A stretch of 64,000 nucleotides of DNA, taken from Halorubrum xinjiangense (GTDB lineage: Archaea > Halobacteriota > Halobacteria > Halobacteriales > Haloferacaceae). Positions within the stretch are counted from its first letter, which is position 1. The number at the start of each line of letters is the position of its first letter. The notes under the pieces were generated by a model. It saw nothing but the letters and a program-made list of their open reading frames with translations, searched no databases and was not told the DNA's origin. The stretch covers positions 372,001 to 436,000 of the forward strand of contig NZ_FNBO01000001.1 of the NCBI RefSeq assembly GCF_900102375.1, given 5' to 3'. Positions 1 to 64,000 of the stretch are shown here, piece by piece. The translations under genes were made by a program, and so were the position numbers.

Positions 1-185
1 AGGAGGTCCGGGTCGTCCGGGTCGCCCGCCTCGGTGTACGCGACGTCCATCCCGCGCCAGCGGAAGACGCCGTCGTCGCCGTCGAGCGGGGACTCCAGTT
101 CGCCCTCGTACCGGAGACCGGTGTTGAGCGCCGCGAGCGCGCCGACGCCGAGGACGGCGCCGCCGAGGAGATTCCTGAGCTTCAT
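1..185 (-). CDS. Alpha/beta hydrolase-like protein, N-terminal fragment (cut by window edge)
   Basis: Reading on the minus strand from an ATG at 185, about 61 residues are visible before the window ends. The N-terminus (MKLRNLLGGAVLGVGALAAL) is a hydrophobic signal or anchor segment. It is followed by an acidic stretch and FRWRGMDVAYTEAG, the usual start of a haloarchaeal alpha/beta-hydrolase core just before the oxyanion-hole HG motif. The catalytic triad lies outside the window, so the enzyme class is inferred from this N-terminal pattern only. Confidence 0.55.
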   Translation of the reverse strand, partial: MKLRNLLGGAVLGVGALAALNTGLRYEGELESPLDGDDGVFRWRGMDVAYTEAGDPDDPDL

Positions 186-259
186 AGAAACCTGTTGGTT
201 CGCTGGCGACTTATACCCGTGGGACGCGGCGACGGATCCGGCGAGTGTGGGGGCGGCCG

Positions 260-1474
260 TCAGTCGTCGCGGTCGCCGTCCCCGGCCTCGTCGACGCAGT
301 CGGCGATCGGCCCGACGATCGCCTCCGCGACCGCGTACGGGTCCGTCTCGCGGTCGCGGACCCGCTCCGCGAGGCGCTCGATCCCGCCGCGGCGCTCGAT
401 CTCGGCGGTCGCGAGCGCGCCCACGTCCGCCCGCACGAGCGTCCGGATCTCCGCCGCGTACCGGCGGCGCTGGGTCGTCTCGATCTCGCCCGACTCCCGG
501 AGGTACGCCGCGTGCGCGTCGAACGCCTCGATCAGGGCCGCGACGCCCTCGCCGCTGTTCGCGACGGTCTCTAAGACATCCGGCGTCCACGACTCGTCCG
601 AATTGCCTGCGCCGTGCGCGTCGGAATCACCCGCGCCGTGGGCATCGGACTCGCCATGCTCGGAACCGCCCGCGTGATCGCCGTCGTGGTGGCCGTCGCC
701 GTGGCCCGCCGCGGAGTCGCCGCGGCCGGTCGAGGCCATCGAGGCCGCGCCGTGGTGGCCGGCGCCGCGGCCGGTCGTTCCGCCCTCGCGGCGGTGGACC
801 ATCTCCTCTAGCTCCGCGACGGTCCGCTGTGCGCCGTCCATGTCGGCCTTGTTGACCACGAAGACGTCGCCGATCTCCAAGATGCCGGCCTTCAGCGTCT
901 GCACGTCGTCGCCGGAGCCGGGCTGGACTAACACGGCGACCGTGTCGGCGGTGCGGACCACGTCGACCTCGTTCTGCCCGGCGCCGACCGTCTCTAAGAC
1001 CACCACGTCCTTCCCGAAGGCGTCGAGCGCCTTCACGGCGTCCGCGGTCGCGGTCGAGAGGCCCCCGAGCTGTCCGCGCGCGCTCATCGAGCGGAAGAAC
1101 ACGTCCATGTCGCCGACGTTCGACCCCATCCGGATCCGGTCGCCGAGGACGGCGCCGCCGGTGTACGGCGAGGAGGGGTCAACCGCGATCACGCCGACCG
1201 TGTCGCCGCGGTCGCGGTAGGCGGCGGCGAGCTTGTCGACGAGCGTCGACTTCCCGGCGCCCGGCGAGCCCGTGATCCCGATCACGTCCGCGCCGCCGGT
1301 GTGCTCGTGGAGCGCGGAGACGATCGCGCGGTACCCCGGCGTCCGGTTCTCGATCTTGGTGATGACGCGGGCGAGCGCGCGGTGGCTCCCCGAGAGGAGG
1401 TCCTCGACGAGCGCCGCGTCGTCGTCGGAGAGCGTCGGCGCGTCCGCGAACGCCGGTTCGTCCGGCCCGGCCAT
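260..1474 (-). CDS. meaB: Methylmalonyl-CoA mutase-associated GTPase MeaB/ArgK-like
   Basis: This 404-residue G3E-family GTPase chaperones B12-dependent methylmalonyl-CoA mutase (protection, cofactor loading). The Walker A motif GSPGAGKST is at residues 69-77, DPSSPYTGGA at 100-108, ETVGAGQNEVDVV at 161-173 and the base-recognition motif NKAD at 208-211. Between the GTPase core and the C-terminal helical part lies a low-complexity insert rich in His, Gly, Ser and Asp (about residues 231-295) that typical MeaB proteins lack. The ATG directly abuts the stop codon of the mutase B12-binding subunit gene, so the two are surely co-transcribed. Family assignment is firm; the role of the insert is unknown. 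Confidence 0.93.
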   Translation of the reverse strand: MAGPDEPAFADAPTLSDDDAALVEDLLSGSHRALARVITKIENRTPGYRAIVSALHEHTGGADVIGITGSPGAGKSTLVDKLAAAYRDRGDTVGVIAVDPSSPYTGGAVLGDRIRMGSNVGDMDVFFRSMSARGQLGGLSTATADAVKALDAFGKDVVVLETVGAGQNEVDVVRTADTVAVLVQPGSGDDVQTLKAGILEIGDVFVVNKADMDGAQRTVAELEEMVHRREGGTTGRGAGHHGAASMASTGRGDSAAGHGDGHHDGDHAGGSEHGESDAHGAGDSDAHGAGNSDESWTPDVLETVANSGEGVAALIEAFDAHAAYLRESGEIETTQRRRYAAEIRTLVRADVGALATAEIERRGGIERLAERVRDRETDPYAVAEAIVGPIADCVDEAGDGDRDD

Positions 1475-1894
1475 CTACGCGCGCTCCGGGACGTTGTTCC
1501 GGATGAACTCGATCGTCTCCTCCATCGGCGTCCCGGGGCCGAACACCTCGGCGACGCCCTGCTCTTTCAGGTCGGCCTCGTCCTCGTCCGGAATGATCCC
1601 CCCGACGAGGACGAGGGTGTCGTCGAACGCGTCGTACTCTTTCAGCCCCTCGATCACCTTCGGGATCAGCGTGTTGTGCGCGCCCGAGAGGATCGAGATG
1701 CCGAGCACGTCGACGTCCTCTTGCACCGCCGCCTGGACGATGTCCTCCGGCGCGCGGTGGAGCCCGGAGTAGACGACCTCGAAGCCGGCGTCGCGGAACG
1801 CCCGCGCGATCACGTGTGCGCCCCGGTCGTGGCCGTCGAGCCCGACCTTCGCGACCAGACACCGGACGGCCCGCTCCTGCTGTTCGGCGCTCAT
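1475..1894 (-). CDS. Methylmalonyl-CoA mutase small subunit, cobalamin-binding domain
   Basis: This is a 139-residue stand-alone B12-binding domain. It carries the DxHxxG signature (D20, H22, G25 in LDGHDRG), with His22 the expected lower axial cobalt ligand. The later SxL region (SILSGAH) and GG loop (VLVGGIIPDEDE) complete the fold. In archaea the catalytic and B12-binding parts of the mutase are separate proteins that join to convert (R)-methylmalonyl-CoA to succinyl-CoA. The catalytic subunit is not in this window. Upstream in an operon with meaB, with zero intergenic bases. The ATG at 1894 gives the standard length. Confidence 0.93.
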   Translation of the reverse strand: MSAEQQERAVRCLVAKVGLDGHDRGAHVIARAFRDAGFEVVYSGLHRAPEDIVQAAVQEDVDVLGISILSGAHNTLIPKVIEGLKEYDAFDDTLVLVGGIIPDEDEADLKEQGVAEVFGPGTPMEETIEFIRNNVPERA

Positions 1895-2020
1895 ACCCCA
1901 CGATGGGTCGCGTGCCCGCTTGATTCTAACGGACGATAGGGAAGGTTCGGTGAAAGCGGCGTCGCCCGAGACGGGGCCGCGACCGACGCGTTGAACGCGC
2001 GGGCGACCGTAGGCCGGCCA

Positions 2021-2956
2021 ATGACCGACACCGACGACGACTCCGCGGTCGGCTCTGCGGGCGACTCCGCGGACGCCCGCGCGGACCGACTTCCGGCCGA
2101 GACGCGGATCGGCCGCGTCGCGCTCCGGGTCGCCGACCTCGACGAGACGACCGCGTTCTACCGGGATGTGGTCGGCCTCGCCGTCCTCGACCGCGACAAC
2201 GAACGCGCCGTTCTCGGGGCCGGAGCGACCCCGCTTCTGGTCCTACAGCGCGACGCCGACCGCCCCGCCCGGAGCCGGACCGACGCCGGCCTCTTCCACA
2301 CCGCGTTCCGGGTCCCCTCGCGGGCCGCGCTCGGCGAGGCGCTGGCGCGCGTGCGGAAGCGGTGGCGGCTCGACGGCGCCTCCGACCACCTCGTCAGCGA
2401 GGCGCTGTACCTCGACGACCCCGAGGGGAACGGCGTGGAGATATACCGCGACCGCCCCCGTGAGGAGTGGCCCGTCGACGGCGACGGAGCCGTACGAATG
2501 GCGACCGACCCGCTCGACGTCGAGGGCGTCGCCGCGGCGGCGTCGGCCGTGGGTGGCGCTGATTCCGCCGCCCTCGTCGACCGCGCTCCCGCCGGTACCG
2601 ACGTCGGCCACATGCACCTCGAAGCCACCTCGCTGGCGGCGTTCGAGGCGGTGTACGTCGACGGCCTCGGCTTCGAGGTCGGCATGGCAGGGCCGGACGT
2701 CCGGTTCGTCGCCGCCGGCGGCTACCACCACCACCTCGGCGCGAACACGTGGCGGGGCCGGACGACCCCCGCCGCGAGACGCGGCCTCGCGTGGTTCGAG
2801 GTGGTCGTGCCCGACGCGGCCGCGCTGGACGCGATTCGGGCTCGACTCGACGCGGTCGCGGCCGGGCACGACGCCGAGTTCGCGGTCGAAGAGCGCGAGG
2901 AGGGGATCGCCGTCACCGACGCCGACGCGATCGAGGTCCGCGTTCGGACGGAGTAG
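2021..2956 (+). CDS. VOC-family (glyoxalase/extradiol dioxygenase-like) two-domain protein
   Basis: The protein has about 311 residues from the ATG at 2021; an in-frame TTG at 1991 would add ten less convincing residues. Two vicinal-oxygen-chelate modules are visible. The first starts at IGRVALRVADLDETTAFYRD and ends at GVEIYRD, which supplies a metal-ligand Glu. The second holds HMHLEATSLAAFEAVYVDGL, GYHHHLGANTW and a C-terminal IEVRV. This arrangement matches CatE-like catechol 2,3-dioxygenase relatives common in haloarchaea. The length rules out the short methylmalonyl-CoA epimerase, despite the neighbouring mutase genes. Substrate unknown. Confidence 0.85.
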   Translation: MTDTDDDSAVGSAGDSADARADRLPAETRIGRVALRVADLDETTAFYRDVVGLAVLDRDNERAVLGAGATPLLVLQRDADRPARSRTDAGLFHTAFRVPSRAALGEALARVRKRWRLDGASDHLVSEALYLDDPEGNGVEIYRDRPREEWPVDGDGAVRMATDPLDVEGVAAAASAVGGADSAALVDRAPAGTDVGHMHLEATSLAAFEAVYVDGLGFEVGMAGPDVRFVAAGGYHHHLGANTWRGRTTPAARRGLAWFEVVVPDAAALDAIRARLDAVAAGHDAEFAVEEREEGIAVTDADAIEVRVRTE

Positions 2957-3003
2957 CCGAGCACTCCGGACGCGATCGTGGCCCGGGCCGCCTCACGGGC
3001 CGA

Positions 3004-4056
3004 TCATCCGACGATCGTCCGGAGCGTCGACTCGGTCAAGAACGCGGTGATCCCGAGCGCCTCGGTCGTCATCCAGCCGAGGAAGGCGACGTACATCGCG
3101 AGGAAGACGTACCCCTCCTCGGTGGTGATCTCGAAGTCCGTCGCGGCCATCACCACCACGACGAGGGTGGTGTAAAACAGGAACAACAGGAGCGGCACGG
3201 AGGTGAGGAAGCCGATCGAGACGCCGCCGGCGAGGATGACGCCGATCGGCAGCGCCGCGACGAGGTTGAACGTGTTCGTCCCGAAGACGTTCGCGACCGC
3301 CGCGCGCTTGTCGCCGGCCTTGCCCATCTTCACGCCGACGAGCAGGTCGGGGAACGAGCTCAGCACCGACAGCACGGTCACGGAGACGAGGAACGACGGC
3401 GCGCCGAGCGCCTCGGAGAGCTGTACGGTCATGGTGACCATCGACTCGACGCCGACGAGCACGACGACCAGCCCGCCCGCGAACAGCCCGGCCTGCTTCG
3501 GGACGTTCGTCGATTCCGTCCGCTTCATGTCCGACGCGCCGCTCTTGCCGCCGGCGAGGAGGATGACGTACACGCCGTACAACACCAGCAGGCCGACGCC
3601 CATCTGGGGGGTGATCCGCGCGAGCTCCCGCCCGTCGGTCCCGAGGACGCCGAGCGCGATCACGCCGAAGAGGGCGAGGACGGCGACCATGTAGAAGATG
3701 GCGTCGCGGTAGACGATCCCCTGCGTCGTCGTCGTGTCGCCGCTCGTGATGGAGACGGCGGCCGGGATGACCAAGATGTTGAACACCGCCGTCCCGATGA
3801 GCGCGCCGGCGCCGACGCCGAAGTCGCCGAGGAAGACCACCGAGATGACGATGATCGCGAGTTCGGGGAACGACGTGGCGGCCGCAACGATGAGCCCCCC
3901 CTGGATCGCCTGCGAGACGCCGAAGTGGTCGCTGATCTTCGAGGTCGTCGACTCGATGACGTTCGCTCCCCTCCAGGTCAACAGGAACCCGATCGCGCCC
4001 AACACGATCCAGACGACGAGCGACTGGTCTCCGATGAGCTCCTGCAGTACAGTCAC
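3004..4056 (-). CDS. Calcium/sodium antiporter (CaCA family, YrbG-like)
   Basis: This 350-residue integral membrane protein has about ten hydrophobic segments. It has the inverted alpha-repeat signature of cation/Ca2+ exchangers: AAATSFPELAI with GTAVFNIL in the first half and LSSFPDLLVGVK with NVFGTNTFNL in the second. The conserved acidic residues in the repeats (E in SFPEL, D in SFPDL) are the expected Ca2+ ligands. A soluble loop (around SGASDMKRTEST) separates the halves. The start is GTG at 4056. It exchanges Ca2+ for Na+ or H+ across the cell membrane, which suits a high-salt organism. The gene stands alone. Confidence 0.93.
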   Translation of the reverse strand: MTVLQELIGDQSLVVWIVLGAIGFLLTWRGANVIESTTSKISDHFGVSQAIQGGLIVAAATSFPELAIIVISVVFLGDFGVGAGALIGTAVFNILVIPAAVSITSGDTTTTQGIVYRDAIFYMVAVLALFGVIALGVLGTDGRELARITPQMGVGLLVLYGVYVILLAGGKSGASDMKRTESTNVPKQAGLFAGGLVVVLVGVESMVTMTVQLSEALGAPSFLVSVTVLSVLSSFPDLLVGVKMGKAGDKRAAVANVFGTNTFNLVAALPIGVILAGGVSIGFLTSVPLLLFLFYTTLVVVVMAATDFEITTEEGYVFLAMYVAFLGWMTTEALGITAFLTESTLRTIVG

Positions 4057-4189
4057 GTCTGGTCACTCGGCCCGGAGTCGATTATGGGTTCCGGAGACAC
4101 GGCGGGGAAAGCCGGTCAGTCCCGATCGGGTCGCGTCCGGCAGGTCGGAAGGGAACACAAAAGAGAGACCTGTCGACGGCGCGAGCGTC

Positions 4190-4651
4190 CTACTCGTCGT
4201 CGCGCTTGCCGAACCGCTCGTCGAAGACGGCGACCACGCGGCGCTCGACCTCGTCGCGGATCTCGCGGACCGCCTCGATCGGTCGCTCGCCCGGGTCTTC
4301 GAGGGCCCAGTCGTCGGTGTCGACCTCGTCGAGTTCGAGCGTCGAACACCCCATCGTCGCGACGAAGTCCGACTCGGCGAGCGACTCGTCGGCGATCGCT
4401 CGCGGCGTCCGGCCGTTCACGTCGAGGTCGACTTCCGCGAGCGCCTCGACGACGACGTCGTGAACGCTGTCGGCGGGCGCGGTGCCGCCGGTCCGGATCT
4501 CGACGCGGTCGCCGAGCCCGCGCCGGTCGCGCTCGCGCTCCGCGAACGCCGTCGCCATCTGGCTGCGCCCGGCGTTGCGGACGCACATGAACGTGAGGAT
4601 AGTCGTCTCGTCGGTCGCCTCGTCGTCGGTCGTGTCGGTGGGTGTCGTCAT
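4190..4651 (-). CDS. Low-molecular-weight protein-tyrosine phosphatase / arsenate reductase-like
   Basis: This 153-residue protein has the LMW-PTP P-loop near its N-terminus in the form MCVRNAGRSQMA (C-V-R-N-A-G-R-S), that is CX5R(S), with Cys as nucleophile. Later segments TMGCSTLELDEVDTDDWALEDPG supply the D-P acid region seen in ArsC and LMW-PTP proteins. It is the last gene of the minus-strand pst-phoU cluster, 104 bp after phoU. Arsenate is a phosphate analogue taken up by Pst, so an arsenate-reductase or phosphatase role linked to phosphate import is a reasonable inference. The ATG at 4651 lies in the first unit of a 23-bp tandem repeat. Confidence 0.85.
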   Translation of the reverse strand: MTTPTDTTDDEATDETTILTFMCVRNAGRSQMATAFAERERDRRGLGDRVEIRTGGTAPADSVHDVVVEALAEVDLDVNGRTPRAIADESLAESDFVATMGCSTLELDEVDTDDWALEDPGERPIEAVREIRDEVERRVVAVFDERFGKRDDE

Positions 4652-4717
4652 CGTGGATCGGTGGGTGCCGGCATCGTGGATCGGTGGGTGCCGGCATCGT
4701 GGATCGGTGTGTGTCGG
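4649..4717. repeat. Three tandem copies of a 23-bp unit at the start of the LMW-PTP gene
   Basis: Units 4649-4671 and 4672-4694 are identical and 4695-4717 differs at two bases. Each unit contains CAT (ATG on the minus strand). Because 23 is not a multiple of three, the three ATGs lie in different frames, and only the one at 4651 opens the LMW-PTP frame. The array fills most of the space between phoU and this gene. Confidence 0.9.
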
Positions 4718-4755
4718 TGCCGCGGGCGCGGACCGCCCGCCGCAAACCGCCCGCC

Positions 4756-5457
4756 TCAGTAGATCAGCTCGTCGTCGTTCTCGATCATGTACAGCGTCCG
4801 CGCCGCGACGTTGACCGCGTGGTCCGCGATCCGTTCGAGGTCGCGCACCGCGAGCAGCGCCTGCGACACCTCGTCGAGCGAGGTCTCGAGCGCCTCGCCG
4901 TCGGTCGGTGCCGGCCCGTCGCGCGCGGCGTTGCGGGCGCGGTCGGCCTCCAGCAGCTCGCGGACGACAGCCTCGCTCGCCCGCCGACAGCGCTCGTCGA
5001 ACTCGTCGTCGCGGGCCGCGATCTCGCGGCAGGCGTCCGGGTCGCGCGCCGCGTAGGCGTCGACCGCGTCCGCGACCATCTCGCGGGCGCCCACCCCGAG
5101 GTCGCGCACGTCGACGGCGTCGTGGACGCCGCCCTCGGGGCCCCCGTACGCCGCGACGTTCGTCGCGAGGTCGGCGACGCGTTCGAGGTCGGTGATGATC
5201 TTGAAGGAGGCGGCGACGAGCCGCAGGTCGCCGGCCACCGGCTGTTGGAGCGCCAAAAGCTCCGTACACTCGTCCTCCAAGGCGAGGTACGTCTCGTTAA
5301 CCTCGTGGTCGGTCTCGATCACCGACCGGGCGAGCTCCTCGTCGCCGGTCACCGCGGCCTCGACGGCGTCGTCGAGCCGGTCGCAGACGGTCTCGCCCAT
5401 CGCGACCACGTCCTCGCGGAGCTCGTCGAGCCGCTCTTGGTAGTTCTCGCGGGGCAT
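4756..5457 (-). CDS. phoU: PhoU-family phosphate signalling protein
   Basis: This 233-residue all-helical protein has two PhoU repeats. The first holds the E/DxxxD pattern around TDLERVADLATNVA (about residues 88-101), the second around RDLERIADHAVNVA near the C-terminus. PhoU proteins bind metal clusters and modulate Pst transporter activity and phosphate signalling at the membrane. The ATG at 5457 shares one base with the pstB stop (TAATG), so translation is probably coupled. Fifth gene of the pst operon. Confidence 0.95.
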   Translation of the reverse strand: MPRENYQERLDELREDVVAMGETVCDRLDDAVEAAVTGDEELARSVIETDHEVNETYLALEDECTELLALQQPVAGDLRLVAASFKIITDLERVADLATNVAAYGGPEGGVHDAVDVRDLGVGAREMVADAVDAYAARDPDACREIAARDDEFDERCRRASEAVVRELLEADRARNAARDGPAPTDGEALETSLDEVSQALLAVRDLERIADHAVNVAARTLYMIENDDELIY

Positions 5458-6299
5458 TATCCGAACTTCCCCGTGATGTAGTCCTCGACGCGCTGTTCTT
5501 CCGGATCCTCGAAGATCTTCGTGGTGTCGTCGTACTCGACGAGCCGGCCGCCGGTGAGGAACACCGCGGTCCGGTCGGAGATCCGGGCCGCCTGCTGCAT
5601 GTTGTGCGTGACGATGATGACGGTGTACTCCTCCGCGAGGTCGTCGATGAGGTCCTCGATCTTCGAGGCCGCCACGGGGTCTAACGCCGAGGTCGGCTCG
5701 TCCATCAGGATGACCTCCGGGTCGGGCGCGATGGCGCGGGCGATACAGAGCCGCTGTTGCTGGCCGCCGGAGAGGTCGAGCCCGGAGGAGTCGAGCTGGT
5801 CTTTCACCTCGTCCCACAGCGCGGCGCTCTTCAGCGACTCCTCGACGCGGGCGTCGACGTCGCCGTCGAACCCCTGGATCTTCAGCCCGTACGCGACGTT
5901 GTCGCGGATCGACTTCGGGAACGGGTTCGGCTTCTGGAACACCATCCCGATCTTCCGGCGGAGGGCGACGGGGTCGACGTCGGCGTCGTACACGTTCTTC
6001 CCGCCGAACTCCACGTCGCCCTCGACGCGGCACACCTCGATCATGTCGTTCATCCGGTTGATACACCGGAGGAACGTCGACTTCCCGCAGCCCGAGGGGC
6101 CGATGAGCGCGGTCACGCGCTTTTCGGGGATCTCGATCGACACGTCGTCGATCGCCTGTTCGTCGCCGTAGTAGACGTTCAGGTCGCGCGCGGCGACCGC
6201 GGTCCGATGCGAGGGGGCGGTCCGGTCGTTCGATTCGGTCTCTACGTCCGTCGTGATGAGCGAGTCGCTCGGTTCCGTCTTGGTTTCGGTGTTACTCAT
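5457..6299 (-). CDS. pstB: Phosphate ABC transporter ATP-binding protein PstB
   Basis: This 280-residue ABC ATPase energises high-affinity phosphate import. From the ATG at 6299, Walker [10 protein letters not shown] is at residues 67-75, the signature LSGGQQQR at 176-183 and Walker [11 protein letters not shown] at 198-207, followed by the H-loop [17 protein letters not shown] and [11 protein letters not shown] are typical of PstB. About 35 N-terminal residues are an acidic haloarchaeal extension. An in-frame GTG at 6308 overlaps the pstA stop and is less likely. Two bases separate it from pstA. Confidence 0.96.
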
Positions 6300-6300
6300 A

Positions 6301-8079
6301 TCAGTCACCCCGCTCCGCGCGGTTCCGCAGCAGTATCGCCGTCCCGTTCATACCGACGAGGATGATCAACAGCGTAATAACGCCTGCGGCGACGACCCCG
6401 TAGCGGAACTCCGCCTGCGGGAAGTTCGCCCACGCGTAGATCTGCATCGGCATCGCGCTGAACTTGCTGAACAGGCTGCTCGGCGGGCTGAACACCGTCG
6501 TCGCCGCGCCGACCATAATGAGCGGCGCGGTCTCGCCGATCGCCCGGCCGAGCGCGAGGATCGTCCCGGTGAGAATTCCGGGGAACGCCTCCGGGAGGAC
6601 GACGTTCTTCGTCGTCTGCCAGCGGGTCGCGCCCATCGCGTCCGACCCTCGGCGCAGGTCGTCCGGCACCGACCGGATCGCCTCCTGTGCGGAGATGATC
6701 GTGATCGGGAGGATGAGCAGCGACAGCGTCAGCGACACGGTCACCGCGGTCCCGAACCCGAACCCGAGGAGGTTCGCGAACAGTCCCAGTCCGAGCAGTC
6801 CGTACACGACGGACGGGACCGCCGCCAGGTTCGCGATGTTGATCTGAAGCAGCCGCGTCAGCGCGCCGACGATGCCGGTGTCCGCGGTGTACTCCTCGAG
6901 GAACACCGACGTCGCGACCCCGAGGACGAACGACAGCACGGCGACCATCGCGATGATGATCACCGAGCCGACGATCGCCGGATAGAGTCCCGCCTCGGTG
7001 GCGTTTCTGGACGGCGCCTCCGTGAGGAACGTCTCGCTGACCCACGGGCTCGGCGTCGGGATCCCGAACGTTTCGACGACGGCGGCGCCGGCAAGCGCGC
7101 CGGCGATGAGAAGCACCGGGAGGGTGAGCCCAATGACGCCCTCGCCGACGTCGAACACCCGGTCGAGATACACGGCGACCGGGACGCCCGCAACGGCGAT
7201 GACCAGCAGCGCGTTCGGGCCGCCGACACCGAGTCCGATTGCGCGTCCGAAGAGCCCGACGACGGCCGCAAGTCCGAGCGGAACGCCGCCCGCGAGGACC
7301 GCTTTGGGCCGACTCGATCGCGCGTCGACGACGAGGGCTCCCGCGGCCGCGATCGGGATCGCCAGCGTCCAGAGGTAGATGAACACCGTGGTCGGATACG
7401 TGTCGATAATGGGGCGTAGGAACACCGCGAGCAGCGTGCCGAGAATGGCAGTCGGAAGCGCGGCCGTCAGAGCGGACGAGACGTCCCGAGTGTGCCCGTA
7501 TCCGTAGACGAGAGCGGCCGGAACGACCCCGAGCGTGTACACGAGGAACCACAGCCGCTCGTCGAACACTAAGAAGAGGACGCTGAACGCCATCCCGATA
7601 GCGGCTCCACCGATCAGCCGTCCGATGAGCCCGAACCCGACCGATCCGGGACGACCGCGCGCGCCCATGTAGACGAGGTATCCAGTGAGCGGGACGACGA
7701 CGACGAAGAGGTACGTGAGCTGCCAGTTGAGCCGCGGAATCTGGCCGACGAACGTCTCGATCGCGGTGAAAACCGCGGCGACCGCGACGAGTCCGCCGCC
7801 GCCGACGGCGACCGCGCGGCGCGTCAACGTCGGGTCGCGGGCGCTGTATAGGCAGAATCCGAGGAACGGCACGACGAGCGTGAGGAAGTAGGTCAACAGC
7901 CATAGCGGGTTCGCCCCCGCGAGGTCGAACGCGTCGATCGTGACGTAGATGAGCAGCACAGCGAGCGCGAAGATCCCGAGCACGCTCGCCCCGAGCGAGA
8001 GGTATTCGAAGGCGATCCCCCGGACGCGGCTCACCTCGCCGAACCCCTCGACGCGACTGGCGTCGGTGTCGGTCGCCAT
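6301..8079 (-). CDS. pstA: Phosphate ABC transporter permease PstA with long N-terminal membrane extension
   Basis: This 592-residue protein is about twice the usual PstA length. The C-terminal part, from about residue 340, is a standard permease domain with the EAA loop ([20 protein letters not shown], then [14 protein letters not shown]) that docks on PstB. The first half consists of about nine hydrophobic segments (for example [20 protein letters not shown] and [20 protein letters not shown]) with no transporter motif I recognise. ATG at 8079 overlaps the pstC stop by one base (TGATG). Function of the extension is unknown; it could be an assembly or sensing module. Confidence 0.93.
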
Positions 8080-9053
8080 CAGTACTCCTCCCGGTAGCGT
8101 TCCGCGATAATGTCACTGAGAACGTTCATTACGAGGGTCACCACGAACAGCGTGAGTCCGAGCGCGAACATCGCGTCGTACGGGATCGTCCCGCCAGTCA
8201 GGTCCCCGCCGGCGATCTGTACCATCGCGACGGTGATCGTCATTCCGGAGTCGAGAAGCGTGTCGGCGGGGTTGATGTACGGGACCCCGAGGAGCCCCTC
8301 CCGGACCGCGGGCATCTGCGCCTGCGCGCCCATCGCGACAACGACGATCATCGTCTCGCCAATTGCGCGCGAGACGGCGAGGATATACGATGAGGCGATC
8401 CCGGAGATAGAGGCCGGAACCACAATACCGGTCGACACCTCGAACTTCGTCGCGCCGAGCCCGTAGCCGGCCTGCCGTAAGTCGTCCGGCACGGCGCTCA
8501 TCGCGTCCTCGGAGATCGACGACACCATCGGAATCGTCATGATCCCGACCATCAGCGACGCCGACAGGGCGTTGAACGTGCTCATCTCCGGGAACATCGT
8601 CGCCTTCAGTGCCGGGGTGACGTACACCAGCGCGAAGTACCCGTACACGACCGTCGGGATGCCGGCGAGGATTTCCAAGAGCGGTTTCAGTATCGAGCGC
8701 GCGTTCGACGTCGCGTACTCGCTGAGGTATATCGCGGTCAGCGTTCCGACCGGCAGCGCGACGAACGCGGCCGTGATCGTTACGGTGAGCGTCCCGATCA
8801 CTAACGCGACGATGCCGAACGTCTGCCCGCCCCCGCGCGGGTTCGGGCTCCAACTGGTGCTGGTCAGGAACTCGCGGATCGGTACCTCGGCGAAAAACAT
8901 CACCGCGTCCGACAGCAGGGTCGCGATGATTGCGACCGTCGTGAGCAGCGTGATCACCGCGCACGCGGCGAAGAACCCGCCGTAAGTTCCCTCCTTCAGT
9001 CGTGTGAGCCCGCTCCGTCGCTGTAGATCCGGACTCTCGGTGCTATCTGTCAC
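8079..9053 (-). CDS. pstC: Phosphate ABC transporter permease PstC
   Basis: This 324-residue permease forms the phosphate channel with PstA. After a short cytoplasmic N-terminus it has about six membrane segments, the motif PTVVYGYFALVYVTPAL and the EAA loop (QAGYGLGATKFEVSTGIVVP, then SRAIGETMIVVVAMG). The start is GTG at 9053, giving MTDSTESPDL; no ATG in the first 90 codons would preserve the first membrane helix. It lies 57 bp after pstS and overlaps pstA by one base. Confidence 0.95.
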   Translation of the reverse strand: MTDSTESPDLQRRSGLTRLKEGTYGGFFAACAVITLLTTVAIIATLLSDAVMFFAEVPIREFLTSTSWSPNPRGGGQTFGIVALVIGTLTVTITAAFVALPVGTLTAIYLSEYATSNARSILKPLLEILAGIPTVVYGYFALVYVTPALKATMFPEMSTFNALSASLMVGIMTIPMVSSISEDAMSAVPDDLRQAGYGLGATKFEVSTGIVVPASISGIASSYILAVSRAIGETMIVVVAMGAQAQMPAVREGLLGVPYINPADTLLDSGMTITVAMVQIAGGDLTGGTIPYDAMFALGLTLFVVTLVMNVLSDIIAERYREEY

Positions 9054-9110
9054 GGACGGTCGGGTATCGCACGCTGTCGTAAATCAATACACCGGTTCAT
9101 GACGCGGGTC

Positions 9111-10136
9111 TCAGCCCTGCGCCTGCTCGATCGCGTCTTCGAGGATCTGCATCTGCTCTTCCTGCGTCTCCTCGGTCGCGGGGACGTACCCGACGTCGCC
9201 GGCCACGAGGTCCTCGTTCGTGGTCTGGCTGACGAAGTAACGGGCGAACTCCGCGATGTGCTCTTCGCCGAGCGCCTCGATCGACGGATACGTGAATAGC
9301 GGCCGCGAGAGCGGGGCGTACTCGCCGGAGGACGCGGTCTCGAGGCTCGGCTTGACCGGTCCGTCACCGTTGTCGATGGCGACCGGTGTGATCTGGTCTT
9401 GGTTCTGGAACCAGTACGCGAACCCGAAGTACCCGATCGCGTACTCGCTGCCCTCGACCCCCGAAGCGATGGTGTTGTCCTGCTCGGTGGCCTGGTAGTC
9501 GTCGGTGTGGCCGTCCTCGCCCATGATGTTCTCGATGAAGTAGTCGTACGTCCCCGAGGTGTCGGCGGCGCCGAACCGCTCGATCTCCTCGTCGGGCCAC
9601 TCGTCGCGCACGTCGCTCCACAGCTCGGCGGCGTCGGACTGCCAGATCTGCGAGAGCTCGTCGACGGTCATCTCCGTCGCGAAATCGTTGTCGTTGTTGA
9701 TCACGACGGTGAGCGCGTCCGTCGCAGCGATCAGCTCGACGTACTCGACGCCGTTTTCGGCGCACAGCTCCTCTTCTTCCGGCTGGATCGGCCGGCTGGC
9801 GTTGTTGAAGTCGGTCTCACCGACACAGAAGAAGTTCGAGAAGCCGCCGCCCGAGCCCGTGGAGCTGATGTCCGGGTCGACCTGCGGGTGCTGCTCGGCG
9901 AAGTCCTCCATGACCGCGCTCATCAGGGGGAACACCGTGCTCGACCCCGCGATGTTAATTGCGCCCGACAGGGAATCGGAACCGTCGGAACCGTCGGAGC
10001 CGTCGGAGCCGTCGGAGCCGTCGCCCCCCTCGGTCTCGGTACACCCTGCGAGTCCGAGTACCCCTGCGCCGGCGAGCGCCGCAAGCGATTTCCGCCGCGT
10101 GATTCCCGCTGTGTCCGCGTCGTGGCTTGAAGCCAT
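9111..10136 (-). CDS. pstS: Phosphate-binding lipoprotein PstS
   Basis: This 341-residue substrate-binding protein has a twin-arginine signal (TRRKSL, R14-R15) followed by a lipobox (LAGC, Cys32), so it should be Tat-exported and lipid-anchored. A low-complexity Gly-Ser-Asp linker made of 9-bp DNA repeats follows. The phosphate-binding motifs AGSSTVFPLM, STGSGGGFSNF and the T(S)GTYDYF region are present. ATG at 10136 is preferred because a TATA-like ACTTAA sits 27 nt upstream on the minus strand; GTG at 10139 is the alternative. First gene of the pst operon. Confidence 0.95.
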   Translation of the reverse strand: MASSHDADTAGITRRKSLAALAGAGVLGLAGCTETEGGDGSDGSDGSDGSDGSDSLSGAINIAGSSTVFPLMSAVMEDFAEQHPQVDPDISSTGSGGGFSNFFCVGETDFNNASRPIQPEEEELCAENGVEYVELIAATDALTVVINNDNDFATEMTVDELSQIWQSDAAELWSDVRDEWPDEEIERFGAADTSGTYDYFIENIMGEDGHTDDYQATEQDNTIASGVEGSEYAIGYFGFAYWFQNQDQITPVAIDNGDGPVKPSLETASSGEYAPLSRPLFTYPSIEALGEEHIAEFARYFVSQTTNEDLVAGDVGYVPATEETQEEQMQILEDAIEQAQG

Positions 10137-10160
10137 CACCTGTGATTGGGCGAGTTCCGG

Positions 10161-10166
10161 TTAAGT
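10161..10166 (-). promoter_or_regulatory. TATA-like box of the pst operon
   Basis: On the minus strand ACTTAA is centred about 27 nt before the pstS ATG. This spacing predicts a transcript that starts at or within a few bases of the start codon. Confidence 0.55.
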
Positions 10167-10218
10167 AGTATGCTATGAGGGGTACTGGGGGACGCGTACG
10201 GCCCGGTACGGCAACGTT

Positions 10219-10250
10219 CCGGTATATACGATATATAGAGATATATAGCA
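10219..10250. promoter_or_regulatory. AT-rich 10-bp-phased motif cluster upstream of pstS (candidate phosphate regulatory site)
   Basis: In otherwise very G+C-rich DNA, CCGGTATATACG (10219-10230) is followed by two 10-bp units ATATATAGAG and ATATATAGCA (10231-10250), so the AT steps recur once per helical turn. It lies 83-114 nt upstream of the pstS start. A near copy (CCGATATATACG) is found at 38652-38663 before the PiT phosphate transporter genes. A role as a phosphate-response site is inferred from this shared position only. Confidence 0.4.
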
Positions 10251-10330
10251 GATCGAACCGCGGTCGACAGTGACGGGCGGTGACGCCGGACGGCACCGCG
10301 GCGTCGCCCCGACCGCGAACCGAGACGTGG

Positions 10331-10337
10331 TTTTAAG
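10331..10337 (+). promoter_or_regulatory. TATA-like box for the gene at 10364
   Basis: TTTTAAG is centred 30 nt before the ATG at 10364, the usual haloarchaeal spacing for a leaderless or near-leaderless transcript. Confidence 0.5.
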
Positions 10338-10363
10338 TCCCCGTACCGGGAGAAGCCGGACGA

Positions 10364-10660
10364 ATGACCCCTCCCACGACCGACGGGCCGCCGGCGCCGA
10401 CGACCTCCCGGGAAGAGGCGTGGGTGGCCCACGCCGCGCTGGTCGACGCCGCGCGGAACGCGACCGCCGAGGACCCCGCGTACCACCGTCCGATCGAGTC
10501 GATAGAGCGCGGCGCGGCGCTCGACGACGAGGACGTCGCCCTACTGCGCGACGCGCTCGTCGACTACCTCGGCGACGCGCCGGTCCGCGACCGCGCCCCC
10601 GGCCGCGCGCTGTTGCGGCGCACCGACGACGCGACGGACGCGCGGTCGCGGCGCGCGTAG
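10364..10660 (+). CDS. Small haloarchaeal protein of unknown function
   Basis: This 98-residue acidic, soluble protein is divergent from pstS. It is mostly helical: an N-terminal Pro/Thr-rich tail, then SREEAWVAHAALVDAARNAT and a second helix pair around DDEDVALLRDALVDYLGDAP. A tight promoter (TTTTAAG 30 nt upstream) supports expression. No catalytic or nucleic-acid-binding motif was recognised. The pattern fits the small haloarchaea-specific uncharacterised families. Confidence 0.7.
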   Translation: MTPPTTDGPPAPTTSREEAWVAHAALVDAARNATAEDPAYHRPIESIERGAALDDEDVALLRDALVDYLGDAPVRDRAPGRALLRRTDDATDARSRRA

Positions 10661-10690
10661 GTCGCGGGCGAAAAGAGCGACTCTCGGCCG

Positions 10691-12904
10691 CTACGCGCCG
10701 ACTCCCGGCCGCGACGCGCCCGCCTCCACCGCCTCGATCAGCAGCTCCGCGACGTCGACGATCTCGATCTGCTCTTCGAAGTCCCCCGTCTTCCGGCCGT
10801 CCTCGAACATCGTCGTACACATCGGACAGGCGACGACGAACTTCTCGACCGCCGCGCCCGCGTCGGTATCCTCGACGGCCTCGCGGAGGCGTTCCTCGCT
10901 CGGCTTGACTTCCTCGTCGTGTTCGGTCCAGAGCCCGCCCCCGCCGCCGCCACAGCAGAACGAGTCGTCCCGCGACCGGGGCATCTCGTGGAGGTCGGCG
11001 CCGGTCGCCCGGATGAGCTCGCGGGGCGCCTCGTACTCGTCGTTGTACCGGCCGAGGTGACAGGGGTCGTGGTAGGTGACGGTGTAGTCTAACTCGTCGC
11101 CCGAGAGGCCGAGCCGCCCCGCCTCGACCAACTCCTCGACCACCTGCGTCCAGTGGAACACGCCGACTTCCCCCGCCGAGTTCCACGGCTCCTCGCGCTC
11201 GAACGGCATCATCGGGTCGTCCGCGAACTCGGCGAAATCGACCTCGGGGTACTCGTTTTTGATGGTGTTATACGAGTGCGGGTCGGTACAGACGATGTTC
11301 TCGAACTCGCAGTCCGCGAACGTCTCCACGTGGTGGCCCGCGAGCTCGAGGTAGAGGAACTCCTCGCCGATCCGGCGGATGTCGTTGCCGTCGGTCTTCT
11401 CGTCGTCGAAGAGAACCCCGAACGAGACGTCGGCCTCGTCGAACAGGCGGGCGAGCGCGCGGGCGACCTTCTTGTTCCGGTCGTCGAAGCTCGGGTAGTC
11501 GCCAACGTACCAGAGGTACTCCACCTCGGTCTCGCGGGCGTCGGGGACCTCGACACCGTCGAGGTCGTCCGCCCAGTCGCCGCGGTTCGCCTGCGACTCG
11601 CCGAAGGTGTTCCCCTTCTGCATCACGTCCTGGAACACGTCTTGGAGGTTCGAGTCGACTGCCCCCTCGTCGACGAGCTGGCGGTTCATCTTCGTGAAGG
11701 AGGTGAGGTGTTCGATGTCAACCGGGCAGGCGTCCATACACGCCATACAGGACATACACGACTCCATCGACTCGGCGTCGATGACGCCGCCCTCGTCGGC
11801 GACGATTGGGACGGTGCCGCCGTCGTTGACGGCGGCGGAGCCGGCCACGCCGCCGTCGGTGGCGACCGTGTTCCCGCCACCCGACCCCGCCACCGGGTCG
11901 TCGCTCACCGACTCGCGGTACGCCTTTAAATCGAGGATGACGTTCCGCGGATCGAGGTTGCGACCGACCGTGTCGGCGGGACAGGCGTCCGTACACCGCC
12001 CGCACTTCGTACAGGCGTCGCCGTCGAGCAGCTCCTTCCAGGTGAAGTCCTCGAGCGACTCGGCGTTGGTGTGATCGAGGTCCGCCGGGACGTTCGGGAG
12101 CCGCGCGCCCGCCCGTTCGTCGCGGGCCACGACGTTCGCGAACGAGGAGATCATGTGGAACGGCTTCGCGTACGGGATCCACGCCACGAACGCGAACGCT
12201 AGAAGCGAGTGGCTCCACCAGAGCGCGCCGTATATCGCCTCGGCGCCCGCGGCCGTGAGTCCGGCCGTCTCCAGCCCGATCGCGAGCGCCATGCCGACGA
12301 AGCTCACCGTCTCGGTCGCCCGCTGGGGTTGCCCGACCATGCTCACGCCCTCGACGAGGAAGCCACCGACCCCGAGCAGGAAGAGGGTCCAGACGAACGC
12401 GTCGTCCTCTAGCGAGGTGTGTTTCCCCCACAGCCGGCCCTCGCGGCGCCGGTACCGGCGGTAGCCGGCCATGCCGACGCCGACGACGAACAGCAGGCCG
12501 AACGCGTCGACGGCGAACTGGTAGGCCAAATAGAAGTCGCCGACCCAGAAGGACTCGCCCGTGAGCGGGCGGTAGAGGTCGATGTCGATCCCGAGGATCG
12601 TCGTCGCGACGAGTAAGACGAGGAACCCCCACAGCACGAACGTGTGCATCACGCCGGTGTACAGGTCTCCGTCGAACTGGTTCTCGTTCGCGAGGACGGT
12701 CTTCGTCGCCGCGACGACCCGGCCGGGGAGGTCCGACAGCCTGTCTCGCGGGTCCGCGCTCCCACGCGCGTACGCGGCGAACCGCGCGTAGACGCCGTAC
12801 AGGAAGACGAGGACCGCGACGGCGGCGAGCCAGTAGAACGCCGCCTTGCCCACCGGACCGATGGTCCAGAAGGTCTCTCGGGTGGCAGCCTGCAAGGGAA
12901 TCAT
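10691..12904 (-). CDS. Membrane-bound heterodisulfide reductase-like (HdrDE/GlpC-type) Fe-S oxidoreductase
   Basis: This 737-residue fusion begins with a heme/quinone-type membrane domain of about six helices (residues 15-260), similar to nitrate reductase gamma/HdrE. Two [4Fe-4S] ferredoxin motifs follow: CTKCGRCTDACPADTVGRN and, after a Gly/Ala-rich insert, CMSCMACMDACPVD. The C-terminal half has CCG cysteine-rich domains (CHLGRYNDEYE...SFCCGGGGGGLW; ACPMC). Such proteins pass electrons between a membrane quinone and a soluble thiol or flavoprotein partner. Haloarchaea lack coenzyme M methanogenesis, so the partner may be an acyl-CoA dehydrogenase/ETF chain. That is inference; the etf genes are elsewhere in this window. 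Confidence 0.88.
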   Translation of the reverse strand: MIPLQAATRETFWTIGPVGKAAFYWLAAVAVLVFLYGVYARFAAYARGSADPRDRLSDLPGRVVAATKTVLANENQFDGDLYTGVMHTFVLWGFLVLLVATTILGIDIDLYRPLTGESFWVGDFYLAYQFAVDAFGLLFVVGVGMAGYRRYRRREGRLWGKHTSLEDDAFVWTLFLLGVGGFLVEGVSMVGQPQRATETVSFVGMALAIGLETAGLTAAGAEAIYGALWWSHSLLAFAFVAWIPYAKPFHMISSFANVVARDERAGARLPNVPADLDHTNAESLEDFTWKELLDGDACTKCGRCTDACPADTVGRNLDPRNVILDLKAYRESVSDDPVAGSGGGNTVATDGGVAGSAAVNDGGTVPIVADEGGVIDAESMESCMSCMACMDACPVDIEHLTSFTKMNRQLVDEGAVDSNLQDVFQDVMQKGNTFGESQANRGDWADDLDGVEVPDARETEVEYLWYVGDYPSFDDRNKKVARALARLFDEADVSFGVLFDDEKTDGNDIRRIGEEFLYLELAGHHVETFADCEFENIVCTDPHSYNTIKNEYPEVDFAEFADDPMMPFEREEPWNSAGEVGVFHWTQVVEELVEAGRLGLSGDELDYTVTYHDPCHLGRYNDEYEAPRELIRATGADLHEMPRSRDDSFCCGGGGGGLWTEHDEEVKPSEERLREAVEDTDAGAAVEKFVVACPMCTTMFEDGRKTGDFEEQIEIVDVAELLIEAVEAGASRPGVGA

Positions 12905-13015
12905 GATCGATCACCCGGATACGGTCGGGTTAAAACTTGCCACAACGCGGCGTTCGTCGCTCGTCGTTCACGTTGTTTCGGGGCTCGGGCGATGCTTCGC
13001 CGGCGCCCCGCCGTA

Positions 13016-13729
13016 TCACGCGATCCGCAGGACCGCGGCCGCGAACATCGACGCGGCGAGTGCCAGCGCCGGGGCGTCGACGCGGCGGAACGCCAGCCGC
13101 GGGAGCGTCGGGTTCCACGCGAAACACCGGGCGACGAGCGCCGTCCCGAGCCGGTCCGCCCGGGAGAGCGCGCGGTCGATCCCCGCGACGGCGACGATCC
13201 GCATCCGGTCGCGGACGGGGCGCTCGTCGCCGAGACGCGCCCGCATCGCGTCGCGCGCCGTGAGCAGATCGCGCCGCAGGAGCGGGAGGAACCGGAAGAC
13301 GAGCGCGACCCCCGCCCCGAGGAAGACGCCCGGTCGGCCCGGGACCGTCCGCTGGAGCGCCGCGCGCGACTCCCGGACCGGCGTCGACCGGACGTACGCG
13401 GCCGCGACGACCAGGATGAGGAAGATGCGGTAGCTCGCGAGCGCCGTGGCCGCCGCGCGCTCGACCCGAAACCACGGTGCGCCCAGGGTCGCGCCGGCCA
13501 CGACTGGCGCGACGAGGAGGAAGGGGAGCGCGACCCGATACGCCCACAGGTCGCGGGCGCCCCCGTCGGCCGCGAGGAGACAGGCGGCGGCGACGGGAGT
13601 GAGAATGGCGAGCCCCCGCGGCGTGGTGTACGCGTACGCCGCCGCCGCGAAGGCGACTTGCACGAGCAGCTTCGAGCGCGGGTCGAGGCGGTGGCCGACC
13701 GAATCGCCGGGGACGTACGACAGCGTCAT
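13016..13729 (-). CDS. bioN: Energy-coupling factor transporter T component (EcfT/BioN-like)
   Basis: This 237-residue protein has the CbiQ/EcfT layout: a short N-terminus with DPRSKLL, membrane segments in the first 120 residues, then a cytoplasmic coupling region (LRRDLLTARDAMRARLGDERP and RADRLGTALVARCFAW) equivalent to the two Ala-Arg-x coupling helices, and a last membrane helix. Its ATG overlaps the stop of the upstream ATPase gene by four bases (ATGA). With bioY and the ATPase it forms a three-gene vitamin importer. Confidence 0.9.
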   Translation of the reverse strand: MTLSYVPGDSVGHRLDPRSKLLVQVAFAAAAYAYTTPRGLAILTPVAAACLLAADGGARDLWAYRVALPFLLVAPVVAGATLGAPWFRVERAAATALASYRIFLILVVAAAYVRSTPVRESRAALQRTVPGRPGVFLGAGVALVFRFLPLLRRDLLTARDAMRARLGDERPVRDRMRIVAVAGIDRALSRADRLGTALVARCFAWNPTLPRLAFRRVDAPALALAASMFAAAVLRIA

Positions 13730-14478
13730 CCGTCGCTCTGGCGGGGCTTGTCGGAGGCGCGGTCGGGGACGCGCACGTCGAGCCCCGGTAGTGCCGCGAC
13801 CGCTTCGGCCGGCGGGGCGTCGACCGCGACGCGCCCGTCCGCCAGTCCGACCACGCGGTCGGCGATCCCGAACACGTCCCGGAGGTCGTGCGTGACGACG
13901 ACGACGCCGGTCCCCTCGCGGCGGAGTTCGCGGAGCCGCTCGACGACCGAGCGCCGCGCGGGCTCGTCGAGGCCGGTGAACGGCTCGTCTAAGACGAGGT
14001 GGTCCGGCTTCATCGCCAGCGCGCCGGCGATGGCGACGCGCTCGCGCTCGCCGCCAGACAGCGACGCGATCCGGTCGGTCTCGCGGCCGACCATGTTGAC
14101 GGCGTCGAGCGCAGTCTCGACGCGGCGGTCGATCTCTGCGTGCGCGAGGCCGAGATTCTCCGGGCCGAACGCGACGTCGGCGCCGACGGTCGCCGCGACG
14201 AACTGGTCGCGCGGGTCCTGAAACACCATCCCGACCGCGGTCCGGGCCGCGACGAGGTCCTCGTCGACCGGGATCCCGTTGACCGAGACCGTCCCAGCGT
14301 CCGGCTCGACGAGACCGTTGAACGTCCGGACCAGCGTCGTCTTCCCCGAGCCGTTCGCGCCCGCGACGATCGCGAACTGGCCGTCGGGGATCGAGAGGGA
14401 GACGTCGTCGACGGCGGTGACGCCGCCGTCGTCACCGGAGCCGCCGTACCGGCAGGTGACGCCGTCGACCTCGATCAC
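13726..14478 (-). CDS. bioM: Energy-coupling factor ATPase (EcfA/BioM-like)
   Basis: This is a 250-residue ABC ATPase. From a GTG at 14478 (giving MIEVDGVTCRYG) the order is Walker A GANGSGKTT (about 39-47), Q-loop VFQDPRDQF, signature LSGGERERVAI, Walker B HLVLDEPFTGLD and H-loop VTHDLRD. The GTG start is chosen because the frame upstream runs into bioY with no other codon that fits the ABC N-terminus. VFQDP(R)DQ is typical of ECF ATPases. It powers uptake through bioY and ecfT. Confidence 0.93.
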   Translation of the reverse strand: MIEVDGVTCRYGGSGDDGGVTAVDDVSLSIPDGQFAIVAGANGSGKTTLVRTFNGLVEPDAGTVSVNGIPVDEDLVAARTAVGMVFQDPRDQFVAATVGADVAFGPENLGLAHAEIDRRVETALDAVNMVGRETDRIASLSGGERERVAIAGALAMKPDHLVLDEPFTGLDEPARRSVVERLRELRREGTGVVVVTHDLRDVFGIADRVVGLADGRVAVDAPPAEAVAALPGLDVRVPDRASDKPRQSDG

Positions 14479-14486
14479 GGGCTCAC

Positions 14487-15068
14487 TTACTCGGCCGCGA
14501 TCGCGTCGGACCGGACGATGCCGACCGCCGCTGCCATCTTCGCGCCCTCCGCGGGGAGGAAGACGACGGCCCCCTGAACGAACGCTTCGACGAGCGTTAG
14601 CTCCAGCGTCAGGTAGAGACCGACGACGCCCATCGCGTAGACGACGACCGTTCCCGCGGCCATCGCACCCACGAGGACCGGGGCGGAGACGGCGTCGAGG
14701 TCGCGGAGCCGGGCGCCCCGGTGGACGAGCGCGCCCACGAGCGCGGCCGCGATCGGGTACGACCAGAGGTACCCGGCGGTCGAGCCGACCAGCTCTCCGA
14801 ATCCCGCCTCGCCCCCGGAGAACACCGGCGCGCCGAGGGCGCCGGCGACGAGGTAGAGGACGAGCGCCGCGCCGCCCCAGACCGGGCCGAGGAAGATCCC
14901 GGCGAGGAACACGCCGAGCACCTGAAGCGTGACCGGCGCCGGCGACACCGGGAACGGGAAGGACACGTACGCGAACGCGCCGACGAGCGCCGCGAACAGC
15001 GCGGCGCGGGCGAGGTTCGTCGCCGCCTCGTCGCCCACGAGGTCGACGGACTCCGTGTTCGTTGCCAT
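14487..15068 (-). CDS. bioY: Biotin transporter substrate-binding subunit BioY
   Basis: This 193-residue protein has six predicted membrane helices. The BioY signature is clear: VSPAPVTLQVLGVFLAGIFLGP near residues 41-62 and GYLWSYPIAAALVG near residue 100. As the S component it binds biotin and couples to EcfT and the ATPase encoded just downstream. The ATG at 15068 lies only 10 nt from a perfect BirA-type inverted repeat, so the operon is probably repressed when biotin is plentiful. Confidence 0.95.
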   Translation of the reverse strand: MATNTESVDLVGDEAATNLARAALFAALVGAFAYVSFPFPVSPAPVTLQVLGVFLAGIFLGPVWGGAALVLYLVAGALGAPVFSGGEAGFGELVGSTAGYLWSYPIAAALVGALVHRGARLRDLDAVSAPVLVGAMAAGTVVVYAMGVVGLYLTLELTLVEAFVQGAVVFLPAEGAKMAAAVGIVRSDAIAAE

Positions 15069-15078
15069 GGCTCAACGG

Positions 15079-15114
15079 ACTCGTAAACCCACTTCAACGT
15101 ATCGGTTTACGAGT
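15079..15114. promoter_or_regulatory. BirA-type biotin operator upstream of bioY
   Basis: A perfect 11-bp inverted repeat: ACTCGTAAACC (15079-15089), a 14-nt spacer (15090-15103) and GGTTTACGAGT (15104-15114). The published bacterial and archaeal BirA signal has TGTwAACC and GGTTwACA half-sites separated by 14-16 nt; here the half-sites are CGTAAACC and GGTTTACG, spacing 14. The site ends 10 nt before the bioY ATG on the minus strand, where bound repressor would block RNA polymerase. Seen directly; regulator identity is inferred. Confidence 0.85.
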
Positions 15115-15233
15115 TCGGAGCCGGCGAGGCGGGGGCGACAGGAGTGACACGCGGCCGTCACGAGCATTGAGAGAGTCTCTCGATAATCTTCAGATAATAA
15201 CGTTCATGCCCGGCCGGCGTCCACGACGCGAGT

Positions 15234-15449
15234 ATGCCGAAGATAAGCGTCGAGATCCCGGCGGAGCTGTTGGCCGACCTCGACGAGCACGTCGGTGACG
15301 ACGGGAAGTTCGTGAACCGCAGCGACGCGGTGCGCGCGTCGATCCGCAAGAACCTCGACCTGCTCGACGAGATCGACGCCCGACACGACCGGCTCGACGG
15401 CGACGCGCCGTCGACCGCGGCCGGGTCGGGGGAGGGGAGCGATGAGTAG
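15234..15449 (+). CDS. Ribbon-helix-helix (CopG/MetJ-type) DNA-binding protein
   Basis: This 71-residue protein begins with the beta-strand PKISVEIPAELLADLDEHV, followed by helix-turn-helix segments FVNRSDAVRASIRKNLDLLDEID, the classic RHH N-terminal fold. The C-terminal 20 residues are disordered. It overlaps the next gene by eight bases, so they are translated together. Such small RHH proteins often regulate their own operon; the intergenic region shared with bioY would be the natural target (inference). Confidence 0.87.
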   Translation: MPKISVEIPAELLADLDEHVGDDGKFVNRSDAVRASIRKNLDLLDEIDARHDRLDGDAPSTAAGSGEGSDE

Positions 15450-16161
15450 CCGAACCGTGAGCGGCGGGGACGGTCCCTTCCGGACCGACCCGCTGGACCG
15501 GTCGGCGGTCGCGGCGGTCGGGCTGATCACCCTGTTCACGGTCGCGCTCGCGACCTCGCAGCTCACCGCCGCGAAGGTGCTGGCGCTGCCGCTCCCGTTC
15601 GCGCTGCCGGTCGTCGGCCCGGAGATACTGCTGCCCGGCGCCGCGCTGGCGTACGCGCTCACGTTCCTCGCCTCCGACTGCTACGCCGAGCTGTACGGCC
15701 GGCGGGCGACGCAGGTCGTCGTCAACGTCGCGTTCCTCGCGAACTTCCTCGTGTTAGCGCTGGTGTGGTCGACGCTCGCGGCGCCCGGGGTCGACCCCGA
15801 GGTGTCGGCCGCCTTCCAGACCGCGCTCGGCCCGGCGGCGAACATCGTCGCCGGAAGCCTGCTGGCGTACGTCGTCAGCCAGAACTGGGACGTGTTCGTC
15901 TTCCACGCGATCCGCGACCGGACCGGAAAGCGCATGCTGTGGCTCCGCAACCTCGCGTCGACGTCGACGAGCCAGGCGCTCGACACACTCATCTTCGTCG
16001 GCGTCGCCTTCTACGTCGCGCCGCTCGTTCTCGGCGTCGGTCCCGTCTTCGATCCGCCGGCGCTGCTCGCGCTCGGCGTCGGCCAGTACCTGCTCAAGCT
16101 CGCGATCGCCGTCCTCGACACGCCGGTCGTCTACCTCGTCGTCGGCGCGGTCCGAAACTGA
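15442..16161 (+). CDS. Queuosine precursor transporter (VUT family, YhhQ-like)
   Basis: This 239-residue protein has about six membrane helices. Family marks include SQLTAAKVLALPL, YALTFLASDCYAELYGRR, QNWDVFVFHAIRDRTG and NLASTSTSQALDTLIFVGVAF. The family imports queuosine or 7-deazaguanine precursors in bacteria. In archaea it probably salvages preQ0-type bases for archaeosine in tRNA (inference from the family). The overlap with the RHH gene upstream suggests a self-regulated salvage operon. Confidence 0.93.
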   Translation: MSSRTVSGGDGPFRTDPLDRSAVAAVGLITLFTVALATSQLTAAKVLALPLPFALPVVGPEILLPGAALAYALTFLASDCYAELYGRRATQVVVNVAFLANFLVLALVWSTLAAPGVDPEVSAAFQTALGPAANIVAGSLLAYVVSQNWDVFVFHAIRDRTGKRMLWLRNLASTSTSQALDTLIFVGVAFYVAPLVLGVGPVFDPPALLALGVGQYLLKLAIAVLDTPVVYLVVGAVRN

Positions 16162-16206
16162 CGACACCGCCCGCGCTCGGTCCGCGTCTCCTTCCCTCCG
16201 CTCGGA

Positions 16207-17310
16207 TCAGGCGACGGCCAGCGCCCGCGCCGCCCGGTCCGGGAGGTTGACCGGGACCTGCTCGAAGGAGTCGCCCGCGTCGCGGGTGACGAAGAGCCCG
16301 CGGTCCGAGAGCGCCCAGATCTCACCGGCGGCTCGACCGGCGGCCAACGCGGCCCGATAGGTGCCTTCCCTCGTCGGGAACCCGCGATCGTCGAGGCGCT
16401 CGAACCCTTCGCCGCGACGATAGCGGTACAGGTACGCCTCGCCGCTGCGGTGGGCGGCCGTCGCGCCCTCGGCCGCGCTGACCAGGGCGGTGTCGGGGTC
16501 GCCGGGGTCGACCGCGAGCCCCCAGACGTAGCCGTGATAGAGGCCGGCGTCGCGGACGCGCCACGAGTCGCCCCGGTCGTCGCTCTCGGCGAAGCCGTCG
16601 CCGGCGGCGGCGTAGACGCGGTCGGGGGCGTCCGGGTGGGTCGCCATCGCATGGGTGTCGCGGCGCGACCCCGGCGGGCGGTCCGTCCACGTCTCGCCGC
16701 CGTCGGCCGTCACGACGAGCGCACCCGCCTCGATACCGAAGAGCCACCGCTCCGGGTCGGCAGGGCAGGGCTCGATCCACCGGACGTGGTGGGTGTCGGG
16801 TCGCGGCGGGAACGACCACTCGTCGGCGGAGGAGAGGTCGGTCAGCCCGCCGACGCGCTCGGCCGTCTCGCCGCCGTCGACGGAGCGGTACGCCCGCGAG
16901 GGCTCCGTGCCGATCCAGACGACCGCGGGGTCGTGCGGGCTCGTCGCGACCGCGGTCACCGCGTCCGGGCCCGCCCCCTCGGGGCCGAGCGTCGCGGCCG
17001 CCACGCACGCGAACCGGTTCCCGCCGTCGACGGAGCGGAACAGCCCCGCGCCGAACGTCCCCGCGAGAACGCGCGGCGGGTCGGTCGCGTCGGCCGCGTC
17101 CGCCCTGTCCGCCCCGTCGGCGTCCACCCTGTCCGCCCCGTCAGCGTCCACCCTGTCCGCCCCGTCGGCGTCCGCCCCCTCGTCGCCGCCCGGGGCGGGG
17201 TTCGCGATGGAGAGGCACTCGACGCGCTGGCCGGAGAGGCGCGTCTCGACCGCGCCGGTCGCGGGGTCGACGATCCGGAGCCCGTCGTCGTACGCCGCGT
17301 AGATGCGCAT
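16207..17310 (-). CDS. Beta-propeller (BNR/Asp-box-like repeat) protein
   Basis: The protein has 367 residues from the ATG at 17310 (MRIYAAYDDGLRIVD). Several Asp-box repeats of the form S-x-D-x-G-x-T/S-W are visible (FRSVDGGNRF, YRSVDGGETAE, VTADGGETWTD, ESDDRGDSW, VTRDAGDSFE), indicating a multi-blade propeller as in sialidases and Vps10-like proteins. There is no signal peptide and no sialidase catalytic set, so it is probably an intracellular propeller of unknown role. A 24-bp minisatellite encodes an 8-residue acidic repeat (DADGADRV) near residues 50-80. Longer in-frame starts upstream look like non-coding DNA. Confidence 0.8.
   Translation of the reverse strand: MRIYAAYDDGLRIVDPATGAVETRLSGQRVECLSIANPAPGGDEGADADGADRVDADGADRVDADGADRADAADATDPPRVLAGTFGAGLFRSVDGGNRFACVAAATLGPEGAGPDAVTAVATSPHDPAVVWIGTEPSRAYRSVDGGETAERVGGLTDLSSADEWSFPPRPDTHHVRWIEPCPADPERWLFGIEAGALVVTADGGETWTDRPPGSRRDTHAMATHPDAPDRVYAAAGDGFAESDDRGDSWRVRDAGLYHGYVWGLAVDPGDPDTALVSAAEGATAAHRSGEAYLYRYRRGEGFERLDDRGFPTREGTYRAALAAGRAAGEIWALSDRGLFVTRDAGDSFEQVPVNLPDRAARALAVA
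17098..17175. repeat. In-frame 24-bp minisatellite inside the beta-propeller gene
   Basis: About three copies of a 24-bp unit (CACCCTGTCCGCCCCGTC core) encode repeats of DADGADRV in a loop between propeller blades. The period is a multiple of three, so copy-number change keeps the frame. Confidence 0.75.
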
Positions 17311-17424
17311 GGTTCGGCGTTCGACGGGGAGGCTGAAAAGCGTACGCCGGGCGGGGGAAAGCGGCGGCATCGATCCGTTGGCAGTCGTATGGGCGGGAAA
17401 CCGGGGCTCCACGAGCGCAAGAGA

Positions 17425-17430
17425 CTTATC
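17425..17430 (+). promoter_or_regulatory. TATA-like box for the gene at 17456
   Basis: CTTATC is centred about 28 nt before the ATG at 17456. It supports that start over the longer reading frame that opens at 17303. Confidence 0.45.
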
Positions 17431-17455
17431 GGCCGCTCCCGTGCCAAGAGTACGC

Positions 17456-18187
17456 ATGGATCTTCGCGTACAGGGGGACGTTCCCCCCGACCCATTTCTC
17501 GGCGCCGCGGACCTCTTCGAGACCGAGCGATCCGTGGAGGCGCCGGTCCGCGTCGTGGTCCGCGAGGACCCCGACGAGCGGACCTGGGCCGGCCACTACG
17601 ACGACCACCACGTCCTGAACGTCTCGCGGCGGGCCGCCACGAGCGCGATGGCGCGCGAGCTGGCGATCCACGAGCTCGCGCACATGGCGCGCTACGAGGA
17701 GGGCCACCCCTCGCACCTCCAGTCGACGGAAGAGGCGTTATACCTCGGCCTCTCCGGCGAGACGGTCGAGCGCCGCAAGCTCGCGCACTGCTATCAGATC
17801 GCGAACCACATGAAGGACATCTACGCCGACGACATCACGCTCTCGGTGGCGCCCGCGGACAAGCTGCTCGGGTTCCTCGAATCGACGCTGGCGGCCGCGG
17901 TCGCGGACCGCCCGGACGTGTCGCGCACCGGCTCGCCGCCCGTGACGGCCGGTGCCGACCCGGAGATAACGGCCGTCAACGCGGCGTTCGCGCTCGCCCT
18001 CGTCGAGCGACACGACATCGCCGGCCCCGACCACCGCATCTACGACCTCGCGCGCGCGGCCGGCAGCGACACCGACGCCGTCGACGTCGACGCGTTCAAG
18101 AACAGGTTCCTCGACCTCGGCCACGACCCCTCCGAGAGCGACTACCGGAAGGCGCTCGTCGCGGCCGCCCGCGCCTACGCGGTTTAA
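17456..18187 (+). CDS. Haloarchaeal HELAH-motif protein (DUF5781-like)
   Basis: This 243-residue soluble protein has the motif AIHELAHMARYEEGH around residue 72. HELAH fits HExxH, the zinc-binding motif of zincins, and the following acidic residues and His could provide a third ligand. The C-terminal half is helical and has no other known motif. I associate the pattern with the haloarchaeal DUF5781 family from memory. Peptidase activity is possible but not shown. The promoter spacing supports the ATG at 17456. Confidence 0.8.
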   Translation: MDLRVQGDVPPDPFLGAADLFETERSVEAPVRVVVREDPDERTWAGHYDDHHVLNVSRRAATSAMARELAIHELAHMARYEEGHPSHLQSTEEALYLGLSGETVERRKLAHCYQIANHMKDIYADDITLSVAPADKLLGFLESTLAAAVADRPDVSRTGSPPVTAGADPEITAVNAAFALALVERHDIAGPDHRIYDLARAAGSDTDAVDVDAFKNRFLDLGHDPSESDYRKALVAAARAYAV

Positions 18188-18277
18188 AAACGGAACGCGG
18201 CACGCGGACGGTCGAGTTGCGGACTACGCCGTTTCCAGAAGCGACCGACCGCGACGATCACTTATAAACGAAACAGC

Positions 18278-18640
18278 GGTGGCGCGTGCCTGCGAGCGGC
18301 CGCCGAAGGCGGCCGCGAGGAGCACGCGCGAGGGACGCGGTGAGCGCTCGGAGAGCGCGAGCCGCGAGGCTGGGGAGGCGTGAGGTGCTGTGCGGTGCCG
18401 TGCGGGGCGGGGTTCAAACGGGCAGTCGCGAGGACGGCGCAGACGACGTAAGCACCGCAGCGAGCAGCGCGAGCGAGGAGCGCAACGAGTCTGCGCCGTC
18501 CTCGCGGCTGGGGCTTTGGAGATGTTCGTCACCGATCCGCGATCGCACACTTATAAGCAAGCGGCTGGGGCTTTGGAGATGTTCGTCACCGATCCGCTAT
18601 CACTCATTTATAAGCGAGCGACTGGGGCTTTGGCGGTGTT
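18278..18640 (+). repeat. Structured dispersed repeat, copy 1 (with tandemly repeated 3' tail)
   Basis: First of four related non-coding elements. It opens with GGTGGCGCGTGC (18278) 10 nt after TTATAA. Hairpin 1 pairs GCGCGTGC with GCACGCGC and, inside, GCGGCCGCC with GGCGGCCGC. Hairpin 2 pairs CGCGG with CCGCG and GCGCTC with GAGCGC. Block GGGGAGGCGTGAGG follows. Hairpin 3 has a 21-bp stem (18423-18443 with 18490-18510, one G-T wobble) enclosing the conserved blocks CGACGTAAGCACCG and GAGGAGCGCAACGAG. The tail GCGGCTGGGGCTTTGG is repeated with an exact 57-bp period (18504, 18561, 18618). It lies between convergent genes. I do not recognise it as a named element. Confidence 0.85.
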
Positions 18641-18660
18641 CCCTGTCGATGTACTATCGG
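18504..18660 (+). repeat. 57-bp tandem repeat of the element's 3' tail (about 2.7 units)
   Basis: Units begin at 18504, 18561 and 18618. The first two differ at few bases, and each of these two ends in a TTATAAG box (18551, 18606). The third unit has lost similarity after about 25 bp. The other three dispersed copies have a single tail. Confidence 0.85.
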
Positions 18661-18708
18661 ATTGAGCAGAATGGTCGATCAAGACCGCAAAACCGCCACC
18701 GGCCGCAT

Positions 18709-19078
18709 CTTGACATCCTCTCCGCCCTGAATGGCGAAGATTCCCACGGCACCGCACCGCTGAGTTGGGATGTTTATGGGTTGTAGCGGCCTCGAAAGAC
18801 GGCTACTGGCTGTGCCAACCAGCCGTTACTCCTATCCCGGCATGGGATTCAGAGATACTTTTCCTGCCTACATCCCGAAATCCACAACAGAAAGGGATGC
18901 TTTCTGCGTGGAATCGGAGAATCCCGATATTGTCCGATTAGGTGGGCGGGCAGGCCGCCTCGGTAACCTATTAAGACGGTAATTACTCACGTAAAACATC
19001 CGTTGAGAACATAGAGCGTGGCTTGTAGAGGGGTTGTCGGATTCATCCCCGCGCTGAAGCACGGGGCTTTCTCCTTGA
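18709..19078 (-). mobile_element. IS200/IS605 (IS1341-type) derived relic with omegaRNA-like end, no transposase
   Basis: On the minus strand one end carries TTCAAGGAGAAAGCCCC and the hairpin CCCCGTGCTTCAGCGCGGGG (19047-19066). The other end reads GTGGGAATCTTCGCC, then ATTCAGGGCGGAGAGGATG and TCAAG (18709-18745). From memory this is the hairpin and terminus found downstream of tnpB in haloarchaeal IS605 elements, where it forms the 3' end of the omega (guide) RNA. Only about 370 bp separate the ends, too short for tnpA or tnpB. The inside has short inverted repeats and no convincing gene. Best read as a non-autonomous, MITE-like derivative. Ends and family are from pattern recall, not a search. 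Confidence 0.6.
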
Positions 19079-19097
19079 ATTTCCGTAAGCGGTCGCC

Positions 19098-20522
19098 CTA
19101 TTCCGCGCCGTTCCGGCTGGGGCCGCCGTCGCCGTCCGCCTCCGCCGTTCCGCCCCCCTCGGTCGAATCCGTCGCCTCGACCGGGGCGCTCGAATCCGCC
19201 GCCCCCGCCTCGCCATCGAGGACGGTGACGCGCGCGGACATGATCCGGGTGTTGTCGACGCGCTCGATGCGGATCCGGATGCTGTCGAACTCGATCTCCT
19301 CGCCCTCCTCGACGAGGCGGCCGGCGCGGTTGAACACGAAGCCGGCGAGCGTCTCGAACTCCTCGCCCTCGGGGAGGTCGATGCCGAGGATCTCGTTGAC
19401 CTCGTCGATGTTCACCTCGCCTTGGACGACGGCGACGTTGTCCTCTAAGAACTCCACCGGCGCCTCCTCGTCGCCCTCTAAGATTTCGCCGACGATCTCC
19501 TCGACCATGTCCTCCAAGGTGATGATCCCCTCGGTGGTCCCGAACTCGTCGATGACCGTCACCATCTGGAGGCGGTTGTCTTGCATCTCCGCGAGCAGCT
19601 CGTCGGCGTTCTTCGACTCGGGGACGTGGAGCGTGGGCTTGACGACGCGCTCTAAGGAGGGCTGGCCCTCGGAGTAGCGCAGTTCGCGGACCAGATCGCG
19701 CACGGTGACCACGCCGATGATGTTGTCGAGGTTCCCCTCGTAGACGGGGACGCGCTCGTGGTCGGCCTGGATACACGTCTCGATCGCCTCCTCGACGGAG
19801 TCTTCTTTCGCGACCGCGGTGACGTCGAGTCGCGGCGTCATCACCTCCTTGGCGATGGTGTTGTTAAACCGGAAGATGCGGTCGAGCATCTCCCGCTCCT
19901 CCTCCTCGATGACGCCCTCGCGCTCGCCCGTCTCGATGATATCTTGGATCTCGTCGCGGGTGACGTACGTCGACTCGATGGCCGCGGAGCCGCCGATGAC
20001 GGCGTTGACGCCCTTGACGATGTAATCGAAGAGGACGACGAGCGGGTACAGCGCGTACTCCGAGAGCTTCAGCGGGCGGGCGATCCGGAGCGCCCACGAC
20101 TCGGTGTTCTCGACGGCGTACGACTTCGGGGCGCTCTCGCCGAAGATCAGCACGAGCGTCGTGATCCCGAACGTCGTCGCAAGCACCGACTGGCCGCGGG
20201 AGAGGTAGATCCCGAACAGCGCGGTGGCGATGGAGGTCATCGCCACGTTGACGATGTTGTTGCCGACGAGGATCGTCACCAGCAGCCGGTGGGGGTTCTG
20301 TTTCATGTCGCGGATCGTCTCCGCGCCCGTCACCCCCTCGTCGACGAGGCTGTCGATGCGGTGTTGCGGCAGCGAGAACATCGCGATCTCGGACGAGGAG
20401 AAGAACGCCGAGAGCCCGACTAAAAAGAGGATCGCGGCGACGCCGAGGGCGGTCACGACCCCGTTGCCCGGCATCGGTATCTGGAGGACGTCGACCAGCG
20501 GCGCAGTAGACGACAAGCCCAT
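19098..20522 (-). CDS. CNNM/CorC-family transporter-associated protein (DUF21, CBS pair, CorC_HlyC)
   Basis: This 474-residue protein has domains in order: DUF21 membrane domain with about four helices (residues 20-170, including SAFFSSSEIAMFSLPQHR and the NNIVNVAMTS motif), a CBS pair (MTPRLDVTAVAKED to ESKNADELLAEMQDN, closing with VIDEFGTTEGIITLEDMVEEIVGEI) and a C-terminal CorC_HlyC domain (LAGFVFNRAGRLVEEGEEI). Related proteins control Mg2+ or Co2+ efflux. The last 45 residues are a low-complexity tail. Starts at ATG 20522. Confidence 0.93.
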   Translation of the reverse strand: MGLSSTAPLVDVLQIPMPGNGVVTALGVAAILFLVGLSAFFSSSEIAMFSLPQHRIDSLVDEGVTGAETIRDMKQNPHRLLVTILVGNNIVNVAMTSIATALFGIYLSRGQSVLATTFGITTLVLIFGESAPKSYAVENTESWALRIARPLKLSEYALYPLVVLFDYIVKGVNAVIGGSAAIESTYVTRDEIQDIIETGEREGVIEEEEREMLDRIFRFNNTIAKEVMTPRLDVTAVAKEDSVEEAIETCIQADHERVPVYEGNLDNIIGVVTVRDLVRELRYSEGQPSLERVVKPTLHVPESKNADELLAEMQDNRLQMVTVIDEFGTTEGIITLEDMVEEIVGEILEGDEEAPVEFLEDNVAVVQGEVNIDEVNEILGIDLPEGEEFETLAGFVFNRAGRLVEEGEEIEFDSIRIRIERVDNTRIMSARVTVLDGEAGAADSSAPVEATDSTEGGGTAEADGDGGPSRNGAE

Positions 20523-20722
20523 GTTCGTATGTCTTCCGTCGGCCCGCGATTAAAGCGTTCCCTTCGAGTACCCGCGGAGCGCCCGCCCGTCGCCGCGACG
20601 CGCGCCGCCCGCTGCCGGTCTGACCCCCCGTGTCCGAGGGGCGCCAGTGCCGGTCCGACCTCACGTGCCCGAGGGGTGCCGCTGCCGACACGATTACCCG
20701 TCTCGCGGGCGAATCACGGGAC

Positions 20723-21019
20723 ATGAGCGATCCACAGATCACCCTGTACCGGCTCCAGGCGTGTCCGTTCTGCGAGCGCGTGGTCCGGACGCTGAACGAA
20801 CTCGACGTCGAGTACCGCTCCCGGTACGTCGAGCCGATGCACTCCGAGCGCAACGTCGTCAAGCGCGTCTCCGGCGCCCGGAGCGTCCCGGCGATCGTCG
20901 ACCGCGAGACCGGCGTCACCATGTCCGAGAGCGCGAACATCGTCGAGTACCTGAAGGGGACGTACGGCGACGCCGCGACCGACGGGGGCCGCGCGGTCGA
21001 CGCCGAGGGAGGTGCCTGA
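20723..21019 (+). CDS. Glutaredoxin / GST N-terminal domain-like thioredoxin-fold protein
   Basis: This 98-residue protein has ITLYRLQACPFCERVVRTL at its N-terminus, a CPFC redox motif in the first thioredoxin-fold strand-helix, then GARSVPAIVDRETGVTMSESANIVEYL. The cis-Pro (SVPAI) and ESANI glutathione-S-transferase-like contact are present. It is likely a small thiol-disulfide oxidoreductase using gamma-glutamylcysteine, the haloarchaeal low-molecular-weight thiol (family inference). The start at 20723 is the ATG that begins the fold; the upstream frame is non-coding. The next gene begins two bases after its stop. Confidence 0.88.
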   Translation: MSDPQITLYRLQACPFCERVVRTLNELDVEYRSRYVEPMHSERNVVKRVSGARSVPAIVDRETGVTMSESANIVEYLKGTYGDAATDGGRAVDAEGGA

Positions 21020-21020
21020 G

Positions 21021-21530
21021 ATGGTCGACTTCGACGTCGTCTCCCTGCCCGAGACGGATCACGTCGCCGAGGGCGACACGGCGCCCGACTTCACCCGCCC
21101 GCTCGTGAACGGCGAGTACTGGGAGGACCGCGCGCTCGCCGACGTCGTCGACGGGCCGACCCTCCTGCTTTTCCACCCGATGGACGGCGCCTTCCAGGGG
21201 ACGTACCTCTACAACACGGTCGACGACCACGGGTGGAGCGACGACGTCGACGCCCTCGGCGTCTCGATCTCGACGCCGTACGCCCACAAGCGCCTCCTCG
21301 CCGAGCGCGCCGACGGCGTCCGGATCTTCTCGGACCCCAGTGCGGCCGTGATCGAGGAGTACGGCCTCGCACACGAGATCGACGGGATGACGGGGATCAC
21401 GGAGAGCCGCCCCGCCGTCTTCCTCCTCGATTCCGACCGCACCGTCGAGCACGCGTGGGTCGCGAGCGAACACCCCGAGTTCCCCGACGCCGAGGCGATC
21501 GACGACGCGGTCGCCGACCTCGTCGACTGA
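21021..21530 (+). CDS. Peroxiredoxin-like redoxin protein lacking all cysteines
   Basis: This 169-residue protein keeps the AhpC/TSA pattern: GDTAPDFTRPLVNGEYW, then TLLLFHPMDGAFQGTYLYN where active peroxiredoxins have Pro-x-x-x-Thr-x-x-Cys, then GVSISTPYAHKRLLAE, FSDPSAAVIEEYG and RPAVFLLDSDRTVEHAWV. There is no Cys anywhere in the protein, so the peroxidatic residue is absent. It cannot be a thiol peroxidase; a structural or regulatory role is possible. It is two bases from the CPFC glutaredoxin gene, so they probably work together. Confidence 0.85.
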   Translation: MVDFDVVSLPETDHVAEGDTAPDFTRPLVNGEYWEDRALADVVDGPTLLLFHPMDGAFQGTYLYNTVDDHGWSDDVDALGVSISTPYAHKRLLAERADGVRIFSDPSAAVIEEYGLAHEIDGMTGITESRPAVFLLDSDRTVEHAWVASEHPEFPDAEAIDDAVADLVD

Positions 21531-21607
21531 TCGGCGCCGCGCGCTCTGCCCTCGTCGACTGACCGGCGCCGCGCGCTCTGCTCTCATCGACTGACCGGCG
21601 CCGACCT
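21522..21607. repeat. 32-bp tandem repeat spanning the stop codon of the redoxin gene
   Basis: Units begin at 21522, 21554 and 21586; the last is partial. Each carries GTCGACTGA or ATCGACTGA, which encodes the terminal Val-Asp (or Ile-Asp) and stop. The duplication has thus copied the gene's last codons into the 3' flank. Confidence 0.85.
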
Positions 21608-21675
21608 CGTCGGCCGGAGCGGAAACCACACACCCACTCGTCACCCTTTTTCAACTCGCCGCCGAACGGACGCGC

Positions 21676-22305
21676 GTGACCGCCGACACGAGCGACGACC
21701 GACCGGACCGATCCGAGGAGCTGCGCGCGGCGGCCGCCGCCGTCGACCGCGGCGACCTCGTCGTCTACCCGACCGAGACGGTGTACGGGCTGGGCGCCGA
21801 CGCGCTCGACGCCGACGCGGTCGAACGCGTCTTCGAGCTGAAGGGCCGCGACCGGTCGAACCCACTCTCGCTCGGCGTCGCGAGCGTCGACGACGCGCTC
21901 CGCTACACCCGCCCGACGGAGCTGGCCGTCGCCTTCGCCCGGGCGTTCCTCCCGGGGCCGGTGACCGTCGTCGTCGACCGCGACGACCGGGTGCCCGACG
22001 CGCTCACCGCCGGGCGCGACCGCGTCGGGATCCGCGTGCCGGACCACGACCTCGCGCGCGCGCTTCTCGCCGAGACCGGTCCCCTCACGGCGACGAGCGC
22101 CAACGTCTCCGGCACCGGCAGCGTCACGAACCCGGCCGACCTCGCCGACCGGATCCGCGAGGGCGTCGCCGCCGTGATCGACGACGGGGAGACCCCTGGG
22201 GCAGAGAGCACGGTCGTCGACCCAGATGCGGGGACGATCCACCGGCGCGGCGCGATGGCCGGCGCAATCGAGGCGTGGCTGGCGGACCCGCCGCTGGACG
22301 ACTGA
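21676..22305 (+). CDS. L-threonylcarbamoyladenylate synthase (Sua5/YrdC/TsaC)
   Basis: This 209-residue protein makes threonylcarbamoyl-AMP from Thr, bicarbonate and ATP for the universal t6A37 tRNA modification. The signature DLVVYPTETVYGLGADA is at about residues 27-43. KGRDRSNPLSL (the KxR region) and PGPVTVVVDR follow, and TATSANVSGTGS contributes to the active site. It lacks the C-terminal Sua5 domain, so it is the short YrdC-type form. GTG start at 21676 gives MTADTSDD; no ATG lies before the fold. Confidence 0.94.
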   Translation: MTADTSDDRPDRSEELRAAAAAVDRGDLVVYPTETVYGLGADALDADAVERVFELKGRDRSNPLSLGVASVDDALRYTRPTELAVAFARAFLPGPVTVVVDRDDRVPDALTAGRDRVGIRVPDHDLARALLAETGPLTATSANVSGTGSVTNPADLADRIREGVAAVIDDGETPGAESTVVDPDAGTIHRRGAMAGAIEAWLADPPLDD

Positions 22306-22338
22306 GGAGCGCCGGCGGAAAAGGCTTGTTCGGACCGG

Positions 22339-22605
22339 TCAGACAGACAGCTCGCCTTTCGCCTTGATCACGTCGAGGTCCTCGGCGTCGACCGTTTCGA
22401 CGTCGAGCCAGTGGGGGACGTACTCGCGTTTGTCGTACGCCTCGCGCTCGTCCTCGGTGCCGACGGTACACCAGAGCTGCGGCTCGTCGGGGCCGTGCCA
22501 GCCGCCCTGAACGTTGATTCCGAAACAGACCAGCTCCTCGCCGTCGTGCTCGATCACCGCGTCCTTCCGTATGTCGGGGTCGCCGCGGATGATGAGATGG
22601 TACAT
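22339..22605 (-). CDS. Conserved small haloarchaeal protein (HAH_0734-like)
   Basis: This 88-residue protein reads MYHLIIRGDPDIRKDAVIE, then GEELVCFGINVQGGWHGPD, LWCTVGTEDEREAYDKREYV and PHWLDVETVDAEDLDVIKAKG. Strongly patterned conserved aromatic and charged residues suggest a compact alpha/beta fold. I associate it with the uncharacterised haloarchaeal HAH_0734 family from memory. No catalytic motif recognised. It sits 92 bp downstream of the RLI gene on the same strand. Confidence 0.85.
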   Translation of the reverse strand: MYHLIIRGDPDIRKDAVIEHDGEELVCFGINVQGGWHGPDEPQLWCTVGTEDEREAYDKREYVPHWLDVETVDAEDLDVIKAKGELSV

Positions 22606-22697
22606 GTGCCGGCGTTCGCGTGTTCCGGGCTTAATCGCTTCGATAGTGAGGATCGGATCGCGGCGACGGTCCCGAGGTGCGCGGGGCCCTGCCGGCC

Positions 22698-24518
22698 TCA
22701 GCCGGAGTAGTAGTACTCGCCGTCGCGCTTCTGCTGGCTGTCGAGCTGCGACCCCGGCTTGTTGATCCGGGGGCGGCCCGTGCGCTCGTCGCGGCGGAAG
22801 GTTATCTCGAGGTCGGCGAGGAACTCGTTCATGCCGTCGCGCATGTCCTGCGGCGGCGCGGCGCGCCCGCGCTCGGCCGGCTCGCCGTCGAACACCATCA
22901 AGCGGTCCGCGAGGAGGTCGATCATGTAGATGTCGTGGTCGATCACCATCACCGTCGCGTCGTGGTTCTCGGCGTACCGGCGGATCGCGGTCGTCGCCCG
23001 CACGCGCTGCTCGACGTCGAGGTGCGCGGACGGCTCGTCGAGCAAGTAGAGGTCGGCGTCGTCGGAGAGGCACGCCGCGATGGCGACGCGCTGGCGCTCC
23101 CCGCCCGAGAGGTCCGAAAGGTTCTGCTCCATCACGCGCTCCAACTGGAGCGGCTGGGCGATCTCGGTGTTCCAGTAGGAGGAGCCGAACTCGTCGGTGA
23201 TCGAAGAAAGGAACGCGTCGACCCGCATGTGCTGGTCGATGTCGATGTACTGCGGCTTGTAGGAGATGTCGAGCGCGAAGTCGAGCGTCCCCTCATCGGG
23301 CGCTAAGTCGCCGGTGAACAGCTGCGCGAGCGTGGACTTCCCGATCCCGTTCGGGCCGACGACACCGAGCACCTCGGAGCGGTTGATCTCGCCGCCCTCG
23401 ACGCGGAGCTCGAACTCGCCGTCACCGTACGACTTCCGCAGATCGGGGTACTCGATCAGCGTCTCGCTGCGCGAGGCGACCCGGGGCGCGTGCTCCTCGA
23501 AGGTGATCGCCGACGGGCGGATCCGCATGTTCTCGTTGTCGAGGTACCCCTTCAGGTACTCGTTTATTCCCTTCCGGACGGACTTCGGGTCGGTGATGAC
23601 CCCGTACGCGCCCGGCTCACCGTACGCGACGTGGAGGGTGTCCGCCAGCAGGTCGAGGATGGCGAGGTCGTGTTCGACGACGAGCATCGACCGGTCGGCC
23701 GCGTCGTCGTCCGCCAGCTCGCGGATGAGCCGGGCGACGATCATCCGCTGGCCGATGTCGAGGTACGGCGTGATCTCGTCGAGGAAGTAGAAGTCGGCGT
23801 CGCGGGCGAGACACGCCGCGATGGCGACGCGCTGGAGCTCGCCGCCGGAGATGGAGTCGATGTCCTGGTCCATCACCGGCCGGATGTTGAGCCGGTCGAC
23901 GAGGTCGTCGAGGGCGCCGCGCTCGTCGGTGCGCTCTAACAGCTCTCGGGTGTTGCCGTCGAACTGGTTGGGGATCTGGTCGACGTACTGCGGCTTGCGC
24001 GCCACCGTCACGTCGCCCGCCTTCAGCGACTCGAGGTAGTTCTGGAGGCCGGTGCCGCGGAAGCGGTCGAGGACGCGCTCCCAGTCGCCGTCGGCGGCGT
24101 GGTCGCCGAGGTTCGGGACCATCTCGCCGGCGAGCGCGTGGACCGCGGTCGACTTCCCGATCCCGTTCGGGCCGAGGATGCCGGTGACACTGCCCGGCTC
24201 CGGCGTTGGGAGGCCGTACAGCGAGAACGCGTTGTCGCCGTAGCGGTGGACCGGGTCGTCGTCGAGCTCGGAGGGGAGGTTGATGATCTCGATCGCGTCG
24301 AACGGGCAGGAGTTGACGCAGATACCGCAGGTCTCGCCCAGACAGATCTCCTCGGAGATGTGGATCTGGTCGGGGTCGCCCTCCTCGGCGTCCTCGCCCC
24401 GCTGCGTGATACACTCCTTGCCCGTCCGGTTGGGCGGGCAGTCCTTCATACACTCGTAGTTACAGCGGTCGGGCTGACACCGATCGAGGTCCACGACCGC
24501 GATGCTGTCGTCGGCCAT
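22698..24518 (-). CDS. Ribosome recycling ATPase RLI/ABCE1
   Basis: This 606-residue protein splits post-termination ribosomes. The N-terminus has two [4Fe-4S] motifs (C14, C19, C23, C27 region and CLGETCGICVNSCP at 59-71). Two ABC ATPase domains follow, each with GPNGIGKST (first at 116-124) and LSGGELQRVAIAA or LSGGERQRVAIAA signatures, plus DEITPYLD and DEPSAHLD Walker B motifs. The order FeS-ABC-hinge-ABC is unique to this family. Starts at ATG 24518, one base after the stop of the EMC6-like gene. Confidence 0.97.
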   Translation of the reverse strand: MADDSIAVVDLDRCQPDRCNYECMKDCPPNRTGKECITQRGEDAEEGDPDQIHISEEICLGETCGICVNSCPFDAIEIINLPSELDDDPVHRYGDNAFSLYGLPTPEPGSVTGILGPNGIGKSTAVHALAGEMVPNLGDHAADGDWERVLDRFRGTGLQNYLESLKAGDVTVARKPQYVDQIPNQFDGNTRELLERTDERGALDDLVDRLNIRPVMDQDIDSISGGELQRVAIAACLARDADFYFLDEITPYLDIGQRMIVARLIRELADDDAADRSMLVVEHDLAILDLLADTLHVAYGEPGAYGVITDPKSVRKGINEYLKGYLDNENMRIRPSAITFEEHAPRVASRSETLIEYPDLRKSYGDGEFELRVEGGEINRSEVLGVVGPNGIGKSTLAQLFTGDLAPDEGTLDFALDISYKPQYIDIDQHMRVDAFLSSITDEFGSSYWNTEIAQPLQLERVMEQNLSDLSGGERQRVAIAACLSDDADLYLLDEPSAHLDVEQRVRATTAIRRYAENHDATVMVIDHDIYMIDLLADRLMVFDGEPAERGRAAPPQDMRDGMNEFLADLEITFRRDERTGRPRINKPGSQLDSQQKRDGEYYYSG

Positions 24519-24519
24519 C

Positions 24520-24828
24520 TCAGACCCCCAGGTCGACGGCGGACGTCAGCAGGACGGTGTAGCTGATGAACCAGAGGGTGAACGTGAGAAACGCCACGTA
24601 GAGGTTGTCTTTGATCCCGAGGTCGCCGACGCCGACCGCTTTGAATATCGGGTACTGCGCGATGACGAACGCCCCCAGCACGAACACCGCGGTCGTGCTC
24701 GCGGCGGCGGCTGGGTCGGTCCCGACGTAGACGGCCGAGACGACGCCGGCGGCGATACCGGCGAGACAGCAGATGGTCGTGACGACCACGCCGCGCGCGT
24801 GGTCGGACAGGCCCGAATCGTCGCTCAT
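24520..24828 (-). CDS. EMC6-like membrane protein
   Basis: This 102-residue protein has three predicted membrane helices (about 14-34, 42-60, 77-96). The last segment, NLYVAFLTFTLWFISYTVLL, and the loop GDLGIKDNLY resemble the archaeal homologues of the ER membrane complex subunit EMC6, an insertase component. It is immediately upstream of RLI in the same operon, which fits a link with translation. Function in archaea is not established. Confidence 0.82.
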   Translation of the reverse strand: MSDDSGLSDHARGVVVTTICCLAGIAAGVVSAVYVGTDPAAAASTTAVFVLGAFVIAQYPIFKAVGVGDLGIKDNLYVAFLTFTLWFISYTVLLTSAVDLGV

Positions 24829-24968
24829 GCGTTCGGATCCGCGAGCGCCCGTGAAAAGCCGTTCGTTCCGGCCGTCGCTCCCGGCCGCGACGGGACGGCC
24901 GCGGGGACGCTCCGCTCGCCGGTCCGGCGCGCGCCGGCGCCAGTGAGGCGCGCCCGAGCCGAATAGCT

Positions 24969-24984
24969 GACTGACTGGTCAGTC
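24969..24984. promoter_or_regulatory. Short palindrome GACTGA-CTGG-TCAGTC (possible operator)
   Basis: Perfect 6-bp arms around a 4-nt centre in the 284-bp region between the divergent EMC6-like gene and the wHTH gene at 25113. The layout resembles TetR-type operators, but no TetR gene is adjacent. Confidence 0.3.
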
Positions 24985-25112
24985 TAGCAGCCGGAAGCAG
25001 GACGATGTTGCCGGTAGAGGGCACGCAAACCGGCTAATTTCTCCGGTATTAGGCGTTCTGGCGGGAAAGCTCCATCAACATTTATGAGCGTGTGCGGTTT
25101 CGAATCGTAACG

Positions 25113-25394
25113 ATGGAAGGAACTCAAACGGAGGGGCTCGACGACCTCCCACCGAGCGCCAAACTCGTCTTCAAGGTGCTCGAGTACAACGGACCGCTGA
25201 CCCAGAAGGGGATCGTCCAAGAGTCGATGCTGTCGGCCCGCACCGTCCGATACGCGCTCGAACGGCTCGAAGGGATCGGCGTCGTCGACGAGGACGTCTA
25301 CTTCGCGGACGCGAGACAGAACCTCTACAAGCTGACGGAGCCGGCACAGGAGTTCACCGCCGACGAGAGCGAGGCCTCCTGTACCGCCGACTGA
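25113..25394 (+). CDS. Winged helix-turn-helix transcriptional regulator (MarR/TrmB-like)
   Basis: This 93-residue protein is essentially one winged-helix domain: LPPSAKLVFKVLEYNGPLTQ (helix 1), KGIVQESMLSARTVRYALERLEG (helices 2-3, recognition helix with SARTVRYAL) and a wing at GVVDEDVYFADARQNLYKL. A short acidic tail ends in Cys-Thr-Ala-Asp. A TATA-like ATTTATG at 25080-25086 sits about 30 nt before the ATG. Target genes unknown. Confidence 0.88.
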   Translation: MEGTQTEGLDDLPPSAKLVFKVLEYNGPLTQKGIVQESMLSARTVRYALERLEGIGVVDEDVYFADARQNLYKLTEPAQEFTADESEASCTAD

Positions 25395-25484
25395 CGCTCT
25401 ACCACCTGACGCTCAGCCGCCGCTCGTCCGCGCGAACCCCGTCTGTTACGTATCCGCAGCGGCGACTCCGACGGCGCGTCGCCG

Positions 25485-25790
25485 TCACTCCGGCCGCTCC
25501 GCGGCTCCCTGGCGCGCGCCGCGGACCGCCGCCGCAATGGTGAGGACGACCGCGATCGACAGCGCCGACGTCGCCGCTAGCACGAACGCGAGCAGGAGGA
25601 ACCAGACGTCCGGCCCGAACAGCGGGTAGTCGCGCGTGTCGATCACCGGTCCGAGCAGCTCGAGGGTTCTGACGAGGTACAAAAACGCCGCGAGCAGCGC
25701 GCCGGCAGCGGCCCCGACGCGGACGTTGCGATAGAACGACAGCGACTCCAAGAGCACCAGCATCGGGGGCTTCGAACTGTCCTCGCTCAC
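25485..25790 (-). CDS. Small haloarchaeal membrane protein
   Basis: This 101-residue protein has two predicted membrane helices (about 25-47 and 64-92) and a polar C-terminus ending AAERPE. The GTG at 25790 (MSEDSSKPP) is chosen over the ATG at 25817, whose nine extra residues look random. No family motif known to me. Stands alone between the wHTH gene and the divergent dehydrogenase. Confidence 0.65.
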   Translation of the reverse strand: MSEDSSKPPMLVLLESLSFYRNVRVGAAAGALLAAFLYLVRTLELLGPVIDTRDYPLFGPDVWFLLLAFVLAATSALSIAVVLTIAAAVRGARQGAAERPE

Positions 25791-25951
25791 GCCCGAGCGT
25801 ACGGTCGGCGGCCGCAAAGAGGCATCGGAACGCGACGCGCGGAGCGGGAGTCCCGCGCGCGGAGCGAGAGTTCCTCACGATCGAAACGGACGTATTCGGA
25901 CCTAACGCCGTCAGTGATAGCCGTCAAGTGGGTCGGTGAAAGAGGAGACGT

Positions 25952-26926
25952 ATGCCCAAGGTATTGCTGTCGGCGTTCCCGATGATAGACCCGGAGACGT
26001 ACCGCGAGGTCCTCGCCGACGCGGTCGACGAGCCGGTGGAGATCGAGGTCGCGGAGCTGGGGTCGACCGAGCGGCTGGTCGAGGCGGCGAGCGGCGCCGA
26101 CGCGGTCGTCACCGACATCAACACGCCCGTCACCGAGGCGGCGCTCGACGCCTTGGATCTCCGGGTCGTCGTCCGCTCGGCCGTCGGCGTGGACAACATC
26201 GACGTCGCCGCGGCCGCGGAGCGCGGCGTTACCGTCACCCGGGTGCCCGACTACTGTACCGACGAGGTGGCGACCCACTCGGTCTCGCTGCTTTTCGCCT
26301 GCCTGCGCTCGCTGAAGCCGTACGACGATTCGGTCGCCGCCGGCGACTGGAGCTGGGAGGCCGGCACCCCGGTCCGGCGCGTGAGCGCGTCGACGATCGG
26401 CCTGCTCTCGTTCGGTCCGATCGCGCGGCGGGCGGCCGAGCAGCTCTCCGGGTTCGGCGCCGACCTCGTCGCGCACGACCCGTTCGTCGACGCCGACAAG
26501 ATGGCCGACTACGGCGTCGAGAAGGTGGCGTTCGAGGCGCTGTTCGACCGCGCCGACCACGTGGGCGTCTACGCGCCCCTGACGGACGCGACGCGGGGGA
26601 TCGTCGACGCCGACGCGCTGGCGCGGCTGAGCGAGGACTCTGTCGTGGTCAACGTGAGCCGCGGTCCGGTCGTCGACGCCGACGCGCTGCTCGACGCGCT
26701 GGAGGGAGGCCAGATTAAGGCCGCCGGCCTCGACGTCCTCGCCGAGGAGCCCCCGGAGGACGACCCGCTCGTCGGGCGCGACGACACGGTCGTCACGCCG
26801 CACGCGGCGTGGTACAGCGAGGAGGCGAAAGACGACCTGAACCGGAGCGGCGCGAACGACGTGGCGGCCGTGTTGAACGGCGAGACGCCCGACGGCCGGG
26901 TCGACCCCGACGCGGACTGGCTGTAG
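25952..26926 (+). CDS. D-isomer-specific 2-hydroxyacid dehydrogenase (CtBP-like)
   Basis: This 324-residue protein has the catalytic and NAD(H)-binding fold of the family. VRSAVGVDNIDVAAAAERGV lies in the substrate domain. ATHSVSLLFACLRSL follows, then the nucleotide site around ASTIGLLSFGPIARRAAEQL, here LSFGPI where GxGxxG is usual. The catalytic Arg is in VVNVSRGPVVD, Glu in AGLDVLAEEPP, and His is in VTPHAAWYSEEA. The W-Y-S-E after His is typical of C-terminal-binding-protein-like dehydrogenases. Substrate cannot be told from sequence. Confidence 0.92.
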   Translation: MPKVLLSAFPMIDPETYREVLADAVDEPVEIEVAELGSTERLVEAASGADAVVTDINTPVTEAALDALDLRVVVRSAVGVDNIDVAAAAERGVTVTRVPDYCTDEVATHSVSLLFACLRSLKPYDDSVAAGDWSWEAGTPVRRVSASTIGLLSFGPIARRAAEQLSGFGADLVAHDPFVDADKMADYGVEKVAFEALFDRADHVGVYAPLTDATRGIVDADALARLSEDSVVVNVSRGPVVDADALLDALEGGQIKAAGLDVLAEEPPEDDPLVGRDDTVVTPHAAWYSEEAKDDLNRSGANDVAAVLNGETPDGRVDPDADWL

Positions 26927-26962
26927 GCGCGGCTGGGAGTTTCGGAAGGTGGACGAGAAGGG

Positions 26963-27892
26963 CTAGAGGCGGTCGAGCGCGTCGAACTCGTCGTCTCCGT
27001 CGAGCCCGTCGTCTCCGTCGAGCCCGTCGCCGTCCCCTGAGTCGTCCGAATCGTCGGAGACGAGGGAGTCGTCGCCACCGGGATAGCTCGCGTCGAGCCC
27101 CGCCGCCAGCCCGGCCCCGAGGTCGTAGGTGTCCCGGACCGTCTGCGCGAGGACGCCGTCGCGGTCGAAGACGACGTAGACGGCGACGAACTCGTGATCC
27201 GCGGGTCGCAACACGAACACCTCCCGCGGGTCGTCGTCCGCTCGCGACTCGTTCACGCGCGCGACGAGCGGCTCGATCGGGAGCCGCCCCGTGCGGACCT
27301 CCGCGAAGGTGTCGCTGCCGGGCGCGTCGGCGAAGAGGTACAGCGCGCCGTTGGGGTCGCCGTCGTTCGACCGCGTCGTGATCGAGCCGACCGGCTCGCC
27401 CTCGGCGCGGATCTGCCGCCAGGTCTCGACGGCGGCCTCGAACATCCCCTCGACTTCGTCGGCGAAGCGGAACCGGGTCTCGCGGACGATTTCGACGTCG
27501 CGGAACCGCGCGGAGCCGTCGGTCCACGCCAGCGTCGCGTCGACGACGAAACCGGAGCGGAGCGCGTCGACGGCGTCGGCGAGGTCGCCCTCGTACCCCT
27601 CCGCGGTGGCGTAGAGGGGGTCGTAGCGGTCCTCGGCGTCAGGGGCCGTCGGGTCGACCGGCTCGTCAGTGAGTTCGACGAGGACGAACTCCTCGGCGTC
27701 GGCGGCGCCAGTCGCGTCCGCCTCGTCGTTGGCGCCGGTCGCGTCCGCCTCGTCGTCGACATCGGTCGCGTCCGCCTCGTCGTCAGCATCGGTCGCGTCC
27801 GCCTCGTCATCGACCGCGTCGGGACCGTCGTCGATCGCCGGCCGCTGGCGGCGGTCGTGGACGCGGAACCGGCCGCTCGTCGTCGGGTCCAT
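26963..27892 (-). CDS. Acidic haloarchaeal protein (DUF6663-like) with repeat-rich linker
   Basis: This 309-residue soluble protein starts MDPTTSGRFRVHD. Near residues 25-60 is a run of about four 10-residue units (DDEADATDxD) encoded by a 30-bp minisatellite. The folded part reads EEFVLVELTDEPVDP, GFVVDATLAWTDGSARFRDV, GMFEAAVETWRQI and EFVAVYVVFDRDGVLAQT. The C-terminal 40 residues are again Asp/Gly repeats. I associate it with a haloarchaeal DUF (6663) from memory. Function unknown. Confidence 0.75.
   Translation of the reverse strand: MDPTTSGRFRVHDRRQRPAIDDGPDAVDDEADATDADDEADATDVDDEADATGANDEADATGAADAEEFVLVELTDEPVDPTAPDAEDRYDPLYATAEGYEGDLADAVDALRSGFVVDATLAWTDGSARFRDVEIVRETRFRFADEVEGMFEAAVETWRQIRAEGEPVGSITTRSNDGDPNGALYLFADAPGSDTFAEVRTGRLPIEPLVARVNESRADDDPREVFVLRPADHEFVAVYVVFDRDGVLAQTVRDTYDLGAGLAAGLDASYPGGDDSLVSDDSDDSGDGDGLDGDDGLDGDDEFDALDRL
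27700..27825. repeat. In-frame 30-bp minisatellite in the DUF6663-like gene
   Basis: About four imperfect 30-bp units, each containing GTCGCGTCCGCCTCGTC, encode the acidic DEADAT repeats near the N-terminus. The period keeps the frame. Confidence 0.75.
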
Positions 27893-28036
27893 ATTCGACG
27901 GTGGGGCGGCGGGCGGAAAAGCCGGTCGGAAGCGGACTGACCCGGTCGTCCGCGCCGCGTCCCGGTCGTGGATCCGCGCCGCGCCCCGGTCGCGGATCCG
28001 TGTCGTTATGGGGCCGCCGGCCCAAGGAACCGGTAA

Positions 28037-28726
28037 ATGGGGATCCTCGAGGACAAGTCGAACGCCCGGCTCTTCTACAAGTACCTCTCGAAGGTGTACG
28101 ACCGGATCAACCGCTTCAACTGGAACGAGGAGATGCGCACGGAGGCGCTCTCGTGGCTGGAGTTCGGCGACGACCCGACGGTGCTCGACGTGGGCTGCGG
28201 CACCGGGTTCGGCACCGAGGGGCTGCTCGAACACGCCGACGACGTCCACGGCCTCGACCAGAGCGTCCACCAGATGGAGAAGGCATTCGAGAAGTTCGGG
28301 AAACACGACCTGGTGAACTTCTACCGTGGCGACGCCGAGCGACTCCCGTTCCGCGACGACACCTTCGACGTGGTGTGGTCGTCCGGCTCCATCGAGTACT
28401 GGCCCAACCCCGTCGAGGGGCTGCGCGAGCTCCGCCGCGTCGCAAAACCCGGCGGTCAAGTCCTCGTCGTCGGGCCCGACTACCCGCACAACCCGATCCT
28501 TCAGCGGGTGGCCGACGCGATCATGCTGTTCTACGACGCCGACGAGGCCGACCGGATGTTCGAGGCGGCCGGCTACGAGGAGTTCGAACACCACATCCAG
28601 CGGGCGACCCCGCAGAGCCCGCGGGCGATCACGACCGTCGCTCGGGTCCCGGGCGGCGACCACGCGATCGACGGGTCGGCATCGGACGCGCCCGAGACGG
28701 ACCCCTCTGTGCCGGACGCCGAGTAA
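28037..28726 (+). CDS. Class I SAM-dependent methyltransferase (quinone-methyltransferase-like)
   Basis: This 229-residue protein opens with MGILEDKSNARLFYKYLSKVYDRINRFNW, a lead-in seen in MPBQ/MSBQ-type prenylquinone methyltransferases. Motif I VLDVGCGTGFGTE is at about 50-62. HGLDQS, GDAERLPFRDDTFDVVWSSG and LRRVAKPGGQVLVVGP follow. The C-terminal helix (DADEADRMFEAAGYEEFEHHIQRATP) matches that group too. A menaquinone or related lipid-quinone substrate is plausible but inferred. ATG at 28037. Confidence 0.88.
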   Translation: MGILEDKSNARLFYKYLSKVYDRINRFNWNEEMRTEALSWLEFGDDPTVLDVGCGTGFGTEGLLEHADDVHGLDQSVHQMEKAFEKFGKHDLVNFYRGDAERLPFRDDTFDVVWSSGSIEYWPNPVEGLRELRRVAKPGGQVLVVGPDYPHNPILQRVADAIMLFYDADEADRMFEAAGYEEFEHHIQRATPQSPRAITTVARVPGGDHAIDGSASDAPETDPSVPDAE

Positions 28727-28743
28727 CGGCGCGGGCGCGGATT

Positions 28744-29223
28744 TTACCCCGACTCGACGAAGGTCTCCAGCGTCGCGACCGGCTGTCCGTCGGCCGTGAT
28801 CTCGACGGTGACCGTCCGGCCCGGTTCGAGCGTCGGCTCGTTGGTGTCCGCGACGCGGAGCGTCGCCGTGTCCCCGACGCGCAGCGTGTCGTCGCCGGCG
28901 GCGTTGAACGGGCCGGTGGGACCGGGGTGGAAGCCGGCCGCGGAGAAGAACGGGACCGGCGGCTGTTCGTCGAGCGGTTCGCCGTCGACGCTGACGCGGA
29001 CCGTCACGGACGCGACGTGGATCGGGTCGCCGCCGCGGTGCTCGATCGCGATCCGGTCGTCGGTCGCCGACAGCGACAGCACCGCCGACGGCGGCACCGT
29101 CGCGCTCGGCCCGTCGAGCGCGGCGGCCGCGACGCCGCCGGCCAACACGACCGTGATCGCGATGAGCAGCACGCCCGCGACGGGCGCCATCCCTTGATCG
29201 GCGCGGCGAGCGAGTAGTGGCAC
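28744..29223 (-). CDS. Type IV pilin N-terminal domain protein
   Basis: This 159-residue protein begins MPLLARRADQGMAPVAGVLLIAITVVLAGGV, the haloarchaeal prepilin form in which a polar leader ending in QG precedes an 18-residue hydrophobic helix. The rest is a beta-rich domain ending TLETFVESG. It is probably processed by PibD and built into a pilus-like structure or membrane-anchored. Start is GTG at 29223. It neighbours other surface proteins. Confidence 0.85.
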   Translation of the reverse strand: MPLLARRADQGMAPVAGVLLIAITVVLAGGVAAAALDGPSATVPPSAVLSLSATDDRIAIEHRGGDPIHVASVTVRVSVDGEPLDEQPPVPFFSAAGFHPGPTGPFNAAGDDTLRVGDTATLRVADTNEPTLEPGRTVTVEITADGQPVATLETFVESG

Positions 29224-29287
29224 GGCGGGGCTGCGGCGGGTTCGGATAAAAGGGTCGGCCCGGGGAGCGCCGCCCCGAGGCGGGCGG

Positions 29288-30598
29288 TCAGTCGTCGTCG
29301 ACCGGCCTCGGCGTCGGGAGCGGATCGATGTCGCCGAGGACGACGACTCGGGGCTCGTCGACGACCGTGATGCGGTACGTCTCGGCCGGCGAGAGCGTCC
29401 GGACGACCCCGTCCCCGTCCGTCGTCCCGATGGCCTGACTGTCGCCGCCGCCGACGGACTTGGTGACGGTGACGTCGGAGACCGGTTCGCCCGTCTCTTC
29501 GTCGCGGACGGTCACGGTCACCGGGCCGCCTGAGTAGGTCCGCTCGACGGTGACGTTGAACCCGTCGCCGGTCGCCGTGACAGCGTCGCTGTCGGGGAAC
29601 GCGGAGAGGTCGATACGCTGGTGTTCGACGAACACCTGTTCGGTCCCGCCGCTAACGAACGTTCGGAGGGTGCCGATCTCGTGCGGGATCGTGATCCGCT
29701 GGACCGCGCCCGCGCCGAAGGCGTCCGGCTCGCGGAGCGCGGCCGTCTCGGGATACGCCTCCTCGGTCACGTTGATCGCCACGTCGTTCGAGATGTCGCT
29801 GCCGCCGCGGTCCCAGCGGTCCGTCCGGAACACCTCGCGGACGTACTCGCCGTCGACGATCGTCGCGAGCACGACGGCGTCCTGACTCGACGCGACGTAC
29901 AGCTCGTTCGGGGAGGACTGCCCGCGAGCGGTCGCGAGCGCGCGGTCGCGGACCGGCCCCTCGTACACCTGGAGCGCCACCTGGAGCTCGTCGAGCCGGC
30001 CGGGGGAGCTGAACCCGTCGGTCTCCTCGGCGAGCGCGTCGATCTCGTCGAGCCGCTCGTCGTACTCGCGGGCCGTCGCGGCCACGCGGACGAGCTCGTC
30101 GACGAGCTCGCGGTCGCTGATCTCACCGGCGGCGTGCGCGCTGAAGGCCTCGGCCTGCCGGCTGGACAGCGCCACCTCGGCGCGCTCGACGCGGTTGATC
30201 TCCGCGAGGATCTGCTGCTGGCGCTCGACGCCCCCCTCGGCGCGTTCGATCCGGTCGACGACGGCCGCGGTCTCGAAGGCGGCGTCCGTGTCGGCGGTCG
30301 CGAACCCGAGCGACGAGCCGAGGTCGGGGCCGCGGGTGTACGCGCTGACGCGCGTCGACGCCCCGACCGGCGTCGAAAGCGTTCGGAGCGTGAGATTCGC
30401 CGTGTCGATCTGCGGCATCGTCTGTCCGGCGGTCGTCACCGGCGGATCGGCGGACTGCGCCGGGGTGGCGACTGGCGGAGAGTCGGCGGAGGAGACCGAG
30501 CCGGCGGACGGCGAGACGGCGCCCGGGGCGGTGACGCCGGCGACCGGGGCCACGAGCAGCAGCACTGCGACCACGGCGATCGGGAGGGCTCTCATCAT
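29288..30598 (-). CDS. Secreted/envelope haloarchaeal protein with coiled-coil and carboxypeptidase-regulatory-like end
   Basis: This 436-residue protein has a signal peptide (MMRALPIAVVAVLLLVAPVAG) and a Ser/Ala/Pro-rich segment. A helical region follows (residues about 110-210, with repeated ERAEGGVERQQQILAE and REYDERLDEIDALAEE, likely coiled coil). Beta-rich parts come next and a C-terminal Ig-like domain (VTVRDEETGEPVSDVTVTKS) resembling carboxypeptidase regulatory repeats. It is divergent from the membrane HTH gene at 30785, a pairing that hints at shared function. No enzyme motif. Confidence 0.75.
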   Translation of the reverse strand: MMRALPIAVVAVLLLVAPVAGVTAPGAVSPSAGSVSSADSPPVATPAQSADPPVTTAGQTMPQIDTANLTLRTLSTPVGASTRVSAYTRGPDLGSSLGFATADTDAAFETAAVVDRIERAEGGVERQQQILAEINRVERAEVALSSRQAEAFSAHAAGEISDRELVDELVRVAATAREYDERLDEIDALAEETDGFSSPGRLDELQVALQVYEGPVRDRALATARGQSSPNELYVASSQDAVVLATIVDGEYVREVFRTDRWDRGGSDISNDVAINVTEEAYPETAALREPDAFGAGAVQRITIPHEIGTLRTFVSGGTEQVFVEHQRIDLSAFPDSDAVTATGDGFNVTVERTYSGGPVTVTVRDEETGEPVSDVTVTKSVGGGDSQAIGTTDGDGVVRTLSPAETYRITVVDEPRVVVLGDIDPLPTPRPVDDD

Positions 30599-30784
30599 CT
30601 GCGGGTTCGACGCACGATATAAAAAATCCACCCACTGCGATCGGCCGGCGGCGTCGCCCGGATCGGCGTCGCCGTCGGCGTCGTCGGTCCCGTCCGCGGG
30701 GACGAGCGGCGGTTCGACCGGGTATCGTGTCAAAAAACAGCGTATGGAAAGCGTTTTGCCCGGCGCGCGAGTGGCCCGAAACAT

Positions 30785-32116
30785 ATGCGGAACCCCGTCC
30801 TTCGCGCGCTTCTCGTCGCGCTCGTCGCGTTCGCGCTCGTCGCGAACGCCGGCGGCGCGGCGGCCGGCGCGGCCACGATCCCCTCCACCCCCGCTCCGGA
30901 CGACACCTCGGTCCACGCGGCGGCTGGCGCGGCTACGATCCCCTTCACCCACGCCGCAGCCGTCGGTGACGATCAGGGCGTCCGCGACGCGGGCGCGGAC
31001 CGCTCGGGGGCGATCCGCCAGCAGACCCGCGACGGCATCACGTCGCCGTCGACGACGCGGATCCGAATCGGGTTGAATCCCGACCGCAGCGCCGACTGGA
31101 CCGTCGCAGTGCGGTACTCGCTGGCGGACGAGAACGAGACGAGGGTGTTCAGAGACGCCGGCGACCGCTTCCGCGAGGGGGAGGTCGGCCCGAGCGCCGA
31201 GCTGTTCGAGGGGTTCCTCCGCGAGGCGAACCGCAACGTCGACCGATCGATGGCGATCGAAGACGTCGAGCGCGAGGTCGTCGTCCACGAAGAGCCGGGC
31301 GAGTTCGACGTCGCCACCGAAGAGGCGGTCGCGGTCGGCGAACTCCGCCTGCGATTCACTTGGACGGCGTTCCTCGCGCAGGACGGCGAGAGCCTCGTCC
31401 TCGGCGACGTGCTGACGACGCCGGGCAACGAGACGTGGCTCCGCAGCCTCGAGTCGACCCAGACCTTGGAGGTGGCGACGCCGGAGGGGTACACGGTGAC
31501 CGGCACGCCGAGCAGCGCCGTGACGCAGCTCTCCGACGGCGACGTGATCATCGAGGGGCCCCAGACGTTCGAGGGGGGCGAGCCCGTGGTGATAGTGTAC
31601 GGCCCCGCGGACGTCGGCGGTCCGCCGTGGACGATGTTGATGGCCGCCGTCTTGCTCGCGGCGGTCCTCGTCGCCGGGAGCGTCGTCGGGTACCGTCGGA
31701 TCGGCCCCGAAGGTGACGACGCCGGCGACCCGGTCGCGAACGGCGACGGGGAGTCGACGAACGAGACCGAGCGGGACGCCGCAGCCGGCCCGGTCGCGGG
31801 GGGCGGCCCCGGAACCGACGCGGTCGATGACGACGCCGAGGAGGGCGACGACGAGCCGGATCTCTCGCTGCTCTCGGACGAGGAGCGCGTCGAGCGGCTC
31901 CTCGACGCGAACGGCGGCCGGATGCGGCAGGCAGACATCGTCGCCGAGACCGGATGGTCGGACGCGAAGGTGTCGCAGCTGCTCTCGGCGATGGCCGACG
32001 AGGGCCGCGTCGAGAAGCTCCGACTGGGCCGCGAGAACCTCATCTCGTTGCCGGACGACGCGGACGGCGAGGGCGGTGGCGGCGACGAGAACGGTCGCGG
32101 CGACGCCGGCGAGTAG
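30785..32116 (+). CDS. Membrane-anchored protein with extracellular domain and cytoplasmic winged HTH
   Basis: This 443-residue protein runs in order: signal peptide (RALLVALVAFALVANAGGAAAG), a beta-rich exported domain (about 80-270, with TRIRIGLNPDRSADWTVAVR), a single membrane helix (PPWTMLMAAVLLAAVLVAGS, about 279-300), an acidic linker and a C-terminal winged helix (EERVERLLDANGGRMRQADI, TGWSDAKVSQLLSAMADEGR, RENLISLPDD). This is the layout of a one-component transmembrane sensor-regulator. The binding target and ligand are unknown. Divergent promoter region shared with the exported protein at 29288-30598. Confidence 0.85.
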   Translation: MRNPVLRALLVALVAFALVANAGGAAAGAATIPSTPAPDDTSVHAAAGAATIPFTHAAAVGDDQGVRDAGADRSGAIRQQTRDGITSPSTTRIRIGLNPDRSADWTVAVRYSLADENETRVFRDAGDRFREGEVGPSAELFEGFLREANRNVDRSMAIEDVEREVVVHEEPGEFDVATEEAVAVGELRLRFTWTAFLAQDGESLVLGDVLTTPGNETWLRSLESTQTLEVATPEGYTVTGTPSSAVTQLSDGDVIIEGPQTFEGGEPVVIVYGPADVGGPPWTMLMAAVLLAAVLVAGSVVGYRRIGPEGDDAGDPVANGDGESTNETERDAAAGPVAGGGPGTDAVDDDAEEGDDEPDLSLLSDEERVERLLDANGGRMRQADIVAETGWSDAKVSQLLSAMADEGRVEKLRLGRENLISLPDDADGEGGGGDENGRGDAGE

Positions 32117-32245
32117 CGAGCCGATCCCTGCCGCGTCGGTCGGCGGCCGAGTGTCGACCGGACGCCGACCGGACCGTGCGGAAACGGCCGGCCCGCCGTC
32201 GCCCGTTCCGAAAACCATTACAGGGCGAGCCACCGAGTATCGATC

Positions 32246-33034
32246 ATGAAAGTTCTGGTGACCGTCAAGGAGGTCGCGGAGGCGGACGACGACTTCGCGA
32301 TCGAGGGGACCGATATCGCCGAGTCCGACCTCGAGTACGACCTCAACGAGTGGGACGACTACGCAGTCGAGGCCGCCGTCCAGCTCGCTGAGGCCGGGAT
32401 CGCGGACGAGGTCGTGGCCGTTACCGTCGGGCCCGAGCGCGCCGAGGAGACGATCCGGATGGCGCTCGCGAAGGGCGCGGACCGCGCGGTGCGCGTCTGG
32501 GACGACGCGCTCGACGGTGGGTTCGCGGACGTCGCCTCGAAGGTCGAGCTGTTCGAGGCGGTCGTCGACGAGGAGGAGCCAGACCTGATCCTCGGCGGCG
32601 TTCAGGCCGCGGACACCGGCTTCGGCGCGACGGGCGTCGCGCTCGCGGAGCGGATCGGCTTCGAGCACGCCGCGGTCGTCAACCACCTCGACGTCGACGC
32701 TGACGCGGGCGTGGCGCACGTCCACCGCGAGCTGGAGGGCGGCGTCGAGGAGCTGACCGACGTCGACCTCCCGGCCGTGTTGACGGTCCAGACGGGGCTC
32801 AACGAGCCGCGATACGCGAGCCTCCGCGGGATCCGGCAGGCGCAGCGCAAAGAGATCGCCGCGAAGGATCTGTCCGACCTCGGGCTGACCGCGGACGACG
32901 TCGAGAGCGCGCTGACGGTCACCGGGATGTACGAGCCGGAGAGCGAGTCCGACGCGGAGATCATCGAGGGCGACGCCGGGGAGTCCGCGGGTCGCCTTGC
33001 GGAGGTCCTCCGCGAGAAGGGGGTGAGCGCCTGA
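32246..33034 (+). CDS. etfB: Electron transfer flavoprotein beta subunit
   Basis: This 262-residue protein starts MKVLVTVKEVAEADDDFAI. The signature region PDLILGGVQAADTGFGATGVALAERIGF (about 112-139) and LPAVLTVQTGLNEPRYASLRGI are diagnostic of EtfB. With EtfA it carries electrons from acyl-CoA and other dehydrogenases to a membrane quinone oxidoreductase. The stop overlaps the etfA start by one base (TGATG). Confidence 0.95.
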   Translation: MKVLVTVKEVAEADDDFAIEGTDIAESDLEYDLNEWDDYAVEAAVQLAEAGIADEVVAVTVGPERAEETIRMALAKGADRAVRVWDDALDGGFADVASKVELFEAVVDEEEPDLILGGVQAADTGFGATGVALAERIGFEHAAVVNHLDVDADAGVAHVHRELEGGVEELTDVDLPAVLTVQTGLNEPRYASLRGIRQAQRKEIAAKDLSDLGLTADDVESALTVTGMYEPESESDAEIIEGDAGESAGRLAEVLREKGVSA

Positions 33035-33981
33035 TGTCGGACGTGCTCGTCGCCGCCGAACACCGGCGCGGCACGCTCCGAGACGTCTCGTACGAAGCGA
33101 TCACGGCCGGCCGAGAGCTCGCCGACGCGCGCGGCGGGGACCTCCACGTGGCCGTCGTCGGCGGCGACGTCGACGGGTTCGCGGAGGACCTCAACCGCGA
33201 CGGCGTCGACGCGATCCACACGGTCGATGACGGCGAGGAGTTCGACCACAACGCCTACCAGGCGGCGGTCTCGACGCTCGCGGACCGGATCGACGCCGGC
33301 GCGGTGGTGCTGCCGAACTCCGTCAACGGGCTCGACTACGCGCCCGCGCTCGCTGAGGCCCTCGCCGTGCCGATCGTGACCGACGCGGTCGGGATCGACT
33401 ACGACGGCGGGCTCACCGTCACCCGCGAGATGTATGGCTCGAAGGTCGAGACGACCGTCGACGTCGCCGGCGACCGGTTCGTCCTCACGGTCCGCGGCGG
33501 GGAGTGGCCGCCCGCGGATGGCGTCGGCGACGCGACCGTCGAGGCAGCCGACGTCGACATCCCCGAGTCGGGCGCCCGCGTCACGGGCTTCGAGGAGGTC
33601 GGCGGCGGCGACGTGGACATCGCCGACGCAGACGTGCTCGTCTCGGTCGGCCGCGGCATCGAGGAGGAGGAGAACCTCGAACTGGTCGAGGAGCTCGCGG
33701 ACGCCCTCGGCGCGACGCTGTCCGCTTCCCGGCCGATCGTCGACAACGGCTGGCTGCCGAAGAACCGACAGGTCGGCCAATCCGGAAAGGTCGTCACGCC
33801 GGACGTGTACATCGCGGTCGGCATCTCCGGCGCGGTCCAGCACGTCGCCGGGATGAAGGGGTCGGACACGATCGTCGCGATCAACACCGACCCGAACGCG
33901 CCCATCTTCGACATCGCCGACTACGGGATCGTCGGCGACCTCTTCGACGTGGTTCCCGAGCTCATCGACGAGTTCGCCTGA
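33034..33981 (+). CDS. etfA: Electron transfer flavoprotein alpha subunit
   Basis: This 315-residue protein has the FAD domain in its C-terminal third: VSVGRGIEEEENLELVEELA, SASRPIVDNGWLPKNRQVGQ, GKVVTPDVYIAVGISGAVQH and MKGSDTIVAINTDPNAPIFD. The heterodimer with EtfB binds FAD and AMP. Translationally coupled to etfB. No ETF:quinone oxidoreductase is adjacent. Confidence 0.96.
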   Translation: MSDVLVAAEHRRGTLRDVSYEAITAGRELADARGGDLHVAVVGGDVDGFAEDLNRDGVDAIHTVDDGEEFDHNAYQAAVSTLADRIDAGAVVLPNSVNGLDYAPALAEALAVPIVTDAVGIDYDGGLTVTREMYGSKVETTVDVAGDRFVLTVRGGEWPPADGVGDATVEAADVDIPESGARVTGFEEVGGGDVDIADADVLVSVGRGIEEEENLELVEELADALGATLSASRPIVDNGWLPKNRQVGQSGKVVTPDVYIAVGISGAVQHVAGMKGSDTIVAINTDPNAPIFDIADYGIVGDLFDVVPELIDEFA

Positions 33982-34112
33982 GCCCGTCGACGAGTTCGTA
34001 TAGGGCGGCCGCGACGGCGCGGAGCCCGGACAGCGGCCGGCGTCGCAGGCAGCCAGTCCCGGAACCAGTCGCCGGAGAAACACCTATGAGGGTCGTCCAA
34101 GATATGACGGTT

Positions 34113-34367
34113 ATGCCACATATTCGGGGGACGATCCACGGCGTCGCCGCGATGGTGATGCTCGTTGCGGGGTCGATACTGACGAACACGATCCGCGAGG
34201 AGTACGAGCTGTTCGCGCAGGTCGGCGTGACGACCACGCACCTGCTCGTCGACGTCGCGGACCTACCGGTGTCGCGAGAGATCGCCGAGGTGGTCGTCCC
34301 CCTCGGCGTGTTGATGGGTATCTGGGTGTTCGCCTACGAACTCCAGCGAGTGTCGCGGAGCGACTGA
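34113..34367 (+). CDS. Small two-helix membrane protein
   Basis: The protein has 84 residues from the ATG at 34113 ([20 protein letters not shown]). In-frame ATGs at 34086 and 34104 are possible but add polar residues unlike a membrane lead-in. Two hydrophobic segments (about 8-24 and 58-74) flank a polar loop, ending [10 protein letters not shown]. No family recognised. It lies between etfA and rfcS on the same strand, with its own space on both sides. Confidence 0.65.
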
Positions 34368-34397
34368 CACCGAGGAAGGCGGGTCAGTCTCGGTTCG

Positions 34398-34403
34398 TTT
34401 ATC
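34398..34403 (+). promoter_or_regulatory. TATA-like box of rfcS
   Basis: TTTATC is centred 29 nt before the rfcS ATG at 34429. Confidence 0.5.
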
Positions 34404-34428
34404 ACCCCGCCGACCCTCAGATCGGGCA

Positions 34429-37359
34429 ATGACCGAGGCCGACGAGCAGCCGGCTGCGACCGCCACCGGCCGGGAGATCTGGATCGAGAAGTACCGGCCG
34501 CAGACGCTCGACGACATCCACGGGCAGGAGGAGATCGTCGAGCGCCTCCAGAGCTACATCGCGCAGGACGACGTGCCCCACCTGCTCTTTTCAGGGCCTG
34601 CGGGTATTGGAAAGTGTGTGACCGGAGACACTCCGGTTTTGACCGATGCCGGCATACGGCTGATAGAGGACGTAGTCGGTGACACGGACGGCTTCGACGA
34701 GCCGGAAGACGGGCTTCGGGTCGCGACGATGACGGATCGGAACGGGTTCGAACACGTCGAGCCGTCGCACGTGTTCGGGAAGCAGACTGAGGAACTCGTC
34801 GAAGTGACGACCCGTGACGGCGCCGAGTTTCGGGTGACGCCGGAACACAGGCTCCGAGTCATCACTCACGACGGGTTCGAGTGGGTTACGGCCGGAGAAC
34901 TCTCGGACGGAGATCGGATCGCTCGACCCAGCCAACTGCCGACGCCCGGTTCGACGACAAAACGGACGCTACGCTGGTACGACGAAATGAACCCGGAGCG
35001 GACAGAGGTGACGCTTGCCGCCGAGCGCGCGGAAGAGATGGCCCTCGACCGGACGGTTTCACTCGCAACGATCCACGCGGCGACTGACGACGCGAATACG
35101 TGGGTAGACGATGTCGAAGCGATCGAGCACGTCAGGCAGGGCCGTCGCTCCAGATCGATTACCCCGCCGACGGACGTGACACCGGAACTCGCGCGGTTCG
35201 TCGGCCTCGCGATCAGCGAAGCGAGAATCGAGGGCGGTCGGATCAAGTTCTACAACACCGACGACGGGCTCCTCGACGCGTTCGAGTCGGCCGCACACGA
35301 CGTGTTCGAGGTGGAAACGAGACGGGGAGTACAGAAGGAGGTCCCCTACGTCGAAATCGGTTCCCGGACGCTGACGCACTACCTAGAATCAGTGTTCGAC
35401 GCGTTCGCCAGCGCAAAGAAGGGCGAGGGGATCGGTTCATCCCTCGTCACAGCCGGAGACGACGCGCGTGCCGCGTTCCTTCGAGCGATGTTCGACGCCG
35501 AGGCGCATATCAGCGCCAACGGACTGATCGAGCTGACGCAGCGAAATCGCGACCATATCACGCTGCTTTCGTACCTCCTCTCGACGTTCGGAATCTCTTC
35601 CCGTCGGAAGAAAGTGCGGAAGTCCGCGACCAACGGGTCGGGAGTCGAACGGACGTACCACGCCCTGTACATCTCGGGCGCACGGGATCTACGGCGATTC
35701 AGAGGTGCGGTCGGATTCTCGATTACTCACAAGTCCGAGCGGCTTGCCGAACACGCTGAAAAGCGATCGAACCCGAACTACGACACGATTCCGACGCAAG
35801 CTGTCCTTCGGGATCTCTGTCGACAACTCGATATTCCGATCACCGATCACGTACCCAAGAGCATTAATCCGGAGTCACCCGGAAGAGAGCGCTACTGCTC
35901 GATTCTCGACGACGTAGTCGATGCCGCAACGGAGCGGATCGAGGACACGCAGCGGGCGCTCGAACGCATCGAAGCGCTTCGACCGGAACTCGAAGCGGTG
36001 ACGACCGTGCCGGCACAGTGGGTCGAAAGCCGCGAGGAACTCGCACCGATCGAGGTCAGAAAGGAAGTCTCCGAGGAGGTCGGTGCGCGTTCGGACCGCC
36101 TTCTGGAGTACAGCGACGGTCGTCGGACGCCGCGGGCACATCGGACGGTACAGATACTCGGAGAGCTGGATCAACCCGTCGAGGATACCGACATCGACCG
36201 GGTGGAAGCGGAACTGAACGAGTGTATCGATCTGCTCGGCGTGGAGTACGCCGAGGTCGTAGACGGTCTTCAGATCGAGACGCCGGACCTCACGAATCTG
36301 CTTCGCTCTAACGACTCGACGTTGACATCCCTCACCCGTCTCGAAACGGTTGCGGAGCGCCTCAAAGAGATCGCCGCGGAGCGGCTGTCATCCGAGACCG
36401 TCGAGCTCCTTGATGAGGCGTCTCGGATTGCGAACGCGGACCTACGGTACGACGAGATAGAAACGGTCGAGCGCGCGGAGACCGACGAGCGCGTCTATGA
36501 TCTGACGGTCCCGGAGACGCGGAACTACGTCGCAGGCGAGGTTCCGACAGTGATGCACAACACGACCGCGGCCACCGCGATCGCCCGCGAGATCTACGGC
36601 GAGGACAACTGGCGCGGGAACTTCCTCGAACTCAACGCCTCCGACCAGCGCGGCATCGACGTCGTCCGCGACCGGATCAAGGGGTTCGCGCGCTCGTCGT
36701 TCGGCGGCGACTTTCGGATCGTGTTTCTCGACGAGTCGGACTCGCTCACGGATGATGCGCAGTCAGCGCTCCGTCGCACGATGGAGCAGTTCTCCGACAA
36801 CACCCGCTTTATCCTCTCGTGTAACTACTCGTCGAAGATCATCGACCCGATCCAGTCGCGCTGTGCCGTCTTCCGGTTCTCGCCGCTCTCCGACGAGGCG
36901 GTCGGCGGGATGGTCCGCGAGATCGCGGCGGCCGAGGGGATCGAGGTGACCGACGCGGGCGTCGACGCCCTCGTCTACGCGGCCGACGGCGACATGCGCC
37001 GCGCAATCAACTCGCTTCAGGCGGCGGCGACGACCGGCGGCGTCGTCGACGAGGAGGCGGTGTACGCGATCACGGCGACCGCGCGGCCGGAGGAGATCGA
37101 GTCGATGGTGACCGACGCGCTGGACGGCGACTTCGCGCGGGCGCGCTCGACGCTCGACACGCTGCTCACGGAGACGGGGATGGCCGGCGGCGACGTGATC
37201 GACCAGCTCCACCGCTCCGTCTGGGAGTTCGACCTGAGCGAGCGCGAGGCGGTGCGGCTCATGGAGCGCATCGGCGAGGCCGACTACCGGATCGCCGAGG
37301 GCGCCAACGAGCAGGTCCAACTGGAGTCGTTGCTCGCGGCGCTTACATTGGACGAATAG
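34429..37359 (+). CDS. rfcS: Replication factor C small subunit, interrupted by an intein
   Basis: The precursor has 976 residues; removing the 649-residue intein leaves 327, the usual RfcS length. Extein 1 (residues 1-62) has [20 protein letters not shown] and ends in SGPAGIGK, the Walker A motif. Extein 2 resumes with [13 protein letters not shown] and carries [20 protein letters not shown] (Walker B), [19 protein letters not shown] (sensor 1/SRC motif) and the C-terminal collar helices. RfcS with RfcL loads the PCNA clamp at replication forks. Splicing is required to rebuild the ATP site. Confidence 0.96.
34615..36561 (+). mobile_element. Intein in rfcS Walker A site, with LAGLIDADG-type endonuclease region
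   Basis: Precursor residues 63-711 (649 aa). The splice-domain motifs are complete: Cys at position 1 ([13 protein letters not shown]), block B TPEHRL, block [18 protein letters not shown] and the C-terminal His-Asn (VMHN) followed by Thr as +1 nucleophile. The middle has candidate LAGLIDADG helices [15 protein letters not shown] and [13 protein letters not shown]; the second has Glu-Ala where Asp-Gly is usual. A long helical stretch rich in Glu and Arg precedes block F. Its DNA is visibly less G+C-rich than the flanking exteins, as expected for a horizontally moving element. Confidence 0.93.
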
Positions 37360-37390
37360 CGATAGAGCGGTTTCGGGTCTCTACTCGGCT

Positions 37391-37739
37391 CTTTATAAAT
37401 CGTGGACCACGGATCGACGACGAACACTGCCAAAGCCCCAGCCGCGAGGCGGGCGTACACTCGCTGCGCTCCTCACTCGGTCGCTCACTTCGTTCGCTCC
37501 CTCGTTGCGGTGCTTGCGTCGCCTGCGCCCGCCTCGCGGCTGCCCCTTTGAGTCCACCCCACAGCACAGCACCGCAGCCTCACGCCTCCCCAGCCTCGTC
37601 GGTGGTCCTCCGCTTCGCTCCGGACCACCGACTCACTCGCGCGTGCTCCTCGCGACCGCCTGCGGCGGCCGCTCGGAGGCACGCAGGGAGGCGCTACGCG
37701 CCTCTGGCAGCCGGCGGCGGAGCCGCCGGCGACGCCACC
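37391..37739 (-). repeat. Structured dispersed repeat, copy 2
   Basis: Minus-strand copy filling the gap between rfcS and the phosphodiesterase gene. It keeps GGTGGCG, GCACGCGCGAG, GGGGAGGCGTGAGGCTGCGG, the stem with CAAAG/CTTTG and GGG/GGG, and the loop blocks CGACGCAAGCACCG and GAGGAGCGCAGCGAG. Hairpin 3 has a perfect 17-bp stem (37439-37455 with 37526-37542). Hairpin 2 is a perfect 11-bp GTCGGTGGTCC/GGACCACCGAC. This copy has extra hairpin sequence near its 5' end (GCCGGCGGC/GCCGCCGGC and GAGGCGC/GCGCCTC). It ends in TTTATAAA at 37391-37398. Confidence 0.85.
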
Positions 37740-37752
37740 GCGGCAGACGCGC

Positions 37753-37760
37753 TTTTTAAA
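37753..37760 (+). promoter_or_regulatory. TATA-like box of the phosphodiesterase gene
   Basis: TTTTTAAA is centred 27 nt before the ATG at 37784. It lies just outside the 5' end of repeat copy 2. Confidence 0.55.
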
Positions 37761-37783
37761 TCACGGCGGCGCCGACGGCCGGT

Positions 37784-38323
37784 ATGCTCGTCGTCGTCTC
37801 CGACACGCACGCACGCGAGGAGTCGAGGCTTCAGGGGCGGACCGCAGAGGCGGTCCGCGAGGCGGAGCTGGTGATTCACGCGGGCGACTTCTACCGCGAG
37901 CCGGTGCTGGACGCCTTTCAGTCGGCCGCCGCGAGCCTCCGCGCCGTCTACGGCAACAACGACGATGCCGCGATCCGCGACCGGGTCCCCGAGGTGCGGA
38001 CCGTCGAGTACGCCGGGGTTCGGTTCGCGGTCACGCACCGCCACCGGAGCGGCGACACGGGGCTCGTCATGCTCGCTCGCGGCCGCGACGCCGACGCCGT
38101 GATCTGCGGCCACAGCCACCGCCCGCGGTTCGACGACTCGGGCGGCCTCCCGATACTGAACCCCGGCAGCCACGCGCAGCCGCGCGGCAACCGCGCGGCG
38201 CACGCGGAGCTGACTCCTGCGGAGGGCGAGGACGGAAGCGGGAGCGCGCTGGACGGGGAGCTGGTGACGCCGGACGGCGAGCCGTTCGAGAGGTTTCGTA
38301 TCGAGGGCGGCGGCGCGGAATAA
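37784..38323 (+). CDS. YfcE/MJ0936-type metallophosphoesterase
   Basis: This 179-residue protein has the full metal-binding set of the family: VVSDTHAR, IHAGDFYR, VYGNNDDAAIR, ITH-equivalent FAVTHRHRSG and VICGHSHRPRFD, then LNPGSHAQPRG. These enzymes hydrolyse phosphodiesters, including cyclic nucleotides in some homologues; the substrate here is unknown. Seven residues around DGSGSALDG form a loop before the last strand. ATG at 37784 fits the promoter spacing. Confidence 0.92.
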   Translation: MLVVVSDTHAREESRLQGRTAEAVREAELVIHAGDFYREPVLDAFQSAAASLRAVYGNNDDAAIRDRVPEVRTVEYAGVRFAVTHRHRSGDTGLVMLARGRDADAVICGHSHRPRFDDSGGLPILNPGSHAQPRGNRAAHAELTPAEGEDGSGSALDGELVTPDGEPFERFRIEGGGAE

Positions 38324-38651
38324 CGGCGCGAGTAACGGAGAAAGGCCGAAGCAAGGTGCCGGCGTGCGGCCGCGGGACGCGGTCACAGCGCGTGGCCGCC
38401 GCGTCAGCGAGGACCGATCGCGACGCCCCGCGTACGGCCGGGCCGGCCGACGGTCGTGTGCGCGGTGACGGACCCATATCGGTGCGGGCGGAGTCGCCGG
38501 CAGTCGGACGGGGCGGCCGGGGAGAGGTACCGGGAGGGGAGGTACCGGGCAGGGAGGGAGCGGCCGCGAGTCCGATCGGCCGGCGGTCGGCCGGCGTTTC
38601 CGAGCGTGTGAGGGCCGAAGCGGGGGGTCGCGACTACACGTAGTCCGGGTA

Positions 38652-38663
38652 CCGATATATACG
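38652..38663 (+). promoter_or_regulatory. AT-rich motif shared with the pst upstream region
   Basis: CCGATATATACG matches CCGGTATATACG at 10219-10230 in 11 of 12 bases. It ends 119 nt before the first gene of the PiT phosphate transporter pair. A role as a phosphate-response site is inferred. Confidence 0.4.
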
Positions 38664-38750
38664 TGGCTGAGAGACAAAGGGGCGTTTTAGTCACCGCAGG
38701 TCGTCCGCACTCGGGCGCGTTACGGAGGGGCGCGGCCACGCGGCTCGAAA

Positions 38751-38758
38751 ATTATAAC
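38751..38758 (+). promoter_or_regulatory. TATA-like box for the small protein/PiT operon
   Basis: ATTATAAC is centred 27 nt before the ATG at 38782, predicting a leaderless transcript. Confidence 0.55.
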
Positions 38759-38781
38759 CGCGTGCCGACGGATTCGGTCGT

Positions 38782-38910
38782 ATGCTCCCGGTCCAACCGC
38801 TGTTCGTACTCCTGTTGGTGGGTCTTCTCGGGCTGTTCTTCTTCGGGTTCCTCCTCGTCCGGCGCACGGTGGCCGGGCTGAACGAGGGGTACAACGACGG
38901 GCGAAACTGA
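38782..38910 (+). CDS. 42-residue single-span membrane protein coupled to the PiT transporter
   Basis: ATG at 38782 opens a short frame: MLPVQPLFVLLLVGLLGLFF, further hydrophobic residues, then LLVRRTVAGLNEGYNDGRN and TGA. One helix is predicted with a positively charged then polar C-terminus. Its stop overlaps the transporter start by one base (TGATG), and a TATA-like box sits 27 nt upstream, so it is almost certainly a real gene. It is probably a small subunit or regulator of the transporter (inference). Confidence 0.8.
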   Translation: MLPVQPLFVLLLVGLLGLFFFGFLLVRRTVAGLNEGYNDGRN

Positions 38911-40085
38911 TGGTCTTCGTCACCGCCGCGACGCTGCTCGTCGCCGCCGGCGCCAGCCTCTTTATGGCGTGGTCGATCGGCGCCGGATCGTCGGGGTCGA
39001 CCCCGTTCGCGCCCGCGGTCGGCGCGAACGCCATCTCCGTGATGCGCGCCGGCCTCGTCGTCGGCGTCCTCGGGCTGCTCGGCGCGATACTTCAGGGCGC
39101 GAACGTGACGGAGGCGGTCGGCACCGAGCTCATCGGCGGCGTGACGCTGACGGCCGCGGCGGCCATCGTCGCGCTCGTCACTGCCGCAGCGCTGGTCGCG
39201 ATAGGCGTGTTCGCGGGCTACCCGATCGCGACGGCGTTCACCGTCACCGGAGCGGTCGTCGGCGTCGGCCTCGCGCTCGGCGGCGACCCGGCGTGGCCGA
39301 AGTACGCCGAGATCATGACGCTGTGGGTGCTCACGCCGTTCGTCGGCGGCGGCGTCGCCTACGGCGTCGCCCGGTCGCTCATCGGCGAGTCGCTCCCCGA
39401 GCGGCCGCTCACGGCCGTGCTCGCCGGACTCGTCGGCGCGATCCTCGCGAACGTCGGGTTCGCGCTGCTCGGCCCCGCGGGCGAGCAGGCGTCGGTCGCG
39501 ACCGTCCTCGGGTCAGGGCTCGGGATCGGCGGCGCAGGTCCCCCCGCGGTGAGCCTCGCCATCGCCGCGCTCGTCGCGGTCGCGGTGTACGCGGACCTCG
39601 GCCGCGACCGCGAGGGCGCGCAGCGCCGGTTCCTGCTCGCGATGGGCGGGCTCGTCGCGTTCTCGGCTGGCGGGTCGCAGGTGGGGCTCGCGATCGGCCC
39701 GCTCGTCCCGATCTTCAGCGAGGTCGGCGTCCCGCTGTGGGCGTTGCTCGTCGGCGGGGGCGTCGGGCTGCTCGCCGGGTCGTGGACCGGCGCGCCGCGG
39801 ATGATCAAAGCGATCGCCCAGGACTACGCCTCGATGGGGCCGCGGCGGTCGATCGCGGCGCTCATCCCGTCGTTCGCGATCGCCCAGACCGCCGTCGCCT
39901 TCGGGATCCCCGTCTCGTTCAACGAGATCATCGTCTCGGCGATCGTCGGGGCAGGTTATGCCGCCGGCGACGCGGGCGTGAGCCGCAAGAAGATGGGGTA
40001 CACGGTGCTCGCGTGGATCGGGTCGCTCGTCGGCGCGTTCACGCTCGGGTTCGTCGTCTTCTCGGCGGTCGACTTCGTCGTCTGA
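38910..40085 (+). CDS. Inorganic phosphate transporter (PiT family)
   Basis: This 391-residue protein has about ten membrane helices. Both PiT signature repeats are present: the N-terminal GSSGSTPFAPAVGANAISVMRAGL and C-terminal SFNEIIVSAIVGAGYAAGDAGVSRKK. A cytoplasmic loop is centred near residue 225 (DLGRDREGAQRRF). These carriers use Na+ or H+ to import phosphate with low affinity. This complements the high-affinity Pst system at 4.2-10.1 kb. Translation is coupled to the 42-residue gene upstream. Confidence 0.93.
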   Translation: MVFVTAATLLVAAGASLFMAWSIGAGSSGSTPFAPAVGANAISVMRAGLVVGVLGLLGAILQGANVTEAVGTELIGGVTLTAAAAIVALVTAAALVAIGVFAGYPIATAFTVTGAVVGVGLALGGDPAWPKYAEIMTLWVLTPFVGGGVAYGVARSLIGESLPERPLTAVLAGLVGAILANVGFALLGPAGEQASVATVLGSGLGIGGAGPPAVSLAIAALVAVAVYADLGRDREGAQRRFLLAMGGLVAFSAGGSQVGLAIGPLVPIFSEVGVPLWALLVGGGVGLLAGSWTGAPRMIKAIAQDYASMGPRRSIAALIPSFAIAQTAVAFGIPVSFNEIIVSAIVGAGYAAGDAGVSRKKMGYTVLAWIGSLVGAFTLGFVVFSAVDFVV

Positions 40086-40122
40086 GGGGCTCCGAACGTT
40101 CTGCCGGCCCTGCTCTCCCGTC

Positions 40123-41280
40123 TCAGACGCGCAGTTCCGGATACGTCGGCAGCCGCGCGGACCCCGCGCTCCCGTCCACGAACGGGAGGTCGACGGCGGT
40201 GGCGGGGACCTCCTCGCCGTCGACGCGGACGGTGACCGCCCCGTGGTCGGCGTCGAACGCGACGAGCGCCAACGCGACCGGCACGTCGGTCGCGGGGCCG
40301 ACAGCGGCCCGGGTGACCTCGCCTATCGCCTCGTCGCCGTCGAAGACGGCCGCGCCGGAGTCGGGGAGCGCGTCGTCGATCCCCTGCGGGTCCGCGTTCG
40401 CGTCGACGCCGGCGACCGCCTCCGTCAGGCCGTCCAGTTCGAGGCCGACGAGCCGCCGGCTCGGCCGCCCCTGGTTCTCCACGCGCGAGACGACCTCCTG
40501 CCCGACGTAACACCCCTTGTCGAAGTCGAGCGCGTTCCGGATGCCGAGGACGTTCGGGACCGTCCCCGCCAGCTCGTACTCGAAGAGGGGCGTGCCGGCC
40601 TCGGTCGCGAGCGCGTCCCACGTCCGGTAGCCGAACGGCGCGGCGTTGAGCCCGCGGTTGATCAGGGTGTCGAACACGTCGCCCGCGTCGGCGGCCGCAC
40701 AGACGATCTCGTACCCCTCCTCGCCCAGCGGCGCGTCCGTCGCGATCACGGTGACGCCGGCGTCGACCATCGACCCGCGGACGAACGAGAGCGGCCCCTC
40801 GGGGGCGCCAGGACCGCCGAGGACGGAGGCGACCTTCTCGGTCGATTTCGGGCCGTGAACGCCGAACACGCCGAACTCGTCGGAGACGTCGTCGATCTCG
40901 ACGTCCTGGATGAACACGTTCTCCGCCCAGTCTGCGGCGACCGACTCGACCCGTTCCGGGGGGAGGAAGACGAGCAGCCGCTCGTCGGCGTTGTACACGT
41001 ACATGTCCGTCTCGATCCCGCCCTGCGGGTCGAGCAGGAGGGCGTACGTCCCCTCCCCGTCATCGGCCGGGACGCGGTTCGAGACGGCGTTGTCGACGAA
41101 CTCGACGCGGTCGGCCCCCCTGACGGCGAGGACGCCGTACCCCATCTCGATCACGCCGGCGACGTTGCGGACCGCCTTGCCGACGCGGACGGGCTTCCCG
41201 TAGTGGTCGACCACTTCGCGGCCGCCGCGGTCGCGGTACACGGCGCCGTGCGCGTCGTGGGTGCCGGAGACGAGCGTCAT
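40123..41280 (-). CDS. YgfZ/GcvT-like folate-binding protein
   Basis: The protein has 385 residues from the ATG at 41280. The aminomethyltransferase fold is visible, with the YgfZ signature KGCYVGQEVVSRVENQG (including the reactive-looking Cys in K-G-C-Y-x-G-Q-E) and GTVPNVLGIRNALDFD before it. The N-terminal part has GREVVDHYGKPVRVGKAVRN. YgfZ proteins help Fe-S cluster enzymes mature in a folate-dependent way. The lone copy outside a glycine-cleavage operon favours this over GcvT. Confidence 0.88.
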   Translation of the reverse strand: MTLVSGTHDAHGAVYRDRGGREVVDHYGKPVRVGKAVRNVAGVIEMGYGVLAVRGADRVEFVDNAVSNRVPADDGEGTYALLLDPQGGIETDMYVYNADERLLVFLPPERVESVAADWAENVFIQDVEIDDVSDEFGVFGVHGPKSTEKVASVLGGPGAPEGPLSFVRGSMVDAGVTVIATDAPLGEEGYEIVCAAADAGDVFDTLINRGLNAAPFGYRTWDALATEAGTPLFEYELAGTVPNVLGIRNALDFDKGCYVGQEVVSRVENQGRPSRRLVGLELDGLTEAVAGVDANADPQGIDDALPDSGAAVFDGDEAIGEVTRAAVGPATDVPVALALVAFDADHGAVTVRVDGEEVPATAVDLPFVDGSAGSARLPTYPELRV

Positions 41281-41327
41281 GGTCGGAGGGACGCGATCGA
41301 GGGCCAAAAGGCCGCCGTCTCCGGCGG

Positions 41328-41624
41328 CTACAGCCCGAGGCGATCGCGGATCGCGTCGACCAGGCCCGCCGACGGGTCGTCGGGCGCCTCGGGGTCCGGA
41401 ACGACCCGGTCGTGAGCGTACACCCGGACGCGATCCTCGGACTCGACGGTGATCAGCGAGTCCTCCTTCAGCGCCGAGAGGGCTTCCTCGACGGCGTCGA
41501 TGTCGGCGTCGACGGCCGCGCGCAGTTCGAGGACGGTCATCCCCTCGTCGCCGCGGTCGACGAGCGCGTCGAGCAGCGCGACCTCGACGTCCGGCCGGTC
41601 GCGGTATTCCGGCTTTGCGGCCAT
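41328..41624 (-). CDS. Small winged-helix-like haloarchaeal protein (DUF6432-like)
   Basis: This 98-residue protein has a winged-helix pattern: DVEVALLDALVDRGDEGMTV (helix 1), LRAAVDADIDAVEEALSALK (helices 2-3) and a wing DSLITVESEDRVRVYAHD, with a C-terminal amphipathic tail ending DAIRDRLGL. I associate it with DUF6432 from memory. It sits 47 bp upstream (minus strand) of the YgfZ-like gene. DNA binding is plausible but not shown. Confidence 0.8.
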   Translation of the reverse strand: MAAKPEYRDRPDVEVALLDALVDRGDEGMTVLELRAAVDADIDAVEEALSALKEDSLITVESEDRVRVYAHDRVVPDPEAPDDPSAGLVDAIRDRLGL

Positions 41625-41720
41625 ACGTGCCCTTTACGCGGGGCGGACTTTACGTCTACCGGCGGATCGGCGGGCCGGGAGCGAGAGCCGGCGAGCAGCA
41701 GGCGCACCGAGCGCGCCGCG

Positions 41721-42242
41721 TCAGCGGACCAGCCGCGAACAGGTGCCACAGAGGTTCTCCTCTTTCACGTCGACCTCGCGGACGGTGGGCGAAAACGACA
41801 TCACGCACTTGCTGTTGTCGCAGTGTTCCAAGCCGAGGGTGTGGCCGATCTCGTGGACGACCTCCTTGCGGACGCGGTCGCCGAAGACATCGACCGCGGG
41901 CCGAGAAGAGACGCCGCCGTCGGAGGAGGTGCGGAGGCGGTGGGTCGAGATGACCGAGCCGCTGCCGTTGAGGTACGCGAGGCCGAACACGTAGTTCCGC
42001 CGGCGGTAGTAGAGGTCCTCGGGGGTTATGCCGATGTTCTTCTCGCCGCCGCCGACCCGCGTGACCGTCTCGATGAGGTCCTCGGCGCGGTACTGGCCGC
42101 GGTCGCTGTCGAACGCGGAGTCGGGGATCGCCTGATCGTCGTGGACCGTCACGTCGCAGTCGTACACGGAACGCAGCGCACCGGAGGCCTCCCGTTTCAC
42201 TTGGGGGGTGACCTCTCCGACCGGGACGATGTCCACGAGCAT
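41721..42242 (-). CDS. Archaemetzincin-family zinc metalloprotease
   Basis: The protein has 173 residues from the ATG at 42242 (MLVDIVPVGEV). The extended zinc motif HEIGHTLGLEHC fits HExxHxxGxxHC, and the downstream set CDNSKCVMSFS and LCGTC supplies the second, four-Cys zinc site of archaemetzincins. YVFGLAYLNGSGSVIST matches the conserved strand before the active site. A longer frame opening at 42269 adds nine residues before the usual start. A cytoplasmic peptidase; substrate unknown. Confidence 0.94.
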   Translation of the reverse strand: MLVDIVPVGEVTPQVKREASGALRSVYDCDVTVHDDQAIPDSAFDSDRGQYRAEDLIETVTRVGGGEKNIGITPEDLYYRRRNYVFGLAYLNGSGSVISTHRLRTSSDGGVSSRPAVDVFGDRVRKEVVHEIGHTLGLEHCDNSKCVMSFSPTVREVDVKEENLCGTCSRLVR

Positions 42243-42281
42243 GGAACCGCTTTTGACCGCCGCGGTCATAAAGGCCGCGCC

Positions 42282-42785
42282 GTGGTCTCATCCCCACCGT
42301 CGGAACGGGCGCTGGTCGCCGCGCTCGACCCGTACGAGCGGCCGATCGAGGTCGGCGTCGGGCGGCGCCCGGATGTCGCCCGCGCGCTCGCCGACCGCGG
42401 GCGCGAGGTCGTCGCGTTCGACGTCGAGGTGAGCGAGGACGCGCGCGACGCCGCGGCTGCGACCCGGACGTCGAGCGCGGGGTCGCTCCGCGTCGTCGCC
42501 GCGGACGTGACGGCGCTGGCGACGGCCGGCGGGGATCGCTTGATACGGGACGCGCTCGGGCTCGACGCAAGCAACGAGGACGAGCGGGACGCCTCGAACG
42601 CGTCCACCGGCGTCGACGCCGTGTACGCGCGAAATCTCCCCGCCGAGCTCCAGCGACCGACCGTCGCGCTGGCGGAGCGGCTCGACGCCGCCTGTCTGTT
42701 CACCACGCTCGGGTTCGAGGAGCCGGTCGTCGACGTCCGCCGCCGGTCGACGGAGTCGGGGACCGTCGTGTACGTCGCGCGCTGA
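42282..42785 (+). CDS. UPF0146 family protein
   Basis: The protein has 167 residues from the GTG at 42282 (MVSSPPSERALVAALDPYER). The Rossmann-like pattern IEVGVGRRPDVARALADRG, VVAFDVEV and VDAVYARNLPAELQRPTVAL are characteristic of the archaeal UPF0146 family, which looks like a methyltransferase-type fold without a proven activity. It is divergent from the archaemetzincin with only 39 bp between starts, so their promoters overlap. Confidence 0.85.
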   Translation: MVSSPPSERALVAALDPYERPIEVGVGRRPDVARALADRGREVVAFDVEVSEDARDAAAATRTSSAGSLRVVAADVTALATAGGDRLIRDALGLDASNEDERDASNASTGVDAVYARNLPAELQRPTVALAERLDAACLFTTLGFEEPVVDVRRRSTESGTVVYVAR

Positions 42786-42881
42786 CGAGCCGCCTTGGCA
42801 GTTTCCCCCGCGACGCCTCCCGAACCGGCGACGTCGGCCGCGAACCCGAACGTTCATTCCGCCGCCAACCGGGGTAGCGGT

Positions 42882-43745
42882 ATGCAGGTCGACGCAGTGG
42901 TCCTCGACATCGACGGGGTGTTGGTCGACGTGGCGGACTCCTACCGTCGGGCGATCCTCGAATCGGTCGACCGCGTCTGCGGCAAGCCGATCGACCGGGA
43001 CGCGGTCCAGGCGTTCAAAGACGCCGGCGGGTTCAACAACGACTGGGAGCTGACGGACGCCGCCGCGCTGTTCGTGTTGGCCCGCCGCGAGGGGCTCCGG
43101 ATGGACGTCGACGAGTTCACCGACCGCGTCCGCGAGCTCGGCGGCGGCCTCGACGCGGCCAAGGAAGTCGTCGGCGATCTCCCGCGGGTCGCGCAGGCCC
43201 GCGTCCGCGACCAGTGGGACAGGGACGCGCTCCGCGAGACGTTCCAGGCGCTCTACCTCGGCGCGGAGCTGTACCGCGAGCTGGAGGGCGGCGAACCCCC
43301 CATCGAGGCGGAGGGGTACATCCACGACGAGCCGACGCTCGTCGACCCCGAGACGATCGCCGACCTCACCGCACGGTTCGACGTGGGCGTCCTCACCGGC
43401 CGGCCGGCCGCGGAGGCCGACATCGCCTTGGAGCGCGTCGGCCTCGACGTGCCCGCGGACCGACGGTTCACGATGGACGACTGGGAGGAAGGGAAGCCGC
43501 ACCCGCGGGCGCTCGTCGAACTCGCCGAGCGGTTCGACGCGGAGCGCGTCGCGTTCGCGGGCGACACCCTCGACGACGTGCGGACCGCGCGCAACGCCGA
43601 CGAGACCGACGAGACGCGCGTCTACTACGGTATCGGCGTCCTCACCGGCGGACTCACCGGCGAGGCGGGCCGCGAAAAGTTCGCCGGGAACGGGGCCGAC
43701 GCGGTGATCGACGACGTGAACGAGCTAGTAGCGTTGTTGGAGTAG
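42882..43745 (+). CDS. HAD-superfamily hydrolase (TIGR01548-like)
   Basis: This 287-residue protein has HAD motif I at the N-terminus ([17 protein letters not shown], nucleophile Asp in DIDGV), a helical cap with [21 protein letters not shown], motif [14 protein letters not shown], Lys in motif III ([10 protein letters not shown]) and motif [18 protein letters not shown]. The FNNDWE cap motif is typical of the archaeal and cyanobacterial TIGR01548 group. Phosphatase activity is likely; substrate unknown. Confidence 0.92.
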
Positions 43746-43792
43746 TCGGCGGCGTGCCGTGGCTGTGGCTCGTGTGAAACGAAGACGGAAGG

Positions 43793-43868
43793 TGGGCCTT
43801 GCCGGATTTGAACCGGCGATCACTCCGTTATGAGCGGAGGGCTTTGAGCCAGACTAAGCTAAAGGCCC
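43793..43868 (-). tRNA. tRNA with CAU anticodon (probably tRNA-Ile2; elongator Met is the alternative)
   Basis: The cloverleaf on the minus strand is 76 nt. The acceptor stem GGGCCTT pairs with AAGGCCC, the D-stem GCTT with AAGC, the anticodon stem CTCCG with CGGAG around loop CTCATAA (anticodon CAU) and the T-stem GCCGG with CCGGC around TTCAAAT. Discriminator A; CCA not encoded. The GGGCC start is typical of isoleucine tRNAs, where C34 would be modified to agmatidine to read AUA. No intron, unlike the elongator tRNA-Met of some haloarchaea. Confidence 0.9.
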
Positions 43869-43910
43869 GGCAATCGCAGATATACGAGGGATCTTCTTTA
43901 GGTTACCGCA

Positions 43911-44375
43911 TTACCCCGACCGGAGCCCGTCGAGAACCGTATCGAGCCGGTACTCCGCGTGCCAGTTGACGTTCGCTCGGTTGTTGTTTGCGGCGGGCTC
44001 GTAGCGGATCGTTGTCACCGCCGATCCCGTGTCGTCGATCGAGACGAGATACACCTCCTCGGTTCGGACGTTCAAAACCGCGAAGTAGTCGATCTTTCCG
44101 TCATACCCCTCCCGTTCGTATCCGTCGCTTTTCGTTCGGACGCTTCGAGTCCGGAACTCCACCGCGCCGTCACTTTTCCCGTCGTACGCCGTCTTGACCT
44201 GTAACCGGTAGAATTCGCCGTCGACCCTTATGACGAGATCGTACGGTTCGTTGTCGTACGCCGGCGTGAGGACGGAAACGTCCCGGGAGATCAGTTCCGC
44301 CGTGACGATCGCTTCCGTGGCCTGTCCGCGCTTCTGTGGTTCTTCGAGGCGGTCGTACTGCTCAAAGCGAGACAT
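43911..44375 (-). CDS. PD-(D/E)XK endonuclease (group I intron-associated type)
   Basis: The protein has 154 residues from an ATG at 44375 (MSRFEQYDRLEEPQKRGQAT). The nuclease core is EAIVTAELISRDVSVLTPAYDN, EPYDLVIRVDGEFYRLQVKTAY, with the catalytic D...(Q/E)xK series, then FRTRSVRT, and IDYFAVLNVRTEEVYLVS. The arrangement matches the PF11645-like homing/intron-associated endonuclease family. It lies alone between two tRNA genes and has a less G+C-rich composition than its neighbours. That suggests acquisition by transfer; a selfish element that once used a tRNA site is possible. Confidence 0.8.
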   Translation of the reverse strand: MSRFEQYDRLEEPQKRGQATEAIVTAELISRDVSVLTPAYDNEPYDLVIRVDGEFYRLQVKTAYDGKSDGAVEFRTRSVRTKSDGYEREGYDGKIDYFAVLNVRTEEVYLVSIDDTGSAVTTIRYEPAANNNRANVNWHAEYRLDTVLDGLRSG

Positions 44376-44428
44376 GCGACGACCTGAGTCGGTACTGTAC
44401 AAAACAATCGGCCGCGAGCGAAGAGAGA

Positions 44429-44537
44429 CGCCGAAGCCAGGACTCGAACCTGGGACCGCCTCGTGACTGTGACGGCCGGGGGAAGTTCCGCCGAGCGTCG
44501 TAACAGCGAGGCGCTCTACCAACTGAGCTACTTCGGC
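44429..44537 (-). tRNA. tRNA-Asn (GUU) with a 36-nt intron
   Basis: The minus-strand gene is 109 nt. The acceptor GCCGAAG pairs with CTTCGGC and the discriminator is G; the T-arm CCAGG TTCGAGT CCTGG is canonical. The anticodon loop (CTGTTA-A) is split after position 37 by nucleotides 44465-44500. The exon-intron border forms a textbook bulge-helix-bulge: CCTCG/CGAGG, 3-nt bulge TCA, 4-bp helix CTGT/ACAG, 3-nt bulge TAC, helix GACG/CGTC. Cutting after the second base of each bulge restores a 7-nt loop with anticodon GUU. Confidence 0.93.
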
Positions 44538-44696
44538 TCACTTTTGCGTACTCGCGTCGTTTTGATATGGCTTTCGTTTCCGCCCGACGGAGCGATATTT
44601 GATGGACGCGGGCGGTGCGAGAGGCTACCGTGACGCCCGCTCGCCAGCCGCCGATCCGACCGACACGTTTTCGGCCGGACCGCGAGACCGTTCGGT

Positions 44697-46127
44697 ATGG
44701 ACGAGTTGGAGGCGGTGCTGTCGCGAGTCCGCGAGCGCGTCCTCCCGGAGCCGGCGGAGCGCGAGCGGCTTCGCGAGGCGGCCGTGACGCTGACCGACCG
44801 GGCCCGGGAGGCCATCGCCGACCTCCCCGTCGACGCCGACGTGGTCCAAGTCGGGTCGACCGCGCGCGGGACGTGGGTTGCGGGCGACCGCGACATCGAT
44901 CTCTTCGTCCGGTTCGACGCGGCCCTCGACCGCGCCGAGCTGGAGGAGTACGGGCTTGCGGTCGGCCACGCGGTCCTCCCGGACGGCCACGAGGAGTACG
45001 CCGAACACCCGTACGTGAAGGGAAGCTACGAGGGGTTCGACGTCGACCTGGTCCCCTGTCACGACGTGGAGGCGGCGGCCGAGCTGGTCTCCGCGGTCGA
45101 CCGCACGCCGTTCCACGACGCGTACCTCTCCGCGCGGCTCGACGACGACCTCGCGGCGGACGTGGTGGTCGCGAAGGCGTTCCTGAAGGGGATCGGCGCG
45201 TACGGGAGCGACCTCCGCACCGAGGGGTTCTCGGGGTACCTCACGGAGCTGCTCGTGTTGGAGCTCGGTGGGTTCGTCCCCCTTGTCGAGTCGGCGCGGA
45301 GCTGGCACCCGCCGGTGGAGTTCGACCCCGAGGGACACGCCGAGCGCACGTTCGAGGACCCGCTCGTCGTCGTCGACCCAACCGACCCGACGCGGAACGT
45401 CGCCGCGGTGCTGTCGGCGGCGAACCTCGCGCGGCTCCAGCACTACGCGCGGGAGCTGCTCGCGGCCCCGAGCGAGGCGCTCTTCGAGCCCGATGACCCC
45501 GAGCCGCTCGACTCCAAGGCGGTGCGCGCCCACCTCGACCGGCGGGGGACGACGCCCGTCGCGGTCGTCTTCGACGCGCCCGACGTGGTCGACGACCAGC
45601 TGTGGCCGCAGCTCCGGCGCTCGCTGGACGGGATCGTCGGCGGGCTGAACGACCGCGGCTTCGACGTCCTCCGAGCGCGGGCCATGACGGACGCCGCGAA
45701 ACCGTCAGGCGCCGTCGGGGCGAACGACGCCGAGAGAGTGACCAAGCGCGACGGGGTCGAGGAGGCGACGCGGGCCGCGCTGTACGCGGAGCTGGAGGTG
45801 ACCGAGCGGCCGGCGGTCGAGCGCCACGAGGGGCCGCCGGTCGCGGTCCGGAAGCACGCCGCGAGCTTCTACGAGTCGTACGTCGACGACGTCGACCCGG
45901 ACACCTACGGACCCTTCATCGAGGGGGGCCGATACGTCGTCGAGCGGGAGCGGGAGTTCGCCACCGTCCGGGAGTACTTGGAGAGCGAGGCCGCGAGCGA
46001 CGTGGCGCTCGGCGCGCAGGTGGAGCCGGCGTTCGCCGACCGCGACGTGCTGGTCGGCGAGGCGGTGGCGACGCTCGCGCCCGCGTTCGGGCGGCCGCTC
46101 CGGGAGTTCTACGAGCCGCGACCGTGA
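44697..46127 (+). CDS. cca: CCA tRNA nucleotidyltransferase (archaeal class I)
   Basis: This 476-residue protein has the class I catalytic head VVQVGSTARGTWVAGDRDIDLFVRFD (metal-binding Asp pair in DID) at about residues 44-69. A third carboxylate lies in GFDVDLVPCHD. NTP-binding and tail domains follow (VVAKAFLKGIGAYGSDLRTE; YGPFIEGGRYVVEREREF near the end). It adds CCA to tRNA 3' ends, needed here because neither tRNA gene nearby encodes CCA. Starts at ATG 44697, 160 bp from the tRNA-Asn gene. Confidence 0.96.
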   Translation: MDELEAVLSRVRERVLPEPAERERLREAAVTLTDRAREAIADLPVDADVVQVGSTARGTWVAGDRDIDLFVRFDAALDRAELEEYGLAVGHAVLPDGHEEYAEHPYVKGSYEGFDVDLVPCHDVEAAAELVSAVDRTPFHDAYLSARLDDDLAADVVVAKAFLKGIGAYGSDLRTEGFSGYLTELLVLELGGFVPLVESARSWHPPVEFDPEGHAERTFEDPLVVVDPTDPTRNVAAVLSAANLARLQHYARELLAAPSEALFEPDDPEPLDSKAVRAHLDRRGTTPVAVVFDAPDVVDDQLWPQLRRSLDGIVGGLNDRGFDVLRARAMTDAAKPSGAVGANDAERVTKRDGVEEATRAALYAELEVTERPAVERHEGPPVAVRKHAASFYESYVDDVDPDTYGPFIEGGRYVVEREREFATVREYLESEAASDVALGAQVEPAFADRDVLVGEAVATLAPAFGRPLREFYEPRP

Positions 46128-46191
46128 GGTCGCCGGCGGGAGGTGACTCGACCCGCGGGGCCGGACAGAGACACCGGCGAGCGACCGGGCG

Positions 46192-46506
46192 TCAGCGAGC
46201 GGCGCCGTCGAGGAGCCGGTAGACGAGCGCGGCGACCGCGGCGACGATCAGCGCGACCGCCGAGAGGAGGCCCGCGACGCGGGGGAACGACAGCCAGAAC
46301 GCGGCGTAGAAGGCGAGCGCGAACGCGAACAGGCCGACGACCAGCAGCCCCCGAGAGGGGTTCTGCGCGGCGGCGACGAACGCGCGCTGGGGGATCGAGA
46401 GGTCGCCGAACTCGGGGACGTCCTCGGGGTCGACGCCGTCGGAGAGGGGGGCCGAGTCGGCCGGATCCCCCGACTCGGCGTCGACGGAACGGTCGGTGTC
46501 GGTCAC
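46192..46506 (-). CDS. Small haloarchaeal membrane protein
   Basis: This 104-residue protein has an acidic, disordered N-terminal half (DAESGDPADSAPLSDGVDPED) and then FGDLSIPQRAFVAAAQNPSRG, followed by two membrane helices (about 52-74 and 78-97). No catalytic motif. The pattern fits an uncharacterised haloarchaea-only family. Function unknown. Transcribed on the same strand as the fluoride-channel pair, 78 bp away. Confidence 0.75.
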   Translation of the reverse strand: MTDTDRSVDAESGDPADSAPLSDGVDPEDVPEFGDLSIPQRAFVAAAQNPSRGLLVVGLFAFALAFYAAFWLSFPRVAGLLSAVALIVAAVAALVYRLLDGAAR

Positions 46507-46584
46507 GCTCTCGAATACGGGCCGAAGGATCCTGTACCTATCGCTTGCCGAGCCGGCGGCCGTCAGGCGGCGCGGAATCGCCGG

Positions 46585-46947
46585 TCAGCCGACGACCGCA
46601 GCGACGAGGAACGAGCCGAGAAGAAACGCGGCTAGGGCGGCAGCGAGGTTCGACGCGGCGATCGTCGCGGCGGCGCGGGCGCCGGTCTCGCTCGCCGCGC
46701 GGACCGTCCCGACCGCGAACGACGAGAACGTCGTGAACGCGCCACAGAAGCCGACGCCGAGGAGCAGCGCCGCCGTCGATCCGATCGGCGCGGCGGAGAC
46801 AGCGCCGAGGGCGAAGCTCCCGAGCGCGTTGACGAGGAGGACCGACCGGCGCCCCTCGACTCGGAGCCCGACCGCGTGCCGGGAGACGGCGCCGAGCGCG
46901 CCGCCGACGCCGACGAGCGCCGTCGCGAGGAGCGGTGCGGCGGTCAT
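46585..46947 (-). CDS. crcB: CrcB/Fluc fluoride channel subunit 1
   Basis: The protein has 120 residues from the ATG at 46947. Four helices are predicted. Family marks are GGALGAVSRHAVGL, VNALGSFALG (pore Asn) and GFCGAFTTFSSFAVGTV (the F-box with paired Phe). Fluc channels are dual-topology dimers that expel fluoride. Archaeal pairs such as this can form heterodimers. ATG overlaps the stop of the other crcB by four bases (ATGA). Confidence 0.93.
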   Translation of the reverse strand: MTAAPLLATALVGVGGALGAVSRHAVGLRVEGRRSVLLVNALGSFALGAVSAAPIGSTAALLLGVGFCGAFTTFSSFAVGTVRAASETGARAAATIAASNLAAALAAFLLGSFLVAAVVG

Positions 46948-47348
46948 CGCCGGCGCCACCCCCCGGCCGCGAGGCCGAGCGCGGCCGCAACGAACCCGGT
47001 CGCGTAGCTGACGGCGACGTACCAAGCGCCGGCGGGCGTTCCGAGCGCGACCGCGTCGGAGACGAACGTGCTGTACGTCGTGAACGACGAGAGCGCGCCG
47101 GTCCCGACGAACAGGCGGACCCGGTCGCTGGACGCGCGGGTCAACAGGAGCCCGAGCGCAAACGACCCGGCGACGTTCGCGACGAGGGTTCCCGCGCCGG
47201 TCGGGAACCCGCCGAGGATCTCGGGACTGGTTCCGGCGGCGGCCGCGGCGAGGGCCGCGGCGACGCCGACGTCGACCGCGTGTCTGGCGACCGCGCCGAG
47301 GAATCCCCCGGCGGCGACGAGCAGGAACCCGTACGGCGTCCGTTCCAT
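46944..47348 (-). CDS. crcB: CrcB/Fluc fluoride channel subunit 2
   Basis: The protein has 134 residues from the ATG at 47348 (MERTPYGFLLVAAGGFLGAV). It carries GGFLGAVARHAVDV, LVANVAGSFALGLLL and GTGALSSFTTYSTFVSDAV, all Fluc motifs. It is the first gene of the pair, and the two proteins probably have opposite membrane orientation (inference from the family). Positive residues are at the C-terminus (GGWRRR), while subunit 1 has none there. Confidence 0.93.
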   Translation of the reverse strand: MERTPYGFLLVAAGGFLGAVARHAVDVGVAAALAAAAAGTSPEILGGFPTGAGTLVANVAGSFALGLLLTRASSDRVRLFVGTGALSSFTTYSTFVSDAVALGTPAGAWYVAVSYATGFVAAALGLAAGGWRRR

Positions 47349-47391
47349 GGGCGTCAGTGAGGCCGGGGCGGCTTGTGCGTTCTGAACCACG

Positions 47392-48531
47392 TCACCGCGA
47401 CTCCGCGTCCGACAGCCGACTCGCGCGCGGGCTCTCCCCCTCGTGCGGCGTTCGCCGCTCTCGGACTCGGACCGTGTGGGCCGTCTCGGTGGCGTCGTCG
47501 ACCACGAGCGCCTCGCCGACGCCCTCGGGGAGCCGCGAGGCGAGGTCGCCCGCGAGGTACGTCGCCTCCGCTTCGGCCAGTCGGTCCACGTCGCGCGCGG
47601 CCGTGAGCCGGTGGGAGACGAGGAGGTCGGACTGGGAGACGGCGACGCTCGGCAGCGCGGCCGGCCGCTGGGTCGCACAGACCAGCGAGACGCCGGGCGC
47701 GCGGCCGCGGGTGAGCAGCGTCCGGAGCGCCGGGTCCGCGATCCCGCCGAAGAAGGCGTGCGCCTCGTCGACGAGTAGCCACGGAAGTCGCGGGAGGTCC
47801 CCGGCGATCCGGGCGTCGTAGAGCCCGCGAGCGACCGCGCGGACGACGGCCGCCGCGGCGGCGTCGGGAACGCCGGCGAGGTCGAGGACGGCGGGGTCGC
47901 CGTCGGCCGCGAGCGACGCCACCGGTGGCGCGTCGGCGTCGAAGACGCCCCACGACTCCGCCAGCCGGAGGTGATTCGCGGCGGCGCGCCGCGTCTCCGC
48001 CGGAGCGTCGGCCGCGGCGACCGCCTCGCGGAGCGTCGCGAGCGACGGAGAAGAGGGCTCGCTCCCGGCCGAGTCGGCCTCGTCTCCGCCCTCGCCGTCG
48101 ACCGCGTCCGCGCCGACCGCGTCTGCGACGACGCGCCAGACGAGACTCCCCGGACCGCCGGCCGGATCGAGCCCGAGGAGGTCCGGCCACGCGGACGGCG
48201 GTATCGAGGCGGGGCGAACCTTGGGGTCGACGACGCGGCCGCCGACCGCGTCGAGGCCGGCGAAGACGCCCATGGGGTCGACGACGATCGGGACGACGCC
48301 GTCGGCGTCGGCGAGTTCCTCCGCCAGGACGCCGAGCGTGTACGACTTCCCGGTCCCGCGCTTCCCGAAGACGACGCCCGCGTGCGGGCGGTCGAGGTCG
48401 ACACCGACCGCCGCGCCGGCGCTTCCGTCGCGAGCGAGGAACGAGCCGATCCGGGCGGTGTGGGGCGGACGGTCATCGTCGCGGTCGGTTCCGCCGTCGA
48501 GGTCCGACTCTCCGCGGCCGAGTACGTACAC
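47392..48531 (-). CDS. HerA/FtsK-like ATP-binding protein
   Basis: This 379-residue protein has a DUF87-type P-loop domain: Walker A GVVFGKRGTGKSYTLGVLAE (about 52-71), PIVVDPMGVFAGL, Walker B LPWLLVDEAHAFFGG, TRGRAPGVSLVCATQRPAALP (with the catalytic Gln/Arg region) and a hexamer-interface Arg near SHRLTAARD. The HAS-barrel and nuclease partner NurA are absent nearby. GTG start at 48531 gives MYVLGRGESD. Likely a DNA-translocating or chromosome-handling ATPase; role unproved. Confidence 0.88.
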   Translation of the reverse strand: MYVLGRGESDLDGGTDRDDDRPPHTARIGSFLARDGSAGAAVGVDLDRPHAGVVFGKRGTGKSYTLGVLAEELADADGVVPIVVDPMGVFAGLDAVGGRVVDPKVRPASIPPSAWPDLLGLDPAGGPGSLVWRVVADAVGADAVDGEGGDEADSAGSEPSSPSLATLREAVAAADAPAETRRAAANHLRLAESWGVFDADAPPVASLAADGDPAVLDLAGVPDAAAAAVVRAVARGLYDARIAGDLPRLPWLLVDEAHAFFGGIADPALRTLLTRGRAPGVSLVCATQRPAALPSVAVSQSDLLVSHRLTAARDVDRLAEAEATYLAGDLASRLPEGVGEALVVDDATETAHTVRVRERRTPHEGESPRASRLSDAESR

Positions 48532-48644
48532 GCGACCAGGTGGCTCGGTATCGGATAAAAACGGTCGGGAGGGCTAGCCGGCTTCGTCGGCGGCGAGTGC
48601 GTCTCTCGGGCGCCTGTCTCGGCACCACTCGCTCCGTCCGACTC

Positions 48645-48652
48645 TTTATAAG
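48645..48652 (+). promoter_or_regulatory. TATA-like box for the gene at 48676
   Basis: TTTATAAG is centred 27 nt before the ATG at 48676. It excludes the upstream in-frame ATG at 48652, which would lie in the promoter. Confidence 0.6.
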
Positions 48653-48675
48653 TGATGCCGCGGCCAGCGGGCCGT

Positions 48676-49152
48676 ATGTCCGATCGAACACACGACTCGC
48701 GCACCGCGAACCGCCGGACGTTCAGCACCGACACCCGCGCTATCGAGGGGCTCCCGGTCCGGCTCGTCATCGCGCTCGTCGTCGGCGTTGCCAGCCTCAG
48801 CGTGATGATGGGGATGATCGGCGACATCGACGGGCTGGCCGCGACCGAGCTCGACGCGCAGCCGCAGCCGGAGGTGACGACCCCCGGCGACCAGTCGATC
48901 GACGTCGCGGTCGTCGACCCCGACGGCTCCCGCGTCGCGGACGCGACGGTCATCGTCCGCGGCGGCTCCGCGCAGCTCGACGGCGTCGTCACCGCGGAGA
49001 CGAACGCCGAAGGGATTGCGACCGTGGACGTCGGTCCCGAACTCGGGCCGAACCAGGCCGACGGCACGCTCACGATAGACATCAAGCCGCCGGCGGAGGG
49101 CGACTACGTCGACGAGCGGGGGAACACCGAGGTGCTCGTCGTCGAGGAGTGA
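48676..49152 (+). CDS. Membrane-anchored protein with carboxypeptidase-regulatory-like domain
   Basis: This 158-residue protein has a short cytoplasmic N-terminus (MSDRTHDSRTANRRTFSTDT), one membrane helix (RLVIALVVGVASLSVMMGMI, about 29-48) and an exported Ig-like fold (IDVAVVDPDGSRVADATVIV, AETNAEGIATVDVGP, DGTLTIDIKPP). This layout, a class-III-like anchor plus beta sandwich, is common in haloarchaeal surface proteins and near pilin genes. Start set by the TATA box 27 nt upstream. Confidence 0.85.
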   Translation: MSDRTHDSRTANRRTFSTDTRAIEGLPVRLVIALVVGVASLSVMMGMIGDIDGLAATELDAQPQPEVTTPGDQSIDVAVVDPDGSRVADATVIVRGGSAQLDGVVTAETNAEGIATVDVGPELGPNQADGTLTIDIKPPAEGDYVDERGNTEVLVVEE

Positions 49153-49183
49153 GGCCGCGATCGAAGAAGACGCGGCGGACCGG

Positions 49184-49999
49184 TCAGAGCCGGTCGTCCC
49201 AGTCGATCCAGTCCTGTTCCCAGCCGTGTCGACGCTGACGGCCGCGCTCGGCGCGTTCGGCGTCCTCCCGCCGAGTTCGGTTTCTCTCCGTCCCAGGCTG
49301 TTCGCCGTCGACGAGCATCGGCTGGAGCCGTGCGGGGCCGTGCGTCTCGACCGTCTCGAACCCCGCCGGTGCCGGATCGTCGTCCGCGTCGCCGTCGGGC
49401 TCGCCGTCAGGCGCGGGCGGAGCAGTCGGATCGGGTTCCGCGTCGGAGACCGGCTCGATCGCCGCGACCGTCTGAACGCCCGCGCCGCGCGGGTAGACGA
49501 TCCGACCGCCGGGCGCCAGCTGTTCCCGAAGGGGACGCGGCGGCTCGACGACGGCGGTCTCGAGGAGAATTCGGTCGTACGGCGCGTACGCCGGGAGCCC
49601 GTCGGCGCCGTCCGCGCGGTCGACGAGGACCGCCCCGTAGCCGGCCGCGTCGAGGTTCGACCGCGCGGCGGCGACGGCCGCGCGGTCGATGTCGACCGCG
49701 TGAACGCGACGCGCGCCGGCGATTTCCGCGAGCATCGCGACCGAGTAGCCGATCCCCGCGCCGACGACGAGGACCGAGTCGCCCTCGTCGACATCGAGCG
49801 CGGTGACCAGCCGGACCAGCGTCGCGAGCGAGAGCGAGTGCGGGTCGTCGCCGTCGACGGCCCCGCCGCGGGGCGAGTCGTCGACGAAGGGGTCTCGCGG
49901 GACGCGCTGGAGGGCAGTCAGCACGGGCGGCTCGATCGGCTCGCCGATCTGGTGTTCGAGCCCCTCGATCATGTCCGCCCTGAGCGACGCGTCGTCCAT
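49184..49999 (-). CDS. Protein-L-isoaspartate O-methyltransferase-like protein
   Basis: This 271-residue protein follows the PCMT pattern: LRADMIEGLEHQIGEPIEPP, VPRDPFVDDSPRGG, then SAM motif I VLVVGAGIGYSVAMLAEIAG, HAVDIDRAAVAAARSNL and RILLETAVVEPPRPLREQLAPGG. Motif I has VVGAGIGY rather than the usual EIGTGSGY. About 90 C-terminal residues after the fold are low-complexity and acidic, then Arg-rich. It is 87 bp downstream of a second PCMT gene on the same strand, so a duplication with divergence is likely. Confidence 0.85.
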   Translation of the reverse strand: MDDASLRADMIEGLEHQIGEPIEPPVLTALQRVPRDPFVDDSPRGGAVDGDDPHSLSLATLVRLVTALDVDEGDSVLVVGAGIGYSVAMLAEIAGARRVHAVDIDRAAVAAARSNLDAAGYGAVLVDRADGADGLPAYAPYDRILLETAVVEPPRPLREQLAPGGRIVYPRGAGVQTVAAIEPVSDAEPDPTAPPAPDGEPDGDADDDPAPAGFETVETHGPARLQPMLVDGEQPGTERNRTRREDAERAERGRQRRHGWEQDWIDWDDRL

Positions 50000-50086
50000 G
50001 ACGGGTTTCGGAACTCGGTCCTCTAAAGCTGTGCGTTCGGCGGACCGGCGGCGGTCCGGGTACGGGCACGCGGGCGGCGCGCTCGG

Positions 50087-50719
50087 TTACCGCATCGGGA
50101 CGAACCGCACGCCGCCGTGGTCCTCGCGGTCGGTCCCGCCCTCCCGGACCGTGAGTCGGACGAGCCGCTGGCGTCCGCCTTCGCGGACGGGGGCGACGAC
50201 GCGGCCGCCCGGCAAGACGCGATCGACGATCTCGTCTGGGATCGACCCCGGCGCGGCGCAGGTGAGGTAGGCGGCGTCGAACGGGGCCTCGTCGTCGAAC
50301 GCCTCGCGCCCGTCAGCGGCCGCGACGGTGACATCGTAGCCGAGCCGGTCGAGCCGCTCGCGGGCGGCGGCGGCCAGCTCCGGGACGCGCTCGGCCGAGA
50401 AGACGTTCCCGGGGCCGACGACCTCGGCGACGACGGCGGCGTGGTAGCCGCAGCCGGTCCCCACCTCGAAGACGCGGTCGCCGCGCTCGACGCCGAGGAG
50501 GTCAGTCATCACTGCGACCATGTGCGGCGCGCTGACCGTCTGATCGTGACCGATCGGGAGCGGGCGGTCGTCGTAGGCCGCCGCGCGCTGCGACGCCGGG
50601 ACGAACTCGTGGCGCGGGACGGCGCGGATCGCCGACAGCGTCCGCTCGCTCGCGTCGAGGCGGTCGCGGAGCGCGTTCACCAGTTCGCGCCTGGCGGCCG
50701 CGTGGTCGGCGTCGTTCAT
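50087..50719 (-). CDS. pcm: Protein-L-isoaspartate O-methyltransferase
   Basis: The protein has 210 residues from the ATG at 50719 (MNDADHAAARRELVNALRDR). All PCMT marks are present: VPRHEFVPASQRAAAYDDRPLPIGHDQTVSAPHMVAVM, motif I VFEVGTGCGYHAAVVAEVVG, DGREAFDDEAPFDAAYLTCAAP and LPGGRVVAPVREGG. It repairs isoaspartyl residues in aged proteins by SAM-dependent methylation. This is the more canonical of the two adjacent PCMT-like genes. Confidence 0.94.
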   Translation of the reverse strand: MNDADHAAARRELVNALRDRLDASERTLSAIRAVPRHEFVPASQRAAAYDDRPLPIGHDQTVSAPHMVAVMTDLLGVERGDRVFEVGTGCGYHAAVVAEVVGPGNVFSAERVPELAAAARERLDRLGYDVTVAAADGREAFDDEAPFDAAYLTCAAPGSIPDEIVDRVLPGGRVVAPVREGGRQRLVRLTVREGGTDREDHGGVRFVPMR

Positions 50720-50775
50720 GTGGGCAGTTAGCACGGGGAGCGTGGAGAAAGCATCGGCCGGGAAGAAAACGGTGG

Positions 50776-51189
50776 TCAGTCCACGTCGATCCGGTGTCCC
50801 TCGTCCGCGTCGAGGGCGTCGAGCGGGACCGTCACGGTGAGCACGCCGTGGCGGTAATTCGCGGTCGCGTCCTCGAGACGGGCGGTCGCGGGGAGGTCGA
50901 CGGTCCGGGTGACGGACTCGTGGCGGCGCTCGCGGCGGAGGTACCGTCGGTCCGCGTCCTCGCGTTCAGCGTCGCGCTCAGCGGCGATGGTGAGTCGGCC
51001 ATCGTGGGCGCGAACGTCGATCTCCTCTCGGTCAAATCCTGGGAGGTCGGCCATCACGACGTACTCGTCGTCGTACTCGGCGACGTCGATGTCGGCGGTC
51101 CGGAGGTCGCGGCCCCAGGCACGCTCGCCCGCGAAGGGTGTGCGGCCGAGGAACTGCTCGATCTCGTCGAAGGGATTCGTCGCGTTCAT
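50776..51189 (-). CDS. Hsp20/alpha-crystallin small heat-shock protein 1
   Basis: This 137-residue protein holds an alpha-crystallin domain: YDDEYVVMADLPGFDREEIDVRAHDG (strands 2-3), LTIAAERD, RERRHESVTRTVDLPATARL and YRHGVLTVTVPLD. The C-terminal I-x-I anchor is not obvious; the end is GHRIDVD. ATP-independent holdase that protects unfolded proteins. Followed on the same strand (upstream) by a second Hsp20 gene. Confidence 0.93.
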   Translation of the reverse strand: MNATNPFDEIEQFLGRTPFAGERAWGRDLRTADIDVAEYDDEYVVMADLPGFDREEIDVRAHDGRLTIAAERDAEREDADRRYLRRERRHESVTRTVDLPATARLEDATANYRHGVLTVTVPLDALDADEGHRIDVD

Positions 51190-51286
51190 ACCGACAGGAA
51201 CGCGCCGTGAGGTATTAAACGGCGAGTGACGCGTGCTATCTCGCGTTCGCGGCGGGATCCGACGCCGATCACGACGGCGCCGGCGC

Positions 51287-51835
51287 TCAACTGACGTCGA
51301 TCGTGTGCCCGCGGTCGTCGTCGGGCGAGCGCTTGGGCAGCGTGACCGTGAGCACGCCGGCGTCGAAGGACGCCGTCGCCGCGTCGGCCTCGACCGGCTC
51401 GGGGATCGGGACCCGTCGGGAGACGGACCGGAGGCGTCGTTCGCGCCGGTGGTAGCGGACCTCGTCGGCCTCGCCTGTGTCGTCGGCAGCGTCGGCCGCG
51501 CTGTCGGCGTCGCCCGCGTCGTCCGCGTCGTCCTCTGCGCCGCCGTTGCCCGCGTCGGCGATATCGAACTCGGCCGACTCCTCGCGGGATCCGGCGATGA
51601 CGAGCGCGTCGTCGCGCAGTTCGACGTCGACGTCGGCGGCGTCGAATCCGGGGAGGTCAGCGACGACGGTGATCGCCTCGTCGTCCTCGATCACGTCGAC
51701 GTCGACGTCGCGGGCGCCGGGGAAGCGCGGGACCTCGGGACCGGTCCCCCCCAGCGTGCCGCCGAGTTCCTCGAACTCGCGGCCCATCCGTTCGAGCAGG
51801 TCTTCGATCTCGTCGAAGGCATCTCGTCGGGTCAT
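51287..51835 (-). CDS. Hsp20/alpha-crystallin small heat-shock protein 2
   Basis: This 182-residue protein has the crystallin domain (VDVIEDDEAITVVADLPGFD, VDVELRDDALVIAG, LRSVSRRVPIPEPVEAD and DAGVLTVTLPKRS). The central loop is extended by an acidic low-complexity stretch of Asp/Ala (about residues 85-115). It starts MTRRDAFDEIEDLLERM, close in style to its neighbour, so the pair probably arose by duplication. The photolyase gene starts 109 bp away on the opposite strand. Confidence 0.92.
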   Translation of the reverse strand: MTRRDAFDEIEDLLERMGREFEELGGTLGGTGPEVPRFPGARDVDVDVIEDDEAITVVADLPGFDAADVDVELRDDALVIAGSREESAEFDIADAGNGGAEDDADDAGDADSAADAADDTGEADEVRYHRRERRLRSVSRRVPIPEPVEADAATASFDAGVLTVTLPKRSPDDDRGHTIDVS

Positions 51836-51943
51836 ACAGGTCAGGATTCGTGACGGAGCGTCTTGAACGTACTGGCGGAGGCGGAGCGTGGCGGCGCCCG
51901 AGCGCGGCGACAGACACTATCCGTTCGCGCCCTAGGTGATCGT

Positions 51944-53329
51944 ATGCGCCTGTTCTGGCACCGAGGCGACGCGCGGACGCGGGACAACGCCGGCCTCGCG
52001 GCCGCGGCTCGAGACGGAGATGTCGTGCCGGCGTTCGTGTACGATTCCGACCTGCTCGCGACGGTCGGCGCGCGCCAGCGCGCCCTCTTCCTCCGCAACG
52101 TGAAGCGACTGGAGGAGCGGTACCGCGAACTCGGGAGCGACCTGATCGTCCGCGCGGGCGATCCCGAGGCGGTCCTCGTCGACCTCGCCGGCGAGTACGA
52201 CGCCGAGACGGTGGTCTACAACGACCACTACCGGCCGGCACGGCGGAACCGACAGCGAGCGGTCGAGGACGCGCTCGCCGAGGCCGGCGTCGAGATGGAC
52301 TCGCGGACCGACCTCGTGTTGGTCGATCCCGGGCGGCTGGAGGCGCGCTATCCGAACCACAGTCAGTTCCACGGCGATTGGGAGGCCGTGCCGAAGCGCG
52401 GGCCGTACGCGGAGCCCGACCCGGACGCGCTGGCCGATGTACGCGACGGGAAGACCGTCCCCGAGCCCGACGTCGACATCGACCTCCCGGAGGCGGGATA
52501 CGAGGCCGCCCGCGAGCGGTTCGAGGAGTTCCTCGATTACGGGATCACCTCGTACAACGACACCCGCGACGACCTCGCGCGGGCGGTGGAGGCGCCGACC
52601 CACGCCGTCTCGCGGCTGTCGCCGTACATCGCGACCGGGGCGATCGGGATCCGGGAGCTGTGGGCCGGCGCGAGCGACGTCTACGAGGCCGTGACCGGCG
52701 GCGAACGCCGCAACGTCGACAAGTACCGGTACGAGCTGTCGTGGCGCGAGCAGATGTACCACCTGCTGTACTACAACCCGGAGCTGGCCGTCTCGAACTA
52801 CAAGTCGTTCCCGAACGAGATCGCGTGGCGCGACGACGACGCGGCGTTCGAGGCGTGGACGCGCGGCGAGACCGGCTACCCGCTCGTCGACGCGGGGATG
52901 CGCCAGCTGAACGCGGAGGGGTACGTCCACAACCGCCCGCGGCAGGTCGTCGCGAGCTTCCTGACGAAGCACCTCCTGATCGACTGGCGGCGCGGCGCGC
53001 GCTACTTCACGAAGCAGCTGATCGACCACGACTACGCCTCGAACCACGGCGCGTGGCAGTGGACGGCCTCCACCGGCACCGACTCCGTCGACGTGCGCAT
53101 CTTCGACCCGGTGAGCCAGATGGCGAAGTACGACGAAGACGCGCGCTTCGTGAAGGCGTACGTCCCGGAGCTTTCGGACGTGCCGGCGGGGAAGGTCGTC
53201 GACTGGCCGACCCTCTCGCGCGGGGAGCGCGAGGAGCTGGCGCCCGACTACCCGCACCCGATCGTCGACCGGAACGAGGGGTACGAGCGGGCCCAGCGCG
53301 TCTTCGAGGAAGCGCTCGGGAAGCGGTGA
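51944..53329 (+). CDS. phr: Deoxyribodipyrimidine photolyase (CPD class I-like)
   Basis: The protein has 461 residues from the ATG at 51944. The N-terminal antenna domain starts MRLFWHRGDARTRDNAGLAA. The C-terminal FAD domain carries KYRYELSWREQMYHLLYYNP, NRPRQVVASFLTKHLLIDWR and HDYASNHGAWQWTASTGTDS with RIFDPVSQMAKYD. Trp residues of the electron-transfer chain are present. It repairs cyclobutane pyrimidine dimers with blue light. Divergent from the Hsp20 genes, fitting stress-related clustering. Confidence 0.95.
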   Translation: MRLFWHRGDARTRDNAGLAAAARDGDVVPAFVYDSDLLATVGARQRALFLRNVKRLEERYRELGSDLIVRAGDPEAVLVDLAGEYDAETVVYNDHYRPARRNRQRAVEDALAEAGVEMDSRTDLVLVDPGRLEARYPNHSQFHGDWEAVPKRGPYAEPDPDALADVRDGKTVPEPDVDIDLPEAGYEAARERFEEFLDYGITSYNDTRDDLARAVEAPTHAVSRLSPYIATGAIGIRELWAGASDVYEAVTGGERRNVDKYRYELSWREQMYHLLYYNPELAVSNYKSFPNEIAWRDDDAAFEAWTRGETGYPLVDAGMRQLNAEGYVHNRPRQVVASFLTKHLLIDWRRGARYFTKQLIDHDYASNHGAWQWTASTGTDSVDVRIFDPVSQMAKYDEDARFVKAYVPELSDVPAGKVVDWPTLSRGEREELAPDYPHPIVDRNEGYERAQRVFEEALGKR

Positions 53330-53405
53330 GGCCGGGTAGTAAACGCGTCTGTACCGGCGTTCCGAAACCGAGTTCTTTTGCGGGGACCGGGCGAACACCG
53401 CGCCC

Positions 53406-54668
53406 ATGTCCCCGGTCACGATCGACGACGTCGAGGCCGCCGCCGGGCGGCTCGCCGGCACCGACATCGTCCAGCGGACGCCCGTCGAGCGGAGCCGGTC
53501 GCTAAGCGAGCGGTGCGGCGCCGACGTGCGCCTGAAGATGGAGCACCTCCAGCGCACCGGCTCGTTCAAGACGCGCGGCGCGTACAACGCGATCTCGCTG
53601 GCGATCGGCGGGTCGGGAGCGGGGAACGACGAGCCCGCGATCGAGCGCGTCGTGGCCGCGAGCGCGGGCAACCACGCGCAGGGGGTGGCGCTGGCGGCGG
53701 CGGACGCCGGGATCGACGCGACGATCGTGATGCCGGAGTCGGCGCCAGCGGCGAAGATCGAGGCGACCCGCGCGTACGGGGCCGAGGTCGTCCTCCGCGG
53801 GAACGCCTTTTCGGAGGCGATGGCGCACGCACAGACGCTGGTCGACGACCCGGGGACGCGGTTCGTCCACGCGTTCGACGACCCGGACGTGGTCGCCGGG
53901 CAGGGGACGCTCGGCCTGGAGGTGCTCGACCAGGTGCCCGACGTCGACACGGTCCTCGTCCCGGTGGGCGGCGGCGGGCTCGCGGGCGGCGTCGCGACCG
54001 CAATAAAGGCGCGCTCGCCCGAGACGCGCGTGGTGGGGGTCCAAACCGAGGGCGCCTCCACGCTCTCGGAGAGCCTCGCGGCCGGCGAGCTCGTGACGCG
54101 CGACGAGCCCGACACCATCGCCGACGGCATCGCGACCGGCGGGCTGAGCGACCTCACGTTCGGCCTCCTCGACGAGCACCTCGACGAGGTGGTCGTCGTG
54201 AGCGACGACGACGTGGCGGCCGCCATCCTGCTGCTCTTGGAGCGCGCCAAGCAGCTGGTCGAGGGTGCGGGCGCGACCGCCGCGGCCGCCCTGCTGAACG
54301 ACGACGCGCTCGACGAACTCGAGTTGGCCGGCGAGACGGTCGTTCCGCTCCTCTGTGGCGGCAACATCGACGTGACGACGCTGAAGGAGGTGGTGACCCA
54401 CGCCCTCGTCGACCGCGACCAGCTGATCGAGCTCGCCGTCCGCATCGACGACACCCCCGGGACGATGGGCGAGATAGCGACTTTGATCGGCGGCGAGCGC
54501 GCGAACATCCGGACGGTGCGCCACGAGCGGAGCCGCCCGGACCTGCCGGTCGGCGACGCTGACCTCGTGTTCGAGGTGGAGACGAACGGCCCGGCCCACG
54601 TCGACCGCGTCCTCAAGGCGGTGCGCGAGGCCGGCTACGAGGTGGAGTGGACGACCCAAGAGGCGTGA
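53406..54668 (+). CDS. ilvA: Threonine ammonia-lyase (threonine deaminase)
   Basis: This 420-residue PLP fold-type II enzyme has the Lys in GSFKTRGAYNAIS (K55), ASAGNHAQGVALAA for phosphate contact, the glycine loop VPVGGGGLAGGVATAI and LLCGGNIDV near the C-terminal part. An ACT-type regulatory domain ends the protein (VRIDDTPGTMGEIATLIGGE). It converts Thr to 2-oxobutanoate, the first step of isoleucine synthesis. It is followed by repeat copy 3. Confidence 0.95.
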   Translation: MSPVTIDDVEAAAGRLAGTDIVQRTPVERSRSLSERCGADVRLKMEHLQRTGSFKTRGAYNAISLAIGGSGAGNDEPAIERVVAASAGNHAQGVALAAADAGIDATIVMPESAPAAKIEATRAYGAEVVLRGNAFSEAMAHAQTLVDDPGTRFVHAFDDPDVVAGQGTLGLEVLDQVPDVDTVLVPVGGGGLAGGVATAIKARSPETRVVGVQTEGASTLSESLAAGELVTRDEPDTIADGIATGGLSDLTFGLLDEHLDEVVVVSDDDVAAAILLLLERAKQLVEGAGATAAAALLNDDALDELELAGETVVPLLCGGNIDVTTLKEVVTHALVDRDQLIELAVRIDDTPGTMGEIATLIGGERANIRTVRHERSRPDLPVGDADLVFEVETNGPAHVDRVLKAVREAGYEVEWTTQEA

Positions 54669-54701
54669 GAGGCGGGATCGTTGATTTATAAATAGAATCA
54701 C

Positions 54702-54982
54702 GGTGGCGCGTGCCGACGAGCGCCCGCAGGGCGCGAGTCGCACGCGCGAGGGACGCCGCGAGCGACGCGGGCGACCGAAGGGAGCCCCGAGCGAGCGGCG
54801 AGGTTGGGGAGGCGTGAGGCTGCGGTGTTGTGTGGGGCGGGACTCAAAGGGGCAACCGCGAGGGCGCCGGAGGCGACGTAAGCACCGGAACGAGGGAGCG
54901 GAGCGACCGAGTGAGGAGCGCAACGAGCGTCCGGCGCCCTTGCGGTTGGGGCTTTGGCGGTGTTCGTCGGACCGCCATTGGA
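54702..54982 (+). repeat. Structured dispersed repeat, copy 3
   Basis: It follows TTTATAAATAG by 10 nt, as in copy 1. Hairpin 1 pairs GCGCGTGC with GCACGCGC and GCGCCC with GGGCGC. Hairpin 2 pairs CGCCGC with GCGGCG. The block GGGGAGGCGTGAGGCTGCGG is present. Hairpin 3 has a 19-bp stem (54853-54871 with 54930-54948, one G-T wobble), with CAAAG/CTTTG and GGG/GGG at its base and CGACGTAAGCACCG and GAGGAGCGCAACGAG inside. The tail ends soon after GCTTTGGCGGTGTTCGTCG and lacks the final TTATAA. Lies between ilvA and the HTH membrane protein gene. Confidence 0.85.
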
Positions 54983-55079
54983 GAGCTAGAAGCGGACTGC
55001 CAGACCAATCCCGCGAATTACTATCCTCAAATCATGTACTGTAGAAAATATTATCAATGTGCCGTAAATTATCCCAGAT

Positions 55080-55460
55080 ATGGGAAACGGTTCCAAGACG
55101 GATCTACAGCGGGAGATCCTCCTCACATGGCGGGAAAATCCAAACGCCACGAACCAGGAAATCGCGGACGCGTGTGACTGTTCGGCGTCGTACGTCAGTC
55201 AAGTCAAGAATCGATTCGACGGGTACGACGAGTTCGACGCGATGATGGACAGAGAGGACGCCGAATTAGAGCAGATGTTCGGAGAAAACATCTTCGGGGG
55301 CAGCGGAACTGTACCGGGGGCAGTGGAGTCGGAAGGAGCCGGGATCACAGAGCAGTGGGAGGATATCCCCAACAATATTCCGGGGTTGCTGATCAAGCTC
55401 ATCGTTGTGATGGTGCTCGGATACGCGGTGGTCCAAGTGGGGATGATACTCTTTCTCTGA
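55080..55460 (+). CDS. HTH protein with C-terminal membrane helix
   Basis: This 126-residue protein has an N-terminal helix-turn-helix (REILLTWRENPNATNQEIADACDC, then SASYVSQVKNRFDGYDEFD), an acidic linker and one C-terminal membrane helix (GLLIKLIVVMVLGYAVVQVG). DNA binding at the membrane is thus likely. A run of AT-rich DNA with TATA-like segments lies 20-60 nt upstream. The gene is less G+C-rich than housekeeping neighbours and sits between two repeat copies; it may be a recent acquisition. Confidence 0.8.
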   Translation: MGNGSKTDLQREILLTWRENPNATNQEIADACDCSASYVSQVKNRFDGYDEFDAMMDREDAELEQMFGENIFGGSGTVPGAVESEGAGITEQWEDIPNNIPGLLIKLIVVMVLGYAVVQVGMILFL

Positions 55461-55515
55461 GTTTTGAAGGACACGAACGCGGAGAACGGTGGGGTGGGTC
55501 CGTTTGATCCGACGA

Positions 55516-55523
55516 TTTAAAAG
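55516..55523 (+). promoter_or_regulatory. TATA-like box of cysS
   Basis: TTTAAAAG is centred 27 nt before the cysS ATG at 55547. Confidence 0.6.
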
Positions 55524-55546
55524 CTCACCTCGGCAACCGTCTCGTA

Positions 55547-57046
55547 ATGAGTCTCGTCGTTACCGACACCCTGGAAGACGAGCGCGTCGAGTTCACGGCC
55601 GACGGCGACGTCACGCTGTACGTCTGCGGCCTGACGGTGTCGGACGACCCCCACCTCGGGCACGCTCGCCTGTGGTTCCACGCCGACGTCCTCCACCGGT
55701 GGCTCGAACACGTCGGCTACGACGTTCGCCACGTCGAGAACGTCACCGACGTCAACGAGAAGATCACGGCCCGCGTCGGCGAGCGCGACGACTGGGCCGC
55801 GGAGCGCGACGTGGCCGAGACGTTCACGGCGACCGTCTTCGATTCGATGCGCGGGCTGAACCTGAAACGGGCCGAGGTGTACCCCCGAGTCACCGAGCAC
55901 GTCCCGGAGATCGTCGACCTCGTCGAGACGCTGATCGCGAAGGGGTACGCCTACGAGTCGAACGGCTCCGTCTACTTCGACGTGACCGGCTTCGACGAGT
56001 ACGGGAAGCTCTCGAACCAGGACGTCGAGGACCTCGAGGCGCAGGGCGAACCCGACGAGCGGTCCGAGAAGCGAAACCCCGCCGACTTCGCCCTCTGGAA
56101 GGCCGACGGCGTGAGCGAGGCCGCCGCGCGCGAGCACGCGAAACACGACCACGGCGGCGAGACGCCGAGCGGCGAGACGTGGGACTCGCCGTGGGGCGAG
56201 GGGCGTCCCGGGTGGCACGTCGAGTGCTCGGCGATGTCGACGACGCACCTCGGCGACACGCTCGACATCCACATGGGCGGGCGCGACCTCGTCTTCCCGC
56301 ACCACGAAAACGAGATCGCACAGTCGGAGGCGGCCACCAGCGAGGCGTTCGCGCGCCACTGGCTCCACGTCGGCCTGTTAGAGATGGACGGCGAGAAGAT
56401 GTCCTCGTCGATCGGTAACTTCTGGACCGTGCCGGACGCCTTAGAGGAGCTCGGCGTCAACGTGATCCGCACGTTCTACGCCGGCGCCGCCTACCGCTCC
56501 GAGCAGGCGCTCACCGAGGAGACGATCGCCGAGGCCGAGGAGCGCTGGGAGCGCCTCTCGCGCACCTACGACCGCGCGGTCGAGGCGCTGGACTCGACCG
56601 AGGCCAGCGCGAAGGCGGCGGATTCAGACCTCCGCGAGGCGGTCGAAACCGCCCGAAAAGAGTTCGTGGCCGCGATGAACGACGACCTCAACCTCCGGGA
56701 GGCGACCGCGGCGCTCTTGGACCTCACCGACGCGGTGAACCGGCACGTGGACGCGGTCGACGAGGCGGCCGCAGACGCCGACTCCGCGTACGACTACCGC
56801 GGGCTCCGCGAGGCGGTCGAGGCGTTCGAAGCGCTCGGCGGCGACGTGCTCGGCCTCCAGTTCGAGTCGCCGAGCGAGGGCGACGTGGACCTCGCCGGCG
56901 AGCTGGTCGAGCTGGTGCTGGACGTGCGCGCAGCAGAGCGCGAAGCGGGGAACTACGAGCGTGCCGACGAGCTCCGCGACGCGCTTCGCGAGGTCGGCGT
57001 CGAAATTGAGGACGGCCCCGACGGCGCGACGTATCGGTTCGAGTAA
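55547..57046 (+). CDS. cysS: Cysteinyl-tRNA synthetase
   Basis: This 499-residue class I synthetase has the active-site HLGH (residues 36-39, equal to HIGH) preceded by the zinc-ligand YVCGLTV (C27). GWHVECSAMSTTHLGDTLDIH follows and the KMSKS equivalent is GEKMSSSIGNFW. The C-terminal anticodon-binding helices close the protein. DNA upstream has a perfect TATA spacing. The gene lies between repeat copies 3 and 4 that face each other. Confidence 0.96.
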   Translation: MSLVVTDTLEDERVEFTADGDVTLYVCGLTVSDDPHLGHARLWFHADVLHRWLEHVGYDVRHVENVTDVNEKITARVGERDDWAAERDVAETFTATVFDSMRGLNLKRAEVYPRVTEHVPEIVDLVETLIAKGYAYESNGSVYFDVTGFDEYGKLSNQDVEDLEAQGEPDERSEKRNPADFALWKADGVSEAAAREHAKHDHGGETPSGETWDSPWGEGRPGWHVECSAMSTTHLGDTLDIHMGGRDLVFPHHENEIAQSEAATSEAFARHWLHVGLLEMDGEKMSSSIGNFWTVPDALEELGVNVIRTFYAGAAYRSEQALTEETIAEAEERWERLSRTYDRAVEALDSTEASAKAADSDLREAVETARKEFVAAMNDDLNLREATAALLDLTDAVNRHVDAVDEAAADADSAYDYRGLREAVEAFEALGGDVLGLQFESPSEGDVDLAGELVELVLDVRAAEREAGNYERADELRDALREVGVEIEDGPDGATYRFE

Positions 57047-57113
57047 TACGCTGATTCGATTCTCGTTGAAGTAGCCGTTAGAACGGTGGTAGTTGCTGAG
57101 TCCTCGGCGATTA

Positions 57114-57393
57114 CTTATAAACTGTTGCCAGCGGATCGACGAGGAACACCGCCAAAGCCCCAGCCGCGCTCGGCTCCCACAGCTCGCTGCGCTCCTCAGT
57201 CGCTCGCGCTGCTCGCTCCTTGCGGTGCTTGCGTCGCTGGGGTTCGCCGAGCGCGGCTGCCCCTTTGAATCCCACCCTTACCGCACAGCAACCGCACCTC
57301 ACGCCTCCCCAGCCTCGTCGGCCTCCCTCCGGTCGGCCGACTCCCTCGCGCGTGCGACTCGCGCCCTTTGGGCGCTCGTCGGCACGCGCCACC
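57114..57393 (-). repeat. Structured dispersed repeat, copy 4
   Basis: Minus-strand copy downstream of cysS. It keeps GGTGGCGCGTGC, the hairpin GCGCGTGC/GCACGCGC with inner GCGCCC/GGGCGC, hairpin 2 GTCGGCC/GGCCGAC, the block GGGGAGGCGTGAGG, and hairpin 3 with a perfect 14-bp stem (57161-57174 with 57246-57259). CAAAG/CTTTG and GGG/GGG at the stem base and the loop blocks CGACGCAAGCACCG and GAGGAGCGCAGCGAG are intact. It ends in TTATAA at 57115-57120. Confidence 0.85.
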
Positions 57394-57511
57394 ACACAAG
57401 TAACAACGTTTTTAATGAGTAGTAGAATATCTGAGACTGTCTTCCCACCGTCGTAGCCGTAGCACCGTGCTGCGGGCGGCCGGTTGTCACCCGTCATGTG
57501 ACGCTAGAACC

Positions 57512-58435
57512 ATGTCTACGGAGATTACCACCAGACTCGACGCACAATTCGACACGTGTAGTGTGGTCCAGCAGATTCACGACGTGCCGCCACACGCGGT
57601 GTACGAGGTGACTGTCGATGGACGGCGTGCCGTTTACAAGACAGATACCGGACAAACTGGACGTGCCGCAATGGAGGGGCACGTCACGAGATTCGTCGGC
57701 GAAAATACGACGATTCCCGTTCCGGAGACGCTGTACGTCGGAGACGACTACTATGTCGCCGCGTGGCACGACGACGCACCTGCGCCGGACGATGGGCAGA
57801 CCGCAGACGAAGACTGGGCATTCGCCGCCGGAGCGGGATTGGCACGACTCCACGACGAGACGGCTCCGTTGGTCGACAGCTACGGTGCGTTCCGATCGAC
57901 TGCTGGTGGACTCTCCGTCGATGGACACGAGCAGTGGCACGAGGCTGCCACCGACTACGTACGTGGTCGCCGACCAGTGCTCGACCGACACGGCCATGCC
58001 GACATGGCGGATCTTGTCCTCAAGTATCTGGAGGCGCATCCCAACGCGTTCGCCGGGGCCGGTGAGGCGGTCTGCTGTCACGGGTGGGCGACACCCGACC
58101 ACGTCTCTGTGGTTGACGAAGAGATCGCCTGTCTCTTAGATTTCGAACACGCGATCGCCGCGCCGGTCGAATACGATTACTGGCGGGCTGTCGGACCGAC
58201 GTTCGGACCCGACAGCGACGATGACGCCCGAAACGCGTTCCGCAAAGGCTACGAATCTATCCGCTCGCTACCGGACGAGTTCGACCGACGCGCTCCACTG
58301 TATGCCCTCTTGAATTTCGTCTTCTTCTTCGAGTCGCTGTATGTTCAGGATCAGCATGGTCCAGCCGAAACGGCTGAGAAAGCAGCGCAGTTCCGGAAGA
58401 CAATCAATAACATCCTCGACGACCTCAAAGCGTAG
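57512..58435 (+). CDS. APH/choline-kinase-like phosphotransferase
   Basis: The protein has 307 residues from the ATG at 57512 (MSTEITTRLDAQFDTCSVVQ). The phosphotransferase pattern is present: an ATP-binding VYKTDTGQTGRAAMEGHVTR, the catalytic loop CCHGWATPDHVSV (usual H-G-D-x-x-x-x-N, here altered to HGWATPDH) and metal site ACLLDFEHAIAAP with D-F-E. The replaced loop residues make full kinase activity doubtful. The substrate is unknown (aminoglycosides, homoserine or others). Codon use looks less G+C-biased than most neighbours, and repeat copy 4 precedes it. Confidence 0.8.
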   Translation: MSTEITTRLDAQFDTCSVVQQIHDVPPHAVYEVTVDGRRAVYKTDTGQTGRAAMEGHVTRFVGENTTIPVPETLYVGDDYYVAAWHDDAPAPDDGQTADEDWAFAAGAGLARLHDETAPLVDSYGAFRSTAGGLSVDGHEQWHEAATDYVRGRRPVLDRHGHADMADLVLKYLEAHPNAFAGAGEAVCCHGWATPDHVSVVDEEIACLLDFEHAIAAPVEYDYWRAVGPTFGPDSDDDARNAFRKGYESIRSLPDEFDRRAPLYALLNFVFFFESLYVQDQHGPAETAEKAAQFRKTINNILDDLKA

Positions 58436-58513
58436 CATCACGCGTCGACGAGAAGAGCAGTCAGCGAATATCGGATCGGCGGCGTCGGGCCGCCGTCTTC
58501 CGAGGTCCAGGCC

Positions 58514-59320
58514 TCAATCCAGCACGTGTTCCGTGTCGTACGAGCCGAGCACCTTGACCCAGCCGTTGTCCGCGATGGCCTCGACGTCCTCGACCGCCTT
58601 CGCCATGTGGTCCTCGTAGAGACCGGCGTCGACGTCGAAGTGGAATAGGTAGTCACCGAGACGCTCGCCGCTCGGGCGCGACTCGATCCGCGAGAGGTTG
58701 AGGTTGCGGTCGGCGAACGCCTCCAACAGTTCGAGCAGGAGCCCGGGGTAGTTCGCGTTCGGGTAGACGATCAGCGTGGTCTTCCCGCCGGCGTCGGAGC
58801 GCGCGGACTCGGGCGCGACGACGAGGAACCGAGTCGCGTTCGAGGTTCGGTCCTGAATGTCCTGCGCGAGGATAGAGAGGTCATCGCCGGCGTTGTCCGG
58901 GTGACCGATCCCGGCGACGCGGGCGTCCTCGCGGGCGCGCTCGACCCCGCGGGCCGTCGAGGCGACCGCTTCGAGGCCCGCGTCGGGGTAGTTCGCCTCC
59001 AGCCAGTTGCGACACTGCGCGAGCGCCTGCGAGTGGCTCGCGACGACGTCGAACCCGTCGTCCTGCGCGAGGAGGGCGTGGCGGATCGGCGTGACGACCT
59101 CGCGGGTGACGGCGACGTCGTAGTCGGCGAGCGCGTCGAGGCTCTCCGTGACGGAGCCCTCGATGCTGTTCTCGATGGGGACGACCCCGCGCTCGAACTC
59201 GCCGTCTGCGACGGCGTCGACGATGGCGGTGACCGATTCGCGGAACGACACCTCGGCAGCGACGGCGCGGGCGGCGCGGTGCGAGTACGTGCCGGCGGGG
59301 CCCAGCGTGACGGCGTTCAT
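58514..59320 (-). CDS. pheA: Prephenate dehydratase
   Basis: The protein has 268 residues from the ATG at 59320. The catalytic domain has LGPAGTYSHRAARAVA, ERGVVPIENSIEGSVTESLDAL and QDRTSNATRFLVVAPES (TRF motif). The C-terminal ACT domain (ANYPGLLLELLEAFADRNLN, SRIESRPSGERLGDYLFHFD) senses phenylalanine. It makes phenylpyruvate for phenylalanine synthesis. There is no fused chorismate mutase, as usual in archaea. Confidence 0.95.
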   Translation of the reverse strand: MNAVTLGPAGTYSHRAARAVAAEVSFRESVTAIVDAVADGEFERGVVPIENSIEGSVTESLDALADYDVAVTREVVTPIRHALLAQDDGFDVVASHSQALAQCRNWLEANYPDAGLEAVASTARGVERAREDARVAGIGHPDNAGDDLSILAQDIQDRTSNATRFLVVAPESARSDAGGKTTLIVYPNANYPGLLLELLEAFADRNLNLSRIESRPSGERLGDYLFHFDVDAGLYEDHMAKAVEDVEAIADNGWVKVLGSYDTEHVLD

Positions 59321-59409
59321 TACGCCAACGTATCGGCGGCGGTGAGAAAAGCCTGCGGGGCGCGGCGATGTTTCCGGTCCGGTGCGGTCGGCTCCGATCC
59401 CCGGAGGGG

Positions 59410-60591
59410 TCACTCCGCGTCCGGGTCGGTCGGCACGCCGCCGAGGTTCCCCTCGTCGTCGAACCGCTTGGCGCGGAGGAAGCGCGCGCGGTAGCGGTTC
59501 GCGCCCTCCTTCGTGTCCGCCTCGCGGATCTCGTCGGTCCGGCCGTCCGCGACCGCGTCGATAATGTCCTCCACCTGCTCCTTCTCGCTCGGGGTCAGCT
59601 CGAACTCGTACGTCCGGGGCTGTTCGCTCTCCAGCCGCGTCCACTTGCGCGCGGCCGACACCACCACGGAGCAGGGCTCGCGGCAGGGGAAGGCACCGTC
59701 GCCGCCGTCGACGTCGAGGTCGGTGTCCTCGTCGTACTGCCACTCCCGGCGCTTGAGACACTGCGAGTCGTCACAGCAGGCCTCCGCGACCCAGTTGACG
59801 TGTTCGTACCCCTCGCCGCGGTCCCACGTCTTCACCACGCCGTAGATGCCCGACTGGCGCTCCATCGTCTCACGCCAGTGGGTCACGTCCAGCTCGCCCT
59901 CGCGCTCGCGGTGCCAGTTGGCGACCGTCGCGGGGTAGATCGTCTCCACCGTCTCGTAGAGGTCGCGCGGGCCCAGATCGGGGAAGACCCACCCGCCCGC
60001 GAGCGACGGGGCCGTCTTGAGCGGGCGGTACCGCCCCTTCTCGTCGAGAGTGACCAGCTCGCGCGCGCCGAGCGGGTCCTCGTGCGTCTCCAAGTCGTCG
60101 ACCGGGACGCCCGCGTCGTCGGCGTGGCGCAGGTCGTAGCGGCGCTCGCCCCGGTCCGTGATCGTGGCCGTGATCTTCAGCTCGCCCCAGGCGCGCTCGA
60201 TCCCCTCCGCGAGCGCGGCGTACCGGGTCGCGACGGTCTCGCCGTCGGCGTCCTCGATCCAGCGGAGGAAGGCGCGGCGCGGCCCGAACTCGCCGACAAC
60301 GCGCTCGAAGGCGTACCAGTCGGTGACGGCGGCGGCGCGCTCAGACAGCGCCTCGTGAAGCTCGCGCTCCGTCAGGGGCTCCGGGCGGCCGCCGTCGGCG
60401 AGGACGTACCCCCCATCGTCGTCGCGCGCGACGCTGAACCCCTCGAACCGGAGCGGTTCGTCCGGGTCGCGGTCGTCGAGCGCGTCGAGGACCGCGTCGA
60501 AGGCGTCGCCCGGAAGATCGATTACGGGGACTTCGGGCCCGTCAGCGTCCGCCGCGTCCGCAGAGTCCGCGGCCTGCGGCTGGTCGCTCAC
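59410..60591 (-). CDS. DR2241-like Fe-S protein linked to CbiX
   Basis: This 393-residue protein has a large novel N-terminal part rich in charged residues, and a C-terminal region with the Cys pattern ACCDDSQCLKRREWQYDE followed by FPCREPCSVVV, a probable [4Fe-4S] site. This matches the DR2241 domain first seen in a Deinococcus protein that fuses it to CbiX. Here the two are separate genes two bases apart. Start is GTG at 60591. Likely acts with sirohydrochlorin in cobalamin or siroheme synthesis; reaction unknown. Confidence 0.85.
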   Translation of the reverse strand: MSDQPQAADSADAADADGPEVPVIDLPGDAFDAVLDALDDRDPDEPLRFEGFSVARDDDGGYVLADGGRPEPLTERELHEALSERAAAVTDWYAFERVVGEFGPRRAFLRWIEDADGETVATRYAALAEGIERAWGELKITATITDRGERRYDLRHADDAGVPVDDLETHEDPLGARELVTLDEKGRYRPLKTAPSLAGGWVFPDLGPRDLYETVETIYPATVANWHREREGELDVTHWRETMERQSGIYGVVKTWDRGEGYEHVNWVAEACCDDSQCLKRREWQYDEDTDLDVDGGDGAFPCREPCSVVVSAARKWTRLESEQPRTYEFELTPSEKEQVEDIIDAVADGRTDEIREADTKEGANRYRARFLRAKRFDDEGNLGGVPTDPDAE

Positions 60592-60593
60592 GG

Positions 60594-61463
60594 TCAGTCC
60601 CCCGTGGCGACGCGGGTCGTCTCGCGCACGTCGTCGAGCGCGCTCCCGAGGTCGGCGCCGGCGTCGGCGGCGCGCTCTAAGACCACGTCGGCCATGAGCG
60701 GCTCCGTCCCCACCGCGCCCGCGTACCAGATCCGGGTGCCGTCGACCTCAGTGGGCACGTCGTACCCCTCGGTGTGGTCCTCGCAGAGCCCCACGTCCTC
60801 CGGGATGTCTTCCTGGGTGTGGTAGCCGTCGGCGATGAACAGCGGGACCAGCACCACGTCGTCGCTCTCGAAGAACTCGGGGAGGTCGTCGACCTCCGGG
60901 TCCTCGTCCATGTACAGCGCCTTCACCTCGTCGAAGCGGTCGCGCTCGGCGATCCGGTCGGCGTGGTACTCGATCGCCTTCGCCGAGTTCTCGTTGCGCT
61001 CGGTGCCGTGGCCGACGACGGCGAGGCCGAAGTCGTCGCCCACGTCGGGGTCGTCCGTCACCGACTCCGCGCGCCGGACGATCACGTCGGTCATCGCGCG
61101 GTGGGTCCCGACCGGGCCGCAGTAGTGGACCTCGCGGTCGATATCCTCGGCGACGAGGGTGGCCTGATCGGCCGAGAGCCCGTCGGAGTCCCACTCGGAG
61201 ACGTCCCAGCCGGCGAGCCGGAGCTCGCGGGGGATCACCTGCTCGGTGAAGTACCCCTCCGAGATGAAAAGCGGGACGACGTAGATCTCGTCGCCCTCGA
61301 CGGTGCGCAGCACCTCCCGGAAGTGCGGTTCCTCCTTCCAAAACCCGGTGCGGACCTCGTCGAGGGCACCGGTAGCGCGGATCGTGTCGGCGTGGTCGTA
61401 CGTCGGCGCGCTCGACTCGGGGTTGAGGTGGGAGCCGTGCGCGACGATGACGAGCGACTGCAT
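60594..61463 (-). CDS. cbiX: Sirohydrochlorin cobaltochelatase CbiX (two-domain form)
   Basis: This 289-residue protein repeats the chelatase fold: LVIVAHGSHLNPESSAPTYD with EIYVVPLFISEGYFTEQVI, and later AVVGHGTERNENSAKAIEY with VVLVPLFIADGYHTQEDIPE. The metal-site His residues lie in AHGSH/GHGTE and in EGYFT/DGYHT loops. It inserts Co2+ into sirohydrochlorin at the start of anaerobic B12 synthesis. This suits a genome with B12-dependent methylmalonyl-CoA mutase (window start). Upstream of, and in an operon with, the DR2241-like gene. Confidence 0.95.
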   Translation of the reverse strand: MQSLVIVAHGSHLNPESSAPTYDHADTIRATGALDEVRTGFWKEEPHFREVLRTVEGDEIYVVPLFISEGYFTEQVIPRELRLAGWDVSEWDSDGLSADQATLVAEDIDREVHYCGPVGTHRAMTDVIVRRAESVTDDPDVGDDFGLAVVGHGTERNENSAKAIEYHADRIAERDRFDEVKALYMDEDPEVDDLPEFFESDDVVLVPLFIADGYHTQEDIPEDVGLCEDHTEGYDVPTEVDGTRIWYAGAVGTEPLMADVVLERAADAGADLGSALDDVRETTRVATGD

Positions 61464-61586
61464 ACCCGTACTGGGGCCGCGCCGCTCTTAGGGACTTCGG
61501 AGGCTGCGAGCCGCCGAGAACGCGAGCCGCCGCCGGCGAACGCCCCGACCGAAACGATCTTGCCCGGCCGACGCGCAACCCCGCGC

Positions 61587-62132
61587 ATGTCGCTGGCAGC
61601 CGAGACGCGCGAGGCGGTCAGAGCACACCCGTTCGTCCGCGACGCGCTCCGCGCCGGACTGGTGAACCACAGCGCAGCCGCGACCTGGCTCGCGGAGCGC
61701 GCCGACCTCGACGGCGACCCGGACGCGATCGCGGCCGCGCTCCGCCGGTTCCGCGAGGACCTGCCGCCGTACGAGGCCGACGCCCGGACCGCGAGCGTCT
61801 CGATGCGGAGCGGGGTGGGCGTAGTTGACGCCGCGGACGACAGCCGCACGGGCGAGCCGGACGACGGCCGCACGGACGACGCTCCGCTCCTCCGCGTCGG
61901 CGACGCAGCGGTCGTCGACGGCGGCGACCAGACGGCGATCCTCGCGACCGGCGACGTCGACCCCGCGGCGCTGGCGAGCGCGCTCGACCGGCTCGCGGCC
62001 GCGGACGTCGAGGTCGCGGCCGCGGGCGTGTCCGGCGACGCGCTCGTCTGCGTCGTCTCCCGGCGCGACGGCGCAAGTGCGGTGCGCGTCGTCGAGGCGA
62101 CGCTGGAGGCGGTGCCAGGCGACGAGCGCTGA
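61587..62132 (+). CDS. Haloarchaeal DUF7523-like protein
   Basis: The protein has 181 residues from the ATG at 61587 (MSLAAETREAVRAHPFVRDA). Its first third is a helix-turn-helix-like segment (RAGLVNHSAAATWLAERADL, DAIAAALRRFREDLPPYEAD). The remainder resembles an ACT-like beta domain (GDQTAILATGDVDPAALASA, VAAAGVSGDALVCVVSRRDG). I associate it with a haloarchaeal DUF from memory. The HTH plus ligand-binding layout hints at a regulator. Divergent from cbiX. Confidence 0.8.
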   Translation: MSLAAETREAVRAHPFVRDALRAGLVNHSAAATWLAERADLDGDPDAIAAALRRFREDLPPYEADARTASVSMRSGVGVVDAADDSRTGEPDDGRTDDAPLLRVGDAAVVDGGDQTAILATGDVDPAALASALDRLAAADVEVAAAGVSGDALVCVVSRRDGASAVRVVEATLEAVPGDER

Positions 62133-62194
62133 CCGGTCGGCGGAGCACCAACCGGACGGCAGTGCGCGGACCGATCCTGTCCGGGAAGGCCTTT

Positions 62195-62746
62195 ATGCCG
62201 CCCTCTCCCCCACCGGATCCCGTGTTGCTCACGACCGCCTTCGTCTTCCACGTGCTCTCCGGCGCGCTGTGGACCGGCGCGACGCTGTACGTCGTCTACG
62301 CCACCCTGCCGCGGGCGGCCGACGGGACGCTCGGTCGCCCCGCGTTCGTCGACGCCGCGCACCGCCTGCTCATGATCACGCGCTGGACGGGGGTAGTCCT
62401 CCCCGTCACCGGTGCGTACATGGTCTGGCGGCTGTACACGCCGCTCGCGGCCCTCGCGACGACCCGGCGCGGATGGGCCGTGCTCGCGATGCTGTCGCTG
62501 TGGGGCGTCATGAACGGGCTCGTCGAACTGGGCGTCCTCCGGATGCGCCGCGAGGTCGACCCCGAGATCGGGTGGGGCCGATACATGGCCGAGGGGTTCC
62601 CGGTCGACGCGGTCGCGGGGACGGGGAGCGTCCCGGGGTCCGCCCGGTTAGCGTCCGTCGGCCGACCCTACCTGCTGGCGAGCGCGGGCCTCGCCGTCCT
62701 GTTACTTGTCGACGCCGCACTCCTCGCCGGCGGGGTTCCGGGGTGA
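62195..62746 (+). CDS. CopD-like four-helix membrane protein
   Basis: The protein has 183 residues from the ATG at 62195; a GTG at 62222 is an alternative that begins just before the first helix (MLLTTAFVFHVLSGALWTGA). His in VFHVLSGALWTG and further His/Trp in RLLMITRWTGVVLPVTGAYM resemble the CopD/transporter-associated fold that can bind heme or copper. The remainder has two more helices. Role unknown. Confidence 0.7.
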   Translation: MPPSPPPDPVLLTTAFVFHVLSGALWTGATLYVVYATLPRAADGTLGRPAFVDAAHRLLMITRWTGVVLPVTGAYMVWRLYTPLAALATTRRGWAVLAMLSLWGVMNGLVELGVLRMRREVDPEIGWGRYMAEGFPVDAVAGTGSVPGSARLASVGRPYLLASAGLAVLLLVDAALLAGGVPG

Positions 62747-62761
62747 CGGGGCCAAGTGGAG

Positions 62762-62769
62762 TATATAAA
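62762..62769 (+). promoter_or_regulatory. Orphan TATA-like box in the thermosome upstream region
   Basis: TATATAAA stands in G+C-rich DNA about 180 nt before the thermosome ATG. No start codon of a long frame follows at the usual spacing; the nearest is a seven-codon frame at 62807. It may start a short RNA or a long thermosome leader, or be a chance AT run. Confidence 0.35.
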
Positions 62770-62913
62770 CGGCGTCGAATTAGCTATCTCGCAGCGACAG
62801 AGATCAATGCTAACTCCCCGCATGAATTGAAGCCGAACGTCGCCGAGTCGTGTGTTTTTGTGCGAACAGCCTCGTCGCAGGCAGTCTGCGCGCGCCGGCC
62901 TTTCACCGAGTCA

Positions 62914-62921
62914 TTTATATA
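62914..62921 (+). promoter_or_regulatory. TATA-like box of the thermosome gene
   Basis: TTTATATA is centred about 28 nt before the ATG at 62946. Strong AT-rich TATA boxes of this kind are known for haloarchaeal heat-shock chaperonin promoters. Confidence 0.65.
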
Positions 62922-62945
62922 GAATCACAATCAATCAAACGCTGT

Positions 62946-64000
62946 ATGAGTCAGCGAATGCAGCAGGGTCAGCCGATGATCATCATGGGCGAGGACGCCC
63001 AGCGCGTCCAGGACAAGGACGCACAGGAGTACAACATCTCCGCGGCGCGCGGCGTCGCCGAGTCCGTCCGGTCGACGCTCGGACCGAAGGGGATGGACAA
63101 GATGCTCGTCAACTCGATGGGCGACGTCACCATCACCAACGACGGCGTCACCATCCTCCAGGAGATGGACATCGACAACCCGACCGCCGAGATGGTCGTC
63201 GAGGTCGCCGAGACCCAGGAGGACGAGGCCGGCGACGGAACGACCAGCGCGGTCGCCATCGCGGGCGAGCTGCTGAAAAACGCCCAGGACCTCCTCGAAC
63301 AGGACATCCACCCGACCGCGGTGATCAAGGGGTTCAACCTCGCGAGCGAGTACGCCCGCGAGCAGGTCGACGAGGTCGCCACGCAGGTCGACCCCGACGA
63401 CACGGAGACGCTGAAGAACGTCGCCGAGACGTCGATGACCGGCAAGGGCGCTGAGCTGGACAAGGACGTGCTCGCCGACCTCGTCGTCCGCGCGGTACAG
63501 GGCGTCACGGTCGAGGCCGACGACGGCTCCCACGTGGTCGACTTAGCGAACCTCAACATCGAGACGCGCACCGGCCGCGCGGCGGGCGAGTCCCGCCTGC
63601 TCACCGGCGCGGCGATCGACAAGGACCCGGTCCACGAGGACATGCCGACCGACTTCGAGTCGGCGAACGTCCTCCTCCTCAACGACCCGATCGAGGTCGA
63701 GGAGGCCGACGTCGACACCTCCGTCAACGTCGACTCCCCGGACCAGCTCCAGAAGTTCCTCGACCAGGAGGAAGAGCAGCTCCGCGAGAAGGTCGACCAG
63801 ATCGTCGACTCCGGCGCCGATGTCGTCTTCTGTCAGAAGGGCATCGACGACCTCGCGCAGCACTACCTCGCGAAGGAGGGCGTGCTGGCGGTCCGCCGCA
63901 CGAAGAAGTCCGACCTGACGTTCCTGAAGAACGTCCTCGGCGCGCCGATCGTCACGGACCTCGACTCCCTCTCCGCCGACGACCTCGCGGTCGGCTCGGT
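62946..64000 (+). CDS. Thermosome (group II chaperonin) subunit, 5' part (cut by window edge)
   Basis: The first 351 or so residues are in the window. The equatorial domain has IIMGEDAQRVQDKDAQEYNI, VRSTLGPKGMDKMLVNSMGD with TITNDGVTIL, and the ATP-site motif GDGTTSAVAIAGELL. The catalytic Asp is in that motif. The intermediate and apical domains follow (CQKGIDDLAQHYLAKEGVLA). Group II chaperonins fold proteins in an ATP-driven double ring with a built-in lid. Which subunit (alpha or beta) cannot be told from this end. Confidence 0.95.
   Translation, partial: MSQRMQQGQPMIIMGEDAQRVQDKDAQEYNISAARGVAESVRSTLGPKGMDKMLVNSMGDVTITNDGVTILQEMDIDNPTAEMVVEVAETQEDEAGDGTTSAVAIAGELLKNAQDLLEQDIHPTAVIKGFNLASEYAREQVDEVATQVDPDDTETLKNVAETSMTGKGAELDKDVLADLVVRAVQGVTVEADDGSHVVDLANLNIETRTGRAAGESRLLTGAAIDKDPVHEDMPTDFESANVLLLNDPIEVEEADVDTSVNVDSPDQLQKFLDQEEEQLREKVDQIVDSGADVVFCQKGIDDLAQHYLAKEGVLAVRRTKKSDLTFLKNVLGAPIVTDLDSLSADDLAVGS

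Follow-up and report, generated by a model that had tools for sequence, protein, structure and literature searches.

A tnpB-less IS200/IS605-type element of Halorubrum xinjiangense holds a conserved relative of the TnpB guide RNA

The window, i.e. the whole stretch of 64,000 nucleotides of Halorubrum xinjiangense DNA that was analysed, contains on its minus strand a small element of the IS200/IS605 type, whose parts are listed in Table 1. An earlier note had placed this element at 18709-19078 and had described both termini and a 3' hairpin on the minus strand. A reading of the sequence bears out these features, and an alignment of independent copies upheld the interval while shifting its ends to 18710-19084. 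Borders were fixed from the alignment of 50 loci with their flanks. The window copy is inserted after TTAC (minus 19088-19085) and its last bases are TCAA at 18710, so that the adjacent guide-like flank, rightly noticed before but given as 18690-18708, begins at 18709 and runs downward. Downstream of the right-end hairpin the minus strand reads GAGGATGTCAAG. As the earlier note had held for an interior of roughly 370 bp, no open reading frame in the interval is long enough for tnpB; moreover, TnpA and TnpB are absent within 1.5 kb of the element in tblastn searches with the TnpA and TnpB proteins of this genome. A protein-coding interior was rejected, since at most 6 of 37 copies have any given frame open across the RNA region. 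Beside the element, plus-strand positions 18250-18660 belong to a GC-rich intergenic repeat of about 400 bp that holds three 57-nt tandem units with TTATAAG and is present in great numbers both in this genome and in most genomes of the genus (a first look at this genome gave about 400 candidates, the best ones alone being scored). Elsewhere in the window, a tRNA match on the minus strand (44429-44537) spans 109 nt, which leaves room for an intron, and a second tRNA lies at 43793-43868.

Table 1. Parts of the element and of its immediate flanks, in window coordinates
Feature	Position	Strand	Basis
Whole element, 375 bp, tnpB-less IS200/IS605-type (PATE kind)	18710..19084	-	borders from alignment of copies at unrelated sites
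Target tetranucleotide TTAC adjoining the left end	19085..19088	-	TTAC here in 34/34 left-end-intact copies
Left-end hairpin CCCCGTGC-TTCA-GCGCGGGG	19047..19066	-	sequence
TATA-like box TTTTAC (majority of copies: TTTTAA)	18991..18996	-	fixed distance, 45/46 copies
5' RNA module, specific to solo elements	18864..18965	-	model R1 match, pair counts
omegaRNA scaffold, RF02656 sot0042 over the full model length	18719..18860	-	cmscan
Hairpin GGCTG-GTTGGCA-CAGCC, omegaRNA pseudoknot hairpin	18808..18824	-	99.1% of cells paired
Shortened stem-loop GTAGC...GCTAC	18783..18806	-	hairpin-to-3'-end distances
Right-end hairpin CTTCGCC...GGCGGAG, then GAGGATGTCAA	18719..18740	-	92.7% of cells paired
Guide-like flank 5'-GATGCGGCCGGTGGCGGTTT, outside the element	18690..18709	-	differs in every copy

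The element belongs to a mobile family. Two further full-length copies with 78-80% identity were found in this genome by blastn, other copies reside on plasmids of Halobacterium salinarum (pNRC200/pHS2), Halobacterium hubeiense and Halorarius halobius, several Halorubrum species have many copies, and some match is present in 103 of 292 Halobacteria genomes, full-length relatives of about 370 bp occurring in many haloarchaea. In the main family, all 34 copies with an intact left end combine TTAC directly before that end with a terminal TCAA, and a sister subtype has CTAT and TCAC in their place, while the flanks of the aligned copies have nothing in common. TTAC and TCAA are the cleavage pair of the IS608 transposase, which served us as a lead only. 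Near-identical sets also speak for mobility: five copies of 371 bp, differing by 0-1 mismatches, occupy as many CTAT/TCAC sites in genome G038, and in genome G065 five TTAC/TCAA sites carry 342-bp copies that differ by 0-4 mismatches. One copy (L047) splits a gene that, once the flanks are joined, matches Na_H_Exchanger without a break over residues 2-368, and two copies (L257 and L028) sit within tnpB genes, the TnpB frame being restored when their flanks are joined. At the window site the element is missing from two syntenic relatives, but their intergenic sequence has diverged too far for the TTAC junction of the exact empty site to be visible, and the in-gene copies were used for the junctions instead. 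Target duplication is absent, a single TTAC being kept, and together with near-terminal palindromes and the lack of inverted terminal repeats this is the make-up of a PATE; the cleavage tetranucleotides, which are fixed at either end, and the mobility are likewise those of PATEs and of non-autonomous IS200/IS605 elements. A second, more divergent subtype without tnpB is also present in this genome (L105-L110, L112, L113), and several of its copies are near-identical and stand at contig ends, suggesting that it has multiplied recently.

The last ~150 nt of the element match a known RNA scaffold. The covariance model search that the earlier note had asked for returned, with cmscan at a relaxed threshold, the sot0042 family (RF02656) over all 174 model positions on minus 18860-18719, at 70 bits and E 9e-18, well past what chance would give, and thus confirmed the suspected resemblance to the omegaRNA of tnpB loci. 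Both this copy and six other solo copies (53-77 bits) score below the sot0042 gathering score of 88 bits, for which reason we name the solo RNA a divergent relative of sot0042 and not a member. As in an omegaRNA, the scaffold structure includes a pseudoknot to the bases before the guide; the position at a tnpB 3' end that goes with an omegaRNA is not found, there being no tnpB in or beside the element.

The structure is conserved. Folding of 18709-19078 as RNA gave z = -3.95, and conservation along the element is uneven, with 0.53-0.66 in the spacer after the left end, mostly above 0.8 in the 5' module and about 0.72-0.95 in the scaffold, where a level of 0.85-0.94 is interrupted by one stem at 0.62. 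On an alignment of 37 divergent copies (A1), 91.5% of the cells of the proposed structure hold standard pairs. Cells changed on both sides number 92, against 33 +/- 5 in shuffles, a control that inflates significance among related sequences, and at most 36 in slid structures, a control that preserves relatedness yet is biased towards a structure derived from the same sequences; under the same two controls the covariation score is 0.181 against 0.112 and at most 0.081, respectively. The pseudoknot joins the loop UUGGCA (TTGGCA, 18818-18813) to UGUCAA just before the guide (TGTCAA, 18715-18710) in 99% of cells, with compensatory changes at two pairs and co-changes in other subtypes. At the right-end hairpin, both-side changes are seen at four pairs.

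Upstream of the scaffold, the element carries an RNA module of its own, composed of a GC hairpin (GGCGG/CCGCC), the motif TAATCGGACAATATCGGGATTC, the sequence about AATATC being invariant, and a second hairpin, which has a covarying stem and whose loop can pair downstream in 80% of cells; three outer pairs tried in the module are weak (59%). With its covariance model at E 1e-4, 144 of 391 Halobacteria genomes give a match, spread over 56 of 86 genera, while none of 28 tnpB-linked loci contains it (best E 0.26) and cmscan yields no counterpart in Rfam. By a strict pattern, the scaffold follows downstream in 25 of 30 module-bearing loci. At one fixed distance upstream of the module, TTTA or TTAA is present in 45 of 46 copies and is rare elsewhere upstream, and this box is kept even in subtypes with otherwise unrelated surroundings. 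We take its distance to be that of an archaeal TATA box with the transcription start at the module, which predicts a start near 18964-18968.

Comparison with guide RNAs that are linked to tnpB shows what has been trimmed. The hairpin-to-3'-end distance is 88-89 nt in the solo copies examined and 110-127 nt in 14 tnpB-linked loci, the greater length being due to the last tnpB codons, which fill the stem-loop there; the tnpB codons for NGWLAQP coincide with an RNA hairpin that solo elements retain as non-coding sequence. Within this genome, the nine sot0042 matches above the cut-off all lie at a tnpB 3' end, and eleven clear matches below it are without tnpB. A tree with seven tnpB rows separated solo from tnpB-linked RNAs with support of 97/90, which fell to 71/85 with 14 tnpB rows, so that a single origin of the solo lineage is likely but not certain. 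The 5' module, the promoter-like box, how large and old the family is, and the resemblance to HgcC described below all go beyond the earlier note.

The proteins that the element lacks are encoded elsewhere in the genome, which has six Y1 TnpA and 25 TnpB matches. Elements of this genome that bear TnpA or TnpB have left ends resembling that of the solo element. In a TnpA element, both copies of which are truncated by contig ends, TTAC again precedes the similar left end, and a complete TnpB element (C4:146.3-147.8 kb), whose TnpB has 433 aa, has both ends and TTAC in common with the solo element. Among 26 solo-bearing genomes tested, TnpB was found in all and TnpA in 22. Since tnpB is so common in haloarchaea, this co-occurrence is weak evidence that permits use in trans and does not prove it, and in the four genomes in which TnpA was undetected mobility is unexplained or past. 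Searching this genome for targets of the flank, as had been proposed, gave no TTAC-flanked match elsewhere with up to three mismatches. In the window the flank is preceded by TCAA and not by TTAC, so that the occupied site itself would be spared. A conserved, domesticated guide was rejected as the flanks differ among copies.

Taken together, we regard this as probably a non-autonomous element that produces a guide RNA of its own and draws on TnpA and TnpB supplied in trans, which is the best reading of the data. The hedged proposal of an orphan omegaRNA in a MITE-like, tnpB-less IS200/IS605 element thus stands, the scaffold being complete, its structure conserved and the family mobile, and it agrees with all tests run; the solo guide-RNA locus and the MITE that the note had offered as alternatives both apply, the element being both at once and the choice between them falling away.

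Other readings have to be weighed against this one. Single-stranded DNA hairpins are the substrate of TnpA, and DNA folds give the same base pairing, so the conserved interior could act as single-stranded DNA in transposition and not as RNA. To our knowledge, however, end hairpins and tetranucleotides suffice for TnpA in IS608 and ISDra2, and neither a conserved interior nor a promoter-like box at a fixed distance follows from what TnpA needs; as the matched model, in addition, describes a family of transcribed RNAs (PMC8303175), we hold this to be the least probable of the readings. Hardly more probable is that the RNA guides a protein other than the resident IS1341-type TnpB. The 5' module, which is specific to solo elements and unlike anything in Rfam, leaves room for such a partner to be recruited through it, its lack of a known omegaRNA counterpart making another protein possible, but no candidate gene travels with the elements, whose flanks differ from copy to copy.

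The element might also be a plain deletion derivative that lost the tnpB core and kept the omegaRNA part as the right end required by TnpA, with no RNA function. Core-deletion PATEs have been described (PMC3119063) and a 52-bp element of fused ends is present in a Halorubrum virus record, yet the interior is a conserved module that is missing from tnpB loci and not tnpB-derived, for which reason a core-deletion remnant was rejected as the main reading. Moreover, scaffold sequence far from the right end covaries and is conserved as much as the end itself, and the solo RNAs cluster apart from those linked to tnpB, all of which makes this origin improbable. Somewhat less improbable, though still unlikely, is a decoy or regulator: with a TnpB-facing scaffold unchanged in kind, an altered stem-loop, an extra 5' module and two copies inside tnpB genes, the solo RNA might occupy TnpB or block it with an inert guide and so shield the host or the element. 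Against this, nothing that guiding needs has been lost: the pseudoknot still stands immediately ahead of the guide, and the 3' flank is free-running.

Under the preferred reading of a guide RNA served in trans, the Y1 TnpA of another element would move the solo element into TTAC sites. A promoter of archaeal type, conserved and placed directly inside the left end, would then drive an RNA of about 255 nt, made up of the 5' module and the trimmed omegaRNA scaffold and running past the right end, so that its 3' end in the flanking sequence would be the guide. TnpB of a resident IS1341-type element would bind this RNA in trans and, with TTAC at the left end serving as TAM, would cut copies of the insertion site that are free of the element (TTAC plus guide) on the chromosome or on a plasmid, whereupon recombination could restore or spread the element. 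The analysis shows the anatomy of the element, its conserved RNA structure, its mobility, the lack of tnpB and the TnpA and TnpB elsewhere in the genome; promoter-driven transcription, loading of TnpB in trans, cleavage directed by the solo RNA and any role of the 5' module are inferred. Retention or homing through a borrowed nuclease appears to be the most economical mechanism. Haloarchaea are polyploid, and a TnpB-based drive would therefore be favoured in them. For plasmids, TnpB has been reported to act as a drive for IS elements (PMC11870625).

The same arrangement may extend to HgcC (RF00062), a non-coding RNA whose function was called unresolved in 2017 (PMC5732400). The window copy scores 22.8 bits with the HgcC model and five other solo copies 31-36 bits, all below its gathering threshold of 50 bits. 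HgcC matches are present in 38 of 393 genomes of the phylum. In all 17 non-haloarchaeal HgcC loci (L307-L323) a hairpin loop is complementary to the last scaffold bases, in two of them with one mismatch; the loop/3'-end pairs are mostly CUGACC/GGUCAG, once GUGACC/GGUCAC and once CUGGUA/UGUCAG. HgcC flanks vary past the scaffold end, and HgcC loci and solo elements alike show the feature that we propose here, complementarity of a hairpin loop to the 3' end, beyond which the flank is variable. One genome (G411) has seven HgcC copies, most of which have in common a palindrome at the left end and a promoter-like CCGAAATGTTTTTATT, with no tnpB detected nearby by haloarchaeal queries, which may miss a distant tnpB. 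Divergent tnpB genes lie near HgcC in three genomes (G458, G439, G673), and in another (G523) tnpB is directly upstream on the same strand. At three loci (L315, L316, L319) the HgcC-type RNA is found immediately upstream of a divergent tnpB, which is encoded on the other strand, the usual place being the tnpB 3' end. We propose that HgcC may be an omegaRNA-type guide of small IS605-like elements.

Recurrence of the 5' module in more than one third of the haloarchaeal genomes searched suggests that tiny elements borrow the CRISPR-like cutter of their neighbours. We would give about even chances to the broader view that a widespread class of non-autonomous archaeal elements, HgcC included, carries only a promoter-driven TnpB guide RNA and relies on TnpB and TnpA in trans. 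If so, RNA-guided TnpB would be a shared resource, with very small transposons keeping a guide RNA and using a foreign nuclease, and guide and effector would be separated much as in CRISPR arrays. The trimmed solo scaffolds would then be natural miniature guide RNAs, and the link to HgcC, if true, would provide that RNA with a directly testable function and account both for its presence in multiple copies and for the variation at its 3' ends. Our search of the open-access literature found no paper that connects PATEs or HgcC with guide RNAs of TnpB.

Among known systems, the PATEs of haloarchaea come closest in form. According to PMC3119063 they lack terminal inverted repeats and target duplication, have near-terminal palindromes and IS605-like ends and are too short for a transposase, all of which the solo element shares; they are described as non-coding, and the text examined mentions no guide RNA, promoter or conserved RNA structure, whereas the interior of the solo element reads as an RNA gene. 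The Halorubrum halovirus HRTV-DL1 carries a 489-bp PATE of which one end (about 300 bp) is strongly transcribed (PMC10544981), and this PATE was rejected as an expressed family member since the virus record examined has no blastn match with the element. In a Halorubrum tailed virus (OP630575.1, near 16050; L125, ~1548-1598) an element of about 50 bp consists of fused left and right ends only and resembles the terminal-only PATEs that have been described. With the omegaRNA or sotRNA of haloarchaeal IS1341-type TnpB elements (RF02656, PMC8303175, PMC12558985) the solo RNA shares the full-length scaffold, the hairpin, the pseudoknot, the TCAA end and the flank as guide. It differs in the absence of tnpB, the shortened stem-loop, the extra 5' module, the score below the cut-off and a promoter-like box of its own, where tnpB-linked omegaRNAs are processed from tnpB mRNA, the sotRNAs of H. 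salinarum being mainly processing products of tnpB transcripts (PMC8303175). HgcC of hyperthermophiles, finally, resembles the solo elements as a non-coding RNA with a loop-to-3'-end pseudoknot, a variable 3' flank and several copies per genome, and is set apart by a different left end and 5' part and by the tnpB that adjoins it in some genomes.

Follow-up and report, generated by a model that had tools for sequence, protein, structure and literature searches.

The window analysed here, a stretch of 64,000 nucleotides from Halorubrum xinjiangense (contig NZ_FNBO01000001.1, positions 372,001 to 436,000), carries four copies of a repeat element, whose positions are collected in Table 1 together with the parts of the third copy. 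A kinase-like gene at 57516-58435, presumably of the fructosamine kinase or aminoglycoside phosphotransferase fold, stands between cysS and pheA, and several relatives have pheA directly after cysS. A CysS search gave loci headed by Halorubrum, with identities reaching 92%.

In the third copy, the variable stem of hairpin H3, about 20 bp long and beginning at 54853, is carried by an internal loop of three by three bases in which GGG faces GGG, and this loop is closed by a basal helix of CAAAG and CTTTG. The first-pass annotation had described this arrangement in copies 2, 3 and 4, and the letters of all three bear it out, the feet of copy 2 (37431-37550, minus strand) and copy 4 (57153-57267, minus strand) likewise reading CAAAG-GGG ... 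GGG-CTTTG. Copy 1 (18415-18518, plus strand) reads CAAAC-GGG ... GGG-CTTTG, and the single C-C mismatch ascribed to it is real. The range of 54853-54960 originally assigned to the motif needs correction, as it opens at the first base of the stem, 8 bases out at its 5' end, and so leaves the motif's 5' half outside. Nor is the variable stem a lone structure: it belongs to an element of about 270-300 bp, of which the GGG/GGG loop forms the defining core.

Table 1. Parts of the third copy and extents of the other three copies in the window
Feature	Position	Strand	Remarks
TTTATAAAT box 5' of the element	54685..54693	+	letters checked
H1 hairpin (GCGCGTGC ... GCACGCGC)	54706..54747	+	variable top, GA/GA mismatches, GCA loop
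GAGGGA	54748..54753	+	invariant
H2 variable hairpin (CGCCGC ... GCGGCG)	54754..54800	+	compensated across 25 aligned copies
AGGYTGGGGAGG	54801..54812	+	near-invariant
GGGG-C-GGG, first two G-tracts (GGG-Y-GGG)	54834..54841	+	137/160 Halorubrum copies
ACT connector	54842..54844	+	joins GGG-Y-GGG to the basal helix
Basal helix, 5' strand CAAAG	54845..54849	+	covariation CAAAG:CTTTG vs GAAAG:CTTTC
Third G-tract, 5' side of the 3x3 GGG/GGG loop	54850..54852	+	letters checked
H3 variable stem, 5' arm	54853..54872	+	pairing and fold
H3 variable stem, 3' arm	54929..54948	+	pairing and fold
Fourth G-tract, 3' side of the GGG/GGG loop	54949..54951	+	letters checked
Basal helix, 3' strand CTTTG	54952..54956	+	letters checked
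Copy 1, with tandem 57-bp 3' units	18262..18641	+	ends from blastn matches
Copy 2 of the element	37418..37684	-	blastn matches
Copy 4 of the element	57140..57393	-	beyond cysS

From 5' to 3', the element is composed of an AT box, hairpin H1, GAGGGA, hairpin H2, AGGYTGGGGAGG, a variable linker and the G-core that carries H3. Between one and several tandem units of 57 bp, in which a GGGGCTTTGG foot recurs, follow on the 3' side of H3. These downstream units, seen at 18518-18641 of the window and at many other loci of the same genome, are 57 bp and sometimes 51 bp long, each with the GGGGCTTTGG foot; those of Halorubrum also carry a TTTATAA box, and a similar duplication of the 3' foot, of about 55 bp, was noticed at one locus of another genus. 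In H1, H2 and the apex of H3 (window 54754-54800 and most copies), blocks of 2-bp/GA/2-bp/GNA/2-bp/GA recur, for example GC-GA-AC-GAA-GT-GA-GC, giving a strikingly regular pattern of sheared-GA mini-hairpins. At eight loci, the element's hairpins harbour small double-hairpin inserts, which occur in either orientation, one example being GTCGCCGGCG...TGCCAGAGGGACC...GGTCCCTC, and which recall the SMR insertions reported for Haloquadratum.

The core word CTCAAAGGGGCAG occurs 125 times in the genome of the window and is never reversed. In 153 elements from several genomes, anchored only on the 5' half of the element, the loop guanines of the 5' side were each retained in 133-136 of 137 copies and those of the 3' side in 121-127 of 129. 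Within the allowed mismatches, the 5' foot was absent from 16 of the 153 elements and the 3' foot from 24. Both feet were found in 129, of which 99 had CAAAG/GGG/GGG/CTTTG exactly, six had compensated feet (CGAAG:CTTCG in two, CAAAA:CTTTT in one and GAAAG:CTTTC in three) and the remaining 24 had a changed or misplaced foot.

The base of the stem differs by group, being CAAAG:CTTTG in Halorubrum and GAAAG:CTTTC in other haloarchaeal genera, and its outer pair switches on both sides together, with CTTTG in 72 of 74 Halorubrum stems and CTTTC in all 32 stems from other genera. The pairing of CAAAG with CTTTG, first proposed from the window, is thus supported by compensated change, the helix becoming GAAAG:CTTTC in other genera and, in two copies, CGAAG:CTTCG. 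Near-invariance of the loop over a varying stem, proposed along with it, also holds, GGG lying opposite GGG in 72/74 Halorubrum and 32/32 other-genus stems by a count whose sole demands on the 3' side were CTTT and no fewer than 8 pairs out of 12, and which presupposed the three-base spacing of the loop; no arm was found in 9 of 83 Halorubrum and 3 of 35 other-genus occurrences. The G-variant word GGGACTGAAAGGGG occurs 36 times in 30 loci, and 34 of these copies have a matching 3' arm, always with CTTTC, one of the 34 having lost the stem. Watson-Crick pairs make up 93.5% of the lower stem in the other genera, vs a mean of 51.5% and a maximum of 59.4% when the arms were shuffled, and the same base supports unrelated, compensated stems in related genomes. 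Other genomes, where the first-pass annotation had suggested looking for copies with unconserved tracts or basal pairs, were found to conserve both.

Within the genus, CTCAAAGGGGCAG was present in 43 of 46 genomes with up to 156 copies, and 8 of 345 other genomes gave one or two matches each. Of 194 Halobacteria genomes, 105 contain GGGACTGAAAGGGG, representing 42 of 65 genera; among Halorubrum genomes it is present in only 2 of 22. The 5' module GAGGGA-H2-AGGYTGGGGAGG is class-wide (80/145 genomes, 32/58 genera) and sometimes occurs without the GGG foot. Three loci from some of the genera hold a palindromic element that lacks the GGG foot and in which a long palindrome, such as TTGCCACGATAGCAGAACGC..., separates two opposed 5' modules.

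In several Halorubrum genomes examined, 105 copies lie in spacers, two of them with one unknown neighbour. By genes called with a custom codon model, the spacers with a copy are convergent in 36 cases, co-directional in 47 and divergent in 20, and other spacers number 55, 180 and 61, respectively. Since divergent spacers are under-used relative to other spacers, the copies appear to avoid promoter regions. In other genera, inverted twins were found at 6 of 30 loci by exact word and at a seventh with one mismatch, which is not the rule in Halorubrum; four of the six lie in divergent spacers, which argues against a simple role at 3' ends. Polarity of the copies along the replichores was considered and rejected, the full copy lists showing mixed orientations. 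A copy of the element was also observed within about 1.5 kb of the SRP RNA gene at no fewer than 7 of 19 such loci, and a search for a link between the element and phages found none.

Copies occupy orthologous sites near ilvA, cysS and pheA in many Halorubrum species, where the arms differ yet still pair. The sequences of H1 and H2 are linked to each other (r 0.28 in the genome of the window and 0.57 in a second genome, G009), neither is linked to H3, and the base of H1 is genome-specific, GCGCGTGCC occurring in 30 of 34 copies of the former genome vs 1 of 20 in G009. Because the H1 base is specific to the genome, H3 is unlinked and orthologous arms differ but pair, these observations fit gene conversion among the copies together with structural selection. 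A repeat of no function, whose perfect arms arise by template-switch correction of quasi-palindromes in replication and by gene conversion, would account for the change of arms in blocks at one orthologous site and for H1/H2 modules unlinked to H3, but it leaves unexplained that the unpaired GGG tracts, GGG-Y-GGG and ACT are conserved across genera, and it is the least probable reading considered. Hardly more probable is a binding site in duplex DNA for a regulator or an origin-binding protein, with inverted copies that merely resemble a fold; the near-invariant GGGACTSAAAGGGG and the inverted twins about 30 bp apart would suit such a site, which nevertheless needs neither a compensated stem nor a GGG-CTTTS foot some 100 nt away.

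Transposase-free, palindromic, high-copy repeats, namely PATEs, SMRs and MITEs, with small elements inserted in palindromes, are described for Haloquadratum walsbyi in the available part of one account (PMC3119063), and the present element shares these traits. Compared with what is described there, it differs in having no IS605 ends and in its conserved G-core, class-wide range, conserved sites and homogenised copies. It is improbable that the element is a relic of a non-autonomous IS605-type transposon of the PATE kind, with the palindromes as transposase sites. High copy number, extragenic position, palindromes near the ends and inserts within palindromes are shared with the PATEs and SMRs of that account (PMC3119063), but when the tnpB and Y1 loci of the genome were scanned with a module model, the 5' module lay at 3 of 31 tnpB/tnpA loci, about the density expected by chance, and IS605/PATE origin was rejected; moreover, the 3' ends of tnpB carry a different hairpin, and around cysS, many species have copies at orthologous sites whose pairing is intact. 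A clean element-free site was sought and none was found, the flanks being too diverged. Identical copies at contig ends of one genome (G008) were considered as part of a larger transposon, an autonomous parent of the element, and rejected, the surrounding sequence showing no more than places where the assembly breaks within the repeat.

The 112-nt hairpin folds with the three-by-three loop just as first drawn, basal helix, loop and stem being returned by both RNA and DNA energy models, and none of 200 dinucleotide shuffles under each model was as good (z -7.75 with RNA and -6.07 with DNA parameters). As DNA, the G-strand reaches -36.9 kcal/mol vs -30.3 kcal/mol for the opposite strand. G-T pairs outnumber A-C pairs in the lower stem by 33 vs 9 in Halorubrum and 7 vs 2 in other genera (40 vs 11 in total), and by 50 vs 21 across H3 when restricted to real pairs, all counts coming from related copies and not from independent events. 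Because G-T exceeds A-C and the opposite strand folds worse as DNA, the G-rich strand appears to be the natural folder.

A structured non-coding RNA or 3'-UTR domain, in which GGG/GGG would be a G-G-paired, protein-binding internal loop with no quadruplex, would agree with the RNA fold, with a G-T excess in the same direction as in SRP RNA (26 vs 2 in 19 Halorubrum genomes, by the Rfam structure), with TTATA/TATAA boxes 9-24 nt 5' of H1 in 29 of 42 elements examined in the genome of the window and with the scarcity of copies in promoter regions. We nevertheless regard it as unlikely, although the most serious of the competing readings. The ratio of G-T to A-C across H3 is far below that of SRP RNA, and the apical loops of H1 and H2 resemble those of DNA, 144 of 226 distinct hairpins having a 3-nt loop by a counting rule that leans slightly toward short loops, with 77 GNA and only 2 GNRA; GNA loops are unusually stable in DNA. 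The TATA-like box is mostly 13-22 nt before H1, which by the usual TATA-to-start spacing leaves too little room for transcription to begin 5' of H1, and the orientation of copies in co-directional spacers shows no preference (25 vs 22). In Rfam, the window gives just 2 tRNAs at the gathering threshold, and the element gives no match at E up to 5.

A quadruplex formed by the loop together with nearby GGGG tracts had also been suggested for the window, and this idea now gains a specific partner that had not been named, a conserved GGG-Y-GGG upstream, so that the foot as a whole reads GGG-Y-GGG-ACT-SAAAG-GGG, stem, GGG-CTTTS. GGG-N1-3-GGG precedes the basal helix in 137 of 160 Halorubrum copies vs 2 of 2157 starting positions in the linker beside it, taken as control, and exact GGG-Y is present in 27 of 34 copies from other genera and missing in seven. 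All four tracts, with at least three G each, occur in 134 of the 154 elements that have both feet; one tract or more is missing in the other 20, and 17 further elements have no 3' foot. In the window, copies 1, 3 and 4 carry GGG-Y-GGG, and copy 2 reads GGGG-T-GG, the second tract being just GG.

In quadruplex-duplex hybrids, known in vitro, a duplex hairpin serves as a loop of the quadruplex, and the foot resembles them in its four G-tracts, its duplex hairpin as a loop and the high-K+ cytoplasm in which it resides. According to the available text of one study, K+ in Haloferax volcanii is about 2.5 M, and quadruplexes tested under such conditions had Tm >80 C (PMC12678505). In cells with molar K+, the four-tract foot may fold as a quadruplex-duplex hybrid, or failing that as a core of paired guanines.

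We consider it about an even chance that the GGG/GGG loop is half of a quadruplex-forming four-tract G-core at the foot of H3, in a haloarchaea-wide, REP/BIME-like extragenic repeat. H3 would fold once its G-rich strand becomes single, in nascent RNA, on the lagging strand or in an R-loop. The facing GGG strands and the upstream GGG-Y-GGG would then be positioned for a three-layer quadruplex with a duplex on either side, a structure that molar K+ would favour. The folded foot would be the part that is recognised, and the stem would need only to pair; copies would be homogenised within a genome while the stems drift through compensated change, whatever benefit the repeat may bring to the cell. 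Since the basal helix covaries, a simple three-by-three G-G loop in a duplex would explain much of this without a quadruplex.

REP/BIME repeats of enterobacteria are present in hundreds of extragenic copies, with a conserved foot of the GTAG type under a variable hairpin, and are arranged as inverted pairs in mosaics. The haloarchaeal element is comparable in its many extragenic copies, with 125 exact core words in one genome, its conserved foot under a variable, compensated hairpin, its inverted pairs in other genera and the homogenisation of its copies within genomes. It differs in its foot, which is not GTAG but GGGACTSAAAGGGG (GGG-Y-GGG-ACTS-AAAGGGG/GGG-CTTTS), in its stems of about 100 nt and in having two further hairpins, H1 and H2. 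No solitary RAYT (Y1) was found in the genome of the window, where all 4 full-length Y1 genes adjoin tnpB and 2 fragments lie at contig ends. By this analogy, the element appears to behave like a REP/BIME-type repeat, and its function may be of the same kind.

The repeat system seems to be undescribed: no description was found in the literature searched, which left most subscription journals outside its coverage, and the core words, searched as text, returned nothing but an unrelated paper. The general haloarchaeal G4 motifs treated in the available parts of PMC12873603, PMC12678505 and PMC7565180 differ from the present case, in which evolution has fixed the four tracts at the base of a hairpin that is itself repeated, and no repeat family of such motifs is described in those parts.

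What began as a local oddity thus becomes a testable, haloarchaea-wide structural family with more than 100 copies in some genomes. With somewhat less than even confidence, we propose that it may be a natural family of quadruplex-duplex hybrids throughout the haloarchaea, each built from the two G-strands of the three-by-three loop within a perfect stem and the two of GGG-Y-GGG three bases off, and offering some factor a K+-stabilised handle on a single G-rich strand. Should the G-core fold, it would be one of few quadruplex-duplex hybrids that evolution has fixed and that covariation supports, in a host whose cytoplasm provides the ideal salt, and it would open the way into a repeat system that seems undescribed.
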